Below are positions 1 through 50,385 of a stretch of DNA of 50,385 nucleotides, piece after piece. Below the pieces are notes generated by a model. That model was not told where the DNA came from, ran no database searches, and saw nothing but the letters and a program-made list of their open reading frames with translations. The stretch lies in the IMG/VR virus record IMGVR_UViG_3300005253_000363, positions 1 through 50,385 of that record. One strand, written 5' to 3'. Source of the stretch: a virus. Each line of letters starts with the position of its first letter. Position 1 is the first letter of the stretch. Both the position numbers and the translations under genes were made by a program.

Positions 1-2
1 CA

Positions 3-149
3 CCTGAACCATGGTACTGGGAGCAGGATTACAAGCCCTTGGATATCGAGCTGGAATGCCTGGCTCCGGAAGTAGCCGAGGAGAGGTTCCTGGCAATGTA
101 CAAGCTCCTGACAGGTGACGGTGACTCACAAAGGGTGCTGCTCAAATGA
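3..149 (+). CDS. Partial CDS, C-terminal end of an unknown protein
   Basis: The frame is open from the window edge to TGA at 147-149, giving 48 residues rich in acidic and aromatic residues and ending GDSQRVLLK. No family is recognised. The stop overlaps the ATG of the next gene (ATGA at 146-149), the coupling seen throughout this operon, so it is probably the 3' end of a real gene. If the contig is circular the frame stays open into the last bases of the window. Confidence 0.55.
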   Translation, partial: PEPWYWEQDYKPLDIELECLAPEVAEERFLAMYKLLTGDGDSQRVLLK

Positions 150-286
150 AAGCCCGGGACATCAAATACAAGCCTGGCAGATTCGAGTGGACGTGTGACT
201 GTGGCAGGAAACTCTGCTGGGTAGGTGGCCCTCCCGGTATGGAGCTCGTATGTGAGTGTGGTCGGGAATTCAGGTTGGTGCCATGA
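146..286 (+). CDS. Small zinc-ribbon-like protein (46 aa)
   Basis: The 46-residue product has two CxC pairs, TCDCG near residues 17-20 and CECG near 36-39, spaced as in a minimal zinc ribbon. It overlaps the genes on both sides by a few bases (ATGA upstream, CCATGATG downstream), so it sits inside a translationally coupled string. No specific function can be assigned. Confidence 0.6.
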   Translation: MKARDIKYKPGRFEWTCDCGRKLCWVGGPPGMELVCECGREFRLVP

Positions 287-834
287 TGAAAGTCTTAATC
301 GCATGTGAATTTAGCGGAGTTGTCCGGGATTCTTTCAGGGCGCGGGGGCATGATGCCTGGAGTTGTGATCTGCTTGAATGTGAAGGCGCCCCGAAATATC
401 ACATCCAGGGTGACGTGCTGGAAATCCTCGATGATGGATGGGATTTGATGATTGCTTTTCCTCCCTGTACTCACTTGTCGGTATCTGGCGCAAGGTGGTT
501 TAAGGGCAAGGAAAAAGAACAGAAGCAAGCCTTAACCTTTGTGCGTGATTTAATGGAAGCATGCAGCCCTAGAATTGCCATTGAAAATCCCATTGGCGTT
601 ATTAGCACGAAAATCAGAAAGCCGGATCAGATTATTCAGCCTTGGCAGTTCGGACACGGAGAGACTAAAGCAACATGCCTGTGGCTGAAGGGCTTGCCTG
701 AACTCGTGCCGACAAATATTGTTGAGGGCAGAGAAGCGAGGATACACAAAATGGCACCGTCGAAAGACAGGGGAAAGCTCAGATCAATAACCTACCAAGG
801 CATTGCCAACGCAATGGCAGAACAGTGGGGCTGA
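283..834 (+). CDS. Compact cytosine-C5 DNA methyltransferase-like protein
   Basis: A 183-residue protein of the C5 cytosine methyltransferase superfamily. It has an SAM-binding start (LIACEFSG, followed by an acidic residue at the end of strand 2), the catalytic PPC motif in FPPCTHLSVSG and the ENP motif in AIENPIG. The C-terminal QGIANAMAEQW resembles motif X (I-x-NAxA). The family usually exceeds 300 residues, so a separate target-recognition domain seems missing. Likely role: modification of phage DNA, perhaps against host restriction. The ORF could open at 256, but ATG 283 or 286 fits the ATGA-type coupling with the preceding gene. Superfamily assignment is firm; activity is inferred. Confidence 0.8.
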   Translation: MMKVLIACEFSGVVRDSFRARGHDAWSCDLLECEGAPKYHIQGDVLEILDDGWDLMIAFPPCTHLSVSGARWFKGKEKEQKQALTFVRDLMEACSPRIAIENPIGVISTKIRKPDQIIQPWQFGHGETKATCLWLKGLPELVPTNIVEGREARIHKMAPSKDRGKLRSITYQGIANAMAEQWG

Positions 835-1068
835 ATGGAGATTAAATTCATCATAGATCAAACCGGACACAAGCTCCATACTTTCCTCAACGGTAAGCGT
901 ATCCATATGATACTTTCCAAGTCACATCTGAAGGAAATCAAAAACGTGTCCGGTATGGCACACCTTGAGGACTTGACCGAGTATGCTAACTACTTGAAAC
1001 AAATGGGTTTCTGGGATATTGAGCTGATTGGGAAAGAATATGAGGTTTTTTACAGGGAAATAACTTGA
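835..1068 (+). CDS. Hypothetical protein (77 aa)
   Basis: It starts directly after the methyltransferase stop (TGAATG). The product begins with a beta-rich stretch (MEIKFIIDQTG) and has mixed charge, with no cysteine pattern, membrane segment or recognised motif. It is the last gene before a likely promoter at 1065-1092. Confidence 0.65.
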   Translation: MEIKFIIDQTGHKLHTFLNGKRIHMILSKSHLKEIKNVSGMAHLEDLTEYANYLKQMGFWDIELIGKEYEVFYREIT

Positions 1069-1092
1069 CAGTGGGTGACAAATGACTATACT
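1065..1092 (+). promoter_or_regulatory. Sigma70-type promoter
   Basis: TTGACA at 1065-1070 and TATACT at 1087-1092 are separated by 16 bp. The -35 is perfect and the -10 matches 5 of 6. Transcription would start near 1099, just upstream of the gene at 1122, which has a good GAGGAG ribosome site. A 15-codon ORF at 1082-1129 overlaps the -10 box and is probably not a gene. Confidence 0.6.
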
Positions 1093-1121
1093 TTCTAACA
1101 TGCTGAATGAGGAGTTGAGAG

Positions 1122-1451
1122 ATGATTAAGACGAATAAAAGAAGGCGTGATTTGTATACGAAGCACTTGAACAAGCTCTATGATTATGCTGATAGGACTT
1201 TTAATGATTGGACTTGTTACCTATGTGATGCCTCTTCTTCTCAAGCTAGTTATAGAAACTGTGATAATTGTCCATTGCCTGGAGATATTAACTCCTGCGA
1301 TACAAGTATGAGGAAAAAGAATCTCAGGACGGTAGATGGGAGCCAGACAAGAAGCTACAATCACGCAACTTCTATCTCTATCCGTAAACATGCTCGGTGG
1401 ATTGAAAAGCAGATCGTCAAAAATACTGATTGTGAGTTCTACTGGAAATGA
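1122..1451 (+). CDS. Cysteine-rich hypothetical protein (109 aa)
   Basis: The basic N-terminus (MIKTNKRRR) is followed by a cysteine cluster WTCYLCD ... RNCDNCP ... SC at about residues 31-61, suggesting a bound metal. The C-terminal half is basic. GAGGAG lies about 8 bases upstream of the ATG. It is the first gene behind the promoter at 1065-1092. Function unknown. Confidence 0.65.
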   Translation: MIKTNKRRRDLYTKHLNKLYDYADRTFNDWTCYLCDASSSQASYRNCDNCPLPGDINSCDTSMRKKNLRTVDGSQTRSYNHATSISIRKHARWIEKQIVKNTDCEFYWK

Positions 1452-1684
1452 CAACCCTCATCAACATACCCATCAACGGAGAACGCTACCGAGCTACGAC
1501 TATCAGGAAGTTCCCGGATTCGCTTAAAGAGCGGCTTTGGAAGATCAAAGAGGAGACTTTGAAGCAGGTTTCTCTGGAAGCTATTATTGTGGAGGCCCTG
1601 ATACTTGGACTGCCGAAGATCGAGCGCAGGGTGTTCTTTAAGATACCTGATGTGGTGTTTGATCCGGTGGAGGGGATTGAGTGA
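1448..1684 (+). CDS. Ribbon-helix-helix-like small protein (78 aa)
   Basis: After a beta-like stretch (residues 1-20) the pattern DSLKERLWKIKEETLK followed by SLEAIIVEALILGL resembles the two helices of Arc/CopG-type ribbon-helix-helix proteins. That would make it a candidate DNA-binding regulator. It overlaps its neighbours by 4 bases upstream and 1 base downstream (TGATG). The fold call rests on pattern only. Confidence 0.55.
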   Translation: MTTLINIPINGERYRATTIRKFPDSLKERLWKIKEETLKQVSLEAIIVEALILGLPKIERRVFFKIPDVVFDPVEGIE

Positions 1685-1866
1685 TGCGGAAACTTCATAA
1701 ATTATATCGAGCGGTTTCAGAATCCATAGACGACACAAAATGGAGTTTTTATGGTGAGGTTAAATGCGACAGCCCTAACTTTAATACAATGGAGATCACA
1801 GAAAAGGATAATGAGGTTACTTGTAAAAGGTGCCTCAAAATAATGAAAGAGTTAAGAGTTACTTGA
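1684..1866 (+). CDS. Small zinc-binding protein, paralogue of the gene at 10026
   Basis: A 60-residue product starting MRKLHK, with TKW in the middle and VTCKRCLKIM near the C-terminus. The gene at 10026-10169 shares MRK-x-HK, TxW and VTCxRCLKIM in the same order, so the two are paralogues. GTG 1681 could also start it, but ATG 1684 overlaps the previous stop as TGATG, the usual arrangement here. One CxxC pair per monomer suggests zinc binding by a dimer or with other ligands. Confidence 0.6.
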   Translation: MRKLHKLYRAVSESIDDTKWSFYGEVKCDSPNFNTMEITEKDNEVTCKRCLKIMKELRVT

Positions 1867-2165
1867 ATAACGGGTTGAATGGAGGTGGAAGGATAGAAGC
1901 TCTTAAAAATAAAGAACTGATGGATATCCCTAAATTGTATGTCGGAGCAATGAACGACGCTCTTTTTATCATTGACGAACAACCGGGGCCGTGTCCATTG
2001 GACTATGTAAATCCGAGGGCGCACAAGGACTGTAATACGATCGCCAGAGTTGAGTATAACCCTGAGTTGGCTAATGAGCTTGTTGACGCGTGGAATGCCG
2101 TCCTTAAAAAATATGACATTAGCTATGGAATAACCCCAACCCCCCGCAACCCAATAACGAGGTGA
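1830..2165 (+). CDS. Hypothetical protein, start uncertain
   Basis: The clearly protein-like part begins at MDIPKLYVGAMNDALF (ATG 1920) and ends with a proline-rich tail. The 1830 start would overlap the preceding gene by 37 bases. A strong GGAGGTGGAAGG at 1880-1892 is poorly placed for either ATG, and TTG 1875 is a third option. No family is recognised. Confidence 0.5.
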   Translation: MPQNNERVKSYLNNGLNGGGRIEALKNKELMDIPKLYVGAMNDALFIIDEQPGPCPLDYVNPRAHKDCNTIARVEYNPELANELVDAWNAVLKKYDISYGITPTPRNPITR

Positions 2166-2170
2166 AGTGA

Positions 2171-2335
2171 ATGAAGAACTTTATTATCCAATCCAAATGG
2201 TGTGATGAGAATCCTCTCCCACCGGATATGGTTACGATACAGAAGGCTGCTTATGAAGAAGCTCTGAGGCGATTGAAGCCTAAGAAATCTTGTAAAGCTC
2301 TTGTCAAATATGGGGGAAAAAGATGCCAGTCCTAA
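2171..2335 (+). CDS. Hypothetical protein (54 aa)
   Basis: It starts MKNFIIQSKWCDE and ends GKRCQS. Its last codons contain the ribosome site (GGGGGAAAAAG) and start codon of the truncated nuclease copy at 2323. So it was probably the original upstream neighbour of the nuclease gene. Function unknown. Confidence 0.6.
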   Translation: MKNFIIQSKWCDENPLPPDMVTIQKAAYEEALRRLKPKKSCKALVKYGGKRCQS

Positions 2336-2367
2336 TCGACAATTCCACTATGCAACACAAATGTTAA
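2323..2367 (+). pseudogene. 14-codon 5' remnant of the Cas4-like nuclease gene
   Basis: ATG 2323 follows a good ribosome site and encodes MPVLIDNSTM, then QHKC and stop. The intact nuclease at 2548 starts with (M)PILIDNSTM. The two stretches agree at 9 of 10 residues but differ at 8 of 33 bases, mostly third codon positions. This looks like the original gene start, cut off when the small gene at 2361-2567 arrived. A regulatory leader peptide is an alternative. Confidence 0.7.
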
Positions 2368-2567
2368 ATCAAACCTACGAACTTAGGATGATAGAACATA
2401 CGAATTATGTTAGGGGGGAGGTCGTACGCAACAAGCCTCAAGTGCGTGAACACGAATACAGGAAGTTTCTTGCCAAATGTGCTGACCACGCTTTTGTGGT
2501 TGGTGATTATGAGATTCAACACAAACTAATAAAGGAGCTTGAGTTAATTGCCAATTCTTATAGATAA
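2361..2567 (+). CDS. Small gene inserted at the 5' end of the nuclease gene (68 aa)
   Basis: ATG 2361 overlaps the stop of the truncated leader (ATGTTAA), so its translation could be coupled to it; no ribosome site of its own is visible. The product (MLNQTYELRMIE...) is charged and largely helical in pattern, with no known motif. Its last seven codons overlap the start of the intact nuclease gene. The frame is also open upstream to TTG 2301. It resembles no homing endonuclease family that I can recognise. Confidence 0.6.
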   Translation: MLNQTYELRMIEHTNYVRGEVVRNKPQVREHEYRKFLAKCADHAFVVGDYEIQHKLIKELELIANSYR

Positions 2568-3549
2568 TTCCACAATGGAAAAAACCGCTTCCTGCCACAC
2601 AGCAGTTGCAATGGAGCGTGTCCTCCATCTCAAACCCAAAGCTGGCTCCCCCCAACTCGAAGCCGGAACCGCCATGCACAAAGCATGGGAGAAATTCTTT
2701 AATGGAGAGGATGTGGAAGTCTGTATCCTGGCCCTTCGTGAACACTACTCCTCTAAGCTCCCCTATTTTGAAGACATTAAGCCTACCTATGATCTAGCTA
2801 ATCTTGAAAACCTCTTCAGGATATGGGCTTCCAAACATCCCAACAGAGAATTTCCCTGGGTTTCTCAATATGTTGAAAAAGGATTCCAAGTCAGGTTGTT
2901 TCCTGATCTGGGAGTTGACCTGATTGGAAAGATGGACACTTTCGGGGCTGATGGAACCGGGTCTTACTGTGTGGTGGACTGGAAGACTACTGGATATAAT
3001 CTGGATACCAGATGGTTTCGTAAAATTCAGAATGGTTCGCAGGTAAGTGCATACCTCTACGCAACACAGAGACTCTTTGGATCAGCTGTATGGGTGTTAT
3101 ATATTATGGCCCTCAAGATGAAAGTGGTTCCGATGTCTAATCGGACCTGTAAGGAACATGGAATGAAATACTGGAATCCTGAGAAGAAAGAGGGATGCTA
3201 CCATGAGCATGCTGACTATAAGGTGGAATCTGCATATCGGAACAAAACGCAACTCTTGGGCTGGTATCAGGATGCCCGGTTGATTACTCAGGACTATCTT
3301 CACATCCTCGAAAATGTAAAGTCTATAGAGGACATTGGCAGGGTTCCCATGCAGGGAGTATTTAATAATTCCTGCCAGGATTGCAGCTACCGGGAATTCT
3401 GTCACTCATTCAATCGAAAGCCTGAATCAGCAGAGCAGTTATTTGATTACAAACCGTGGAGCCCATTGCTTGATATGGATAAAGAGGATATCTTTTATGA
3501 AAAAGAAATTGACTATGACGGAGCTGACGGTTCTTTGCTGGTTGTATAA
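2548..3549 (+). CDS. Cas4/RecB-like PD-(D/E)XK nuclease with Fe-S cysteines
   Basis: A 333-residue nuclease. H44 lies in GTAMHKAWE, an acidic residue in DLIGKMD (124-130), D144 and K146 in VVDWKTT, and the QVSAYLYA helix at 165-172 matches the Q-x3-Y motif. Cysteines C16, C276, C279 and C285 (CQDCSYREFC) match the one-plus-three arrangement of Cas4/AddB 4Fe-4S nucleases. It probably processes DNA ends in phage recombination with the ATPase and SSB-like proteins just downstream. TTG 2548 is chosen because it restores the conserved MPILIDNSTM start, with AGGAG upstream; ATG 2575 is the alternative. The 3' end overlaps the next gene by 53 bases. Confidence 0.85.
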   Translation: MPILIDNSTMEKTASCHTAVAMERVLHLKPKAGSPQLEAGTAMHKAWEKFFNGEDVEVCILALREHYSSKLPYFEDIKPTYDLANLENLFRIWASKHPNREFPWVSQYVEKGFQVRLFPDLGVDLIGKMDTFGADGTGSYCVVDWKTTGYNLDTRWFRKIQNGSQVSAYLYATQRLFGSAVWVLYIMALKMKVVPMSNRTCKEHGMKYWNPEKKEGCYHEHADYKVESAYRNKTQLLGWYQDARLITQDYLHILENVKSIEDIGRVPMQGVFNNSCQDCSYREFCHSFNRKPESAEQLFDYKPWSPLLDMDKEDIFYEKEIDYDGADGSLLVV

Positions 3550-3796
3550 GAAACCAAGAAGGCCAGATAAGATAAAACTTCCTATGATGATAACCTTGGT
3601 TTCTGTAGCCTCTCTGATTCAACGGCTGCGAAGAAAAGATTTTGTTGCTGGCAGGGTAATGGAAAAGCGCGAGATTTTCTCTTTACGGAGACCGGGAAAG
3701 ATATACAAGATTACTGCCGCTGGTAGAACGGCTGTTGAAAGCCAGATGAAATTAATGGGCCAACAATTAAGTTATTTGAGGAGTTTGGTGAGATGA
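3497..3796 (+). CDS. Winged-helix DNA-binding protein (99 aa)
   Basis: The pattern LTELTVLCWL ... ITLVSVASLIQRLRRKDFV ... GKIYKITAAGR follows a MarR/PadR-type winged helix: a helix-turn-helix at about residues 32-50, then a two-strand wing and a final helix. GAGG lies about 9 bases before ATG 3497. It is a candidate transcription regulator for the phage. The overlap with the nuclease 3' end couples the two. Family level is inferred from pattern. Confidence 0.6.
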   Translation: MKKKLTMTELTVLCWLYKKPRRPDKIKLPMMITLVSVASLIQRLRRKDFVAGRVMEKREIFSLRRPGKIYKITAAGRTAVESQMKLMGQQLSYLRSLVR

Positions 3797-4170
3797 ATAA
3801 AGAATCGAAAGAATCCATTGATAAGGTTGTAGAACTGGTTGATAAAAATATTGACAGGTTGGTTGAAAAGATTGCAGAGCTAGGACCGGAAGCTGCGTAT
3901 GGTTTTAATGAGATAATAGCAAAAATCTCTGTTGAGGCTTGGACAATTGTTTTTATGGTTCCTTTAGTTTGTTTTGCGTCTTGGACAGCATTTTACAAAG
4001 CAGTAAAATACGGAATAAAAAAGGACTGGGATGGAGCAAGTTTTGCTTTTGGGGTGTCTTCTGGAATTCTTTGTTTATTTTCTACAGTAGGTCTGGTTGT
4101 TGATGTTCCAAGATTTTTGGCACAAGCATTGCATCCTGTAGGCTATTTCCTGTTGGAGGTTCTTAAATGA
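3793..4170 (+). CDS. Small membrane protein (125 aa)
   Basis: An amphipathic, charged N-terminal half (residues 1-45) is followed by hydrophobic segments near 48-68 and 85-105 and a third weaker one near the end, typical of an inner-membrane protein. It overlaps the previous gene by ATGA. Its last bases hold the GGAGG site and ATG of the truncated ATPase copy at 4167. Function unknown. Confidence 0.65.
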   Translation: MNKESKESIDKVVELVDKNIDRLVEKIAELGPEAAYGFNEIIAKISVEAWTIVFMVPLVCFASWTAFYKAVKYGIKKDWDGASFAFGVSSGILCLFSTVGLVVDVPRFLAQALHPVGYFLLEVLK

Positions 4171-4211
4171 AAATCCCCCTACTTCACATCCTTATAGTAG
4201 GAGCTCAGTAG
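4167..4211 (+). pseudogene. 14-codon 5' remnant of the RecA-like ATPase gene
   Basis: ATG 4167 follows a strong GGAGG and encodes MKIPLLHILIVGAQ then stop. The intact ATPase at 4377 starts MKIPPLHILIVGEPFAGKS. Over the first 12 codons, 11 residues agree while 11 of 36 bases differ, mostly third positions. As at 2323, the original start and ribosome site appear cut off by a small inserted gene, with a recoded start further downstream. It could instead act as a leader peptide. Confidence 0.7.
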
Positions 4212-4212
4212 A

Positions 4213-4380
4213 ATGAATGACCATGATTGGTTTGGTATTATTTGTGCCTTGCTAACGTTATTTGTTGGATTTCATTTAACAGTTAACACAAATGATATCC
4301 TTTGTAATTATCTAATTGGTCCGGTCTTTTTAGGGCTGGGGTCAACTGGACTTTATATTGAATGGGAGCAAATTAGATGA
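4213..4380 (+). CDS. Small two-span membrane protein inserted before the ATPase gene (55 aa)
   Basis: MNDHDWFGIICALLTLFVGF begins the first hydrophobic span, and LIGPVFLGLGSTGLY forms a second. ATG 4213 lies 1 base past the truncated leader stop, and its own stop overlaps the ATPase start (ATGA, 4377-4380), so all three can be translated in series. Too short for the usual gene-length filters. Function unknown. Confidence 0.6.
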   Translation: MNDHDWFGIICALLTLFVGFHLTVNTNDILCNYLIGPVFLGLGSTGLYIEWEQIR

Positions 4381-5177
4381 AGATACCACCTTTACATATT
4401 CTTATTGTTGGAGAACCCTTCGCCGGAAAAAGTACCTTCTGCCGTACCATGCCCACCCCGAATCTTGTATTCTTCTTTGATCCTGTTGGTAAAGATGAAG
4501 CCTATCTCGAATGCGGGGATGTACAGGATTTAGACAACGGCCAACCATTAAAGACCCTTCAAGGGGCTCCAATGAAAAGAGTCTGGAGCCGTGAGAAGGA
4601 GCCTAAACTGCTCTTTCAGGTGGAATACTATCATGATGGGGAATGGGTTGAAGATCCAATAAAGGGAGGGTTCAAGCCTACTCCCGTAGCCTACGAGCAA
4701 TTTTGCAAGAGACTTATCAACATAGACCAAGAGTTTGATTACTGGAATACAATCAGTCTTGACTCTTACTCCGGAGCTGAACTTTCTGCCATGCTCCGTG
4801 AAAAATTTAAGCTTAATCCAGGAACAAAATTCGATCTCCGGCATTGGGGTGGCGGGGCTAGATCGGAACTTGAGATGGCGATATTCGCAAGGTTCGGGAT
4901 GTTTCCAATGAATGTTGTAGTGATCTGCCACGAGAAAGTATACCAGAACGATAAGACCGGAGAAATTATCCGGCAGGCAGATACCTACGGAAATCTTGGT
5001 AACACATTTGGCAGAGGCTTCTCCGAAATGTATCGTATGGTTAATATCCCGAATGTAGGTCGCCAGTTACAAACCCAGAAAGACGCAATGTGGAACGCAA
5101 ATTCCAAATATGCTCCAAATCCCTGTGAGCCTAGTTATCAAGCGGTAATCGCTTCAATCACCAATCAAGGAGAATAA
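4377..5177 (+). CDS. RecA-like NTPase of the AAA_24/Sak4 type
   Basis: 266 residues. The Walker A motif GEPFAGKST lies at residues 12-20, a Walker B-like strand ending in aspartate (TISLDS) near 125-130, and a further core strand VVVICHE follows. This matches the phage P-loop proteins annotated AAA_24 or Sak4, which assist single-strand annealing recombination or replication. The next gene encodes an SSB-like protein, the usual partner, and a Cas4-like nuclease lies upstream, so the set forms a recombination module. The gene start is a recoded copy of the remnant at 4167. Confidence 0.8.
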   Translation: MKIPPLHILIVGEPFAGKSTFCRTMPTPNLVFFFDPVGKDEAYLECGDVQDLDNGQPLKTLQGAPMKRVWSREKEPKLLFQVEYYHDGEWVEDPIKGGFKPTPVAYEQFCKRLINIDQEFDYWNTISLDSYSGAELSAMLREKFKLNPGTKFDLRHWGGGARSELEMAIFARFGMFPMNVVVICHEKVYQNDKTGEIIRQADTYGNLGNTFGRGFSEMYRMVNIPNVGRQLQTQKDAMWNANSKYAPNPCEPSYQAVIASITNQGE

Positions 5178-5178
5178 A

Positions 5179-5787
5179 ATGGCAAAGATAGGTACTGTAC
5201 CAAATGTAGTAAATGATCCATCAACACAGATTGATCCGGGGGCTTATGTTTTTAATTGTGAGTCCGTAAAAGAGGGAGACTACGAAGGACAGTTGATCTA
5301 TGACGCAGTATTCCGAGCCCAGCAACCGGTCACTCATCTAGGGCAGACTCATTACGAGCGTTGGTTTATCGGGAATGAGGAAGACCCTGAAGCTCTTCTA
5401 CCGGATACTTGGACAAAGAGAGCCGGACACATGAAAAAATGCTGCGAAGCTATGGGCGTTCCTTTTCTTGGGCAGAATCCTGATATGATCGTTCAGCAGA
5501 TGGTCGGTAAGCAGGTCTGTGCAAAGGTTGTTCATAAAGCAAGCAAAGACGGGAAGTATACCAATGCCCGTGTCTCTCAGTGGGGCCAACCTGGAACCAT
5601 GACCCCGGAAGTCATTGGATCGGATAATGGGCAGCCTCCTGTCCAAGCTCCGGCAGTAGCGGCTCCAATGCCTGCTGGAACACCGGGAGTAGGGACTCCA
5701 GTAGCTCCTCAGACTGGAATGCCTGCAAGCCCAGCTGGAGGTCAATCGGCACCTGCGGGCCCTCCTCTGCCTCCTCAGTACCAGTAA
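5179..5787 (+). CDS. SSB-like OB-fold protein with proline-rich tail
   Basis: 202 residues. The first 140 fit the DUF669/SSB-like proteins that follow Sak4-type ATPases: strand-rich, with a GQ-x-Y-type element near residue 45 and VGKQVCAKVVHKASKDGKY as a closing strand pair. The last 60 residues are a Pro/Ala/Gly linker with no acidic SSB tip. It starts 1 base after the ATPase stop. It likely binds single-stranded DNA during replication and recombination; the family call is by context and pattern. Confidence 0.65.
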   Translation: MAKIGTVPNVVNDPSTQIDPGAYVFNCESVKEGDYEGQLIYDAVFRAQQPVTHLGQTHYERWFIGNEEDPEALLPDTWTKRAGHMKKCCEAMGVPFLGQNPDMIVQQMVGKQVCAKVVHKASKDGKYTNARVSQWGQPGTMTPEVIGSDNGQPPVQAPAVAAPMPAGTPGVGTPVAPQTGMPASPAGGQSAPAGPPLPPQYQ

Positions 5788-5816
5788 CGGGGAGGCCACA
5801 AGCAGGAGTTGTCTGG

Positions 5817-5924
5817 TTGACTTGTGATGTATGTAATCAGAAGGTGGATTCAATGGATTTTGATGGACATACGACCAAGCATTTGACTGATCCAAAAGAT
5901 CCTTATTTTGTGCAGTTACGATAA
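5817..5924 (+). CDS. Micro zinc-finger protein (35 aa), TTG start
   Basis: From TTG 5817, with GGAG 8 bases upstream, a 35-residue frame contains CDVC, then H and H spaced C-x2-C-x11-H-x3-H, close to a classical C2H2 finger. It ends at TAA 5922-5924, just before the structured region. The non-ATG start and tiny size make it uncertain. Confidence 0.4.
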   Translation: MTCDVCNQKVDSMDFDGHTTKHLTDPKDPYFVQLR

Positions 5925-5925
5925 A

Positions 5926-6078
5926 GCTGGGCCTAAGTGCATAAGCGTAGGTGCGTCCTAAGAGACCTTGTAAAGGGCAGACAATGACCCTACCGCCCAG
6001 TGATTAATCTAGCGGGGGAAGATTCTCGGCTGGCCCAGTCGTTAGGGATACTCAGGCCCCGCTCACCTGCTTCTGGTG
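5926..6078 (+). ncRNA. Structured, pseudoknotted RNA element (domain A)
   Basis: Complementary segments seen by eye: 5927-5933 with 6032-6038 (7 bp), 6011-6017 with 6057-6063 (7 bp), a hairpin 5932-5935/5948-5951 and a hairpin 6064-6067/6075-6078. The first two helices interlock, which would make a pseudoknot. The stretch has no convincing gene, while nearly all neighbours overlap. No known RNA family is recognised. It precedes the short gene at 6133, whose GGAGG lies outside the helices. Confidence 0.5.
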
Positions 6079-6132
6079 TTAATTACCTGGGTATCTCTGG
6101 GCAGGAATTTTAGACTTGGAGGTAGATCAATA

Positions 6133-6282
6133 ATGCTCAATCCTCAACGCCAGAAGTTTTTGGAGAAGAAACTGGAGATTGCCAGGGCGCGTGATCCGAT
6201 AATCAAATCGGAGATTGAATTAATCGAAATTGCCGAAGAGTTATCAGCGGCGTTGTGGAAGTTGCGGGAGAAGAAGAAATAG
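6133..6282 (+). CDS. Small basic helical protein between structured RNA domains (49 aa)
   Basis: A strong GGAGG sits 10 bases before ATG 6133. The product is a charged, almost entirely helical chain (MLNPQRQKFLEKKLEIARAR ... WKLREKKK) with a basic end, so binding to nucleic acid is possible. It is flanked on both sides by structured non-coding sequence; its stop (6280-6282) abuts the first strand of the domain B stem. Confidence 0.6.
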   Translation: MLNPQRQKFLEKKLEIARARDPIIKSEIELIEIAEELSAALWKLREKKK

Positions 6283-6740
6283 GACTGTGAGCGGCGTGGA
6301 AGGACACGCGGAAAGGACACATCATTGGATAACTCACTGGCTAGAGTTTGCAGGTTAGTACGCTTGGATCGATACCATAGCTGGGTGTGTCTGGAAACCT
6401 GAAGCAGACATCAATCTCTGCCTCACAGTCTGATTTAAATTTGAGTTGTGAGGGGCCTTTCTCAGGGTGCCGCTGGGGAAATCCCAACCGTACGGGCCAG
6501 CGAGAGCGAAAGCAAATCGGGAAGCCTAGGTTGACTGACGAACTGGTCACATCAGGTCGTGAGTACACAGGAGGGAAAGGATAAAACGTAGGCGTCGGAC
6601 CACGCCAACCCTCACAACTCATTCAAATATATTGCCGGGTAAAGCATCTGTTCAAGGCCGCGCAACATCCTAGGGTGCGGTTGCAGATGGGCGGTCCACT
6701 CTCATGGAGAAGGGAAGTTGCAACCCGCCACCCGGTTCGA
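6283..6740 (+). ncRNA. Large structured RNA, three closed domains (B, C, D)
   Basis: Domain B is closed by 6283-6291 with 6422-6430 (9 bp) and holds hairpins 6294-6298/6305-6309, 6331-6335/6344-6348 and 6388-6393/6405-6410. The loop of the last one (6396-6401) can pair with 6351-6356. Domain C is closed by 6442-6454 with 6609-6621 (13 bp, perfect) and holds 6471-6476/6497-6502, 6538-6545/6553-6560 and 6591-6595/6602-6606. Domain D is closed by 6634-6640 with 6730-6736 and holds 6645-6650/6684-6689 or 6679-6685/6719-6725, and 6695-6698/6705-6708. No supported gene lies here. It is not a tRNA or recognisable group I or II intron. Strand is assumed from the operon. Confidence 0.6.
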
Positions 6741-6755
6741 TTTTGGAGGAAGAAA

Positions 6756-6941
6756 ATGAAGCCGAAGCATGTATGGATTATTGAGTATGGGACTGGCAGT
6801 GAGTGGAATCCTGATAGTGACCACGACGGAGATTTTACTATTTTCTTTGTCAAGAGGGATGCCGTTGAACACATGAAAAAGAACCATACAGGACACCCAA
6901 CCAATCTCCGGGTCCGCAAATATATGAGGGAAGAAAAATGA
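6756..6941 (+). CDS. Hypothetical protein (61 aa)
   Basis: ATG 6756 is preceded by TTTTGGAGGAAG, one of the best ribosome sites in the window, just past the structured RNA. The product (MKPKHVWIIEYGTG...) is small with several acidic and histidine residues. Its stop overlaps the next start. Function unknown. Confidence 0.65.
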   Translation: MKPKHVWIIEYGTGSEWNPDSDHDGDFTIFFVKRDAVEHMKKNHTGHPTNLRVRKYMREEK

Positions 6942-7267
6942 CCCCCACCGATGAAGTCCTAGCAGAGTTTGTCTTTAAGTTACTGAAAGCCGAAAAAGCT
7001 GATGAAGCTTATTGGGTATCCTATTATTCAAGACAATTTCTGGAAACCAGCAAAGCAATGTTTGAAGGCTATAATGCCCCCTTTATCCGCCACCTGATTG
7101 AGGAGGCGATGGTTGAGCGGAGGTTCAACTGTTTTAGTGAATTTCGAGATAATCAATGGAGTTATACTTTTGCTTTTGCTCTTGGGGATGAGAACAGAGA
7201 ACCAGAAATGAACGAAAACAAAACCCGCGCCGTAGCACTGGCCGCATTTAGAACGGGGGAAAGATGA
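6938..7267 (+). CDS. Phage ABA-sandwich-like accessory protein, paralogue 1
   Basis: 109 residues. A helical N-terminus (TPTDEVLAEFVFKLLKAEKA) is followed by a central strand-rich part (RRFNCFSEFRDNQWSYTF) and a C-terminal NKTRAVALAAFRTGE helix. The genes at 8131, 9175 and perhaps 9680 share this order, including the D/N-x-W strand and the final A-x2-A helix. The layout resembles the small 'phage ABA sandwich' proteins common in phage accessory regions, whose function is unknown. Confidence 0.6.
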   Translation: MTPTDEVLAEFVFKLLKAEKADEAYWVSYYSRQFLETSKAMFEGYNAPFIRHLIEEAMVERRFNCFSEFRDNQWSYTFAFALGDENREPEMNENKTRAVALAAFRTGER

Positions 7268-7479
7268 ACACTTGTAAGGATTGTAAGTGGTGGGATGCCT
7301 ACCACAAAGATGACCCGGCTAATTCGTTTGGGATGTGTAGGGCCGAGAGGTTCGCTGAAGATGTCCAGGCTGTTGTTAAAAGTCCAATTGAAGGTGAGTG
7401 GCCTGCTGATGGGAAATATGACGGATTCGACACAGCCCCTGACTTCGGCTGTATCCACTGGGAGAAGAAAAATGAGTGA
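7264..7479 (+). CDS. Cysteine-rich zinc-binding-like protein (71 aa)
   Basis: CKDCKWWDAY at the N-terminus, GMCRAE in the middle and DFGCIHWE at the C-terminus form the C-x2-C...C...C pattern of a common small phage protein class. The gene at 39069-39353 on the other strand has a similar layout. The overlap with both neighbours shows coupling. Function unknown. Confidence 0.65.
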   Translation: MNTCKDCKWWDAYHKDDPANSFGMCRAERFAEDVQAVVKSPIEGEWPADGKYDGFDTAPDFGCIHWEKKNE

Positions 7480-8134
7480 CATTCTTGAGGAAGCAAAGAA
7501 AGAGGTTGATAGGTGGTATGGTCCAGGAAATTACGAGACGCCGAGGAATATAGTACAAAGGCTCATCGCAGAAGTGGAGCGGTTGCGTCACGAAGCGTTG
7601 CCTCATCCAAAGATATTAGCCGACAGATATCAGTTTTTAAAAGAGGCCGTGAATAGCCAGTATTGCAAAAGTGGTAAGCAAATTGATTGGAGTAATGATG
7701 ATGTTGTCTGGGCTGTCCAGAAAATCGACTCCCTCACTAAGGAGCGGGATGAGTACCGCAAAACAATAGAGCTTGCTGAAGAGGGGCTACTAGGGACAGA
7801 TGTTCAGTTGGCCGCAAAAATCAAAGACCTCACCGTCAAGCTGGCCTCTGCTAAAGCTGATAATGAGCAACTGGAAAAGGACTGGGCGCGTTGCTCGGAA
7901 GGTTGGTCGAAGAGTCAGTTAGATTTGAAGTGTCTTGAAGAGTCCACTGTTGACAAGAAAGCGTGGGATCAGTTGAAAGCCGAAAAAGCCAGGCTCAAGG
8001 AGCGGGTGGGGAAGCCAACTCTGGATGTGAAATCAATTCAGTGTGATAGATGCGGAGAAACGCTTGTAAATATTCCAAAACTCCGGATGTATCACACCTG
8101 CAACGATCCAGCGCAAGGGAGTGAAAAGATATGA
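7472..8134 (+). CDS. Coiled-coil protein with C-terminal zinc ribbon
   Basis: 220 residues from ATG 7472; an upstream start at 7295 would run through the previous gene. Residues 85-180 show long heptad-like, charged helices (SLTKERDEYRKTIELAE). The C-terminus carries CDRCGE and YHTC, a zinc ribbon. The small coiled-coil gene at 45580-45867 has a similar TKERDDL helix. It may be a scaffold or DNA-associated accessory protein; function unknown. Confidence 0.6.
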   Translation: MSDILEEAKKEVDRWYGPGNYETPRNIVQRLIAEVERLRHEALPHPKILADRYQFLKEAVNSQYCKSGKQIDWSNDDVVWAVQKIDSLTKERDEYRKTIELAEEGLLGTDVQLAAKIKDLTVKLASAKADNEQLEKDWARCSEGWSKSQLDLKCLEESTVDKKAWDQLKAEKARLKERVGKPTLDVKSIQCDRCGETLVNIPKLRMYHTCNDPAQGSEKI

Positions 8135-8502
8135 CCCCCTCCAATCAGAAGCAACTAGCAGAGAAGGCGGCGGAGTTTTTGGGGTTGGAAAAAGCAAATA
8201 ATCCCATTAATGGCAACTACTATGTAATGCCCTTACATATGCTTCAAGCAGGACGCCTAGAAGACTTAGCGGACCATTTCTTCGAGGAAACTACCTCTGC
8301 CCCCATCCTCATGCACCTTGCGTTAAAGGAGATGGAGAAGAGGGGAATACGGCTTTGTATGATGCAAGGATTCAAAGATAATAGATGGCATTGTCAATAT
8401 ACGGATACTCCTGAAGGCGTAGCAAACACGCACGATGAAATGTCTATTCATGAAAACTATTTCATAGCATTCTGGACGGCGTTACTGGAGGCGACAAGGT
8501 GA
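8131..8502 (+). CDS. Phage ABA-sandwich-like accessory protein, paralogue 2
   Basis: 123 residues starting MTPSNQKQLAEKAAEFLGL. The core LKEMEKRGIRLCMMQGFKD, then NRWHCQYT and a last helix ENYFIAFWTALLEATR parallel the genes at 6938 and 9175. This is the classic order of the phage ABA-sandwich family (helix, strands with D/N-x-W, final Ala-rich helix). It overlaps its neighbours by 4 bases. Function unknown. Confidence 0.6.
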   Translation: MTPSNQKQLAEKAAEFLGLEKANNPINGNYYVMPLHMLQAGRLEDLADHFFEETTSAPILMHLALKEMEKRGIRLCMMQGFKDNRWHCQYTDTPEGVANTHDEMSIHENYFIAFWTALLEATR

Positions 8503-8723
8503 TTCGTAAATGGGAGGAAGCAGAGCGCGACGGAACTTTAAGAAGTAACGCTTGGTTGTTTCCTGATTATAAACTAGACCCATGCCCTAAGTGTGGCGGA
8601 GAACCAAGAAATCTTGATGCTGGATGGGCCACAGCTATTCAATGTAGTGAATGTGATTTTGTTGGCCCAATACATGATCCCTACACTTGTTGTCATTGGG
8701 CTTGGAATAATTTGGAGAACTAA
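8499..8723 (+). CDS. Lar-like zinc-ribbon protein (restriction alleviation family)
   Basis: 74 residues from GTG 8499, which overlaps the previous stop (GTGA). LDPCPKCGGEP, IQCSECDFVGP and the final CHWAWNN match the Lar-type layout: CPxCGG, CxxC, then a W-N end. Lar of Rac prophage modulates type I restriction; many phage homologues are named only by similarity. With the methyltransferase at 283 it may belong to an anti-restriction set, which is inference. Confidence 0.65.
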   Translation: MIRKWEEAERDGTLRSNAWLFPDYKLDPCPKCGGEPRNLDAGWATAIQCSECDFVGPIHDPYTCCHWAWNNLEN

Positions 8724-8724
8724 A

Positions 8725-8925
8725 ATGATTGAATGTTATAAATGTGATGTATTTACTAATGAAGTCGGAGAAGCAGAGTGCTGTAAATTTATATTTTGCC
8801 CAGACTGCCTTGCAGATCATGAGCCATTGGAATGTATCAAAGAATATGTTGAGGATGGCAAGAAAGCTGTTCCACGTTCAATGGTGCATTGGCTTATTAA
8901 GCAATTAGAAGAGGCAGAAGTATGA
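8725..8925 (+). CDS. Cysteine/histidine-rich zinc-binding protein (66 aa)
   Basis: From ATG 8725 the chain has CYKC, ECC, FCPDC and DHEPLEC, a dense set of metal ligands in the first 40 residues similar in spacing to B-box or treble-clef fingers. A helix follows (VHWLIKQLEEAE). It overlaps the next gene by ATGA. Function unknown. Confidence 0.6.
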   Translation: MIECYKCDVFTNEVGEAECCKFIFCPDCLADHEPLECIKEYVEDGKKAVPRSMVHWLIKQLEEAEV

Positions 8926-9005
8926 CAATCCAGGAAGCGACGCGGGAATTGAACGACAACCTAACCCTTGTTGTTTGCGAGGCTTTTATGGAGACGAAGT
9001 TATGA
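8922..9005 (+). CDS. Tiny hypothetical protein (27 aa)
   Basis: ATG 8922 overlaps the previous stop, and its stop overlaps the next ATG at 9002 (ATGA). The position in a string of coupled genes is the main support. The product (MTIQEATRELND...) shows no motif. Confidence 0.45.
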   Translation: MTIQEATRELNDNLTLVVCEAFMETKL

Positions 9006-9178
9006 TACTTGAATCTACAATAGCATTTCTGATAGGGTTGCCTTTTATTTTTGCTGGTTGGATGACTCCAGCTAATAAAGAGAACGTATGGATACCTTTA
9101 TTCATTATTGGTTTAGTTTTCTGTTTTATTTCAATAAGCATCAGCATGATTAGTGTTGCTTTAATGGTAGACAAATGA
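9002..9178 (+). CDS. Small two-span membrane protein (58 aa)
   Basis: Two hydrophobic spans, STIAFLIGLPFIFAGWM and WIPLFIIGLVFCFISISIS, are joined by a short polar turn. ATG 9002 overlaps the preceding stop and the stop overlaps the following ATG. It could be holin-like by shape but lies far from the lysis genes, so function stays open. Confidence 0.55.
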   Translation: MILESTIAFLIGLPFIFAGWMTPANKENVWIPLFIIGLVFCFISISISMISVALMVDK

Positions 9179-9561
9179 CTGACAACGAAGTCACTGAGGC
9201 TTACTTTCGGGCGATGGGGTGGAAACGCTTCAAAGATCGCAGAGATGATGGTTCAGGGCATGGTCGTAATGAAAACGTAACTGGCTGGGTAGACTCAGAT
9301 GGGGAGGAATGGTATGACTTACCAAACATCCTCGAATCCAACTCCGCCTATATCCGTGAGGTTGCTGATGTGATGGAAGGAGAGGGATGTAGACTATTCA
9401 TTTGGCAACCAGCAACTGATCCTTACTCAGTTGTATGGTCTATACCTGATCTAAGAGAAGGGTGCAATAAAGTAGTGGGACGGGAACCAGTCATCAAAAA
9501 CAACACTTCCCGCGCCGCTGTTATTGCCGCGACTCGGTACTTTGAGGAGAAATCAAAATGA
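9175..9561 (+). CDS. Phage ABA-sandwich-like accessory protein, paralogue 3
   Basis: 128 residues. The second half, VADVMEGEGCRLFIWQPAT, then a VVWSIPD strand and NTSRAAVIAATRYFEEK, is the best match in the window to the phage ABA-sandwich layout. The first half (MTDNEVTEAYFRAMGW...) carries the family's short N-terminal helix. Related to the genes at 6938 and 8131. Function unknown. Confidence 0.65.
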   Translation: MTDNEVTEAYFRAMGWKRFKDRRDDGSGHGRNENVTGWVDSDGEEWYDLPNILESNSAYIREVADVMEGEGCRLFIWQPATDPYSVVWSIPDLREGCNKVVGREPVIKNNTSRAAVIAATRYFEEKSK

Positions 9562-9683
9562 AATGGGAATACATGCTTACCAGTAATTGGGGCCTCGATG
9601 AAATGAATAAACTAGGTCAAGAGAGATGGGAGTTCATAGCAACAATTAATAACTCCTTAGTTTGGAAGCGAGAGATAAAATGA
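9558..9683 (+). CDS. DUF4177-like small protein (41 aa)
   Basis: MKWEYMLTSN, then LNKLGQERWEFIATI and LVWKRE follow the DUF4177 pattern: W-E/K-Y start, 'G-x-x-G-W-E' core and an F/W-K-R end. The gene lies between overlapping neighbours and is too short for usual gene-length filters. The role of DUF4177 is unknown. Confidence 0.6.
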   Translation: MKWEYMLTSNWGLDEMNKLGQERWEFIATINNSLVWKREIK

Positions 9684-10042
9684 CCCTAGAGCAAATAACA
9701 GCCGTGGCAGAGGAAGTTTGGGGATGGGATAAGCATAGCTCTCCGGGATTGTGGTTTGATCTTAATAGGGTTGAAAGCAAATTAAGAACCTTAGATGATT
9801 TGAAGCTGGAGTTAGAATCCTGGTCCGGCTTCGGCAGGACGGTGGAGGCTATGGCTGATAGGGAGTTTGTATTGTTGATTGACAACACCCCAGGCTTCGT
9901 TAAATTAAAGCCAAATTTAATCAGCTACAGCTACGAAGGTGGTCCTGTCCCAAAGCTTACAGCTAAAGAAATAATCGAAGCAACCCACCTCGCCGCCCTC
10001 GAAGCGAAGCGGAAGGAGAAGGAAGATGCGGAAGGTTCATAA
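9680..10042 (+). CDS. Accessory protein, possible fourth ABA-sandwich-like paralogue
   Basis: 120 residues from ATG 9680. It begins MTLEQITAVAEEVWGWD like its relatives and ends EIIEATHLAALEAKRKE, matching the closing Ala-rich helix of the genes at 6938, 8131 and 9175. The central part is more divergent. It overlaps the next gene by 17 bases. Function unknown. Confidence 0.55.
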   Translation: MTLEQITAVAEEVWGWDKHSSPGLWFDLNRVESKLRTLDDLKLELESWSGFGRTVEAMADREFVLLIDNTPGFVKLKPNLISYSYEGGPVPKLTAKEIIEATHLAALEAKRKEKEDAEGS

Positions 10043-10169
10043 GAGTATTAACGCTATCTGTCGAGTTCTTTGTGGGCCTACTAATTGGTTCGCTTCTGGA
10101 GTTAATGTTACTCGCTACAATAAAAAAGTAACCTGCCTCCGGTGCTTGAAGATTATGGAGAAGAAATGA
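10026..10169 (+). CDS. Small zinc-binding protein, paralogue of the gene at 1684
   Basis: 47 residues: MRKVHKSINAICRVL, a TNW in the middle and VTCLRCLKIMEKK at the end. The same landmarks occur in the protein at 1684-1866, which shows a duplication of a tiny gene. CxxC suggests zinc. Overlaps with the genes on both sides support expression. Confidence 0.55.
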   Translation: MRKVHKSINAICRVLCGPTNWFASGVNVTRYNKKVTCLRCLKIMEKK

Positions 10170-10246
10170 TGTGGGAAATTATTGACTTTTGGGTAGGCTT
10201 AATCTTAGGAGCGGTATTTATCACAGTGAATAGGGGACGAAGATGA
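10166..10246 (+). CDS. Tiny single-span membrane protein (26 aa)
   Basis: ATG 10166 overlaps the previous stop and its own stop overlaps the polymerase start (ATGA). The product is one hydrophobic helix (IIDFWVGLILGAVFITV) with a basic end. The tight coupling suggests it is translated. Function unknown. Confidence 0.5.
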   Translation: MMWEIIDFWVGLILGAVFITVNRGRR

Positions 10247-12144
10247 TCCAATCCAATAAACAAGTCCCCGACTGGGGAGATGCTTCATCCCGTCTTATTC
10301 TTATCGGGGAAGCTCCAGGCCGTGAAGAGGAACAACGTGGTCAGCCCTTTGTAGGAGCTTCAGGGCTCAAGCTCAATGAGTGGTGGGCCAGAGCAGGACT
10401 TCATCGTGGGATGTTTTACATTACAAATGTCCTTCCATCCCGTCCGTGGAATAATGACATCTCCAAGGTTCCTCAAGAGGAGTTGGATTATTGGGCAGAG
10501 CATCTGAGGAAGAAGATTAGTGGACTCCCGGAGCCGTTTATTCTGATTCCAACCGGGAAGACTGCACTCAGAGCACTCTTAGGAAAGGATAATATCTCAG
10601 ACCTCAGAGGATCTATTCTCTCTTATGAAGACGAGGGTAGGACAATCAAAGTGATTCCTACAATTCATCCAGCGGCGACTCTCAGAGCAAAGAAGTTCGA
10701 GGCCAGATGTATCTATGACTGGATGAGGATTGCTTATGAGGGAGGGTTTCGGGAGGTCAGACTGCCGAAAAGGGACCATATTATAGCTCCTCCAATGGAT
10801 CAGTGTGAGAACTACGCATATAGGGTCTTAGAGCTCCAAAAACCTCTGGCTGTAGATATTGAGACCCACCCTCAAGAAGGAATTACCTGTGTAGGGTTTG
10901 CAACTGGACCTCAGCAGTCGTTCACCATTCCCTTCGGAGTCAAACGCTCTATCCACCTTACCGGCAACAAACCGAAAGAAGTAAAGGAACGAGAGACGAA
11001 GAAAGCCAATGACCGCATCTCCAAGGCAGTCTTTCACAAGGAGCATCCCCTCGAAAGTTACCATACAAAGAAGAGAGAGCTCAATTCAATAGAGAAATGG
11101 AAGATCCAGAAGAGACCTCTCGTAGTAATCTGCCGGATTGTAGAGGAGTATGAGAAGGAGCATAAGCTGCCCTCTCCAGATTGGGAATCAGATGGCGGGT
11201 ATTTTATTACAGTAGGCTACTGGGAAACGGAGGAACAGAATGAGAAAGCTAAAGATATTATCAGATCGCTTATTGAAGGAGAGAATCCACTCATCTTCCA
11301 CAATGGATTCTATGATACCTACTGGCTCAAGGACTGGCTCGGTTGTGATATACAGAACTGGCACTGGGACACCCTTGCTATGCACCATTGTCTTGTCCCC
11401 AATGAGGAACACTCACTTGACTTCCTCGCATCAGTCTACACCTCAGAACCATTCTGGAAGAAAGAAACCAAAGAAGCAGAGGCCAGTGGAAAGTATTACA
11501 AGAAGCAGGAAGTCCTCTGGAAATACAACGGGAAAGATGTAGCGGTTACTTTTGAGCTTTACGAGAAATTCCTGAAGATGCTCCAGGATTCTGGGCGGAT
11601 GGATTTCTACTGGAAGCATTATTATAACTTGTATGAGCCTCTGCTGGAGCTATCTTTGACTGGAATCAAGACTGACATTGAAAAGAGGAGTCAGCGGCGG
11701 GTGCAGTTTCAGGAGGAGCTTCAAGTTCTCCTCAAAGAAATCGAAGAACTGGCAGAGAAGCCTCTGCATGGAGCGAAGGCCCTTTCCAGTAAAAAGGTTC
11801 AAGAGTATCTCTATGAAGACCTGAAACTCCCCAAGCAGAAACGATACCGACCAGAAAAGAAAGAGAAAACTTCTACGGCTGATGAACTGGCAATTAGGAC
11901 TCTGATGCTCAGGTTTCCTGAGAAGTTGAATGTTGTAGGAGAGAAGATTCTTAGATGCCAGAGACTGAATAAATTACTTGGGTATCTGAAAGAAGCAAAG
12001 ATCGACCCTGATGGAAGATTGAGAAGTCAGTATAAATTCAATACGACTACGGGAAGATTGGCGAGTGGAAGTAATCCTTACGGAACTGGCGATAATGCCC
12101 AGAACGTTGACCGGGAGCTTCGAAACATTTATGTTGCTGGCTGA
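10243..12144 (+). CDS. polA: UDG-like domain fused to PolA N-terminal part (exonuclease and thumb), split polymerase fragment 1
   Basis: 633 residues. Residues 1-175 form a family 4-like uracil-DNA glycosylase domain: GEAPGREEE at 22-30 and IHPAA at 141-145. The cysteines that hold the Fe-S cluster in family 4 enzymes are absent. Residues 200-445 form the 3'-5' exonuclease: DIE at 205-207, FHNGFYD at 352-358, YNGKD at 428-432, with an insertion near 235-320. The rest is the thumb and start of the palm, with TTGRLAS near 600. The frame stops at IYVAG, exactly where PolA would run on to motif A. The catalytic half is a separate gene at 13208. A UDG-PolA fusion is known in SPO1-type phages; the break here is the odd part. 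Confidence 0.88.
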   Translation: MIQSNKQVPDWGDASSRLILIGEAPGREEEQRGQPFVGASGLKLNEWWARAGLHRGMFYITNVLPSRPWNNDISKVPQEELDYWAEHLRKKISGLPEPFILIPTGKTALRALLGKDNISDLRGSILSYEDEGRTIKVIPTIHPAATLRAKKFEARCIYDWMRIAYEGGFREVRLPKRDHIIAPPMDQCENYAYRVLELQKPLAVDIETHPQEGITCVGFATGPQQSFTIPFGVKRSIHLTGNKPKEVKERETKKANDRISKAVFHKEHPLESYHTKKRELNSIEKWKIQKRPLVVICRIVEEYEKEHKLPSPDWESDGGYFITVGYWETEEQNEKAKDIIRSLIEGENPLIFHNGFYDTYWLKDWLGCDIQNWHWDTLAMHHCLVPNEEHSLDFLASVYTSEPFWKKETKEAEASGKYYKKQEVLWKYNGKDVAVTFELYEKFLKMLQDSGRMDFYWKHYYNLYEPLLELSLTGIKTDIEKRSQRRVQFQEELQVLLKEIEELAEKPLHGAKALSSKKVQEYLYEDLKLPKQKRYRPEKKEKTSTADELAIRTLMLRFPEKLNVVGEKILRCQRLNKLLGYLKEAKIDPDGRLRSQYKFNTTTGRLASGSNPYGTGDNAQNVDRELRNIYVAG

Positions 12145-12616
12145 TAAACAAATCAAAGAATTAATCCTGAATCATAACTTGTTGACTCCCTACGAACTGG
12201 AGAAGAAAGTCTTTGAGGGAGTCTCCTATGGACTGTCGAGTTGTAGTTATGATTTGAGGCTTAGTGAGCTGGAACTTCTTTGGGGATCACCTCTAAGTCT
12301 CAAGATCGAGCCGGGTGGGTTTCGTCTAGGTTGTACCCTCGAAACAATTAAAATGCCGCATAATATAGTAGGGCTCATCAAGGACAAATCTACATGGGCC
12401 AGAAGGGGATTGTCTGTATTCAATACTTTAATTGATCCAGGCTTCGAGGGACAGATTACTCTTGAGTTGAAGAATCAAGGAACAGAGCTTCTTAAGATGC
12501 CCTATGGTATTGGTATCGCCCAAATCATATTCTTCGAGTGCGGGGAAGTGGAGAATCCTTACAGCGGAAAATATCAGGGCCAGACTGGAATTACTGGGCC
12601 GAAGGAGGAGAAATGA
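12131..12616 (+). CDS. dcd: dCTP deaminase (or dCTP deaminase/dUTPase)
   Basis: 161 residues, trimeric dUTPase-fold family. Matches are the MLLADKQIKELI start, SSCSYDLRL, LIKDKSTWARRGL, IDPGFEGQITLEL with the catalytic glutamate, GIGIAQIIFFE and a final Y-x-GKYQGQTG. It makes dUTP from dCTP, or dUMP if bifunctional, feeding thymidylate synthesis. ATG 12131 lies inside the last codons of polymerase fragment 1, so the two are coupled; the frame is open to 12065 but those residues are polymerase coding sequence in another frame. It is the first of four genes lying between the polymerase fragments. Its uracil product next to a UDG-fused polymerase is notable. Confidence 0.85.
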   Translation: MLLADKQIKELILNHNLLTPYELEKKVFEGVSYGLSSCSYDLRLSELELLWGSPLSLKIEPGGFRLGCTLETIKMPHNIVGLIKDKSTWARRGLSVFNTLIDPGFEGQITLELKNQGTELLKMPYGIGIAQIIFFECGEVENPYSGKYQGQTGITGPKEEK

Positions 12617-12619
12617 AAA

Positions 12620-12865
12620 ATGAGTAGAAAAACTGTTTTTATTTATGTTATTGAGGTTAAACTCCCGTGGAAAAGAACTTATCAAGTGCCTGCTGGTCCT
12701 CAAGGTATATTTTGTACCGACTACAAAACTGCATTAAAAGAACTTGAAGAATACCGAATAGACCTTGATCCTGAAAAGGATTGTCCTAAGTCTGAATATA
12801 GGATTGTTATTTATGCGGCTGTAAGAGACCTTTACGGGATACTTGCAAAAGAGGCTGTGAAATGA
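12620..12865 (+). CDS. Hypothetical protein within the polymerase-splitting cassette (81 aa)
   Basis: The product begins MSRKTVFIYVIEVKLPWKRT and ends YGILAKEAVK, an alpha/beta-looking small protein without known motifs. GGAGGAG lies before ATG 12614/12620. It overlaps the next gene by 4 bases. Second gene of the four between the polymerase halves. Confidence 0.6.
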   Translation: MSRKTVFIYVIEVKLPWKRTYQVPAGPQGIFCTDYKTALKELEEYRIDLDPEKDCPKSEYRIVIYAAVRDLYGILAKEAVK

Positions 12866-13044
12866 AACCCTTCGACATCGGACTTACAATTTTATTCAGC
12901 TTTGGACTAGGTATTGCAATAGGTCACATACAGGAAGCTCAGTGGGCTCAAATTGATATCAATGCTCTCAAAGCTCAGGTGGAGAAGTTGCATTGTGTTG
13001 GAGAAATCACTTATCCTGAAATGTTGGAGGAGGGGAGGAAATGA
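12862..13044 (+). CDS. Single-span membrane protein (60 aa)
   Basis: An N-terminal hydrophobic helix (IGLTILFSFGLGIAIGH) is followed by a helical tail (INALKAQVEKLH). Overlaps of 4 bases on both sides show coupling. Third gene of the cassette between the polymerase halves. The topology resembles an inner-membrane spanin, but a better Rz candidate exists at 32376. Confidence 0.55.
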   Translation: MKPFDIGLTILFSFGLGIAIGHIQEAQWAQIDINALKAQVEKLHCVGEITYPEMLEEGRK

Positions 13045-13211
13045 GGAATACAAATTCGCCAGTCTGGGTTGTTGAAACTGTTTATCGTAATATGCTCCAT
13101 ACGAGAGAGGACGCAAGGAAATTTCAACGTTATAGAATTAAGAATCCAGAAGCCTTTCCAAAGAAAGAGAATCAACACAGAGTTATTATAAGAAAGGCAA
13201 AAATGAAATGA
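13041..13211 (+). CDS. Basic hypothetical protein (56 aa)
   Basis: GGAGGGGAGG directly precedes ATG 13041. The product (MRNTNSPVWVVETVYRNM ... RVIIRKAKMK) is basic with beta-like stretches. Its stop overlaps the start of polymerase fragment 2 (ATGA, 13208-13211), so the second half of the polymerase appears to be translated by coupling to this gene. Confidence 0.55.
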   Translation: MRNTNSPVWVVETVYRNMLHTREDARKFQRYRIKNPEAFPKKENQHRVIIRKAKMK

Positions 13212-13987
13212 CTCCCTTCCTCATGGAACTCGACCTCTCCCAGGTAGAATCACGCATCTGTTATATGCTCACTCGTGATCCTGTCCTAGTCAAGCAGGCT
13301 CAAAGCCAGCCTTGGGAGTTTAACGGGCATACAGAAACTGCTCGGATGATTTATGGAGTAGAAGACCCTACTCCCCTCCAGTACTATCTAGGCAAGAAAA
13401 CATCTCATGGAGTCATGAGAGGAATGCAGGGAAAGAAACTGGCAGACGAATTATTAAAAGAAGGCACCGTAATGGCAGTCACTGAATGTGATTGGCTGAT
13501 TCAACGATTCTTCGAGACGAAACCAGCAATCCGGGATGTGTACTTTGTTGAAGTCCGTCAGCAGGTTTGGGATCACCGGAAACTTACGAATTCTTTTGGC
13601 CGTGTTATCGAGTGGCCTTTTGATAGATTCGGGGACGATCTCTATCGAGAAGCTTACTCGTGGCCTCTTCAATCGGATGCTGCTGACCTTATCAATCAAC
13701 AGGGATTGATTCCAATGCATCATTGGTTGAAGCAGGGTAAAATGTATACCAAGATCCTGGCTCAGGTTCATGATTCACTGCTGTTCAATACCTGTATCGA
13801 GGAAGCCTATGATGTAGCACTGGCCTTTAAAGGATGGATTGCAGAGCCTATTGAGTATCCGGCTGGGCCACTTTCGGTGCCGGTGACTTTTAAGATTGGC
13901 AAGACTTGGGCTGGGGATCATGAGTGGAAGAGACTACCGAGTAGGGAAGAATTTAACGAGAAAATAAAAGAGATTATAGGAGGTTAG
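13208..13987 (+). CDS. polA: PolA C-terminal catalytic part, split polymerase fragment 2
   Basis: 259 residues. Motif A is DLSQVESR (residues 9-16, with catalytic D9). The O-helix region is GKKTSHGVMRGMQG (62-75). NSFGRVIEWP (128-137) and the Q155/AAD segment follow, then motif C VHDS at 187-190 with its catalytic Asp and Ser in place of the usual Glu. It starts only a few residues before motif A, so nearly all catalytic residues are here while exonuclease and thumb are in the gene at 10243. Both halves must presumably assemble. The start overlaps the stop of the last cassette gene, and no in-frame upstream extension exists. Confidence 0.87.
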   Translation: MTPFLMELDLSQVESRICYMLTRDPVLVKQAQSQPWEFNGHTETARMIYGVEDPTPLQYYLGKKTSHGVMRGMQGKKLADELLKEGTVMAVTECDWLIQRFFETKPAIRDVYFVEVRQQVWDHRKLTNSFGRVIEWPFDRFGDDLYREAYSWPLQSDAADLINQQGLIPMHHWLKQGKMYTKILAQVHDSLLFNTCIEEAYDVALAFKGWIAEPIEYPAGPLSVPVTFKIGKTWAGDHEWKRLPSREEFNEKIKEIIGG

Positions 13988-13988
13988 G

Positions 13989-14237
13989 ATGTGTTATTTA
14001 GAGCAAGTTGTAAAGAGTCTTGAAGAAGATTTTTCTAGTTGGGATGGTTCAACCAACAAACGGTATTTGTTGCATAAGGAATCAAGTATTCGTTTATATA
14101 TTGATGGAGGAGAGGAGAATATTTTTATAACAGAGCCTCTAACTGTAAACCCTTCGAATATAGAGAAGAAAGCTCTTTGGGGGGCTGTCCAAAAATGCTG
14201 CGAGAATATCCTTCTAGCACACTGTAAAAAGTTATGA
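13989..14237 (+). CDS. Hypothetical protein (82 aa)
   Basis: It starts just after the polymerase stop with a good GGAGG. The product (MCYLEQVVKSLEEDF...) has a helical start, a strand-rich middle and a helical end with two cysteines (KCCEN). No family is recognised. It overlaps the next gene by 4 bases. Confidence 0.6.
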   Translation: MCYLEQVVKSLEEDFSSWDGSTNKRYLLHKESSIRLYIDGGEENIFITEPLTVNPSNIEKKALWGAVQKCCENILLAHCKKL

Positions 14238-14443
14238 TTAAAAAACCAACCCTAGACTCAATCGACAAACGACTTCTCCACATGCGGAGACTGTTCAATA
14301 TCATGAAGGCTCACAAGAGGCATCCCTTGATGGATGATGCTTTCAAGTCCCTCAAGCGTGAAGCTCGTAGCCTTGATTCCATGATGCGCGAAGCTGTTAA
14401 ATCCGGTGATGTGGAGTTCAGGCCCCGTGAAAAAAAGGTATGA
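14234..14443 (+). CDS. Basic helical hypothetical protein (69 aa)
   Basis: MIKKPTLDSIDKRLLHMRRL and the following segments are strongly helical and basic, ending with REKKV, compatible with DNA or RNA binding. It lies between the polymerase and the DUF3987-like gene and overlaps both neighbours. Function unknown. Confidence 0.6.
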   Translation: MIKKPTLDSIDKRLLHMRRLFNIMKAHKRHPLMDDAFKSLKREARSLDSMMREAVKSGDVEFRPREKKV

Positions 14444-15653
14444 GTATGAGACAAATACCAACTTTATAGCTCTTTACAAGTACCATTGTGGAACTTCTCA
14501 GGTTCCTGATTCGTTTCATAAATGGAGTTCGATCAGCCTTCTGGCTGCTTGTATGGGGAATAATATATGGTTGGAGAAATTCAAGGGGGATAGGCTTTAC
14601 CCGAATCTCTATGTCCTCCTGATCGGTCCTTCGGCTGTTGGTAAGGGTATAGCTATCGGCAAGGCCCACAAGTTTGCGGATTATGAACCTGGAATCATAA
14701 ATCCCCATAGAATATCTACCACTAAGAGGGGAAATATCCAGCTCATGTCCCGTCCTGCAAGATTTAAGGCGCAAGAGTATCACGGTTCCAGGATATATAC
14801 CATCTCACCAGAGCTGGTTAATGACATTGGTTCCGGTCCCTTGGCTGATGAATGGGTTCGCTGGATGACTGCCATGTTCACTGAAACAGATACCAAGTGT
14901 ACTGATTCTACGGGAGTACATGGTATTCAGCTGCTTGACGAACCTATGATTAATTGGCTTGGTGGGAGTACCGAGGAGTGGATGCGAAAGAGTATTACGG
15001 AGGATGCAATCACTGGCGGGTTCTTTGCTCGAACTGTAGTAGTTTCAGAGGAGGCTAATTACAGTCGCCGCATTCATAAGCCTACAGTTCCTTGGGACTA
15101 TGACGCTGTTAAAGAGCATCTTATAAGGAGAATACAAGGTTTCTGCCGCGTTGAGGGTCAGATGGTACTCTCACCGGAAGCAGAACAGATTGATGCTATT
15201 TGGTTTCATAATCGTCCACCACCTGATGAAGAGTGGGAGAGTGCGATGTGGAACCGGGAGCATGATATTATCCTGAAGGTTGCAATGGTGGTTGCCATGA
15301 GCGATCTTTCATGTTGGGGACATGATAGATATAACTTGGTAATTAATGGCCTTCATATTCAGGCCGCTCAACAATGGGTGACTAAAGTGCATAGTGATGT
15401 CAAGCCTCTTATAAAGATTCACGCAACTACGAGAGAGTCTATGTTTTTTGATATAGTCGTTAAATTTATTAAGGGATCAAGGGACGGTATTAATCATACA
15501 ACTCTCCTGAGAAAAGTTTATGGGCGGGGAGTTACGACAAAGTATCTGGCAAATATAATAGCGACTCTTATGGAAGCCGGGCATGTGGATATAGATTTCC
15601 GGGGAGATAGGAGAGCTAAATATTATGTGTGGAAGAGGAAGAGGTTAGGGTAA
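14427..15653 (+). CDS. DUF3987-like P-loop ATPase/helicase
   Basis: About 408 residues. The Walker A motif GPSAVGKG is at 67-74, followed by a long domain with FARTVVVSEE, and a winged-helix-like C-terminus (LLRKVYGRGVTTKYLANIIATLMEAGHV). Phage proteins of this type (DUF3987) are found near replication genes and are thought to act as helicase-like ATPases. GTG 14427 is chosen because GGAG lies 10 bases before it; GTG 14406 and ATG 14409 are alternatives. It closes the replication module. No primase or DnaB-type helicase is otherwise visible. Confidence 0.7.
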   Translation: MKKRYEYETNTNFIALYKYHCGTSQVPDSFHKWSSISLLAACMGNNIWLEKFKGDRLYPNLYVLLIGPSAVGKGIAIGKAHKFADYEPGIINPHRISTTKRGNIQLMSRPARFKAQEYHGSRIYTISPELVNDIGSGPLADEWVRWMTAMFTETDTKCTDSTGVHGIQLLDEPMINWLGGSTEEWMRKSITEDAITGGFFARTVVVSEEANYSRRIHKPTVPWDYDAVKEHLIRRIQGFCRVEGQMVLSPEAEQIDAIWFHNRPPPDEEWESAMWNREHDIILKVAMVVAMSDLSCWGHDRYNLVINGLHIQAAQQWVTKVHSDVKPLIKIHATTRESMFFDIVVKFIKGSRDGINHTTLLRKVYGRGVTTKYLANIIATLMEAGHVDIDFRGDRRAKYYVWKRKRLG

Positions 15654-15724
15654 TGGGCAAGATTATATTTGAGGCTATTCTACAGATTTCAATAGTGATT
15701 ACTCTCCTGTTATGGTTCTTCTGA
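15653..15724 (+). CDS. Tiny membrane peptide at operon end (23 aa)
   Basis: ATG 15653 overlaps the previous stop as TAATG. The product is a single hydrophobic helix (IIFEAILQISIVITLLLWFF). Its last 26 bases overlap the 3' end of the convergent leftward gene (stop at 15699), so the two transcripts meet without an intergenic gap. Confidence 0.4.
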   Translation: MGKIIFEAILQISIVITLLLWFF

Positions 15725-17612
15725 AGTCTTCTACGCTATTGAAAGTCCCGTCCGGTTTCTGTAGATTCGGGAAGAACTGCTGGATTGGAAGCCCTGAATC
15801 TTTGAATTGCTTGATGAACCGGCTTCGAGTTTTAGGATCAGCTGCGATTGTTCTTGAAGCAGAGCCAATAAGAACGTCTGTAATGTTCTGCATGGCTTGA
15901 GCTGCGAGTGGGTGATCGTTAGTAAGCCTAAGTCCGACAGTCAACCAGCGAACTCCCGTTTGACTTGTTAGAAGTTTTGCGATCATAGGAGGAGACAAAA
16001 CAATAAGTCCCTGAGCCAGTCTATTATCCCCAACCCCTCTTTCTCCCAGGGCTAGGTTAACCATCAGACCACCCTGCCCAATATTAATTAGGTTGAATCC
16101 AGGTCTTACACGAGCCGATTGAGCTAACTCGCCCGGTCTAAATCTTTCGGCGATTGTAGCAATATCCTGCAAGACTTGAATCTGACCGTCAGTAAAAACT
16201 TGTTGAAGGCTTTCCATTTGTTGCTTGTCCATGATTTGATTAAAGTTTTCAATGTTACCTTTACTCATTAGATCGTCAGCGAAAGCTCTTTGGAACATCG
16301 GCCAGTCACGTTCTCCAATTATACTTCGTAGGGCTTTAATGTTTGTTACATCACCAGTCTGGAATATCCCCCTAAATAAATCTTCTGGGTCTTTGCCTAC
16401 AATCTTTTTTCCAAGCCCTGATTTCTGCAACTCAAGCATCTCAATGAAACGATCCTTAGCTTCTCGTAATACTGTAAGAGCTTCCTGCTTATCTCCCTTT
16501 CCCTTAAACTGAGCCGACTCAATACTTTCAGCAATTCCTTTAAAGAGTTGTTTGACTTCCCCTTCCGGAAGATTCTTGAGTTTGGCAGTCTTAGCTCCAA
16601 GGCGTTTCTGAATCTCTCTTGCCTGTTTAAAGGTTATAAACTCTGGAAGCTCTTTCATCTCGTTTGCCAGCCTCTGTATTGATCTGAATTGAAGTCCTTT
16701 TGTTACTAAGGCTTCCTGCCCCAGTATCGTGTTTGCAGCAACCTTCAATTCCGCTGTTGGAATGATTTTAGTTTCTCCTGCTAATGATTCTGCCTTAGCG
16801 AAAAGTCTTCCAGCTTCATCATCCAGAATCTTAATCGTGTCATCAAAGGAACTCTCCGCAAATTCTCCGAGTGCAGACATTACTTTCTTGGGACCAGTCT
16901 TCTCCAAGAATCTATTCTGGAAAGCTTTAAATAGATTTATCCGTTTGTTATTGAAACGCTTTAGGATACCACCAGAGATGAGTCCTTGTCCTGCAAAGCT
17001 TTCCAGTCTGCCCACGAATGTTCTTCGGGTAATATCGAATGGAGTTGGTTGAATACCAAGTCTTTCAAAAGCCTGTATTGCTGCAATATCTTCTGGGAGC
17101 AAGGAATCAGCAAAAGGAGCAAGTCCAGTATTCTTTAAGGTTCTTACTCCTCTAACAATACCTTGTCCTCCAGCCTCAGCAATCAGCCCAAAGACTCCTT
17201 CTTGTCCGATTCTTTGCATAGCTTCTTTGGTCGTTTGTGGTGCATTTGGATCGGATGTTATTTGCTCAATAATTTGTTGAATTGCTTCTCCACCAGCAGA
17301 ACCTAATGAAGCAAGACCAGCCATCGCAGGAGGACCACCAGGAATCCCTGCAATACTACCAGCTGTTCCGCCAATGACTGCTCCTGTAGGGAATCTTTCT
17401 TCTTCTGGTGCCACAAGAGGTTCTTGTGTGGGAACTACCGCTTTGTCAGGATCAAGATTGATTTCGAGTTCGGGTCCTTCTTCAAGTTCTATGTTGAATC
17501 CGAGCTTCTTCTGCTGAAGCTCAAACAATCTACTCTTTTTACGGAGTTCTTGCAAGCGGAGAAACTTCTGTTCCGTTGTCAGCTGTTGACTGGGGATTAC
17601 ATTATCTACCAA
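15699..17612 (-). CDS. Internal virion (ejection) protein 3
   Basis: About 637 residues, the last gene of the structural unit. It has an acidic N-terminus, a glycine-zipper stretch (TGAVIGGTAGSIAGIPGG, then GLASLGSAGGEA) and long helical segments, typical of large ejection proteins that leave the capsid through the portal and cross membranes. TTG 17612 has GGAG 7 bases upstream; TTG 17633 is the other option and overlaps the preceding gene by 32 bases. Assigned by position after two similar proteins and by composition. Confidence 0.6.
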   Translation of the reverse strand: MVDNVIPSQQLTTEQKFLRLQELRKKSRLFELQQKKLGFNIELEEGPELEINLDPDKAVVPTQEPLVAPEEERFPTGAVIGGTAGSIAGIPGGPPAMAGLASLGSAGGEAIQQIIEQITSDPNAPQTTKEAMQRIGQEGVFGLIAEAGGQGIVRGVRTLKNTGLAPFADSLLPEDIAAIQAFERLGIQPTPFDITRRTFVGRLESFAGQGLISGGILKRFNNKRINLFKAFQNRFLEKTGPKKVMSALGEFAESSFDDTIKILDDEAGRLFAKAESLAGETKIIPTAELKVAANTILGQEALVTKGLQFRSIQRLANEMKELPEFITFKQAREIQKRLGAKTAKLKNLPEGEVKQLFKGIAESIESAQFKGKGDKQEALTVLREAKDRFIEMLELQKSGLGKKIVGKDPEDLFRGIFQTGDVTNIKALRSIIGERDWPMFQRAFADDLMSKGNIENFNQIMDKQQMESLQQVFTDGQIQVLQDIATIAERFRPGELAQSARVRPGFNLINIGQGGLMVNLALGERGVGDNRLAQGLIVLSPPMIAKLLTSQTGVRWLTVGLRLTNDHPLAAQAMQNITDVLIGSASRTIAADPKTRSRFIKQFKDSGLPIQQFFPNLQKPDGTFNSVEDFRRTITGE

Positions 17613-19491
17613 GTTCTTTCTCCAAGGCTTCAAGTTCAGTCTTCTCTGCCGGTGATAATCCTCCGCTCGTTATTGGAGGCTGCCCAATAATTCTTCTGCG
17701 ACTGTTGTCGATAATTCTTGCCAGTTGTGCTAACTTTTTATCGGCTAAAGTCTTACTGTCCGGAACAAAGAAAGTTTCTCCTCTTCCTGGAAGTAGTTTT
17801 GGGAAGCTTTTTCTAAAATCTTCTGCATCAAAGTCGGTAATTCTGGCTTCGCCGAAGGCTCTTGCAATAGTTCTGGTGACAGCTGTTACAGTAGATTCGT
17901 AAAGAATTGCATCTGGATTCGTTTGTGTGATTTGTTGTACTGCATTGGGTCCAGCTTGTATAATCCTCGAAAGAAGATTATTATCAGTAAATAGTTTCTT
18001 TGCGAGTTCTGTAATGATTCTTACATTGTCCAAAGATGAATTTATGTTTGCCAATGCTGTACGCTGTCCGGCAGTTATAGCAACCCCATTCGCATCTTTT
18101 ATTTCTTGCCAAGTTGTTCCGGCTTTAAATCCCGCAAAAGTTTTTGGGTTAATTATCTTGATGAGGTCGTTAGGGTCTACCGGAAGTTTTAATCCGGCTG
18201 TGATCTTAGCTTCTATTACAGCAGTTCCCTTCTTCGACTCCAAGTCAATTCTTCGTTTCTGTACTTTCTGTATAGCCTTTTCCAATACAGCTGCCGTACC
18301 TTTAGAATCGTCTTTCATTGCCTGTGCAAACTCTGCTGGACTTCTGAAAGTTTGTTGTAATTCTGCTTGGATTTCATCAGAAAGTTCAAAAGTCTCGACA
18401 TCAGCTTCTTGGAACATCTTCTCATGACGCTTAGAAACGAAACCGTTGAAACGATTTACTTCGTTATTGATTGATTCGGCTAATAGTGCATTATTCTCAG
18501 CAGTTGTGGGCTTCCTTTTATTGTCCAAGCGGAAATTGTCCCGCTTAATCTTAAGTCCTTGATTGACTTCCTTATTAAACTCACGATCAAAAAATGCTCT
18601 GGCTTCCTTGGAATTCCGCATCGGACTGTTTGCCAATAATCTTGCTTTGTCGGCTGCGTTAATACTAGGAAATGCCTTTGAGACTTCATTGTTAAAGTGA
18701 ATAAACTTCTGGTCCAATGTAGCATTCTTACCAATTGTTTTGGAGATAGAGCCACCACCGGGAACGGTCAAGGTTACGATAGTCGATGAGTCTATACGAA
18801 CTACATTAAGCTGTGATATGAAGTCTTGGATGGAAGCAAGTTGCTGTCCTCTTACGTCCGGTTCTACAGGTTGCGGCTCTCTGGCTTGGGGTCTTGGAGG
18901 AATTACAGTTGGAGTAACAATCGTTGGCTGTATTGGCTGCGGAACTTCCAAACCGAATGTCTGAGTATCAAAAGGAATCTGACCCGGTCCCGGCTGAATT
19001 GTAGGTCTTTCTGCTGGGCGTGGTGCAGGTTGAAAACCTTCTTGAGGAACTGTTGTAATCTCGGAGATATCTGGAGCTGACGGCCTTTCGGATACTATCG
19101 AAGGAATTCTTGGCTGCACAGGTGGAGTTGTAACAGTTCCTAGAGTTGCTGGTTGTACTGGACCGCCTAGAGGATTGAATGGTTGAGGTGGTTGTATAAC
19201 TGGCTGCTGTGCTGGAGTAGGAGCTGTACCTAAACTTGGCAAAGCTTGACCTCCCAGCTGTGGAACTAACTGCTGAAAGAACTTGTCCCGAAATTCTTGC
19301 GCCTCTAAAGCTTTCTGTTCGTCAAGTGTCAGTTGTCCTTCACGTAACTCCAGTCCCCTTTCCTGCAATGCAAAGCCCTTCTCCTTAAGTTCTCTTGCTC
19401 TCTTCTGCTGTTGAATCTGCTGATTCAGCTGAAGTCCCTGAGCTATTCCTTGGAAGAGACTATTGATCGCATTTTTATTTCTGCGTGCCAT
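17602..19491 (-). CDS. Internal virion (ejection) protein 2, coiled coil and proline-rich
   Basis: 629 residues from ATG 19491 (MARRNKNAINSLFQGIAQGL). The first 90 residues are a Q/R/E-rich coiled coil, then about 130 residues are Pro/Gln/Thr-rich and disordered in pattern, followed by a helical domain. The frame is open upstream to 19542 but those residues lack a ribosome site. Its position between two other likely ejection proteins suggests an internal core protein. Confidence 0.6.
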   Translation of the reverse strand: MARRNKNAINSLFQGIAQGLQLNQQIQQQKRARELKEKGFALQERGLELREGQLTLDEQKALEAQEFRDKFFQQLVPQLGGQALPSLGTAPTPAQQPVIQPPQPFNPLGGPVQPATLGTVTTPPVQPRIPSIVSERPSAPDISEITTVPQEGFQPAPRPAERPTIQPGPGQIPFDTQTFGLEVPQPIQPTIVTPTVIPPRPQAREPQPVEPDVRGQQLASIQDFISQLNVVRIDSSTIVTLTVPGGGSISKTIGKNATLDQKFIHFNNEVSKAFPSINAADKARLLANSPMRNSKEARAFFDREFNKEVNQGLKIKRDNFRLDNKRKPTTAENNALLAESINNEVNRFNGFVSKRHEKMFQEADVETFELSDEIQAELQQTFRSPAEFAQAMKDDSKGTAAVLEKAIQKVQKRRIDLESKKGTAVIEAKITAGLKLPVDPNDLIKIINPKTFAGFKAGTTWQEIKDANGVAITAGQRTALANINSSLDNVRIITELAKKLFTDNNLLSRIIQAGPNAVQQITQTNPDAILYESTVTAVTRTIARAFGEARITDFDAEDFRKSFPKLLPGRGETFFVPDSKTLADKKLAQLARIIDNSRRRIIGQPPITSGGLSPAEKTELEALEKELGR

Positions 19492-19501
19492 GATGTTTAC
19501 C

Positions 19502-20236
19502 CTAAGCGAATGAAGATGCACCAAGAGCGAGTGCTGTCCCAAAACCGCTAAGATCCTTACTTTCCGGTGGAATTCCTGCTTGTCCTCTCTGAACTGCCTG
19601 GGCCTGCCTGCCTAAACTGACAGGTTCAAAAGCCTGTGCCGAACTGAGTGCCGCTTGACCCGTTGCAGCTCTGCCTAACTCTGCTTGGACTTTCTGCATT
19701 AATAGGGGGAGAAAATTCTGAATGGTATTCGTGAAAACATTCAGCGGGATTCCAGCTCTCTGACGACCAAACTCTGAACCTGTTTGAGCCAACAGCCTAT
19801 CTACCCCAAACTGTCCTCTACCGCCTGCTTGACGAGCTGCAAACCGTTCTACATCGCCTGTTGCAGCAGATTGGGACAAGAGGCTGGCCTCAGTTCCTCG
19901 TGCAATAAGAGGAGCTAAGGTGCCTGTAGCCTTTCCTTGAATAGCGTCGATAAGTTGCTGTAAAGGTAAATCAAAGCCACTGATTGCCTCTTCCAATTTA
20001 GTTTCGCCGGGAGCACCTTGAAGGATAAGGTTCAAAAACTCTTGTCCTGTACTGACTACTCCTTTAGGTGAAGTGGGACCAGTCGGAGTAATATCCGGGC
20101 CTTCGCCTTTACCTCCTCCTCCCACTAAACCACCTAATGCACCTGCACCTAATAGGCTACTTAATCCTGCTCCACCTGCGGCACTCCCCCCAAATAGTGC
20201 GCTAGGTAGTGCTACTGCTGCCAATGGGACTACCAT
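19502..20236 (-). CDS. Internal virion (ejection) protein 1, glycine-rich N-terminus
   Basis: 244 residues. It starts with an Ala/Gly-rich membrane-active stretch (SALFGGSAAGGAGLSSLLG and more Gly), followed by helical segments rich in Ala, Gln and Leu. This matches the smaller ejection proteins of podoviruses in size and composition. It precedes two larger candidates in the same operon. Confidence 0.55.
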   Translation of the reverse strand: MVVPLAAVALPSALFGGSAAGGAGLSSLLGAGALGGLVGGGGKGEGPDITPTGPTSPKGVVSTGQEFLNLILQGAPGETKLEEAISGFDLPLQQLIDAIQGKATGTLAPLIARGTEASLLSQSAATGDVERFAARQAGGRGQFGVDRLLAQTGSEFGRQRAGIPLNVFTNTIQNFLPLLMQKVQAELGRAATGQAALSSAQAFEPVSLGRQAQAVQRGQAGIPPESKDLSGFGTALALGASSFA

Positions 20237-20714
20237 CTTTAGGTTTCCTTATGTATTTGAAGTCGTTTTTGTGGAGATATACCATCCAACCAGGAGAATC
20301 CCCAAAAAGTTCTGGTACTACTAAACTTATATTGTACCCCAATTTCTTGTGAATCTCCAGAAGGTCTGGTTGTTGAGTGACTCCCATAATAACCGGAGTC
20401 AGTTTGAAAGCCTCTGACATGATCTTGAATAGATTCTTGGAGAAGGACAGATGCGGTCTCATATCCTCTCGACACCACAGGCCCATCCATGCTGAGTTCA
20501 GCCAAGGAGTGAACCAGACCAGCATCCAGATTCCCTTCTCGTCTACATCGAAAAAGGAGTAGCGTGGGGCAGCCAGTAGAGTCATAAAGTCGTAGGAGCT
20601 GGTTTGCTCTCCCTTGAAAAACATCTTCTGAAGATCGCCGGATTTCTCTAATTCCATCCATAGTTGCTGTACCAGTAAATTGTGATTATTGTCCCTGCTG
20701 TTGTAAAGATACAT
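20202..20714 (-). CDS. GNAT-like fold protein in the virion module
   Basis: 170 residues from ATG 20714 (MYLYNSRDNNHN), preceded by GAGGG. The second half has PVIMGVTQQPDLLEIHKKLG, which resembles the last strand-helix pair of GNAT acetyltransferases (x-T-x-P-x-L...KLGY). The acetyl-CoA loop is not evident. Similar GNAT-like proteins occur between tail-hub and internal-protein genes in podoviruses. Enzyme activity is doubtful. Confidence 0.55.
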   Translation of the reverse strand: MYLYNSRDNNHNLLVQQLWMELEKSGDLQKMFFKGEQTSSYDFMTLLAAPRYSFFDVDEKGIWMLVWFTPWLNSAWMGLWCREDMRPHLSFSKNLFKIMSEAFKLTPVIMGVTQQPDLLEIHKKLGYNISLVVPELFGDSPGWMVYLHKNDFKYIRKPKDGSPIGSSSTT

Positions 20715-22383
20715 TGTTTTCCCTCGGAACGTAAATATCATAAAGGATACGGAATATTTCTACCCGCTTGGAAACTGATCCTGCGAAGCGAAGACTCAGG
20801 CGGTTTCCGGGTTTAAGGATTTTGTATTGCTGGATTGTTCTTGTAGGAGTCTTCAGGAGTGGGAGTGCGATGGAGACTTCATTGATGAACAGGGTCGGAG
20901 TCAGTGTTTCATCCTGGGTATCTGATTCAATAAAGATACTCTTGATTACAGCATCCTTGTCCGGGTCCATTGCCAGAGTTGGAATCTCCCATTCGATGTC
21001 AATTGCCGTAGCATCATCGAGGACACTTCCTACATTTTCCAGTAACTGAATCTTGGCAGCAACAGTTGCTTGAAGGCTACCTGTTTCTCTTTCATAGAAT
21101 AAAGCATTTGTGCCTACTCCTACATTCCTCCAAGTCTTCTTTACGAGGTTATAGGCAAGAGTAACTGAGAGATCGGAGATAATGTATTCAGTCTCTGTAA
21201 CCGTTGCAACGATTCCAGTGAAACCTGTAATGTCCTCCAGAGTCTCTCCTTTAAAGATTCCTTCGATTGGGCCTATGTTTAAAGGCTCTGCTTTGATTCC
21301 ATTGAATATCAGGACTGAGTTCTGGCCTTGATAGATGATTCCATTCGTAGTAGGAATGACCGTAAATGGTTGAGTGGTTCCAGGAGCTCCTTCGATACCA
21401 CGGACTGTGAAAATTCCCTCGGCACCTGAACCAGTTACTTCAGCAATCTTTGTAGGCGTGAAACCATATAAAACCCCATTCCAAAGAACTGCTGGATTTA
21501 TCGTGTCATCATCGCTGCTTACATCTAAGTTTCCTTCAACGGCTTCAGCGCGGCCTTCAGGAGAGAAGTAGACTCTGCCCCTTGCTCCGAGAGTGGAATC
21601 GTTATACCACCACATCCTCCCGACATGGGGACCAACGCAGCCATTGTAGACATCCAGAGGAGGAGTATTATCAAGTGGAAGCTCGGTTGCTCCACTGAGA
21701 GCGGCATCAGGAGCATTGTCTGTAAAAACTGTAGTCACATTGTCGAGGATTGTCGCCACTAAAAAGAAACTCGTCCCACCTGATACAGTGCGCCAGATTT
21801 CTCTGGCATCGACTTGGGAGTCTGAGGATACGGGAATAGATGAAAGGTCTGCCTTGTCAGAAGACAGAGTAACAGATGCTGCTACGGGATTTGAGTTGGA
21901 ACGAGTTCCTGTGGCTGTATTTGTGAAGGTTATCTTATATTGGTAGTCTCCGCTGAGAACTCCAGCGGCTCCTACGGCTGCTGTGGGATTTGTGAGTGGA
22001 GCATCAATTCCCCACTGGGTTACAGTTCCTGCTGCGTTTATCTTAAAAAGGTCTCCGCCCCCGGCGACAAATAGACTGTCCTCAACACCAAGAGTGGGGG
22101 GCATCTTGGCGAACCGGAGGCGGTCTCCTGTGAGACCTGTTTTGACTGAAGAGCCGTCACGGTAGAATACTGTAGTGGCCCCGGCAAAGCGGAGATTGTT
22201 GAACTCGAAGAGGGAATGGGCATCAAGGCTCTTGACTAATATGGAACCGTTTCTGGATTTCATAGTAGTCAGAGAATCTGGATGTAACCCTTTATTGCGT
22301 CTCTGGGTATTCTCAGGGAGCTGATCCTTTCTTCCTTCAAGAAAGAGACCACCATCGAATCTGTTGAATGTAACGTCAGGCAC
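20686..22383 (-). CDS. Tail hub/stabilisation protein, beta-propeller type (P22 gp10-like)
   Basis: 565 residues, almost wholly beta-rich. Repeated blade-like units include LWNGVLYGFTPTKIAEV and GIIYQGQNSVLIFNG, with many aromatic residues in strand ends. The start MPDVTFNRFDGGLFLEGRKD resembles the N-terminal region of phage stabilisation/hub proteins. It follows the adaptor genes, as P22 gp10 does. Family call is by pattern and position. Confidence 0.65.
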   Translation of the reverse strand: MPDVTFNRFDGGLFLEGRKDQLPENTQRRNKGLHPDSLTTMKSRNGSILVKSLDAHSLFEFNNLRFAGATTVFYRDGSSVKTGLTGDRLRFAKMPPTLGVEDSLFVAGGGDLFKINAAGTVTQWGIDAPLTNPTAAVGAAGVLSGDYQYKITFTNTATGTRSNSNPVAASVTLSSDKADLSSIPVSSDSQVDAREIWRTVSGGTSFFLVATILDNVTTVFTDNAPDAALSGATELPLDNTPPLDVYNGCVGPHVGRMWWYNDSTLGARGRVYFSPEGRAEAVEGNLDVSSDDDTINPAVLWNGVLYGFTPTKIAEVTGSGAEGIFTVRGIEGAPGTTQPFTVIPTTNGIIYQGQNSVLIFNGIKAEPLNIGPIEGIFKGETLEDITGFTGIVATVTETEYIISDLSVTLAYNLVKKTWRNVGVGTNALFYERETGSLQATVAAKIQLLENVGSVLDDATAIDIEWEIPTLAMDPDKDAVIKSIFIESDTQDETLTPTLFINEVSIALPLLKTPTRTIQQYKILKPGNRLSLRFAGSVSKRVEIFRILYDIYVPRENNVSLQQQGQ

Positions 22384-22678
22384 TGGCTATAACTCCTAAG
22401 TTTCTGAGAACGGGTAGCATTGCATTGATCGCTGTTTGATTCTGTGCTGAGGAACCTGCTGAGTCCGCTATTGCATTTGCTTGGACTACCGGAGTTGCTG
22501 AGTAAAACCCTACTGTGTCTCCGGTATGCTTGATCGGACCGAATAATTCTGTTGAGTACCCATCAAGGCCTTCAATGCGCTGGAGCTGGACTGTGATCTC
22601 CTGAAGAGTTGTATTCAGGTCCACAATCAAATCCTGGAGCTTCTCCGTTGCGTTTACCCTGTAAAATTTTCTAGCCAT
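22376..22678 (-). CDS. Small helical tail protein (99-100 aa)
   Basis: From ATG 22678 (MARKFYRVNATEKLQDLIVD) the product begins with a long amphipathic helix with heptad spacing (LNTTLQEITVQLQRIEGL), suitable for trimer formation, then a short polar end. It lies between the adaptor and the hub genes, so a tail-plug or needle-like role is possible. Upstream codons to 22717 overlap the previous gene. Confidence 0.5.
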   Translation of the reverse strand: MARKFYRVNATEKLQDLIVDLNTTLQEITVQLQRIEGLDGYSTELFGPIKHTGDTVGFYSATPVVQANAIADSAGSSAQNQTAINAMLPVLRNLGVIASA

Positions 22679-23249
22679 TGAGCACCAAATCAGCAAGTTG
22701 GTTGCATACTTGAGCAAAGTCCGGGTCTTGGTATTTGGATTCTTTCTGGAATTCCTTGGCTACTACTTTCAAGGCAATCGGAAGATCCAGCCAGTCTGGG
22801 TTCGCGTTCTGGACTTTTGTATGAATGAGTCCCACTGAGTATTCAGGGAAGTCCCTTCCCAGAGGCTCTCCCAAAAGAAACGAGAAATCCTTGCTGGAAA
22901 TCTGAGGCTCCGGGACCAATCTGAATTGCTTGGATGTCTCGGATTCTACCACATAAAACTCCGGTGGTCCCTTGAGATCTTTCCAGTTCCTGTTATGAAC
23001 ACTCATGGATGTTAAAGGCTCTCTGAAAACTATTTCTGAGTCATAGAACATTTCCAGGATGAGACCTACATTATCAGGGATTGTGTATTGAGAGGTTTCA
23101 GCGGTTATTTCGATAAGCCTGACATCAGTGAACAAAGGTTTCAGGCTGAGTTCTTTCAGTGTATTCTGGTAAAAGGATTCAGTGGTTCCTGCCTCATTCT
23201 GAGTCAAGGCCATGTCGGATACTAAAGATTCTACAGTTGTTTTACTCAT
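22671..23249 (-). CDS. Head-to-tail adaptor-like protein
   Basis: 192 residues: a helical N-terminus, a strand-rich middle (LIEITAETSQYTIPDNV, KQFRLVPEP) and a C-terminal helix pair (LPIALKVVAKEFQKE). This helix-strand-helix layout and the position after portal and capsid suit a connector protein. It overlaps both neighbours by a few bases. Specific family not identified. Confidence 0.55.
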   Translation of the reverse strand: MSKTTVESLVSDMALTQNEAGTTESFYQNTLKELSLKPLFTDVRLIEITAETSQYTIPDNVGLILEMFYDSEIVFREPLTSMSVHNRNWKDLKGPPEFYVVESETSKQFRLVPEPQISSKDFSFLLGEPLGRDFPEYSVGLIHTKVQNANPDWLDLPIALKVVAKEFQKESKYQDPDFAQVCNQLADLVLNG

Positions 23250-23823
23250 CTCTGTAACTCTCCAAATCCTTCTCGAACTCTTGGATTAATTGAACTGCTG
23301 GAGCAAAGTCTCTCTGTCGGATCAGAAGTACGGCAGTCGCCAGATCGCTGACTAACTGGATTGCATGATCTGGAAGACTCATATCCTGGTCCTCTCCGGG
23401 GATCAGTCCTATATCTCTTATATAGGTCAAAGTAACAACAGCCGGATCTACCGGTACAGGATAAATCAATAAAAGGTCCAAGCCAATTTGGGCAAATACT
23501 TCGGGTTCTCCCTTGATGGTGCGCGGCCATGTGATATCTACATTTGTCAGAAACTGGAAGTTTGTCTTGATTAATTCCTCTCCACGATAAGATGCCTCAG
23601 TGACTACGAGAGCATCCGTAAAGGTTCCAGTCAGATCGTAAATCAGTTTCTTCGGCTGAAGTGTTAAGGTTCCAGTTGTGGTGACTGATCCCGTGAATCT
23701 ATTAATAATTCTCTGGGCATGGGATATGATATCCAAGGTAAAGCTTCTCGAATGCCCCGCTCCAGCTTCGTCACGGACTCTTCTTAATACTTCGGTAACA
23801 ATTACTCCAGCCGTAGTCGTCAT
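23242..23823 (-). CDS. Head-to-tail adaptor protein
   Basis: 193 residues from ATG 23823, which overlaps the previous stop (TGATG). RRVRDEAGAG followed by FTLDIISHAQRIINRFTG is an N-terminal helix pair. A beta domain (TLTLQPKKLIYDLTG) follows, then C-terminal helices. The layout is like podovirus adaptors such as P22 gp4 and T7 gp11. The frame is open to 23841 but that part is the preceding gene. Confidence 0.6.
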   Translation of the reverse strand: MTTTAGVIVTEVLRRVRDEAGAGHSRSFTLDIISHAQRIINRFTGSVTTTGTLTLQPKKLIYDLTGTFTDALVVTEASYRGEELIKTNFQFLTNVDITWPRTIKGEPEVFAQIGLDLLLIYPVPVDPAVVTLTYIRDIGLIPGEDQDMSLPDHAIQLVSDLATAVLLIRQRDFAPAVQLIQEFEKDLESYRDE

Positions 23824-24770
23824 CAGGTCAAGGGTGTCCAATTAAGGAGGATATTATCTCTGGCTGTTCTTACATCTCCTTGGAATTCACCCCGTGAAGA
23901 TCCATAGGACTCCAGAATAAACTTTGCATCTTCCACTGATTCGTTGTTTGCTATGAAATCTGTTCGGGCATTCTTCCAGATAGTCCTCTGGCGAGCTGCC
24001 ATGTTTCCCCAAGTAGCCCCTACGTCAGCATTTCCGGCTTCTAGGGATTGGGACATTTTATGCTCGTAGATATTCATTTTGACTCCTTCAATAATCATGT
24101 AGAAGTCTATAAAGTTGGGAACCTCTTGATGACCTTCAAATCTCTCCAGCTTTAGATAGCCTGTGTAGGCTACAAGGACATCTTCACTGGTATAGGGATA
24201 GAACTCGATGATTCTCTCCTCGTTGTCATTGACACCCACCTCGGAAAAAACTTGTGGACCTCCGTCTCTTTGTGTTCTTCCGGGGTCTGCAAAGTCGAGA
24301 TCATCCAGCATGATTCTGGATATAGAAGTATTATGCTTTAGATCACGCATAGCTCCTATGGCACGAATGTTTTTGGGGAGGGTGATTGTGCGCGTAGTTA
24401 TAGTATAGCCACCAGCGGTGACTGTATCATCAAACCAATTGGAGCGGAGAGTGATCTGGTTGTTGGAGAACGCAGCTATCTCAAACCAACCGTTTTTAGA
24501 GTCGGCCTTGAGATACTTTCCTACAAGAGAATTGTCCCAAACAGCTTGGGCTGTGGCATCCCCAGTAACCGTCTTGGAGCCTTGAGTAGTCGTTATCGTC
24601 CCTGCTGTGATTGTGGCAGGAACAGTCAACTCCAGTAATTTGCGAAGGGGTTTCGCAAGCGTGGCTGTACTGAGTTCCACAATCCGGTCTGAGACCCATT
24701 TCTGGGCGAACAGGGGATCAACTCCGACTGTATATCCAATAGCAGATTGAGCGATTTCTCTGATGTTCAT
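23823..24770 (-). CDS. Head-tail adaptor or tail-tubular-like protein
   Basis: 315 residues from ATG 24770 with GGAGG upstream (MNIREIAQSAIGYTVG). It has an N-terminal helical part, a central beta insertion (ITTTQGSKTVTGD...ITLRSNWFDD) and a long C-terminal helical region. It shares the general adaptor layout of the two downstream genes, which suggests a stack of connector proteins below the portal. Confidence 0.55.
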   Translation of the reverse strand: MNIREIAQSAIGYTVGVDPLFAQKWVSDRIVELSTATLAKPLRKLLELTVPATITAGTITTTQGSKTVTGDATAQAVWDNSLVGKYLKADSKNGWFEIAAFSNNQITLRSNWFDDTVTAGGYTITTRTITLPKNIRAIGAMRDLKHNTSISRIMLDDLDFADPGRTQRDGGPQVFSEVGVNDNEERIIEFYPYTSEDVLVAYTGYLKLERFEGHQEVPNFIDFYMIIEGVKMNIYEHKMSQSLEAGNADVGATWGNMAARQRTIWKNARTDFIANNESVEDAKFILESYGSSRGEFQGDVRTARDNILLNWTPLT

Positions 24771-24790
24771 GAGGAACCTCCAGAGAAAGG

Positions 24791-25687
24791 TTAGCCCGTA
24801 CTGCCATAAACGCCCCGCCAACTACCAAACCCGTCAGAATGGTTCTGGTATACAGTAAAGACTGCATTCTTGGATCGAGGATCATCAAAAGAGTCGAAGA
24901 TCGGAGTGTTCATCCATTTGAAATGAAGATCGTGCTGATCCTTGTTTGCCAACAGGAACCAATTCGTACTGGTTGTCAGATAATGATATACAAAGATTTT
25001 CAGGTCATCATCTACCAAAGAGTTGATTTCATTGTTCGCTGTAAAAGGTCTGGACGAAGATCCTAAGATCTCTCGTGCAACGAACCTGTTTGCGGGGTCA
25101 ATCATTATGATGGATGGAGACAGAAGCATGGGAAGTCCCCGGCCATTAACCAGAGTTTCAAATGCTTGAATTCCATCTTGGATTCCAGTGATTGACAGCC
25201 CAATATCCACGGCTGGTCGATTGGCAATCGTTTGACCGCCCGGAGTCGTGTGAGAGGTTGAACACAGTTCATCACCGTCGAAACCTGTTACTGCCGAGTC
25301 AAACGCTGAATTGAAAACTGTTGCAGCATTGACTTCCATCCGGTTTCTGGATGATCGAGCAAGTTCTTGGGCCATTTGACCCATGACACCGAATAAATCC
25401 TGGTGCCACATTTCAAACGTGACTTCCATTGCCAGCCCAAAAGGGACTGCGGTGTAGGTTACAGCACCGCCTGCAATGGGTTGGTCGAGTGTAAACTGTT
25501 GACCTTCAGGTTTTGAGGGCATAACACCTAACCCGGCAAATTCCTGATCCTGCTCGTTCTGACGAATATGATTACTGACGTTTAGAACTTCCTTGAATTC
25601 CAGAGGCCGCTCTCTGCGGGTATCCAGATAAATCCGATCGATTGCTGGATTAAGAAGTTCCGCAAATCCACTTGTTGCGTTAATCAT
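24791..25687 (-). CDS. Major capsid protein, HK97 fold (Mu gpT-like)
   Basis: 298 residues. The chain has an N-terminal arm, the segment YTAVPFGLAMEVTFEMW, a long helix (MGQMAQELARSSRNRMEVNAA, the spine helix position), LLSPSIIMIDPANRF and a final FDSFDDPRSKNAVFTVY. This order and size fit HK97-fold major capsid proteins related to Mu gpT. It follows scaffold and decoration-like genes. Strong start MINATSGFAELLNP with GGAGG upstream. Confidence 0.85.
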   Translation of the reverse strand: MINATSGFAELLNPAIDRIYLDTRRERPLEFKEVLNVSNHIRQNEQDQEFAGLGVMPSKPEGQQFTLDQPIAGGAVTYTAVPFGLAMEVTFEMWHQDLFGVMGQMAQELARSSRNRMEVNAATVFNSAFDSAVTGFDGDELCSTSHTTPGGQTIANRPAVDIGLSITGIQDGIQAFETLVNGRGLPMLLSPSIIMIDPANRFVAREILGSSSRPFTANNEINSLVDDDLKIFVYHYLTTSTNWFLLANKDQHDLHFKWMNTPIFDSFDDPRSKNAVFTVYQNHSDGFGSWRGVYGSTG

Positions 25688-25700
25688 TACTGCCTCCTTA

Positions 25701-26174
25701 TCAGGTTGTGTTCACAAGTAAAGCGTCTTTGATGAATACAAAGTACACTCTACCGTTGGTCGTTCCTATTGCGTCCTTGAAGCCGGTTACTCGAACAGCA
25801 GGATTAGTATTGTCGGTTTTATCGACAAACCATTCAGTGCCGGTAAGTGTTAAAGGATAATCCTCGAAAAGATCGGTTGCTGCAATGTCACCAGCAGTTA
25901 TGCTGGTTCCAATGTTTCCTTCAAAGACTACTCCAGAGACATCAGCCGGGACATAGAGTGTATCTGTACCAGTTACTGTAGATGCATCAGCAACAGCTAT
26001 ACCGATGATATCCGCTACAGGTTCATTTCCCGCTTCTTTAATTTCACCAGTTGCTAGATCTGGAATCAAGACAGATCCTCTTTCCCATGTCATAGAAGCA
26101 TCTTCTGGGCCGTTTCTTATGGGGATTGCTGATAATCCCTCTAACTTACCCACTGTCATTTCTTGAACTGCCAT
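25701..26174 (-). CDS. Capsid decoration-like protein
   Basis: 157 residues, beta-rich, with GSVLIPDLATGEIKEAG, IIGIAVADAS and ADVSGVVFEGNI, like the small beta-barrel head decoration/stabilisation proteins (DUF2190 type) that precede capsid genes. Gene order scaffold, this gene, capsid supports that role. Confidence 0.6.
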   Translation of the reverse strand: MAVQEMTVGKLEGLSAIPIRNGPEDASMTWERGSVLIPDLATGEIKEAGNEPVADIIGIAVADASTVTGTDTLYVPADVSGVVFEGNIGTSITAGDIAATDLFEDYPLTLTGTEWFVDKTDNTNPAVRVTGFKDAIGTTNGRVYFVFIKDALLVNTT

Positions 26175-26176
26175 GT

Positions 26177-26854
26177 TTACCTCCTGTTGATTTCTAGCCC
26201 AGGAATATTTCCGGTCCTGACCATGTTATCAAGTTTCATTTTTAGTGCGTTTCCGAATAAAGAAAAGTTCGCGTCTTCTTTATATTTACTGTAAGCAGCT
26301 TCTCCGCCAGAGGCGTTGTGACTAAGAGCTATATCAACAAGAGCTGAATCAGTACCGTAAGTTCTTTCAAGAGTCTTCCTGCGCTTTTCCAGTGTCAGAA
26401 GAGCATAATGATCTTTACGGCAACGCATTAGAAGTACGTCTCCGATGGTGCAGGTATTTTCTGCTGATATCTTGAGTCCTTTGGCATCTGGATCATTGCC
26501 CATAACAACCTTCCAAGGACGGACCCACTTACCGCTGACTTTAACTTTCTCGGACAGCTTTATTTCTACCATGCGAGAGGGATGGTCTACTGGATGGCGG
26601 CACTGGACCCAATTGTATTCATAATTGGGATCAGCACTGGGCGGGTATAGAAAGCCTTTGTCGATGTCATTGAGAATTTCATTGTCCGGCTCCATCTTGG
26701 ATGGATCAACAGCAAGGAATTGATCCGACTTCTGGTCGATCTGCTCTTCCAGTTGGTCGGTTCTCTTCTTGAGTACCTCCTGCCTTTCGTTGCCGGGGGG
26801 AGGAAGATTGGGTTCTACTTGTACGGGTCGTCCAAATTCGTCTAGTTGTACCAT
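26177..26854 (-). CDS. Virion-associated hypothetical protein
   Basis: 225 residues. An N-terminal charged coiled coil (EVLKKRTDQLEEQIDQKSDQ) is followed by a small beta domain (WVQCRHPVDHPSRMVEIKLS ... GDVLLMRCRKD) and a helical end. It lies between scaffold and decoration genes. Role unknown; possibly a head-assembly factor. Confidence 0.55.
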   Translation of the reverse strand: MVQLDEFGRPVQVEPNLPPPGNERQEVLKKRTDQLEEQIDQKSDQFLAVDPSKMEPDNEILNDIDKGFLYPPSADPNYEYNWVQCRHPVDHPSRMVEIKLSEKVKVSGKWVRPWKVVMGNDPDAKGLKISAENTCTIGDVLLMRCRKDHYALLTLEKRRKTLERTYGTDSALVDIALSHNASGGEAAYSKYKEDANFSLFGNALKMKLDNMVRTGNIPGLEINRR

Positions 26855-27729
26855 TCGAATTCCTCCTCCATCTTTTTGTTTTCTTCTTCAACTTTCTGAA
26901 GGTCTTTGAATCCTCCCTCAAATCGTTTGACTCTCTTGGATTTCAGAGTTCCATCTTCCTTTGCCTCATAATCACGGAAAGGCATTGAACTTCCTACTTT
27001 CTTGAGGAACTGATCTGCGTCAATGTTTTTCTGTTCTAGAAGACTCTGGGCTCTATCGCTATAAACTTCTTCAGGTTTCGGTCCTTCATCCATTGGTTTA
27101 CCTCTTCCGGTTTTGCCCCCGCCTGGAACTAAGACACCGCCATTATCCTCTGCTTGACGGAGCATCTTTTCCTGTTCCTCTTTGAGGATTTCATCCATAT
27201 GTTTTCCCCTGACATAGACATAAGCCTCTTGCACCATTGCTGGATCAGAGCTACCAGAGCGGTTGACAACTTCCATGATCTCGGCTTTGTAACGGGAGAA
27301 ATGAGTATTACTAGGATTAGCTTCTGCCTGCTGAATTGCAAGAGAGGAGATTTGACTGCCACCGAGTTGCTGGAGATTGGTAATCTTGTCTTCGTAGGAT
27401 TTTGCTTGAGCATCCATACGATTATCGTAATATTCCATCACTTTGGAAGGGTCTCCTTCGTCCTGCATGTGACGGAGTGCTTCCTCTTTGGTGACAGTTG
27501 GAGCTGCGGGTGGAGGCTGTTGCTGGGTATTTTGGTTGTTTAGGGAACTGATGAGCTGGGTTTCTCGATTCTTATAGAGGTCGCGTTCTTGCTGGAGTTT
27601 TTCTTCGTGTTGCTTGGTGACTTCTGCAACCTTTTGATCGAGTTGCTCTTGTGTGATGGGCTGAGGGTCTGGCTGAGGTGGTGTTCCATCAGCTGGGACC
27701 GTCTCTTGTTTGATCGGTTCCGTAGCCAT
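26842..27729 (-). CDS. Capsid scaffolding protein
   Basis: 295 residues, highly charged and helical. It has a Pro/Gln-rich N-terminus, a long coiled coil (DQKVAEVTKQHEEKLQQERD), a second Q-rich linker, and a C-terminus with a charged helix (KVEEENKKMEEEFEWYN) that may bind the capsid. Composition and location between portal and capsid are typical of scaffold proteins. Confidence 0.7.
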   Translation of the reverse strand: MATEPIKQETVPADGTPPQPDPQPITQEQLDQKVAEVTKQHEEKLQQERDLYKNRETQLISSLNNQNTQQQPPPAAPTVTKEEALRHMQDEGDPSKVMEYYDNRMDAQAKSYEDKITNLQQLGGSQISSLAIQQAEANPSNTHFSRYKAEIMEVVNRSGSSDPAMVQEAYVYVRGKHMDEILKEEQEKMLRQAEDNGGVLVPGGGKTGRGKPMDEGPKPEEVYSDRAQSLLEQKNIDADQFLKKVGSSMPFRDYEAKEDGTLKSKRVKRFEGGFKDLQKVEEENKKMEEEFEWYN

Positions 27730-27934
27730 GTGATTGTGACTCCTTTTGAGATTCCTTTAATATGTACTGTATCTGGCGAAGGGCTTTAACAGAGCCCTGT
27801 TGAACGCGCAGAGCATCATAATTACTACGTGTGTCTTCAAGCGGTTTTCGGTAGAACTCAATCTGGGCTTCAAGATATTCCTCAAAGTTTTGATACGCTT
27901 CTTTATTAGACTCCAGATATGTAATCCATCTCAT
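27689..27934 (-). CDS. Small coiled-coil protein between portal and scaffold (81 aa)
   Basis: MRWITYLESNKEAYQNFEEY begins an almost entirely helical, charged chain. The C-terminal 14 codons overlap the scaffold gene start. It may assist portal or scaffold assembly; no family is recognised. Confidence 0.55.
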   Translation of the reverse strand: MRWITYLESNKEAYQNFEEYLEAQIEFYRKPLEDTRSNYDALRVQQGSVKALRQIQYILKESQKESQSHGYGTDQTRDGPS

Positions 27935-27969
27935 GATAAGTTCTCCTGTAAAGTGTATGAAAAGGTAGG

Positions 27970-29862
27970 TTAAGAGGTTGGTTGAAGGGCTCCTTGAGGA
28001 TTCTGCTGATCTAGTTCATCAAGAGCGTTTGTTAGGAAACCCAACTCATTCATAGTGCTTTGATCTTGAATCTGAGCTGCTTGATCCAGTTCCTGCCCAA
28101 ATTCTATTATAAACGCTTTTGGGTCACGAATGGTATCCATTTGTCGAGCTATGCGTTCAACCAGTTCTCCAGCAGCCTTGGAAATCTTTAAAGCGATCTC
28201 TCTCATCGGAGCTGGTGTTTGGGAATTCGTGGCAACGGCTCCAAGCTGTGCTATCTTCTCCCAATACTGTAACATAATCTGAGATATCTGCAACAGTGAT
28301 TGTAAACGGGCTCCTGAAGATGTTCGCTCTGAGGTGGCTGTTAGCTCTATGATAACTGATTCATCGAAGTCTTCTCGTTTGAGCATGTCGATAACCAGTT
28401 GACCTCTTTTACCCAGAACATTATTGATGTGATCCATAACATCTTGCTTGCCTGACTTGATCTGTTCTTGATATCTGAAAGCTCCCTGTTTTATAGAGTT
28501 TGCAAGACCAAAGCGCATGGAATCAAAAGGCGCGACAAAGCGGCTATTCTGTTGAGCAAATCCAAGCTGGGCAGTAGTGGCTGGAGTACGAGATGAGAGG
28601 ATTCCACTGGGACGGGCGGAGGTCATTTCGTTGATGCCGACTAACTCTTTTGCCATACTCAGTGAAAGCATCTCAGCTTGAGGAGCGGAATTATAGATCT
28701 CTCCCATTTGCTCTCCTTGGAGATCCTCTGGATTCTGCATTGTAATTTGTTTGCCGGGATAAATCTTCATATTCTCCGGGATTCCGGCTCCGCGCTTGAC
28801 TTTCCAGAGACGAGTATTTGCCAGAAGCATATTGAGATTCCGGTAGTTGTGGATATCGGAGATTTCCTGCTGAAAGGGTCCAAGCTTCTCCATCATTCCC
28901 ATGCCATAACCGAGGAATGCTCTTTTCTGGTAGCTCATTAATTCTATTGGTTTGCGGTCATAGGGATTATATCTGAGTTTCAGGATTTTCTGGGAATGCC
29001 GATCAAAGGTGACTAAGAGTTCTTCCTCGAAGCCATCATTGTCTATATCGTAGTCCACATAACAGTCAAAGACTTCGTAGATTTCCCCGGTTCGATTATG
29101 ATGCGTGTTTCCAAGAGCTTCTCGTTTGGTTCTGACCCAGCCGACTGCTGAAGCCGGAGTTGCGAATTCAGTCTTCCAACCAAAGGTTTTACGATTGAAT
29201 TCCAAGTCCCACTCGGTTAGATAAGAACGCAACCAGAGCCGAGGCATGTTCTGGACTGCTTGAAAGGAACCTGCCGGAAGAACTACATCTTCGATGGGCC
29301 AAGGCATGACTTGGGGATGGGAGCTGATGATTTTGTGGACTTTGGTTTTCTTTCGATCTGTGATCCAGGGAGTGAATAAGGCTCCTGTTCCGAGTTGGAC
29401 CACATCCATGAATGCGTGTTCTGCGGCATTTCGGATATCCATCTCTTGACGGACGGACCAGTTTAAAAAGTCCTCTACAGCTTTCTTGTGTTCTATAAAT
29501 TCTCCGCGTCCGGGGGAGAGGGCTACTGAGACTAATGGAGCCGTGTTGAATACCGTCTGAAGAGAGATGGAATAGAAGATATCCACTCCCAGCATTCCAA
29601 CCGGGATTTCTATGTTGGGAGCGTTTTCGACTGGAACATTTCGGACTTTTTGTCTGGGTTGAGCATCGTATTGACGGAGGGCTTCCCGCCAAGCTACCTC
29701 TTGCCGCCAACGGGCTGAGAGGTCGTCTTCTAGGTTGTGACTAAGAAATCTCTCCAGCTCCTGAATAGCTTCAGCACTTGGTTGGAGCTTCTCGATTTCT
29801 GGGTGTGTGATTATGAGTTTAGGCAAGAGTAGCTGTACCTCCCATAAAATGCCATGCTGCAT
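27970..29862 (-). CDS. Portal protein
   Basis: Up to 630 residues. It has an extended helical N-terminus, central wing/stem features (FLNWSVRQEMDIRNAAEHA, MDVVQLGTGALFTPWI, AFLGYGMGMMEKLGPFQQEI), the SSRTPATTAQLGFAQQ region and a helical C-terminal barrel rich in Gln. This is the pattern of large podovirus-type portals. The 29862 start overlaps the preceding fibre gene by 44 bases; TTG 29826 with GGAGG about 11 bases upstream is an alternative. It forms the dodecameric DNA channel used with the terminase. Confidence 0.85.
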   Translation of the reverse strand: MQHGILWEVQLLLPKLIITHPEIEKLQPSAEAIQELERFLSHNLEDDLSARWRQEVAWREALRQYDAQPRQKVRNVPVENAPNIEIPVGMLGVDIFYSISLQTVFNTAPLVSVALSPGRGEFIEHKKAVEDFLNWSVRQEMDIRNAAEHAFMDVVQLGTGALFTPWITDRKKTKVHKIISSHPQVMPWPIEDVVLPAGSFQAVQNMPRLWLRSYLTEWDLEFNRKTFGWKTEFATPASAVGWVRTKREALGNTHHNRTGEIYEVFDCYVDYDIDNDGFEEELLVTFDRHSQKILKLRYNPYDRKPIELMSYQKRAFLGYGMGMMEKLGPFQQEISDIHNYRNLNMLLANTRLWKVKRGAGIPENMKIYPGKQITMQNPEDLQGEQMGEIYNSAPQAEMLSLSMAKELVGINEMTSARPSGILSSRTPATTAQLGFAQQNSRFVAPFDSMRFGLANSIKQGAFRYQEQIKSGKQDVMDHINNVLGKRGQLVIDMLKREDFDESVIIELTATSERTSSGARLQSLLQISQIMLQYWEKIAQLGAVATNSQTPAPMREIALKISKAAGELVERIARQMDTIRDPKAFIIEFGQELDQAAQIQDQSTMNELGFLTNALDELDQQNPQGALQPTS

Positions 29863-30541
29863 TGGTGAAGAGAAGACTTGCTGAATCTCCTACATCATCA
29901 AAGGTTATAGTTGAGCCGTTTCCGAGATTATCTGGAGTAAGTGTTCCAACTCCACCATCAGTTTTCATGACAATAAACTTTTGCTGATCTGCTACACCAT
30001 CTACCAGAGTAAGAGCATCTGCTCCTGTTGTTACAATATGGGTGATTCTTGAAACGATGTCAACCGCTCCCGGACCTGTGAGAACTTGAATGATACTTGC
30101 TATTACCACTGGATAAGTGATTCGAGCATCCTCAACTGCTGTGATCGAACCACTGGCTGTAGTGACTTTCATTAGGAGAGCTGAATCTGTTGGAACAGTA
30201 GGAGTAGTTGCTGATCCGGTATTCCTGAAGAGGTAATGGGTTCCAGACTCGCGGGTCCAATTGGTGACGACTGAAGTTGTGTCCTTGTGGCAAATGACCC
30301 ATACATGAGTTGCGTCGTCTGGGTAGGTTATGGAGCCTGTTTCTGTAATGAAGTGACCTCCGGGGTAGGCTGTCAAAGAGGTCGGAGTGTGGGTGAGACT
30401 TCCAGCAGTTGCTCCAAGGCCACCAGAGACTATGAAGCCCGTGAACATATCTTTGAAACGATCTGCGTCCTCTTCGGAGAGGAAAGTGGAGAGATCGTTC
30501 TCGAATGCTGGACCTGCTGTTGGGAGTGGGTTAATTGTCAT
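29819..30541 (-). CDS. Fibre-like protein, paralogue of the upstream fibre
   Basis: 240 residues. The N-terminal 140 residues share with the gene at 30546-32168 the landmarks FLxEEDADRF, a GSLT repeat, TETG/NETG, HxWVI-x-x-KDTT and SGTHYLF. The C-terminal 90 residues form a different beta domain. It is likely a virion fibre or baseplate component that uses the same attachment domain as its neighbour. Confidence 0.6.
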   Translation of the reverse strand: MTINPLPTAGPAFENDLSTFLSEEDADRFKDMFTGFIVSGGLGATAGSLTHTPTSLTAYPGGHFITETGSITYPDDATHVWVICHKDTTSVVTNWTRESGTHYLFRNTGSATTPTVPTDSALLMKVTTASGSITAVEDARITYPVVIASIIQVLTGPGAVDIVSRITHIVTTGADALTLVDGVADQQKFIVMKTDGGVGTLTPDNLGNGSTITFDDVGDSASLLFTNAAWHFMGGTATLA

Positions 30542-30545
30542 AATT

Positions 30546-32168
30546 TTACTCGATTGGGGTTATTATCATATAACCGTCTGCTCCATCACCACCAACAGTA
30601 GGGGCGCTACTGCTACCGCCACCACCACCGCTTCCTAATAGAGTAGCATCATTACCGTTTCCACTAGCTGCACCGAGGCCACCATTAAATTCAACCCATT
30701 CTTCAGGAGCAGAACCACCATTACCCCCAGTTCCACTACCACCGGCAGTACCTGCATGAGCAACAGGGATAGTTATATCAGTGCCTGTAGTTGAACTACC
30801 CGTACCCGCTGCCCCACCAGCTCCTGCGGGATTTGCGGTAGCACCACCGGAGCCTCCCTTTGCCGTAACTAAAGAACCAAATGTGGTGTCGCCACCAGCA
30901 TTCCCAGGAGATCCTGTGCCCCCACCACTCGTCCCTCCAGCACCAATCGTAACAGTCTCAGAACCACCCGGAGTTACAGTAACAACCGCTTTAATAATCT
31001 GCGCTCCGCCTCCCCCACCCCCTGTATTAGCACCGGAAGTACCTCCACCACCTTGCCCTCCTGCGGCTACAGCTATAACAAACACTGACGCAATTCTATC
31101 GGGTACAGTATAAGTACCACTGGCTGTAAATACTTCGGTTCTGCCGCCAATGGCTTGAGTCGTTCTAAGCGGAGTCATACGCTTTGTGTTATTTGTACCA
31201 GTCTCTGCCTCTGATTGTGAGGCAATTGGAATTAAATCTTGAGTGATAACTTTTCGTGTTTTAACCCCGGTTGCGGAATCGTCATGAACAATTACTGTAT
31301 CGGCAGTTTCATCCACAACTCCTGTAATTGTCGCTGTCCCGTTAATATCAAGGACAGTCCCATTAGAATCTATTGCGACTACGCCATTAGCAACTGTGTT
31401 GACTCGAAGTTTCCCCCCAGTGAATTCCATCCCAGAAGTGGTTGCCAAGTCTATATCGAGCAGTAAGTCTTCATCCCCAAAAGCATTCTGGACAGTTTCT
31501 TTAAGGCCAGCTCCTGCTGTGATCTTGTCTTCAATGAATCCCGGAGTCGTGTCATTTGTGCTGACTACGCTTAAAGCATCTGCATCAATTGTAATTTCTT
31601 CATTGGCTCCTGGATTGGTTTCGGTCAGAGTGATTCCACCACCAGCCGTTAATTTAGCTAGAAGAGTATTCGCTGTAGTGTCATCTGAAGAAACCTTTAC
31701 CTTGAATACATCCTCCTGAACTGCAAATGCTGAAAGGTTTCTGAGGTCGGTGACTGTGGTGATTGATCCACCGGAAGTGACTACATCCATTAGAATGAGT
31801 CCTCCGGCAGGGACTGAAGGCTGAACTGCTGCAACTGGATCGAAGAGATAATGAGTACCAGATACCCGAACCCAATCTCCCCCAACAACTGTAGTAGTGT
31901 CCTTGAAGATGATTACCCAATGATGGGCTGTATTATCGTTGTAGACAATTGTTCCAGTTTCGTTGACGAAGAAGCCTTGAGGGAAGGCTATGGTGTCTCC
32001 GGGATCTCCTGTGAGAGAGCCGCCTGTACCGTGGAGACCATTCTGGACTACAAAGGGATTTAGAATCAGATCGAATCTATCTGCGTCTTCTTCACGCAGA
32101 AAGTTTTGGAGAACAGCAAGAAATGAAGCCCCTGCTACTGGAATTGTGTTAATTGTAGAAGTGACCAT
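30546..32168 (-). CDS. Tail fibre with glycine-rich C-terminal adhesin domain
   Basis: 540 residues. The N-terminal 140 residues match the downstream gene (REEDADRF, KDTTTVVGG, SGTHYLF). The middle has beta repeats (LDINGTATITGVVDET). The last 170 residues are very rich in Gly, Ser and Thr, with runs such as GGGGGGAQIIK and repeated GGxGG, like the glycine-rich receptor-binding tips of phage adhesins. It ends DGADGYMIITPIE, a motif often at the end of such domains. Probably the receptor-binding fibre. Confidence 0.7.
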   Translation of the reverse strand: MVTSTINTIPVAGASFLAVLQNFLREEDADRFDLILNPFVVQNGLHGTGGSLTGDPGDTIAFPQGFFVNETGTIVYNDNTAHHWVIIFKDTTTVVGGDWVRVSGTHYLFDPVAAVQPSVPAGGLILMDVVTSGGSITTVTDLRNLSAFAVQEDVFKVKVSSDDTTANTLLAKLTAGGGITLTETNPGANEEITIDADALSVVSTNDTTPGFIEDKITAGAGLKETVQNAFGDEDLLLDIDLATTSGMEFTGGKLRVNTVANGVVAIDSNGTVLDINGTATITGVVDETADTVIVHDDSATGVKTRKVITQDLIPIASQSEAETGTNNTKRMTPLRTTQAIGGRTEVFTASGTYTVPDRIASVFVIAVAAGGQGGGGTSGANTGGGGGGAQIIKAVVTVTPGGSETVTIGAGGTSGGGTGSPGNAGGDTTFGSLVTAKGGSGGATANPAGAGGAAGTGSSTTGTDITIPVAHAGTAGGSGTGGNGGSAPEEWVEFNGGLGAASGNGNDATLLGSGGGGGSSSAPTVGGDGADGYMIITPIE

Positions 32169-32485
32169 TACTGATTATTCCATTCATCGACTTGGATTTC
32201 GTGCAGATCAATCACATGATTGAGTATTACAATATGTTTCGTGATCGTAAGAAATTCGTCCTGACTGAGACAACTTTTGGAATCAGAAGAGTGGTCCCAT
32301 AGGATTGCAGAGCGGCACTCATACTTCCCGTCTATCCAGTCACAAGTCTCAGGAAACTTTGAAGGCCTCTCAAACTTATCTAGCTTTGGGAGGCTTGTCG
32401 TTCCACATCCGAGTAGCACGCTCAAAGTCAGAAGCAGCAGACAGATTCTTTTTATGCTCCAGTTCTTTTTTAGTGACGGCTTCAT
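32168..32485 (-). CDS. Rz1: Outer-membrane spanin lipoprotein (Rz1-like)
   Basis: 105 residues. A basic start (MKPSLKKNWSIKRIC), a hydrophobic core and the lipobox LLGC with Cys27 predict a lipoprotein of about 79 residues, proline-poor but with a conserved-looking DWIDGKYECR. Its start lies inside the gene at 32376-32618, the nested arrangement of Rz/Rz1 pairs. It would fuse the inner and outer membranes in the last step of lysis. This implies a Gram-negative host. Confidence 0.7.
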   Translation of the reverse strand: MKPSLKKNWSIKRICLLLLTLSVLLGCGTTSLPKLDKFERPSKFPETCDWIDGKYECRSAILWDHSSDSKSCLSQDEFLTITKHIVILNHVIDLHEIQVDEWNNQ

Positions 32486-32618
32486 CGACTCTTTCCTTTA
32501 TTTTATTGGCTTGAACGAGTTTATCCACCTTTTTACTGGACATTCTCCAACTGCTTACTTTCCAGATTACAAGCACTAAGAAGACTATGAATCCGATTAT
32601 AAGATAGATACCACTCAT
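32376..32618 (-). CDS. Rz: Inner-membrane spanin (Rz-like)
   Basis: 80 residues from ATG 32618: a single N-terminal membrane helix (IYLIIGFIVFLVLVIWKV) followed by a charged periplasmic coiled coil (DKLVQANKIKERVDEAVTKK). The o-spanin gene starts within its 3' part. This size, topology and overlap are those of Rz-type i-spanins. Confidence 0.7.
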   Translation of the reverse strand: MSGIYLIIGFIVFLVLVIWKVSSWRMSSKKVDKLVQANKIKERVDEAVTKKELEHKKNLSAASDFERATRMWNDKPPKAR

Positions 32619-32710
32619 TTCTTTTTTGCCTTCTTGTAGTCTCGATACATTAAATAAATCACGAGCACAAATGGAGAGCACAGGGCCATAAACAGGAGGA
32701 GAAAATCCAA
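32615..32710 (-). CDS. Tiny membrane protein, possible holin partner (31 aa)
   Basis: From TTG 32710, with ATG 32689 as an alternative, a single hydrophobic helix (FLLLFMALCSPFVLVIYLMY) ends in a lysine-rich tail. Its stop overlaps the Rz start as ATGA. The lysis-cassette position and shape make it a holin or pinholin-like candidate, but it is very short. Confidence 0.45.
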   Translation of the reverse strand: MDFLLLFMALCSPFVLVIYLMYRDYKKAKKK

Positions 32711-32711
32711 C

Positions 32712-32855
32712 CTACTGCACTACTGGTGCTACTGGTACTTCCGGTACGATACCGAGAAGACTCGTTAAAAAGTCCGGCATTCCAACACCGAAAGCCATCA
32801 AAGCTGCAACGATAGCGATAACTACTCCCATAATTGCTTTAGTTTTCTTTTCCAT
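32712..32855 (-). CDS. Small membrane protein, holin candidate (47 aa)
   Basis: ATG 32855 overlaps the previous stop as TAATG. It has a basic start (MEKKTKA), one clear hydrophobic span (IMGVVIAIVAALMAFGVG) and a second weaker hydrophobic end (VPEVPVAPVV). It immediately precedes the spanin genes, so a holin role is plausible. No endolysin gene is seen next to it. Confidence 0.55.
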   Translation of the reverse strand: MEKKTKAIMGVVIAIVAALMAFGVGMPDFLTSLLGIVPEVPVAPVVQ

Positions 32856-33220
32856 TATGTTCCACCTCCTAATCCTTGAATGTTTGCGGTTGATCCTGAA
32901 GTATTTTCCAGTGATGCGTTTGATGTTCCTGCACCTGCGTCGATATCTACATCTAAAAGGAGGAGAAGACCACCGGCGTTGAGGACTATACCTGCATCAG
33001 TTTGACCGTCTAATCTGACGGTGACTTGCTGGTCGGATTCAAGGAGGAGTGCTTGAATCTCATCAAGCTGATCGAGGGGTATCGCAGTAAAGCCTGCTCC
33101 GGTAGCCTTCTCATATTTGAATTGCTGGTTCTCATCCACTTCGAGTCTACGGATTTTTGGGTATCCGGGAAGACTGCGGGAATCCAGTTCAACATTGACT
33201 GTGACCTTGAACGTAGACAT
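32855..33220 (-). CDS. Beta-rich virion protein (121 aa)
   Basis: MSTFKVTVNVELDSRSLPG begins a small strand-rich protein with a leucine-rich strand (GGLLLLLDVDIDAG) and a Gly/Ser/Asn tail (GSTANIQGLGGGT). It resembles small head or fibre components in composition. It overlaps the genes on both sides by one or two bases. Confidence 0.55.
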   Translation of the reverse strand: MSTFKVTVNVELDSRSLPGYPKIRRLEVDENQQFKYEKATGAGFTAIPLDQLDEIQALLLESDQQVTVRLDGQTDAGIVLNAGGLLLLLDVDIDAGAGTSNASLENTSGSTANIQGLGGGT

Positions 33221-33354
33221 TAGCGTTTCCTTGTCAGTCGAACTGGTTGACCGCTACGAGAAGGCTTGACTACATTGGTCGGTCGTGTCGGTGGATTGAA
33301 TTCACTTGATGGTGTTCTGGGCGGTTTGTTGACCAGCCCTTTTTTGATTGCCAT
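33220..33354 (-). CDS. Basic proline-rich micro protein (44 aa)
   Basis: ATG 33354 is preceded by AGGAG. The product (MAIKKGLVNKPPRTPSSEFN ... VRLTRKR) is strongly basic and without hydrophobic core, like the similar small protein at 37227-37388. Such proteins are often minor virion or DNA-associated components; function unknown. Confidence 0.5.
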   Translation of the reverse strand: MAIKKGLVNKPPRTPSSEFNPPTRPTNVVKPSRSGQPVRLTRKR

Positions 33355-33388
33355 GGTTTTCTCCTATGCCATTGTAGTTAATATCCTA

Positions 33389-33955
33389 TCAAGTTACAGC
33401 TTCATATCCAATTGTGAGAGAAACATCAACTGACCCCGCCGATCGTTCAATTATCATAGCTAAATCACCATTCCCTGAGGGATAACTGGTTGCTCCATCT
33501 GGCCCCTCTAAATTAACATCTGTTTGGAATAAGGTACTATCAGCCATTATAGGACCAAAATGATGATCTGCCTCACAATCAAATCCATGAGAGCCGAAAT
33601 TTATCACTTCTACTAATAAATCAGACTTTCTAGCCATATCAATATCTATAATTTGATGAAAGTCGCCATTAGTTGCATCAACATTGGAGAGAAACCCAAG
33701 TTTCACTTCACCAAGATATGAACTGTCAGGATCAACCTCAAGGATCATATATTCAAGATTTATATGCCCTGTCAGAGAATGAGGCCAGTTTATTATGTCA
33801 GACAAATCAATCAGCATGAAGGCAGTCTGAGTGATAATAGCCTGCGTATCCAGATGGATGGTGTGAGTTTCAGTGAATCCACTCGCTATATACTGAGATG
33901 TCTTACCATCTTTTGTTATTAAATCTCCGCCTGATCTTTGGTTCCAAAATGGCAT
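33389..33955 (-). CDS. Beta-rich structural protein (188 aa)
   Basis: It begins MPFWNQRSGGDLITKDGKTS and continues with strands (INLEYMILEVDPDSSYLG, VDVSLTIGYEAVT) in a jelly-roll-like pattern. Its place between two adhesin-type genes suggests a head or tail fibre accessory. No family identified. Confidence 0.55.
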   Translation of the reverse strand: MPFWNQRSGGDLITKDGKTSQYIASGFTETHTIHLDTQAIITQTAFMLIDLSDIINWPHSLTGHINLEYMILEVDPDSSYLGEVKLGFLSNVDATNGDFHQIIDIDMARKSDLLVEVINFGSHGFDCEADHHFGPIMADSTLFQTDVNLEGPDGATSYPSGNGDLAMIIERSAGSVDVSLTIGYEAVT

Positions 33956-33993
33956 AATTAATTATCTCCCACTTTCTTTGGTGTCAATAGCCA

Positions 33994-35319
33994 TTATATA
34001 TCCGTCCAAGTTGTGCCGAACCTTGCGGCGAGGACATTGCCAATATAGTTTATTGCGGCGTCTGAAAAGTTGGAGTTATAAGCAAGAAGATAAGCCACCT
34101 TTCTGTTCCCCCAGTTTGCACCATTAAATCTGGAAAACAAAGTTATTCCATCCCACGGATTAGCACCAATCGTCCCGGCAGGAATCGTAGGCACGCCATC
34201 TTCCCATGAATTAGACGACGCTCCATTAAACAGGTATGCGCTAACATGAGCGTTTAAATCAATCAATGAAAGAGCTTGCGAAGTACCGGCAAATATCTCC
34301 TGATTAGGACCTCCCGAACCATCAAAGATAGCATGCCTTTTTGCGGCGTTAGTGTGACCATCAAATAAATAATCGCTTGCAGCAACATTAGAAACAGTTT
34401 TATGGACTATAAAAACTAAATTCGGTTGCGCCTTGTCTCCGCCTGAAAATAATGCGCTTTTTAAAGACTCACTAACACCATCTGCCTCAACACTTGGATT
34501 CCCATTAAAATCGGAATCACTCACATTCCAGTCAGGCTGATCCACCGCCGTTGCCTGTGGTACGTTGTTACCATCACCGGACTGATCGGCCCAATTGGTA
34601 ACTTGTGCCGGAGAAGCCCCAGTGGTGCCGACTTTTACATCGTCAGTGCGTTGGAGAACACTTGCTTGCGAGCTAGCAAGATTACCCCCGACTTCGATAT
34701 GGTCTCCATCCTCCGCATTATTATCGACAGTCTGTTCATCCAGCACCTTTATAGTGTCGATCCAAATTTCACATATTCCATCATTTGAACTGGTCGTCGT
34801 TGCTTGTTTATAATGCAAAGTTATTTTATATTTTTTCCCTAAAACAGGAACGGGAGAACTTAATGTTGCATCATTTGCTCCCGCATCGTCAGCATAACCT
34901 GCTGCAAATTTTATTCCGCTCGACTCAACAAGATAAATTTCTACCCTTATACCGCTAAGGCTATGTAACGCAAATACTCCAGCCGAATGAGTAGCACCAA
35001 AACTAAAAGAATCAAAACTAATAATAGCTTCAGCCCATAATTCTGTTTGAGCGGCAAAAGTTTTAACTGAATAAGCGTCCACCCCAGCAACAGTATTAGA
35101 AACTATTTTACCATTGACAACACTGGAATCACCAAACTCAGTCCAACCCGGATCAACTGTAAAGTCCTCGTCAATCAGGTCAGCACCGGAGCCGTTGAAG
35201 GTTAATCCCTTCTTAGCATCTAGTAAGATAAACGGACGCGCTCCTCCCATAATAGGCGCATATGGGAAGGGGTGTAATACCCCCTTCACAGGATCATATT
35301 CTATTGACCAAGGAGACAT
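33994..35319 (-). CDS. Tail adhesin with LamG/concanavalin-like domains
   Basis: 441 residues. Two beta-sandwich units are suggested. The first (residues about 40-225) contains GKIVSNT, LWAEAIISFDSF and KYKITLHYKQ. The second (about 245-430) contains NWADQSGDGNN, PNLVFIVHK, SYLF/AYLFNGASSNSW and LLAYNSNFSDA. The latter phrases are typical of LamG-like carbohydrate-binding domains in phage tail proteins. It starts MSPWSIEYDPVKGVLHPFPY. Likely binds a surface glycan. Confidence 0.65.
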   Translation of the reverse strand: MSPWSIEYDPVKGVLHPFPYAPIMGGARPFILLDAKKGLTFNGSGADLIDEDFTVDPGWTEFGDSSVVNGKIVSNTVAGVDAYSVKTFAAQTELWAEAIISFDSFSFGATHSAGVFALHSLSGIRVEIYLVESSGIKFAAGYADDAGANDATLSSPVPVLGKKYKITLHYKQATTTSSNDGICEIWIDTIKVLDEQTVDNNAEDGDHIEVGGNLASSQASVLQRTDDVKVGTTGASPAQVTNWADQSGDGNNVPQATAVDQPDWNVSDSDFNGNPSVEADGVSESLKSALFSGGDKAQPNLVFIVHKTVSNVAASDYLFDGHTNAAKRHAIFDGSGGPNQEIFAGTSQALSLIDLNAHVSAYLFNGASSNSWEDGVPTIPAGTIGANPWDGITLFSRFNGANWGNRKVAYLLAYNSNFSDAAINYIGNVLAARFGTTWTDI

Positions 35320-35321
35320 AA

Positions 35322-35711
35322 TTAACTTCCACCACTATTCATTGTAAGAATAGTATTCGCTCCAGCGGCCCTTGCAGCTCTTATCCTTAGCCCATAGAAT
35401 CCCTTGGGATATAAAAGGAGCCATCCAGTAGCTGCATCCGCCAATATTGTAAGATCACCACTAGCCCCAATGAGAATACCCGCAGGACTCGTGAAGTCAG
35501 CTGCCGCATTGAACAACACCTCAAAAGTGCCGTTCACAACAACCTGACCAGCAACCTCAAACTGATCCAGCACATTTCCGGCGTTAGCAAGTTGTATTGA
35601 TAGTGAATCTCTATCACCGGTCATAATCGTATCAATAACTGTTAGAGTTTCATCAGATAGAGTAACAGCAACCTGGGTTCTATCCCTGTGAAACCTCATA
35701 AGTGCTACCAT
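35322..35711 (-). CDS. Small beta-rich virion protein (129 aa)
   Basis: AGGAG precedes ATG 35711. Strand-rich product (TQVAVTLSDETLTVIDTI, QFEVAGQVVVNGTFEVL, GASGDLTILADAATGWLLL) with an Ala-rich end. Its position between tailspike-like genes suggests a fibre or capsid accessory protein. No family identified. Confidence 0.55.
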   Translation of the reverse strand: MVALMRFHRDRTQVAVTLSDETLTVIDTIMTGDRDSLSIQLANAGNVLDQFEVAGQVVVNGTFEVLFNAAADFTSPAGILIGASGDLTILADAATGWLLLYPKGFYGLRIRAARAAGANTILTMNSGGS

Positions 35712-35747
35712 TATTCTTCTCCTATATTCTTTTCTTATATTAATGTT

Positions 35748-35819
35748 TCATGAATTACAGAATAGGTCTCCGTCATAGACCATGCCATCCGGATCACCGT
35801 AATAGATTCTCCAACGCAT
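35748..35819 (-). CDS. Tiny hypothetical protein (23 aa)
   Basis: ATG 35819 overlaps the stop of the tailspike gene (ATGA). The product MRWRIYYGDPDGMVYDGD and five more residues is rich in aromatic and acidic residues. Coupling to the upstream gene is the main support. Confidence 0.4.
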   Translation of the reverse strand: MRWRIYYGDPDGMVYDGDLFCNS

Positions 35820-37114
35820 CAGGTAACAGCAGCAGCAGCGATAATCGAAGCACCGTCTTCTGCCGGAGCCCAGATGCAATAGTAGTCGATTTGACCTCCA
35901 GTAACATTGGCAGTTAGTGGAGTCTCGATGATGTCAAGACTGTCATTAATGGCAAAGAGTCCTGTGTTTGAGATTGCTGCAACACCAACAGCTTGAGTAG
36001 CACTGACGTAGACATTGCCATCGTCAATCTCAGTTGCAGTTTCTAATGCAATGAGTCCTGCCGTTCTGCCGACGACTCCAACTGAAATCGTTGCTGAGGC
36101 TCCAGTAAGGTCTGTATTACAGATGCCCCAGATAGCCTCAATGATAACATCTCCGGTTACAGTGAAGATCGTGTATGGGTCATTGGTCCCAGCGAGGTCT
36201 CCATGAGAGTTGGTAGTACCTCCATCAAAGACACTTGAACGGTGAACTGTAATTTGCCAGTTGAGTGTAGAGCCGGAAGCTGCAACAAAGAGTTGGTTAG
36301 CGTGTGCTTGATCGTCTTCGTAACTGAAGGTATTATCTCGAATGATTCCATTAGAGCCGACTAAATTGCTGATGCCACGAGCAGTCGCAGAGCCGTTCCA
36401 CATCCTGTTGTCGCGGATTTCTACACTATCCGAAGCAACTCCAGTCATTCTAATACAACCGTTTGTGAAATCACCTATAAATCGATTTCCAATAATTTGA
36501 ACTTCATCAGCACTATTTAAATTAATACCAGTAGCCGTTCCAGCAACTCCGTTCTCAGTGATAAATCGACAATTGAGCACTGCTGCTCTATCCACAGTAG
36601 CAATATTCATTATCGTAACAAAGTCGAAAGCGGTAGTAGAAAAGTCAAACTCGCAGTTAACGAGGGAACAGTCGGCTGCGTCTACGTTAATACCGACTAC
36701 GACTGCTGAGATTCCGGCGACGAACACTATGTTTTCGAGAGTGCAGTTTGCAGCATCCATTTCAACGGTGCTGCCAGTTGCCGTGTAAGTGAGCACTGGA
36801 CGGGAACGACCCCAGCCCATTCCGATGATACGGACTCCAGCTACATCCATGACCAGAGAGGTGGCTGTCGAGATGTTTTCAGCATGTCCCGGCATAACGA
36901 AGATTACATCTCCGTTGTTTGCCGTACAGCGGCCTACTGCGAAGTCGATAGTTGAAAACGGGGTGTCTGGGGCTGAACCTTTGTCTGGGGTGTCGCCACG
37001 AGCGGTATTACCGGAATCTACAAAGAATATGTTACCTGTGGTTGTAAGGTCACTGGACCCTACCATTGGAATTCCAAACGATGTAATCCCATTCGGGAAA
37101 TTGGTGAGCGTCAT
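35819..37114 (-). CDS. Tailspike-like protein with right-handed beta-helix
   Basis: 431 residues. After an N-terminal segment with FFVDSGNTARGDTPDKGSA comes a series of beta-helix rungs: DVIFVMPGHAENIS, VRIIGMGWG, CTLENIVFVAG, CSLVNCEF, AAVLNCRFIT, VQIIGNRFIGD, VEIRDNRMWNG, GIIRDNTFSY. This is the pectate-lyase-type fold of phage tailspikes. The C-terminal 130 residues form a separate beta domain. Whether it cleaves a polysaccharide cannot be told from the motifs seen. Confidence 0.7.
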   Translation of the reverse strand: MTLTNFPNGITSFGIPMVGSSDLTTTGNIFFVDSGNTARGDTPDKGSAPDTPFSTIDFAVGRCTANNGDVIFVMPGHAENISTATSLVMDVAGVRIIGMGWGRSRPVLTYTATGSTVEMDAANCTLENIVFVAGISAVVVGINVDAADCSLVNCEFDFSTTAFDFVTIMNIATVDRAAVLNCRFITENGVAGTATGINLNSADEVQIIGNRFIGDFTNGCIRMTGVASDSVEIRDNRMWNGSATARGISNLVGSNGIIRDNTFSYEDDQAHANQLFVAASGSTLNWQITVHRSSVFDGGTTNSHGDLAGTNDPYTIFTVTGDVIIEAIWGICNTDLTGASATISVGVVGRTAGLIALETATEIDDGNVYVSATQAVGVAAISNTGLFAINDSLDIIETPLTANVTGGQIDYYCIWAPAEDGASIIAAAAVT

Positions 37115-37165
37115 GAGGTGCTCCTGGTGTTGGGACGCAAATGCGCCTGATAGTATTTAACCTAT

Positions 37166-37184
37166 CTTTACCCAAGGAGTAAAG
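37166..37184 (-). other. Hairpin in the gap before the tailspike gene
   Basis: CTTTAC at 37166-37171 pairs with GTAAAG at 37179-37184 around a 7-base loop. On the minus strand no run of T follows, so a terminator is not well supported; an RNA-processing site or promoter-linked element is possible. The rest of the 112-base gap shows nothing clear. Confidence 0.3.
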
Positions 37185-37226
37185 AGGCTGGATTTTGAAA
37201 AGGATATGAGAAGGAAGGGAAGGATG

Positions 37227-37388
37227 TTACTTTTGTTTGGTGCCTTGAGTGGAACGGTTGATACCGCCACCTTTTCGGGGATTGGTCTTGAGGCCTTTCT
37301 TGCGCGTGATGATTGGACCTCCTCCAGACTGTCCCATTGAGAATTGATTCTTTTCTCTGAAATTCGATGCTTTCGGTGTTGCAGTCAT
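37227..37388 (-). CDS. Basic glycine-rich micro protein (53 aa)
   Basis: ATG 37388 is preceded by AAGGAG. The product (MTATPKASNFREKNQFSMGQ ... NRSTQGTKQK) is basic, with GGG runs and no hydrophobic core. It resembles the small protein at 33220-33354 in character. A minor virion component is possible. Confidence 0.5.
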   Translation of the reverse strand: MTATPKASNFREKNQFSMGQSGGGPIITRKKGLKTNPRKGGGINRSTQGTKQK

Positions 37389-37399
37389 AAGATATCTCC

Positions 37400-37618
37400 T
37401 TATTGTTTATCCTGTTTAGTATCTATTCTTTTGTGAATCCTGTCAAGTCTGGTATCCAGTTCTGTACGGGTCGGTCGTTCTGCCACCATCTCTGTAAGGT
37501 GTTCATGACCTTTCTGAAGTCCTGTGATAGAAGGCTTTATCTCCGTTTGGAGATATTGCATAACATTCATTCCATTGCCATTTCCTAAGACTTTTCTCAG
37601 GAATTTCAGCCAGTTCAT
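37400..37618 (-). CDS. Small helical protein after the terminase nuclease (72 aa)
   Basis: MNWLKFLRKVLGNGNGMNVM starts a basic helix. The second half (ERPTRTELDTRLDRIHKRID) is a charged coiled coil. Its start overlaps the stop of the terminase nuclease fragment, so it is coupled to it. Function unknown. Confidence 0.55.
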   Translation of the reverse strand: MNWLKFLRKVLGNGNGMNVMQYLQTEIKPSITGLQKGHEHLTEMVAERPTRTELDTRLDRIHKRIDTKQDKQ

Positions 37619-38295
37619 TAATGACCTCCTTTGACGAGTTGAAGATAGTCATCCATTGTATTGATGTGAAGGTCATCTCTGGAGCGGATTCTGGCTTGCT
37701 GTTCGATATAGTCCACTGGGGCTCCTGAGTTTCTAAGGTAATCCAAGTAGGCCTGGGTTTCATCCGAGGCCTTGGAGACAAATGTCTGCTTGGGGAGGAT
37801 ACTGACTGCTGAGGCCAAAGCGTCGATGATGTCTTTAATGGTGGACATGGGGAAGTCCAAGACTTCTTCCAGAAGGGAATACTGGGATTTCTTGACAAAG
37901 AGGCGGCCTTGGGAGACTACCGGCTGAAGATGGGTTCTGATCCTGAAGTCCTTGTTCATGGAGGTAGGGTGGACTATGGACTGGGAAGGAAGGTTGATTC
38001 CTTTTTCGTAAGCATCAAGAGAGACTGAATCCGCAAAGAGTCCTTGCTGGGCGTTGCCTTCAATGCCGAAGACTTCAGGCTTGTACTTGGCGTTGAATTC
38101 GTAGATTTTCTGGTAGATCTTTTGGGTGGCACAGCGTTCAGCCCATGTTTCACGGACAAAGATTCGGTTGGCTGCATCGGAGGAGACTGCTACGATTGCA
38201 GATCGGGCTTTGGTTTTTTGTTTGTTCTCCTTGCCTCCGGCTGGATCTAGGAAGCAGACTGTGGAGATGAGGTAGTCTCTTGAGAGCTTCTGCAT
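37618..38295 (-). CDS. terL: Large terminase nuclease domain, split TerL fragment 2
   Basis: 225 residues. FLDPAGG holds D17, VFGIEGN holds E79 and STIKDIIDALASAV holds D155/D158. These three acidic motifs are the RNase H-like nuclease of large terminase subunits. There is no ATPase part, which lies about 1.3 kb upstream in the gene at 39628-40824. A stop codon in frame just before ATG 38295 rules out a longer product. Four genes, including a DEDDh exonuclease, separate the halves. It presumably joins the ATPase subunit to cut concatemers during packaging. Confidence 0.85.
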   Translation of the reverse strand: MQKLSRDYLISTVCFLDPAGGKENKQKTKARSAIVAVSSDAANRIFVRETWAERCATQKIYQKIYEFNAKYKPEVFGIEGNAQQGLFADSVSLDAYEKGINLPSQSIVHPTSMNKDFRIRTHLQPVVSQGRLFVKKSQYSLLEEVLDFPMSTIKDIIDALASAVSILPKQTFVSKASDETQAYLDYLRNSGAPVDYIEQQARIRSRDDLHINTMDDYLQLVKGGH

Positions 38296-38507
38296 GCTTC
38301 AATCTGTTCCCAACGAACTCTGGGAACTGGACCTCCTTCAGGGACGTTGGGAAACTGAGGACTGGAGAGTGTGATGTGAATAGCGTTGAATTCGTGGACA
38401 AGAGCCCCCGAACCGACTCCTACGATTTCTACTCCTTCTGGCAAGTCTAGGATCTCTTTTAAGTCTTTATAAGTAAGACGAAGATAGCCGACTTTATCCT
38501 GATTCAT
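38247..38507 (-). CDS. Hypothetical protein in the terminase-splitting cassette (86 aa)
   Basis: The product starts MNQDKVGYLRLTYKDLKEIL and has an alpha/beta pattern (EIVGVGSGALVHEFNAIHI). The last 16 codons overlap the nuclease-fragment gene, and its start overlaps the exonuclease gene by 14 bases. Fourth gene of the insert; function unknown. Confidence 0.55.
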   Translation of the reverse strand: MNQDKVGYLRLTYKDLKEILDLPEGVEIVGVGSGALVHEFNAIHITLSSPQFPNVPEGGPVPRVRWEQIEACRSSQETTSSPQSAS

Positions 38508-39069
38508 GTTCCTTCTCCTCAGTTAAGATTGTATAAAGTTTCCTTGTTGCTTTGATGTCCTCCAGTGCATCATGGGCATCGAACTCGATGTCGAAGTGGT
38601 GGCAGACAGTTTCCAGCTTTTGATTGGGAAGACTGGTATCTGTCTCGATCAGGTATCGAGCGAGGAATGATTGGACATCCAGCTTGGCCCACATGATGTA
38701 AGCTCCGTAGTAGTCGTTCTTGTTTTTCTTGAAGGCTGCTCGGAGGAACTTGTCATCGAAGCCTACATTGTAGCCTGCAAGCACGAACTTGTCTCTGGAA
38801 TCGAATCGGTCTATGTGGCGTTGCAGAGCAGTCTCGAATTTGTAGATTCCCTCGGATTGGGATTGGAAACTCTCGAAGTCCTTTTCGGAGAACTTGTTCT
38901 TCATGAGAGCTTCTGGAGAAATGACTGAATCGGGACCGGGCTTCATGAAGATTTCGGATTCTTCCATCATCTGGCCGTCGATTTCGATTAAATAACCGAT
39001 TTGGATGATATCGTTTGTGAAGGCGTTTATGCCGGAGGTTTCTGTGTCGAGCCAGAGGATTTTTCCCAT
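38494..39069 (-). CDS. DEDDh 3'-5' exonuclease (DnaQ/RNase T-like)
   Basis: 191 residues. Exo I is LWLDTETSG (D8, E10), Exo II is in NVGFDDKFL, and Exo III is HDALEDIKATRKLY with the HxAxxD signature. The family trims 3' ends of DNA or RNA, for example the PolIII epsilon proofreading subunit or oligoribonuclease. The start overlaps the previous stop as TAATG. It sits inside the pair of terminase fragments. Whether it has a role in packaging or replication is not clear; the PolA exonuclease motifs elsewhere look intact. Confidence 0.82.
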   Translation of the reverse strand: MGKILWLDTETSGINAFTNDIIQIGYLIEIDGQMMEESEIFMKPGPDSVISPEALMKNKFSEKDFESFQSQSEGIYKFETALQRHIDRFDSRDKFVLAGYNVGFDDKFLRAAFKKNKNDYYGAYIMWAKLDVQSFLARYLIETDTSLPNQKLETVCHHFDIEFDAHDALEDIKATRKLYTILTEEKEHESG

Positions 39070-39353
39070 TAGATTTTAGTTTCGTCCAGTTTATGTTCTC
39101 CACACCAATCACTAACAAACACTACAGGCCAACCATTCAAGGTAGGCGCATTTCGGCGACAACGACCAATATTGGATTCAGTGGTTCGTACAGACTCGGC
39201 TTCTTCCACAGGAACAATTTTTCCCGGCCTCGCTTCTACAATCTTACTAAAACTCCCTTTAACGATATAAACTGGGGGTTGCTTCAAAACAAACCACATG
39301 CAAGTCTTACATTTATTTTTTCCTTCGTGATGATTCCAGTTATCTTCTGACAT
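39069..39353 (-). CDS. Cysteine-rich zinc-binding-like protein (94 aa)
   Basis: ATG 39353 with GAGGAG 8 bases upstream is preferred to ATG 39368. CKTCMWF near the start, GRCRRNAPT and GWPVVF, and SDWCGEHK at the end form a common small phage protein pattern (C-x2-C...C-R-R-x-A-P...D-W-C-G). The protein at 7264-7479 has a similar cysteine layout. Second gene of the terminase cassette. Confidence 0.6.
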   Translation of the reverse strand: MSEDNWNHHEGKNKCKTCMWFVLKQPPVYIVKGSFSKIVEARPGKIVPVEEAESVRTTESNIGRCRRNAPTLNGWPVVFVSDWCGEHKLDETKI

Positions 39354-39364
39354 ATTATTTCTCC

Positions 39365-39652
39365 TCAAAAACCGAAAAGTTTTTTTAGTCTGATATAATA
39401 TTCAGACTCGTCCATAAATTCAGTGTTTGTTCTAAATCTAACAATACGATCAAACTCAAATGATTTACTTTTAAGCCTTTCAAGTTCCAAGATAACTTCT
39501 TGAGTCTTGTTTTTCTTGCCGAGCAGTTCAGTTGTCCTTCCGGTTATTTCTGAAGACCTTAAACCAAGATATTGTTTCAAATCGTCAAATGAGGTCATGT
39601 AAATTTCATCCATGAGTTTAAGATTGATTAACAAAACTTCCCAGTTATCCAA
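39365..39652 (-). CDS. Hypothetical helical protein in the terminase cassette
   Basis: Up to 95 residues. The conserved-looking part begins at MDEIYMTSFDDLKQYLGL (ATG 39613), and the frame is open to TTG 39652, overlapping the end of terminase fragment 1 by 25 bases. No ribosome site clearly favours one start. Helical and charged; no family identified. First gene of the insert. Confidence 0.5.
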   Translation of the reverse strand: MDNWEVLLINLKLMDEIYMTSFDDLKQYLGLRSSEITGRTTELLGKKNKTQEVILELERLKSKSFEFDRIVRFRTNTEFMDESEYYIRLKKLFGF

Positions 39653-40824
39653 GCATCTCGTTTGAATTCTATGTCAGCCCAAGAAGCATATTGTTTGTAC
39701 TCAGGCTTCTTCGGTTCTTCCTTCTCAGGTTCAGCCATCATCAAGGCTACCATACTCTGATCCCTTTCGTCATCCTCAAAAATGAAATCATTGCCTACTT
39801 CTTCGTAGAAGCGGAGATCGGATTCCCGGAAATCTGTGAGTCCTGCGTCGCGGGGATTGTTCAGGTAGAGTAGGGAGAACAGGGGGCCGAGGGATTCTTT
39901 GAGATTGTGAACGGCCTGCTTGGAGAATTCTTCGGGAAAGATGATCTTCCCATTCTCGATTAGAGAGCGTTTGTAGACGGATACTGTAGGATCATTCTCG
40001 ATCATTTCTGCGTAGAGATCATTAGTTGCCCAGTGTGTCCCGACTGTAAACTCTTGTGATATATCCAAGTCCTCCATCATAGGCCGGGAAACTCTTTGCC
40101 ACTCTTTAGCAGTTTCCATTACGGATTCAGAGCCTCGTGCTTCAAGGGAGATGAGATCGTCGTTGATGAGGTCAGTGAAATGACCGCCTGTGATGGCACC
40201 GCCTACACCGATTCCCTGCATAGTAGGATCGGACTGCTCAAATGACAGGTCTCTAGGAAGAAAGAACATAGAACTGTTCCATTTCCGGGCTTGTCTTCGA
40301 GGAGCATCCCAGCACTTGTCGGGCCATAAGACACGGAGTAATGCGTTTCTCTCGAAGTGCTGCTGAATCCATTGAATATGCTTGGAAGCATGATGCTCTG
40401 TCTCGCAGGATAAAAGGATTTTGCATTCCAGTCCGTTATGTCCGGGCCAATAGACATTGCTTTCCTTGGGTTGTATAAACTTATGGATTGGAAGTCCTTT
40501 GGAGACTATCGTGGACTTGAACGTATCTCGTGGAAGCATGATGAGCTTTCTGTACGGGGGAATCTTCTGGATAAACTCACAGACTTCACGGTGGAGGTGA
40601 TTTGTTAAACGGGTGAGGCCAAGAATAGCTTTGCAGAAGAAGTGGAGGTCTGTTTCAGCTTTCTTTTTGACAAGTTTTAGAAGGCGGCCATTAGGGTCTG
40701 TGGTTCCTGCTTGACGGGGTTCCCCGTTTTTCTGGATGACGAGTTCCCGGTCCAGGAGTTGTTTTGGGGGTGGGGGGATGTATTGTGGGGATTCCTTTGA
40801 AAGTGTATCCAGTATGTCCATCAA
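39628..40824 (-). CDS. terL: Large terminase ATPase domain, split TerL fragment 1
   Basis: 398 residues. LPRDTFKST at 97-105 is a variant Walker A of large terminases, LINDD at 219-223 is Walker B, and GTHWATNDLYAEMI and LYLNNPRDAG are other landmarks of the ATPase domain. After residue 335 comes an unusual acidic, Lys-rich tail (EPEKEEPKKPEYKQYASW) instead of the nuclease domain, which is encoded separately at 37618. It motors DNA into the capsid through the portal. The start overlaps the previous stop by 4 bases. Confidence 0.87.
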   Translation of the reverse strand: MMDILDTLSKESPQYIPPPPKQLLDRELVIQKNGEPRQAGTTDPNGRLLKLVKKKAETDLHFFCKAILGLTRLTNHLHREVCEFIQKIPPYRKLIMLPRDTFKSTIVSKGLPIHKFIQPKESNVYWPGHNGLECKILLSCETEHHASKHIQWIQQHFERNALLRVLWPDKCWDAPRRQARKWNSSMFFLPRDLSFEQSDPTMQGIGVGGAITGGHFTDLINDDLISLEARGSESVMETAKEWQRVSRPMMEDLDISQEFTVGTHWATNDLYAEMIENDPTVSVYKRSLIENGKIIFPEEFSKQAVHNLKESLGPLFSLLYLNNPRDAGLTDFRESDLRFYEEVGNDFIFEDDERDQSMVALMMAEPEKEEPKKPEYKQYASWADIEFKRDAWITGKFC

Positions 40825-41033
40825 CGATCACTTCTTCCGACAGAGATGCCATCTAATACATTCGTAAATTCCCGCCACTTTCTCAGGAGCGTCATAGTCA
40901 TCCCGCCTTTAGGAAATGCAGCGAGTTGGCCTCTCGACAGAGCCTCTTTCAAGGATTTTCTGGTCAGCGTTTTGGATGAGACTATTCTTCTGAGTTTACC
41001 TTCTGGACTGAAAACTTTTACTTGATAGATCAT
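40821..41033 (-). CDS. Hypothetical protein before the terminase (70 aa)
   Basis: GGAGGTAGACC precedes ATG 41033. The product (MIYQVKVFSPEGKLRRIVSS ... VGRSDR) is basic, with a strand-rich start and helical middle. Its first codons overlap the preceding gene. Function unknown. Confidence 0.55.
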   Translation of the reverse strand: MIYQVKVFSPEGKLRRIVSSKTLTRKSLKEALSRGQLAAFPKGGMTMTLLRKWREFTNVLDGISVGRSDR

Positions 41034-41364
41034 GGTCTACCTCCGTTTTCTTCCCTTGGTGCTTCGTTCTTTTGCTTGCTGGATTATCTCCTTCGGGGTT
41101 GGCGACTGGGGCTTTACCTGATTCCCGAACTCGTCCTTCTGTTTCTTCTTTGGATTGTTGGGGTGCGTTCCCATAATTTCTTTCCTCTGTGTAAGTAATT
41201 AAGGATGCTTGCAGGATTTCTTTGAGGCGTTCTGCTATGACTATCTGGTCACTTACATCTGTAGATGAGGCTCTGGCCATGTGGCCTAGATCTACAATAT
41301 GTCGGCTGACTCTTGCAATCCAAGTTTGAGTAGTATCGGCTTGGAAATCATTTTCTATTTTCAT
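40996..41364 (-). CDS. Hypothetical protein with basic disordered tail (122 aa)
   Basis: From ATG 41364 (MKIENDFQADTTQTWIARVS) a helical N-terminal half (IVIAERLKEILQASLITY) is followed by a polar, charged tail (REAPVANPEGD-like region, then KRTKHQGKKTEV). A longer start at 41412 would overlap more of the previous gene. Position before terminase; function unknown. Confidence 0.55.
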   Translation of the reverse strand: MKIENDFQADTTQTWIARVSRHIVDLGHMARASSTDVSDQIVIAERLKEILQASLITYTEERNYGNAPQQSKEETEGRVRESGKAPVANPEGDNPASKRTKHQGKKTEVDHDLSSKSFQSRR

Positions 41365-41564
41365 TCTGGAATCTCCTGCATTCTTTGAAATTCTGCCATA
41401 ATTGTTTGACACAGACGATCTCCCACACTTTTGGCATTTGTTGAGTCGAACTCACCTGCCCCACCCGGGGTCTGCCAACACATAGAAGCCTCACCCATTG
41501 CCACCATGACAGGCTCCCGAATTTGTTCAGGTACTTCAAATGATTTCTCGTTAATCGTTTTCAT
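41361..41564 (-). CDS. Hypothetical protein (67 aa)
   Basis: ATG 41564 overlaps the stop of the lipoprotein gene (ATGA) and follows GGAGG. The product begins MKTINEKSFEVPEQIREPVM and has CWQTPGGAGEFDSTNAKSVG in the middle. No family identified. Confidence 0.55.
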   Translation of the reverse strand: MKTINEKSFEVPEQIREPVMVAMGEASMCWQTPGGAGEFDSTNAKSVGDRLCQTIMAEFQRMQEIPE

Positions 41565-41695
41565 TTTTTTCCTCCACATTCTCCACGACACGAGTTATCC
41601 CAGACATGACTGGTTCTACTACAACTATCTGGGGGGTGGACGCTGATACAAGCAGAAAGCGTCAGGATTACAAATAAGACAGTTAAGAGTTTCAT
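41561..41695 (-). CDS. Small lipoprotein (44 aa)
   Basis: ATG 41695 starts a clear lipoprotein signal (MKLLTVLFVILTLSAC) with lipobox LSAC, leaving a mature chain of about 29 residues with three further cysteines. AAAGGAG lies upstream. Short phage lipoproteins of this type can block receptors and exclude other phages (for example T5 Llp), or serve as o-spanins; here a separate spanin pair exists, so exclusion is the likelier guess. Confidence 0.6.
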   Translation of the reverse strand: MKLLTVLFVILTLSACISVHPPDSCSRTSHVWDNSCRGECGGKK

Positions 41696-41880
41696 TTCTT
41701 TCTCCTTTTAAGCATTTTCATTCTTTCTTTCAAGTAATCCGGCGAAAGTCCGATATCAAAATCTTTCCGGCAATGTGAACACCAAACAGTGTGCTTAATC
41801 AGATACTGCATTGGATCAGCTAAGTCGTGTCTTTCCCGTAACTTTTTTTCCTCGTGTTCTTTTACTGCATCACGGTACAC
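41692..41880 (-). CDS. Zinc-finger-like protein (62 aa)
   Basis: MYRDAVKEHEEKKLRERHDL is a charged helix; VWCSHCRKDFD gives a CxxC pair; the end is very basic (KMLKRRKK). The same KLKRRKK-type end occurs in the preceding gene product. Overlaps with both neighbours. Function unknown. Confidence 0.5.
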   Translation of the reverse strand: MYRDAVKEHEEKKLRERHDLADPMQYLIKHTVWCSHCRKDFDIGLSPDYLKERMKMLKRRKK

Positions 41881-42059
41881 TATTTCTTTCTCCTTTTAAG
41901 TTTCTGCCCCGAAGCAATAGCTCCAAATAGTCCACGTTGCTTCTCTGTCAGTGGCTTCCCTCTGACTTCCTTGTCACTAAGAATCTTCCGGGCCTTGGTT
42001 CTGCTGAGGGGCCTCTTGGGTTTCTTGTTCTTGCGTTTGGTGGATTTCTGGTGCGGCAT
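41880..42059 (-). CDS. Basic protein next to the small terminase gene (59 aa)
   Basis: From ATG 42059 (MPHQKSTKRKNKKPKRPLSR) a lysine-rich N-terminus is followed by ARKILSDKEVRGKPLTEKQRG and LFGAIASGQK. That core is a recurring small phage protein found near terminase or capsid genes, with unknown role. It overlaps the small terminase gene by 83 bases in another frame. Confidence 0.55.
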   Translation of the reverse strand: MPHQKSTKRKNKKPKRPLSRTKARKILSDKEVRGKPLTEKQRGLFGAIASGQKLKRRKK

Positions 42060-42624
42060 CAATCTCTCCTTCCAACAAATCTATCACTTCTTCATCGGAT
42101 TTTCCAGTGAGTTGTTCCGGTTTGATGCTCAGATTATCCGCCAGAGCTGCTGCCAGGTTTTGAACGGAATCTCCGAATTCGATTATCTTGGTTTCCTCGT
42201 GTTGGGTCTTGGACACCTTCGGCATCTGTCGGTCAAAGAGTTCCTTGGCTGCGGAGACACGGACATTTTCAGAATCAGCATCGTCCATGAGATGCTCCAG
42301 TGTTCGCATGGTCTTTTCCGTGATTCGGTCCAAATACTTCGTGGCATCGAAGACCGAGGCTTCCTCCACCTGTTTTCTGAGATCACCGATATAGATTTTA
42401 TAGACTGGAGAACTCCTGACTCGGTGGATGGTCATCTGGTGGCAATTAAGTTCTCTTGCAATCTGTTTGTTCTTGTAACCCATGATTTCCATTTGGGCGA
42501 TTGCGCGGTGGCGATCATTGAGTTCTTCGATGGGAGCGTAGGATAAAGGGGGAGCGGATTCAAGCTCTGGAAAAGCTTGGAGGGCGGGGAGTTCGTGATT
42601 TGGAATACCAGTGCCTTCACTCAT
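41977..42624 (-). CDS. terS: Small terminase subunit
   Basis: 215 residues. A helix-turn-helix lies at about residues 45-70 (MGYKNKQIARELNCHQMTIH, then RVRSSPVYK), followed by helices for oligomerisation (DRITEKTMRTLEHLMDDADS, VRVSAAKELFDRQM) and an acidic, Gln-rich C-terminal tail. This is the layout of small terminases that recognise the packaging site. It lies two kb upstream of the ATPase gene in the same transcript. Confidence 0.75.
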   Translation of the reverse strand: MSEGTGIPNHELPALQAFPELESAPPLSYAPIEELNDRHRAIAQMEIMGYKNKQIARELNCHQMTIHRVRSSPVYKIYIGDLRKQVEEASVFDATKYLDRITEKTMRTLEHLMDDADSENVRVSAAKELFDRQMPKVSKTQHEETKIIEFGDSVQNLAAALADNLSIKPEQLTGKSDEEVIDLLEGEIDAAPEIHQTQEQETQEAPQQNQGPEDS

Positions 42625-42977
42625 TCATAAATCTCCTTGTGAAGGTCGTAGAAAGCCCTTTCAAGCAATACTACACATTTTTCTTCGTCAGATACAATTC
42701 CTTTTGCTTTCCTTGGCCTCAATGCCGCAGTATGGCAATGCAATAGCTCATGGATTACTGCCCTTTCAAATTCCTCTTCTTTTTCATGTTCTGGTATTTC
42801 GTAAAATCGAGGGTCTTTTATTTTCATGTGTGAATTAAGATAATCCGTCTGAACCGAAGAGAACCCCCAGCCCTCGATAGCCTTATCCCCGACCAACGCG
42901 CAGGAAATATCCCAATGATCGAGCTTCAACTTCTTCTGCCAGTACCGGACTTTGCGTTCAAGTTGTTTTTGGTTCAT
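42621..42977 (-). CDS. HExxH zinc metallopeptidase-like protein (118 aa)
   Basis: AVIHELLHCH carries the HExxH motif of zincins within a helix, preceded by strands and followed by a glutamate-rich helix (EEKCVVLLERAFYDLHKEIY) that could supply the third ligand. At 118 residues it is a minimal peptidase-like fold, similar in size to SprT or ImmA-type domains. Substrate unknown. Overlaps both neighbours by 4 bases. Confidence 0.6.
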   Translation of the reverse strand: MNQKQLERKVRYWQKKLKLDHWDISCALVGDKAIEGWGFSSVQTDYLNSHMKIKDPRFYEIPEHEKEEEFERAVIHELLHCHTAALRPRKAKGIVSDEEKCVVLLERAFYDLHKEIYE

Positions 42978-43204
42978 AGAGAAATCCCCCAGTCATCATA
43001 AAGATCTTTAACAGGTTTACAATCTACAGGCATCACCAGATAAACGTATCCCTCTCTAATGCCATCAGAGTGAACCCAATAATTCTGATTGCATCTGACA
43101 ACATCACCCCTATTTTCGTTAACCGCCTTTAAAATAGTCCAAGACATTTTCAGGCCGCCCCTAAGTTTTTTTAACCTTTGTCGAATACTTTTGAATACTT
43201 GCAT
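42974..43204 (-). CDS. Hypothetical protein (76 aa)
   Basis: GGAG lies 8 bases before ATG 43204 (MQVFKSIRQRLKKLRGG); ATG 43147 (MSWTILKAVNENRGD) is an internal alternative with AGGGG further upstream. The C-terminal part EGYVYLVMPVDCKPVKDLYD is strand then helix. No family identified. Confidence 0.5.
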   Translation of the reverse strand: MQVFKSIRQRLKKLRGGLKMSWTILKAVNENRGDVVRCNQNYWVHSDGIREGYVYLVMPVDCKPVKDLYDDWGISL

Positions 43205-43233
43205 TTAAGACTCCAAAGTAAAGTTTGTTTAAT

Positions 43234-43479
43234 TTAAGCTGCTTTTGGTTCATCGGGAGGTTCTCCTGGCCCAAGCCGCCCCATTCCTTGAATTAAATCA
43301 AGATTTGGATTGGTCGGATCATGAAAGGGTTTCTCAGTAAGATCTTGGGGTACATAGGGAACTTCACGTTGATACAGTTCACTACGGCACCACGGGCAGT
43401 ATTTAATGTGGATCATCCCAATCGCTTCGTGGAAGAGGTTTCCAATTGCTTCCCAGTCTTTACAGCTACAAGAATTCAT
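43234..43479 (-). CDS. Zinc-binding-like protein (81 aa)
   Basis: CSCKDWEAIG and IKYCPWCRSELY provide two pairs of cysteines in the first 35 residues, a zinc-ribbon layout shared with the proteins at 43891 and 44085. The C-terminal half is Pro/Gly-rich and likely disordered. Function unknown. Confidence 0.55.
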   Translation of the reverse strand: MNSCSCKDWEAIGNLFHEAIGMIHIKYCPWCRSELYQREVPYVPQDLTEKPFHDPTNPNLDLIQGMGRLGPGEPPDEPKAA

Positions 43480-43679
43480 ATACTATCCTCAGTCTTATCA
43501 ACAGAAATCTTTAATGGTACACAGGAGAACCAAGTCCCTCTTTGATGACCGGGTTCATCCCTGAGGCGGTTCATTTCCTTCATGCACTGTTCTTGTCCCT
43601 GGATCGTATCGATGTGGAATATGTCGGTAATCTCTCCGGGACGATTGAAGAGTATCATGAGGAGGAGGTAGTAGGTCAC
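43476..43679 (-). CDS. Possible secreted or membrane-anchored small protein (67 aa)
   Basis: MTYYLLLMILFNRPGEITDI starts with a short hydrophobic stretch like a weak signal sequence, followed by a polar domain with two cysteines (EQCMKEMN, FSCVPLK). ATG overlaps the previous stop. Function unknown. Confidence 0.5.
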   Translation of the reverse strand: MTYYLLLMILFNRPGEITDIFHIDTIQGQEQCMKEMNRLRDEPGHQRGTWFSCVPLKISVDKTEDSI

Positions 43680-43930
43680 GAAAAAAGCTCCTTCATATAT
43701 TTCCAGAGAGTGACTTTTACGGGTTTACGAGCTTGTTCAAAACTCGAACAATCTCCTTTTTTATTCAAACTGGAACACAACCCATAACTGTCTCGTCCGT
43801 TAGAGGAGTAATCCTCCCTGGCAACCAAGCAATGCGAATAGGACAGATTATAATAGTTAGGCCAGATGTGACTGCAATCAGTACAAACTTTCACACCGTC
43901 ACCCATCCTTTCCCGTAACAGCCAATACAC
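43676..43930 (-). CDS. Cysteine-rich protein (up to 84 aa)
   Basis: CTDCSHIWPNYYN, SHCLVARED, GLCSSLNKKGDCSSF give six cysteines spread over the middle, typical of a metal-binding microprotein. ATG 43906 (MGDGVKVCTDC) is an alternative start, because 43930 overlaps the previous gene by 40 bases. Function unknown. Confidence 0.5.
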   Translation of the reverse strand: MYWLLRERMGDGVKVCTDCSHIWPNYYNLSYSHCLVAREDYSSNGRDSYGLCSSLNKKGDCSSFEQARKPVKVTLWKYMKELFS

Positions 43931-44088
43931 TCATGTTTTACCCGCGATAATAATTGACCCCAAGGCGACCATATTTCATCGGCCTTCTTTTTGCTTTCTA
44001 TTTCGCCAACACCATTACACATTGGGCATTTCACAAACTGTAAAACCTCAATCAAAGAATTAAATTGACCTCCATCACTACCCATCAA
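43891..44088 (-). CDS. DnaJ-type zinc-finger-like protein (65 aa)
   Basis: KCPMCNGVGEIE and ECIGCYGKGWV are two CxxCxGxG elements, as in the cysteine-rich region of DnaJ and related RNA/protein chaperone fingers. The remainder is a short helical linker. Overlaps both neighbours. Possible client- or nucleic-acid-binding role is inferred only. Confidence 0.6.
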   Translation of the reverse strand: MMGSDGGQFNSLIEVLQFVKCPMCNGVGEIESKKKADEIWSPWGQLLSRVKHECIGCYGKGWVTV

Positions 44089-44357
44089 TTCCTCCTCTTT
44101 TCCATTTCAGCTTCCATCACACATTCCACCGAGCAGAAGTTCTTCTCACCTTCCCAGTATAAGGTATTTCCGGTCTGCTCGTCCGATGGAGAGCCACAGT
44201 GCCAGCAGGGAGAGACAAGTCGGACTCCGCACCAGGGGCAGAAGAGGAAGCTGGAAAGTTCAACACTTCTTGTTTCTTGTGGGGATATTGTTCCAATATG
44301 AGAAAGACGCTTTTCTTCCAACTCTTTCCACTGATCGCATTTGCAGTAACGGGTCAT
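44085..44357 (-). CDS. Multi-cysteine zinc-binding protein (90 aa)
   Basis: CKCDQW at the start, FCPWCGVRL and CWHCGSPSD in the middle, and FCSVECVMEAE near the end suggest two zinc sites; the last resembles an MYND/TRASH-like half finger. It sits in a run of zinc-ribbon genes from 43234 to 44357. Function unknown. Confidence 0.55.
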   Translation of the reverse strand: MTRYCKCDQWKELEEKRLSHIGTISPQETRSVELSSFLFCPWCGVRLVSPCWHCGSPSDEQTGNTLYWEGEKNFCSVECVMEAEMEKRRN

Positions 44358-44545
44358 TTTAATACTCTTTTAATAATGCTTTTGGCTTCTTTAGCAGCAG
44401 AGTCTACTACAAATTTGTTGAAACTAGCACGCTGGCCAACTTCGCTGGTTGCGTTCAATAAATCTATAGCACGCTGGATGGAATCCATCTGTTCTAGGGA
44501 TTTAAATCTAATCATCCGCTTGTCGGATTTTCTTTCGCTTGTCAT
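44354..44545 (-). CDS. Ribbon-helix-helix-like protein (63 aa)
   Basis: After a basic start (MTSERKSDKRMIRFKSLEQ) two helices (DSIQRAIDLLNATSEVG, SFNKFVVDSAAKEAKSII) fit an Arc/CopG-like or MetJ-like DNA-binding fold. It is a candidate regulator next to the macrodomain gene. Overlaps both neighbours by 4 bases. Confidence 0.5.
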   Translation of the reverse strand: MTSERKSDKRMIRFKSLEQMDSIQRAIDLLNATSEVGQRASFNKFVVDSAAKEAKSIIKRVLK

Positions 44546-45000
44546 TTCTTCGGCCTGTACAAAAAAACTTCCACATCAGGAAGCCTCGAAAAAGTTTCCT
44601 CGATCTTGGGAAGAACATGATTCCAATTGAGTCCACCCAGACCACAACCGAGAGCCGGAATCGCAATTGATTTAATGTTTAGTCTCTCAATCGTTTGTTC
44701 CAGGGCTTTTAATCCCTTTGTAATATAAACAAGTTCCGAAGGTTTCTTCCAAGTGCTCTTTGTCGGGAAGTTTATGATGTATTTTGGGTGCGGCCTCTCA
44801 AGTCTTGTTGCTGAGACAAGAACAGTTCCAATATTCAGCTCCCCACTTTTACAGGCTTGTTCGTAAAATTTAAAGTTCAGGTTGAATTGTTTTTTCATGT
44901 GAAGTGCCAGTCCTTTACCCATAACACCTTCACAGTTGACTGGATTGACGTAGGCTTCGGCAGTTGAGCTTAAAAGGTCGTTAGAGAGTATCTGGATCAT
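44542..45000 (-). CDS. DarG/TARG1-type macrodomain, ADP-ribose hydrolase
   Basis: 152 residues from ATG 45000. NPVNCEGVMGKGLALHMKKQ (N19-Q38) is the phosphate loop of ALC1/TARG1/DarG macrodomains. YIINFPTK (74-81) matches the position of the lysine that DarG and TARG1 use to release ADP-ribose, and PALGCGLGGLNW (115-126) is the second loop. In DarTG systems DarT puts ADP-ribose on thymine in DNA and DarG removes it. A phage-borne copy without DarT nearby suggests protection against host DarT-type defence. Start 45048 would overlap the preceding gene more. Confidence 0.8.
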   Translation of the reverse strand: MIQILSNDLLSSTAEAYVNPVNCEGVMGKGLALHMKKQFNLNFKFYEQACKSGELNIGTVLVSATRLERPHPKYIINFPTKSTWKKPSELVYITKGLKALEQTIERLNIKSIAIPALGCGLGGLNWNHVLPKIEETFSRLPDVEVFLYRPKK

Positions 45001-45395
45001 GGTTGATTCTCCCAAAACTTTGGAAAGGCATCGTTTGATACTAACCAATTGCCCACTGACTGGTCATAGATCAAAATGATCGGCTTTGTTCGACTTGACC
45101 ACATAGAAATTATGCCGTCCCTTGCATGGTTCTGGCTGTATTTTAAAATTTGAATTATATGCCCGAAATATGGAATCAGATATTTTTCAATCTCTTCTTC
45201 ACTAAAATCTCGTAGGTTACCAGTGAATACCAATGTGTCCCATCGACCTGTACAGCCAATAGAAAAGTGCATTGGCCCCTCAGATCCGTATGGACGCGCT
45301 TCATCATTGATGTCAAATTCCAACTGCTCTAACGAAGTTTCACTTCCACGACTGTCAAAAGAGATTACTCCGGCCATTTGCGTCCATTCACTCAT
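44997..45395 (-). CDS. Hypothetical protein coupled to the macrodomain gene (132 aa)
   Basis: It starts MSEWTQMAGVISFDSRGSET and has an alternating alpha/beta pattern (HFSIGCTGRWDTLVFTGNLR, GIISMWSSRTKPIILIYD). Its stop overlaps the macrodomain ATG by 4 bases, so the two are made together. It does not look like DarT. Function unknown. Confidence 0.55.
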   Translation of the reverse strand: MSEWTQMAGVISFDSRGSETSLEQLEFDINDEARPYGSEGPMHFSIGCTGRWDTLVFTGNLRDFSEEEIEKYLIPYFGHIIQILKYSQNHARDGIISMWSSRTKPIILIYDQSVGNWLVSNDAFPKFWENQP

Positions 45396-45565
45396 TCCCT
45401 TCCCTCCTCCACAAGTTTCTTCAGTTCGAGATCCCAGTCGGTGTCGGGAGTTGAATTGACGGGCTCGGCAAATATGTCAACACTGAGATATGCGAGCATT
45501 TTCTGCTCCTGCACTTCAAAGGCTTCTCTCAAAATCTTTAGGAGTTCTTCATCCATAGTCATCAT
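45392..45565 (-). CDS. Small acidic protein (57 aa)
   Basis: ATG 45565 or ATG 45556 can start it; GAGG lies just before. The product (MTMDEELLKILREAFEVQEQ...) is an acidic helix and ends KKLVEEGRE. Its stop overlaps the next ATG. Function unknown. Confidence 0.5.
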   Translation of the reverse strand: MMTMDEELLKILREAFEVQEQKMLAYLSVDIFAEPVNSTPDTDWDLELKKLVEEGRE

Positions 45566-45579
45566 CCTCACTTTCTCCC

Positions 45580-45867
45580 CTAAACTTTTTCTTCTTCTAG
45601 TGGTATAGTTATCAGTGAAAGATAGTGTTTTTCAACCTGCTTGTAATTAATGATATCGGCTTCGAGTTCTGCATTTAACTCCTTTAAATCATCACGCTCT
45701 TTGGTGAATCTATTAACTTCACTGATGTGACAATCATTTGAAGTTTGTAATTCAGAACGGAACCGCTCCACTTCCTTGATGAGCCATCTAAAATCAACAG
45801 TCGGCATTTCACGGTACTTTGCCATTCTCCTTTTAATCCCGTCCAACCTATCATTATCTGTTGCCAT
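45580..45867 (-). CDS. Coiled-coil protein (95 aa)
   Basis: From ATG 45867 (MATDNDRLDGIKRRMAKYRE) with GGAGG upstream, the chain is helical with heptad spacing (NRFTKERDDLKELNAELEAD). The rightward gene at 7472 has a comparable TKERDEY helix, suggesting a shared origin. It is preceded by a promoter at 45888-45916. Confidence 0.6.
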   Translation of the reverse strand: MATDNDRLDGIKRRMAKYREMPTVDFRWLIKEVERFRSELQTSNDCHISEVNRFTKERDDLKELNAELEADIINYKQVEKHYLSLITIPLEEEKV

Positions 45868-45887
45868 GGTTTGCCTCCTTCCTTGCA

Positions 45888-45916
45888 AAGATAATCCCCC
45901 ATCCTCAAGGTGTCAA
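45888..45916 (-). promoter_or_regulatory. Sigma70-type promoter, leftward
   Basis: On the minus strand TTGACA (45916-45911) and TATCTT (45893-45888) are 17 bp apart. The start would be near 45881, just upstream of ATG 45867. A perfect -35 and correct spacing support it; the -10 is imperfect. Confidence 0.5.
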
Positions 45917-45951
45917 GTGGAAACTGTAATAGAATAACAGTGACTGTAATT

Positions 45952-46200
45952 TTATTTTTTATTGTGATTGTGCCAGATATCTTTGCACTTGGAACAGCAA
46001 AATAGAGTTCTTTGAGTATACCCCTTCTGAAGGAAAGCTTTTCCACATTGCTTGCATTGCTTTACGTTTAGAGCCTCATTGACTTCAATCACCCTAGATT
46101 CCATAAATCTAAGTGCTTTGTGGGCTTGTGGATACAGGTCCACAAGTTCACTGAAATGGCTCAACATAAATTGTAATCGACTTCTACTATCATTATCCAT
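45952..46200 (-). CDS. Zinc-finger protein, first gene of the leftward unit (82 aa)
   Basis: AAAGGAGATTCATC precedes ATG 46200. An N-terminal helical part (MDNDSRSRLQFMLSHFSELV) leads to CKQCGKAF and FCCSKCKDIWHNHNK, a zinc finger with YTQRTLFC between the cysteine pairs, similar to recombinase-type or CGNR-like fingers. First in the leftward operon and near the origin-like region, so a regulatory role is possible. Confidence 0.6.
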   Translation of the reverse strand: MDNDSRSRLQFMLSHFSELVDLYPQAHKALRFMESRVIEVNEALNVKQCKQCGKAFLQKGYTQRTLFCCSKCKDIWHNHNKK

Positions 46201-46221
46201 GATGAATCTCCTTTCAAACCA

Positions 46222-46250
46222 AGATTAGACTTCTTACACTCAAATGTCAA
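46222..46250 (-). promoter_or_regulatory. Leftward sigma70-type promoter candidate
   Basis: On the minus strand TTGACA (46250-46245) is followed 17 bp later by TAATCT (46227-46222). The -35 is perfect, the -10 weak. It would serve the gene starting at 46200 and the whole leftward unit. Confidence 0.4.
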
Positions 46251-46576
46251 CAATAAAGTGCGAATCTGAAAATTTGGTGCGTGTTTTGAAATTCAGCTTC
46301 ATCGCTATCTCCACAACTCCGGTTGGGGGCCCTGGGGGGTCTATTATTTACATTGACACTCCCTGATAGGCTGTGATCGACTGAGTTACAGTCACAGTGA
46401 CACTGAGGCAGGGGAGTGAGCAGGCACAGGGCTAGAGCCTTAGAATATAATACTACTATGCTAGCATCTTAGAGCCTGGCTTAGCCAGACACACAGGAGC
46501 AAGCTATTCCCAGGTATCTGGAACCCTTGCATGTCACATGCTTTCAGGCCCTCAGATCGCCTCTCAATCCCAAAAG

Positions 46577-47160
46577 AACTCATATTAACAGCTAAGTGTA
46601 GGACTCTAATGACTAAAACGCATGTTGCTCTGTTTATATAACTCATATTAACAGCTAACTATCCAATTCTAAAGGCCTAATCCTTATTGTCTCTAAGTTC
46701 ATGCGAAAAAAAGAACTCATCTTAACAGTTAACTATATGATTCTAAAGCATCTATCCTTATTGTCTATGTTCACTAAGTTCTTTCTCTGCCCTTCCCCCC
46801 AAACACCCCCCCTAAGGACTTGCTAAGAAGCTAAGCTGCTAAGCAACCCAACCAGGCGAGCGAGCAAGAGAAAACCCCGGAGAGAGAAAGCGGGAGAGAA
46901 ATACTCTAAGCCCTTGTTATATATGATGTTTTTTTATAATAATAAAATATATACCCCTATAGGGGCTTACTTTCTTAACAAGTCCTCCATAGGGGTGTAG
47001 CCAGACACGCACAGAGGAATACAATAGTGAGCATAGACAATAGTCTCAACTCCTTATGATTCAGTAGCTTGACTGTTAATATGAGTTATAGAAGACGCCT
47101 ATAACTTAGAGACAATAGTCCCAACTCTTTATTATTCAATGCTGTTTTTGTTAATAAAGT
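46577..47160. repeat. Nested inverted repeat around 46900, origin-like
   Basis: AACTCATATTAACAGCTAA occurs at 46577-46595 and 46640-46658, with a 2-mismatch copy at 46714-46732 and an inverted copy at 47073-47090. Further arms mirror each other about 46900: 46683-46697 with 47105-47119, 46757-46775 with 47026-47043, and 46802-46841 with about 46962-47001. The centre (46917-46957) is an AT-rich tract next to the palindrome CCCCTATAGGGG (46957-46968). Iterons, symmetry and an easily melted core resemble a bidirectional origin. Confidence 0.65.
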
Positions 47161-47300
47161 ATCTTCTGGCTTCTTTTTACCCCAAGACAGTGTAGGCCAA
47201 GGCAATTATAACAGGTTTAAATACAGATGCTTAGCGTGTGCAGTTTAATCACATTGAACAGGTTACACTTAGCTTCAATATTCACTTACCCTGAATAGAC

Positions 47301-47369
47301 TGTAACATCTCTGTTACACTCTTTTTGGGCTGTATCAAATCTGCTACAAACTGTAACGAATCCGTTACA
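47301..47369. promoter_or_regulatory. Three 18-bp operator dyads, TGTAAC-N6-GTTACA
   Basis: TGTAACATCTCTGTTACA (47301-47318), TGTATCAAATCTGCTACA (47331-47348, imperfect) and TGTAACGAATCCGTTACA (47352-47369). Centres are 30 and 21 bp apart, near three and two helical turns, so proteins would bind the same face. This suits cooperative binding of a dimeric repressor or activator upstream of the rightward genes. The binding protein is not known. Confidence 0.65.
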
Positions 47370-47481
47370 ACTGCTTTTGGGGGTAATAATTATTGTCACA
47401 AGGGGTGACGCAAATTGTCATAGGTAACTATTTGATTTGATTGGTTATTCGGTATACCCTGCGCGTTATTTGTCACCTTTC

Positions 47482-47498
47482 TTGGCATGGTTCTTGCG
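47482..47498 (+). promoter_or_regulatory. Sigma54-like promoter 1
   Basis: TTGGCATGGTTCTTGCG has the GG-N10-GC core (GG 47484-47485, GC 47496-47497) and matches most of TTGGCAC-N5-TTGC. Transcription would start near 47509, giving a leader of about 62 bases to ATG 47571. Confidence 0.45.
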
Positions 47499-47539
47499 CC
47501 GCCTCCTTTAACTGCTTAATATCATTCACTTTCATTACT

Positions 47540-47556
47540 TTGGCATGGTGATTGCA
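47540..47556 (+). promoter_or_regulatory. Sigma54-like promoter 2
   Basis: TTGGCATGGTGATTGCA has GG at 47542-47543 and GC at 47554-47555, the GG-N10-GC spacing, and differs from TTGGCAC-N5-TTGCA at one fixed base. The start would be near 47567, only about 4 bases before ATG 47571, so the transcript would be almost leaderless. Confidence 0.45.
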
Positions 47557-47570
47557 TATCTTTTAATATT

Positions 47571-47801
47571 ATGAGAACAACATACCTTGATCCAGACTAT
47601 AGAAAAGACCCGACCAGTGATTTCTTTTGTTGCCGCTGTCAACGGTCACTCAATGGCAAGGCTCACAGATGGGCATTTTTTGAGCGTGATATTTGGGATC
47701 AAGTGATTCATCCAGACGACAAACTTGATGAGCATGAAGGCTTCCCTATTGGCTTAGACTGTGCAAGACAGATTGGAATTGAGTCTACTGTAAAATTGTG
47801 A
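47571..47801 (+). CDS. Zinc-finger-like protein, first rightward gene (76 aa)
   Basis: MRTTYLDPDYRKDPTSDFFC, then CRCQRSLNGKAHRW gives a CxxC with a later His and DCARQIG, a possible metal site. No ribosome site lies before ATG 47571, in line with near-leaderless transcripts from the promoter at 47540. It is the first gene right of the origin-like region. Confidence 0.6.
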   Translation: MRTTYLDPDYRKDPTSDFFCCRCQRSLNGKAHRWAFFERDIWDQVIHPDDKLDEHEGFPIGLDCARQIGIESTVKL

Positions 47802-47812
47802 TTATCAATTGA
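47800..47812 (+). promoter_or_regulatory. GATTATCAATTGA box 1
   Basis: A 13-base box containing the palindrome TCAATTGA begins at the stop of the gene at 47571 and ends 15 bases before ATG 47828. It is identical to the boxes at 48042 and 48293, always just upstream of a ribosome site. It may be an operator, translational control element or processing site. Confidence 0.5.
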
Positions 47813-47827
47813 GAATAAGGGGATAAG

Positions 47828-47989
47828 ATGAAATATCAAATTAGGCCGCATTGGTCGGGGGTTGGTTATGAGGTATTTGACTCTGAAAACCTGCACCATG
47901 CCGCCCTGTACATTAGCTCAAAAAGTTGCTGTGAAGCGGTCGCCAGAGAATGCAATAAGGGAGATTTTTCGAGCCTGTCGCCAAATTAA
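47828..47989 (+). CDS. Hypothetical protein (53 aa)
   Basis: The product (MKYQIRPHWSGVGYEVFDSE...) is a small strand-helix protein with SKSCCEAVARECNKG, three cysteines in a helix. AAGGGG precedes ATG. The stop runs into TAACCCCCCGCCGGA and a 7-bp hairpin (48000-48006 with 48017-48023). Confidence 0.55.
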   Translation: MKYQIRPHWSGVGYEVFDSENLHHAALYISSKSCCEAVARECNKGDFSSLSPN

Positions 47990-48023
47990 CCCCCCGCCGG
48001 AAGGCTTCAATTCTGGAGCCTTC
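47987..48023 (+). repeat. C-rich post-stop motif with hairpin, copy 1
   Basis: TAACCCCCCGCCGGA at the stop codon is followed by GAAGGCT (48000-48006) pairing with AGCCTTC (48017-48023). A second copy of the C-rich motif with another hairpin lies at 48421. No T-run follows, so it may be an mRNA stability or processing element rather than a plain terminator. Confidence 0.45.
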
Positions 48024-48041
48024 TAACAGGTGATTAAGCCT

Positions 48042-48054
48042 GATTATCAATTGA
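48042..48054 (+). promoter_or_regulatory. GATTATCAATTGA box 2
   Basis: Identical to the box at 47800. It lies 19 bases before ATG 48074, directly upstream of AAAGGGAG. Confidence 0.5.
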
Positions 48055-48073
48055 ACCAAAGGGAGATCAAGAC

Positions 48074-48253
48074 ATGACAACCGCTGAACGAGCTAGAATA
48101 AAAAGGGAGCACGAAGAGGAACGCATTAATCTATGGTATGTGGATGGTATGCAGGACCGAGTAAGAAAAGCATTTCCTGGCTTGCCCCATAATCTCCAGT
48201 TACTCAAATATATTGAGAAGCTGGAAAAGGAATTGTTTGGGGAAACCCTATAA
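48074..48253 (+). CDS. Helical charged protein (59 aa)
   Basis: MTTAERARIKREHEEERINL starts a charged helix; the end (LLKYIEKLEKELFGETL) is another. GGGAG lies upstream of ATG 48074. No motif is recognised. It sits between boxes 2 and 3. Confidence 0.55.
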   Translation: MTTAERARIKREHEEERINLWYVDGMQDRVRKAFPGLPHNLQLLKYIEKLEKELFGETL

Positions 48254-48292
48254 AGTTGACCCCAGCACCACAACGCGAACAAAAGGCGAAGA

Positions 48293-48305
48293 GATTATCA
48301 ATTGA
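48293..48305 (+). promoter_or_regulatory. GATTATCAATTGA box 3
   Basis: Identical to the boxes at 47800 and 48042, ending 16 bases before ATG 48322 and directly upstream of GAGAGG. Confidence 0.5.
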
Positions 48306-48321
48306 ACCGAGAGGTGTTAAA

Positions 48322-48423
48322 ATGAATCACCATGTGATCGCATTTTATAAACATAGAGCAAAATATTGGTATAAGCAGTATCTCCTCGTCCATGAAAAGT
48401 GGTATTGCCTGAATAATTATTAA
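48322..48423 (+). CDS. Tiny tyrosine-rich protein (33 aa)
   Basis: MNHHVIAFYKHRAKYWYKQY and 13 more residues, rich in Tyr, His and Lys. Preceded by box 3 and GAGAGG; its stop is followed by the second C-rich motif (48421-48435). Function unknown. Confidence 0.45.
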   Translation: MNHHVIAFYKHRAKYWYKQYLLVHEKWYCLNNY

Positions 48424-48455
48424 CCCCCCACCGGAGCTTGTCAGGGTCCGCCCTG
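48421..48455 (+). repeat. C-rich post-stop motif with hairpin, copy 2
   Basis: TAACCCCCCACCGGA at the stop codon, then a hairpin CAGGG (48442-48446) with CCCTG (48451-48455) around TCCG. The C-rich part differs from copy 1 (47987) at one base, while the hairpin sequence is different. Confidence 0.45.
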
Positions 48456-48503
48456 GTCGGTTTCTGCGGAGAGTTAATCACCATCAAAAGGGAGTATAAA
48501 ATC

Positions 48504-48737
48504 ATGGGAATTTACACAAAAGAGACTGAAATGTTTTCACCCAATGAAGCCTTCGAGGATGCGATCAGGGAAGGGTTGCTGGTTCCTGACAAGGACGCGG
48601 AAAACTCTGCTTATAAATTCATGTACATGTTTTCCAAGCGTGGCAATCCTACTGTTTTTGAATCCGGTACTAAGGGCTTTCACTACCATCATTATTTTAA
48701 GCATTATCATACGCGGGAATATGTCAATACAAAATAA
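48504..48737 (+). CDS. Hypothetical protein (77 aa)
   Basis: ATG 48504 with GGGAG upstream is preferred over the earlier open start at 48438, which covers the hairpin. The product (MGIYTKETEMFSPNEAFEDA...) ends with a histidine-rich stretch (GFHYHHYFKHYHTREY). Metal binding is possible. No family recognised. Confidence 0.55.
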   Translation: MGIYTKETEMFSPNEAFEDAIREGLLVPDKDAENSAYKFMYMFSKRGNPTVFESGTKGFHYHHYFKHYHTREYVNTK

Positions 48738-48794
48738 ATTCCTTATCCACCTGTCAATGTATTCTTACATCTTTACATGTCCTAGAGGCATATC

Positions 48795-49016
48795 ATGAAA
48801 ACCATAATACTATTAATTGGCCTTTCCATTCCCTCTTGGGAAGCACTTCCTAACCGCATGGTATTAATCAACGGTGTTTCATATCACGCGATCCGGGAAA
48901 TCAATTACTGTAAGCGGATGCACTTCAAAAAGTACGATGAAATCATTTTGAAAGCTGGAAAGGTGTGTTACCGGATTGACCGGATGGGGTTCCGTGTTGA
49001 TCTATTGGAGCATTAA
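48795..49016 (+). CDS. Small exported protein candidate (73 aa)
   Basis: MKTIILLIGLSIPSWEALPN looks like a signal sequence with possible cleavage around residues 17-20, followed by a basic domain with two cysteines (NYCKRMHFKK, KVCYRIDR). It would act in the periplasm or outside. Function unknown. Confidence 0.55.
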   Translation: MKTIILLIGLSIPSWEALPNRMVLINGVSYHAIREINYCKRMHFKKYDEIILKAGKVCYRIDRMGFRVDLLEH

Positions 49017-49036
49017 CTTTTGAAAGGGGTAAGGTT

Positions 49037-49243
49037 ATGACAATCACGGTACCTAAATTCAGTGACGCGCACAAGTTAAGAGAAGCAGTCAAGCATTATG
49101 GCCAAACTTGTGAGGCATTCGGCTTTTCCTTAGCTGATAAATGGATGGATATTATTCCAGAGAAAAGGAACAAGATGGACCAGGCTTTAAATGAATTGAA
49201 CGCACTCATTTCAAAGTATGTCGATAACGTGGTAAGGGGGTAA
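49037..49243 (+). CDS. Hypothetical protein (68 aa)
   Basis: GGGGTAAGGTT precedes the ATG; the same upstream string precedes the next gene and, shortened, the gene at 50146. The product (MTITVPKFSDAHKLREAVKH...) is helical, ending ELNALISKYVDNVVRG. No family recognised. Confidence 0.55.
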   Translation: MTITVPKFSDAHKLREAVKHYGQTCEAFGFSLADKWMDIIPEKRNKMDQALNELNALISKYVDNVVRG

Positions 49244-49247
49244 GGTT

Positions 49248-49439
49248 ATGAAATTTAAACTCGAAGTCGGCCTTAATGATGCTGGTATGCAATTGGATTG
49301 CGGTAGTTTGGACCGTCCAGCACTTTGCGAGGTTCTGGAAAATTGCGAGATCGCTATTATGATGGACCTTGAAAAAGGGAATTTGAAAGACTCAAACGGC
49401 AACACAATCGGCAAGTGGGAGATTATTGAGGATGTTTAA
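49248..49439 (+). CDS. Hypothetical protein (63 aa)
   Basis: Preceded by GGGGTAAGGTT like its neighbour. MKFKLEVGLNDAGMQLDCGS begins an alpha/beta product that ends GNTIGKWEIIEDV, in line with a small sandwich-type accessory protein. Overlaps the next gene by 8 bases. Confidence 0.55.
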   Translation: MKFKLEVGLNDAGMQLDCGSLDRPALCEVLENCEIAIMMDLEKGNLKDSNGNTIGKWEIIEDV

Positions 49440-49518
49440 ATCCTGGTGGGACGTATTTGAGTTTATGTTCATAGCCGCGATCCTCTGGCTTATGGCTGTG
49501 CTGATATTAACGCTTTGA
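49432..49518 (+). CDS. Tiny membrane protein (28 aa)
   Basis: MFKSWWDVFEFMFIAAILWL then MAVLILTL: one hydrophobic helix. It overlaps the previous gene's end, and GAAGGAG for the next gene follows its stop. Function unknown. Confidence 0.45.
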   Translation: MFKSWWDVFEFMFIAAILWLMAVLILTL

Positions 49519-49528
49519 AGGAGCAAAA

Positions 49529-49798
49529 ATGAAAGCTAATTGGCCTTCAATAGATCATTCAATACTTTCGCCATCCGGTAAAATATCTAAACGTTCCAAG
49601 GATGCCTACATGAAACGGTTTGTTAAAGAACTATTTGGCCCTGATGGGTTACAGCCTCCCCAATGTCAACAGCTCACCGAAAAAGAGAGGCTGTTAAGAA
49701 ACGCTGGAATGTGGCGTGATTTAGCGAACCGTGGAATGAACCCAGGGAAATATAACAAACAAGCTGATGAAGCTGAGGCCAAAGCGGCATTATTATAA
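49529..49798 (+). CDS. Hypothetical protein (89 aa)
   Basis: AAGGAG precedes ATG 49529. MKANWPSIDHSILSPSGKIS leads to a basic middle and a helical end (RLLRNAGMWRDLANRGMNPG, then an Ala-rich tail), suggestive of a small DNA- or RNA-binding protein. No family recognised. Confidence 0.55.
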   Translation: MKANWPSIDHSILSPSGKISKRSKDAYMKRFVKELFGPDGLQPPQCQQLTEKERLLRNAGMWRDLANRGMNPGKYNKQADEAEAKAALL

Positions 49799-49839
49799 CC
49801 GACTCCGGCATCTATGCACCAATTAAATGAGGGAGAGTT

Positions 49840-50115
49840 ATGATTACCATAGAGCTTGACATTATGGGAAGTAAGGACAAGCAATCCGTAAAGGGTTACG
49901 CAACTGCCAGTGAGTTTTTAGGGGTGCATAAAGACTCTTGGAATTACTGGAACGTAACTCATTTACTTTCCGGGTTTAAAGTCAAAGGTAAACTGGAACG
50001 TAAGAAGGACGCTATGCACCTGGCTAATGAGATCAAGGATAAACTGGATTGGAGCCAGTCAGCCGAAGATGTCCTAAAAGAGTTTGAATCCAAGGATAAG
50101 AAGCCTTTTATTTAA
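49840..50115 (+). CDS. Hypothetical protein (91 aa)
   Basis: GGGAGAG precedes ATG 49840. It has an alpha/beta start (MITIELDIMGSKDKQSVKGY), a W-rich middle (DSWNYWNVTHLLSG) and a charged helical end. No family recognised. Confidence 0.55.
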   Translation: MITIELDIMGSKDKQSVKGYATASEFLGVHKDSWNYWNVTHLLSGFKVKGKLERKKDAMHLANEIKDKLDWSQSAEDVLKEFESKDKKPFI

Positions 50116-50145
50116 TCAACTCACAATTCGAGTAAGGGGGTGGTT

Positions 50146-50346
50146 ATGCTTAAAGTAATCAGTACATCTAAAAATGGATTAAGCCGTCAAGTGGTACACC
50201 TTCTGTCCTTGGGTGGTCTGAGGACTAGGACAAAGCTTGAGGATGTATCAAGACATAAAAAGCCGCGTCAACATTCAACCACGCGCCATCAATGGAAAGT
50301 CGGCGGCAAGTGGCAGGAAATTGATTTCTATTTTGTTAAAGATTAA
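50146..50346 (+). CDS. Basic hypothetical protein (66 aa)
   Basis: ATG 50146 is preceded by AAGGGGGTGGTT, a shorter form of the string before 49037 and 49248; GTG 50140 is also possible. The product (MLKVISTSKNGLSRQVVHLL...) is basic with strand-rich ends. Followed by an inverted repeat CCGCC/GGCGG at 50349-50367. Confidence 0.5.
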   Translation: MLKVISTSKNGLSRQVVHLLSLGGLRTRTKLEDVSRHKKPRQHSTTRHQWKVGGKWQEIDFYFVKD

Positions 50347-50348
50347 CA

Positions 50349-50367
50349 CCGCCTCCCGGTACGGCGG
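50349..50367 (+). terminator. Possible hairpin after the last gene
   Basis: CCGCC and GGCGG flank a 9-base loop just past the stop of the gene at 50146. No T-run follows, so termination is uncertain. Confidence 0.3.
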
Positions 50368-50385
50368 ATTCGGGGAATCTAACGC

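Follow-up and report, generated by a model that had tools for sequence, protein, structure and literature searches.

The closest described systems to the locus reported here are GOLLD, ROOL and OLE. GOLLD and ROOL are, to our knowledge, large structured phage RNAs without known function, and our array is like this group in being phage-borne, several hundred nucleotides long and elaborately folded with a pseudoknot; like GOLLD, it combines a conserved part with a less conserved one. Its module C, a three-way junction of ~100-120 nt that is closed by its ends and has a possible intermolecular contact, may resemble the pRNA of phi29. With integron attC sites, the array shares conserved complementary ends, a variable interior and small unassigned ORFs between. 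For OLE and GOLLD, a palindrome switch at the contact site was taken as evidence for homo-oligomer contacts (PMC12286853), and module C has a switch like it. Phages also carry mimics of type III toxin-antitoxin RNAs, such as the pseudo-ToxI of Phi-TE (PMC3475682), and our array is similar to these RNAs in having tandem folded units with A-rich sites between them where an RNase could cut.

The array lies in an early phage operon

We analyzed positions 1 to 50,385 of a phage record in IMG/VR (IMGVR_UViG_3300005253_000363), a stretch of 50,385 nucleotides that we call the window. The array sits among early + strand operon genes of this phage. Upstream lie a Sak4-like recombinase gene (4377-5177) and the gene for a 202-aa protein (5179-5787) that matches no family and whose position suggests an ssb-like protein. 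Past the array, the same operon continues with genes for dCTP deaminase and DNA polymerase. The array itself is enclosed by complete ORFs (5817-5924 on the 5' side, 6756-6941 on the 3' side). A first-pass annotation had described a large, multi-domain structured RNA in gaps of an operon whose other neighbours all overlapped. The latter point was slightly overstated, as other gaps of about 50-100 nt exist in the window. The same locus, with its modules rearranged, occurs in G001 (IMGVR_UViG_3300005253_000273), a sister phage that shares long blocks of about 80% nt identity with the window. The window locus contains the following features.

5817 to 5924, + strand: flanking ORF of 35 codons with a TTG start, containing C-x2-C and two His; outside the RNA, as its 5' bound
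5925 to 6116, + strand: module X, with a conserved 3' part (6003-6116) that ends in GGGCAGGAATTTT
6133 to 6282, + strand: 49-codon ORF separating X from A; matches no family; not in G001
6283 to 6430, + strand: module A, closing stem GACTGTGAG/CTCACAGTC; defining helix as RNA GACUGUGAG/CUCACAGUC
6431 to 6441, + strand: A/U-rich A-B linker, TGATTTAAATT, identical in G001
6442 to 6621, + strand: module B, 13-bp closing stem TGAGTTGTGAGGG/CCCTCACAACTCA; defining helix as RNA UGAGUUGUG/CACAACUCA
6622 to 6633, + strand: A/U-rich B-C linker; 6620-6648 is 93% identical to G001 2674-2702
6634 to 6736, + strand: module C, a three-way junction with closing helix GCCGGGU/ACCCGGY

The first gap starts at 5788, and its initial 137 bases are mostly the 35-codon ORF, which has 86% nt identity with G001; of the 18 differences, 10 fall at third codon positions. 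Because 5817-5924 is a conserved ORF, we left the start of the RNA at 5925, where it had first been placed. This ORF stays open far upstream (window 5628-5924) in a frame other than that of the ssb-like gene, and does so in G001 as well; 27 of the 29 nt preceding its TTG are identical between the two phages. Either a TTG start or a programmed frameshift is possible.

Later in the window, a family A DNA polymerase is encoded in two ORFs (10243-12144 and 13208-13987), the first of which is fused to a uracil-DNA-glycosylase-like domain. The dCTP deaminase and small ORFs lie between the polymerase halves, and G001 aligns over both in the same order.

Promoter and terminator scans gave no site bounding the array beyond chance. 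A sigma-54 type (-24/-12) promoter, TTTGGCATGGTGATTGCAT, occurs at window 47541-47556, a short way ahead of the first gene on the + strand (47571), with a second window copy at 47483-47498; it is conserved at G001 44870. Palindromes of the form TGTAAC-N6-GTTACA at 47301 and 47352 resemble activator sites. G001 suggests a circularly permuted genome, in which case this promoter would drive the array operon. A further sigma-54-like site, TTGGCACAAGCATTGCA, lies at window 4118, about 260 nt upstream of Sak4, and is not in G001. An ORF-poor region of about 0.7 kb (46577-47156), in which AACTCATATTAACAGCTAA occurs three times in direct orientation and, in inverted copies, at 47068-47093, is possibly a replication origin or a set of regulator sites.

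The same modules recur, reshuffled, in an unrelated phage

A pattern made of the two ends of the final stem identified a third carrier, G002 (IMGVR_UViG_3300032231_000020), whose gene set differs and includes a DnaD-like replication initiator, an SbcC-like ATPase and podophage-type virion proteins. Comparison of G002 with the window and with G001 by tblastx gave no match at E 1e-3, and the sole match between the whole window and G002 genomes by blastn was 23 nt within module C. When the modules were compared by short words, further stretches matched exactly: for C, the two ends and the middle, and for B, the two ends. On the minus strand of G002 (L022 about 3590-3530), an intergenic hairpin of high stability, GGGGGTGGTATCAGG...CCTGATACCGCCCC, precedes a small ORF; a 160-nt piece there gives z -6.15.

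The module order is X-[ORF]-A-B-C in the window, X-A-B-[ORF]-C-A-B-[ORF]-C in G001, and C-C-B-[ORF] followed by the contig end in G002. From these orders in three phages, A-B-C acts as a repeatable unit with ORFs dropped into the linkers. Our sample comprises 14 module copies from three genomes, all metagenomic. The modules are 50-180 nt long and of several types with interiors unlike one another, and every copy has the sense orientation. Closing helices, linkers and the C junction core are conserved; interiors are replaced yet still fold. The A-B linker falls inside a 31-nt exact match between window and G001 (6420-6450), and the A/U-rich linker sequences of the arrays are UGAUUUAAAUU, CAUUCAAAUAUAUU, CAUCAAAUU and UUUCAAAUU. 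This comparison shows separate modules joined by A/U-rich linkers, not one giant fold. Scans of viral contigs with C, B and linker patterns returned only G001 and G002, the remaining matches being chance and many of them in open frames; all 43 matches in a scan of genome contigs were chance, and blastn against phages and plasmids gave no match.

ORFs with ribosome-binding sites come immediately after several modules (6133 and 6756 in the window, 1946 and 2487 in G001, and the array end in G002), which would fit cis-acting mRNA elements serving the stability, insulation or translational control of the next small ORF. Against this, one module precedes unrelated ORFs, different modules are found in one and the same position, A-B, B-C and C-C are joined with no ORF between, and no Rfam cis-regulatory family matched above chance. 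ORFs inserted in the arrays match no family, and those that follow modules differ among the window, G001 and G002. There is no fixed module-gene pairing, with X, B and C each preceding different ORFs; that no module keeps to one gene argues against a gene-specific leader. We rejected a riboswitch or such a leader on the lack of homology between the ORFs after modules across the three phages, and consider cis-acting elements in general unlikely.

Folding and compensatory changes support structured RNA

The stems listed in the first-pass annotation were all present when checked in the sequence: 13 bp at 6442-6454/6609-6621, 9 bp at 6283-6291/6422-6430, 7 bp at 6634-6640/6730-6736 (last pair G-U), and the interlocked 7-bp stems at 5927-5933/6032-6038 and 6011-6017/6057-6063. 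Its reading of both gaps as structured held for the 3' gap, where 6280-6760 folds at -174.9 kcal/mol (z -3.72), a stability that none of 100 shuffles reached. Folded one module at a time, A gives z -2.0, B z -3.9 and C z -2.8. As a nested fold, it did not hold for the 5' gap (5788-6132, z +0.40; subregion 5925-6120, z -0.73), for which the evidence is conservation and compensatory changes, not fold stability. Module interiors by themselves are stabler than shuffles (combined z -3.9, background 0). The sense strand gives the better fold for 12 of 14 modules, a weak preference close to background, since it does so for 64% of random pieces too.

The majority of core pairs are invariant across copies. 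We counted about ten compensatory double changes (one in helix Pa and two in helix Pb of module X, one in A, three in B, two in C-P2 and one in C-P3), a tally that rests on hand-aligned helices, including C-P2 of G1_C1, the most divergent C copy, and B interiors. Copies of module A lie at 1674-1786 and 2275-2318 of G001 and show a double change from U-A to G-C. Module B has two copies in G001 and occurs in G002; its double changes are A-U/G-C in one case and G-C/C-G in two others.

Chance complementarity in a non-coding gap would suit the unexceptional stability of the first gap alone and the stable 160-nt pieces found elsewhere in coding DNA. Recurrence of conserved ends in an unrelated phage, together with compensatory changes, speaks against chance, which we regard as highly improbable; it is already refuted for A, B and C, and the case against it is weakest for the 5' part of X. 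Folding, recurrence in two further phages and compensatory changes back the original description of a large, multi-domain, structured element. The numbers are small and a Pb pair is broken, and we regard a structured RNA array as likely, not proven.

Module X contains a pseudoknot

Identity of the X 3' part (6003-6116) with G001 1566-1679 is 78%, and the X 5' part is not alignable. Two helices lie in this 3' domain.

6011-6017 with 6057-6063, + strand: X helix Pa, 7 bp, kept in G001
6044-6056 with 6086-6098, + strand: X helix Pb, 13 bp, not listed in the first-pass annotation

In G001, Pa shows an A-U to G-C double change plus a G-C to G-U change. Pb retains 12 of 13 pairs there, with two double changes (A-U to G-C and C-G to U-A) and one broken pair, and slid controls retain at most 7 of 13. 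Because Pb crosses Pa, the X 3' domain contains a pseudoknot. Conservation of the 5927/6032 stem in G001 is poor, at 5 of 7 bp.

Module C is a three-way junction with a palindromic octamer

Module C has the following parts.

6634-6640/6730-6736, + strand: C helix P1
6645-6650/6684-6689, + strand: C helix P2
6690-6694/6725-6729, + strand: C helix P3
6717 to 6724, + strand: self-complementary octamer GTTGCAAC; GTAGCTAC in G001 and GTTGCAAC in G002

The junction runs P1, AAAR, P2, P3, with no further unpaired base. P2 reads CAUC/GAUG versus CAAG/CUUG in G1_C1 (two double changes, hand-aligned), and P3 reads GGCGGGU/ACCCGCC versus GGUAGGU/ACCUGCC (one double change, read from the sequences). The pair count on the C alignment alone contains zero double changes because core pairs barely vary.

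We trained a covariance model, R1, on three C copies (window, G001 and G002), which score 108, 104 and 101 bits, respectively. A MAFFT alignment of the five C copies put G1_C1 in the wrong place and did not enter the model. The held-out second G002 copy was placed end to end at 18 bits (E 0.052); once added to the model it scores 33.7 bits, by construction. G1_C1 ranked second in 18 kb with correct ends, at a nonsignificant E of 0.67. Across 7 + 274 + 284 + 297 genomes R1 found nothing convincing, and a 28-bit match in a planctomycete MAG, which falls at a gene start, was rejected as chance.

The octamer sits in a conserved bulge on the 3' strand of C-P3. As RNA it reads GUUGCAAC in the window and in G2_C1 and GUAGCUAC in G1_C2. 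Each version is a perfect palindrome, and they differ by two substitutions at mirror positions. In the predicted folds of the window and G2_C1 copies the octamer is unpaired but for its last base. We treat a palindrome contact as a lead only, because the G1_C2 palindrome has a local hairpin as an alternative pairing and two other C copies are without the palindrome. That the array oligomerizes through module C is possible, and we hold it with considerable doubt.

The array falls outside known families

With Rfam 15, the window gave no match at the gathering threshold, nor at E up to 5, and the G001 and G002 arrays gave nothing above chance at E up to 2, with no GOLLD, ROOL or OLE match; a tRNA search of the window found none. 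The families covered by these models include ROOL, GOLLD, OLE and introns. The earlier likening to big RNAs such as ROOL and GOLLD does not extend to family membership, given the lack of an Rfam match and tandem interchangeable modules in place of one fold. Membership in GOLLD, ROOL or OLE was rejected on the absent covariance-model match and on the location, which is not near a tRNA island (typical for GOLLD and ROOL). Unlike these RNAs, the array has modules that are separable, duplicate and reorder, and ORFs in its linkers. It may work like this group although not a member.

The phi29-type pRNA was rejected on the lack of an Rfam match; the array differs from it also in lying in a replication/recombination region and in often having several tandem modules. 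A type III toxin-antitoxin RNA was rejected as well. The array-adjacent ORFs have no PADLOC family match, no toxin gene adjoins, and instead of short near-identical repeats there are modules of several types.

Phages are known to contain group II introns (PMC12350094). A pseudoknot in X, a length of about 800 nt and an ORF inside might suggest the remains of a self-splicing intron or of a different known mobile ribozyme element. No Rfam intron model matched at any of the thresholds used and the array, lying between complete ORFs, interrupts none, on which grounds we rejected group I and group II introns and regard any such remnant as very improbable. No endonuclease or reverse transcriptase is seen in the array, since the inserted ORFs match no family.

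Elements acting at the DNA level, namely single-stranded attC-like recombination or cassette hairpins or replication hairpins with the small ORFs as cargo, would account for conserved ends, variable interiors, small ORFs in linkers and modular gain and loss, and Sak4/ssb-like and replication-initiator genes are nearby. Yet the attC core sites (RYYYAAC/GTTRRRY) are missing at the ends of 14 of 14 modules on both strands, by which attC membership was rejected. A, B and C have three different end sequences, a conserved motif lies in the middle of C, orientation is fixed, and changes in conserved helices include G-U pairs and one A-C break. We consider DNA-level elements quite unlikely. Taken together, the Rfam, attC and tRNA negatives and the lack of an interrupted ORF place the array outside GOLLD, ROOL, OLE, introns, pRNA and attC.

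Proposed role of the modules

We think it probable that the locus is a horizontally shuffled tandem array of independently folding RNA modules, co-transcribed with early phage genes. The array would be read on the sense strand within the early recombination/replication operon. Its A/U-rich single-stranded linkers would be likely cut sites for host RNase, freeing single modules. Conserved ends and linkers alongside drifting interiors suggest that function is carried by module bases and linkers, and since there is also no gene pairing, a trans-acting ncRNA array is favoured. On balance, the modules would act in trans as RNA and not regulate one downstream gene. The functional surface would consist of the conserved stem bases, the C junction and the palindromic bulge. 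It could serve RNA-RNA association (homo-oligomers) and/or engage an RNA-binding factor of the host, for instance by acting as a decoy directed at a host defence or at a target of takeover; a decoy or counter-defence role for the modules is conceivable and somewhat unlikely.

The occurrence of the same modules in a phage sharing no detectable gene points to a new mobile building-block RNA. We tentatively suggest that this could be a new class of phage RNA made of exchangeable building blocks, forming palindrome-joined multimers or a multi-headed decoy of a host factor. The array family is unrelated to GOLLD and ROOL, and it shows which parts are fixed (module bases, linkers and the C core) and which are free (interiors, copy number and order), so that its function can be sought module by module. 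Exchange of modules between phages without a detectable shared gene would imply an advantage carried along by the RNA itself.
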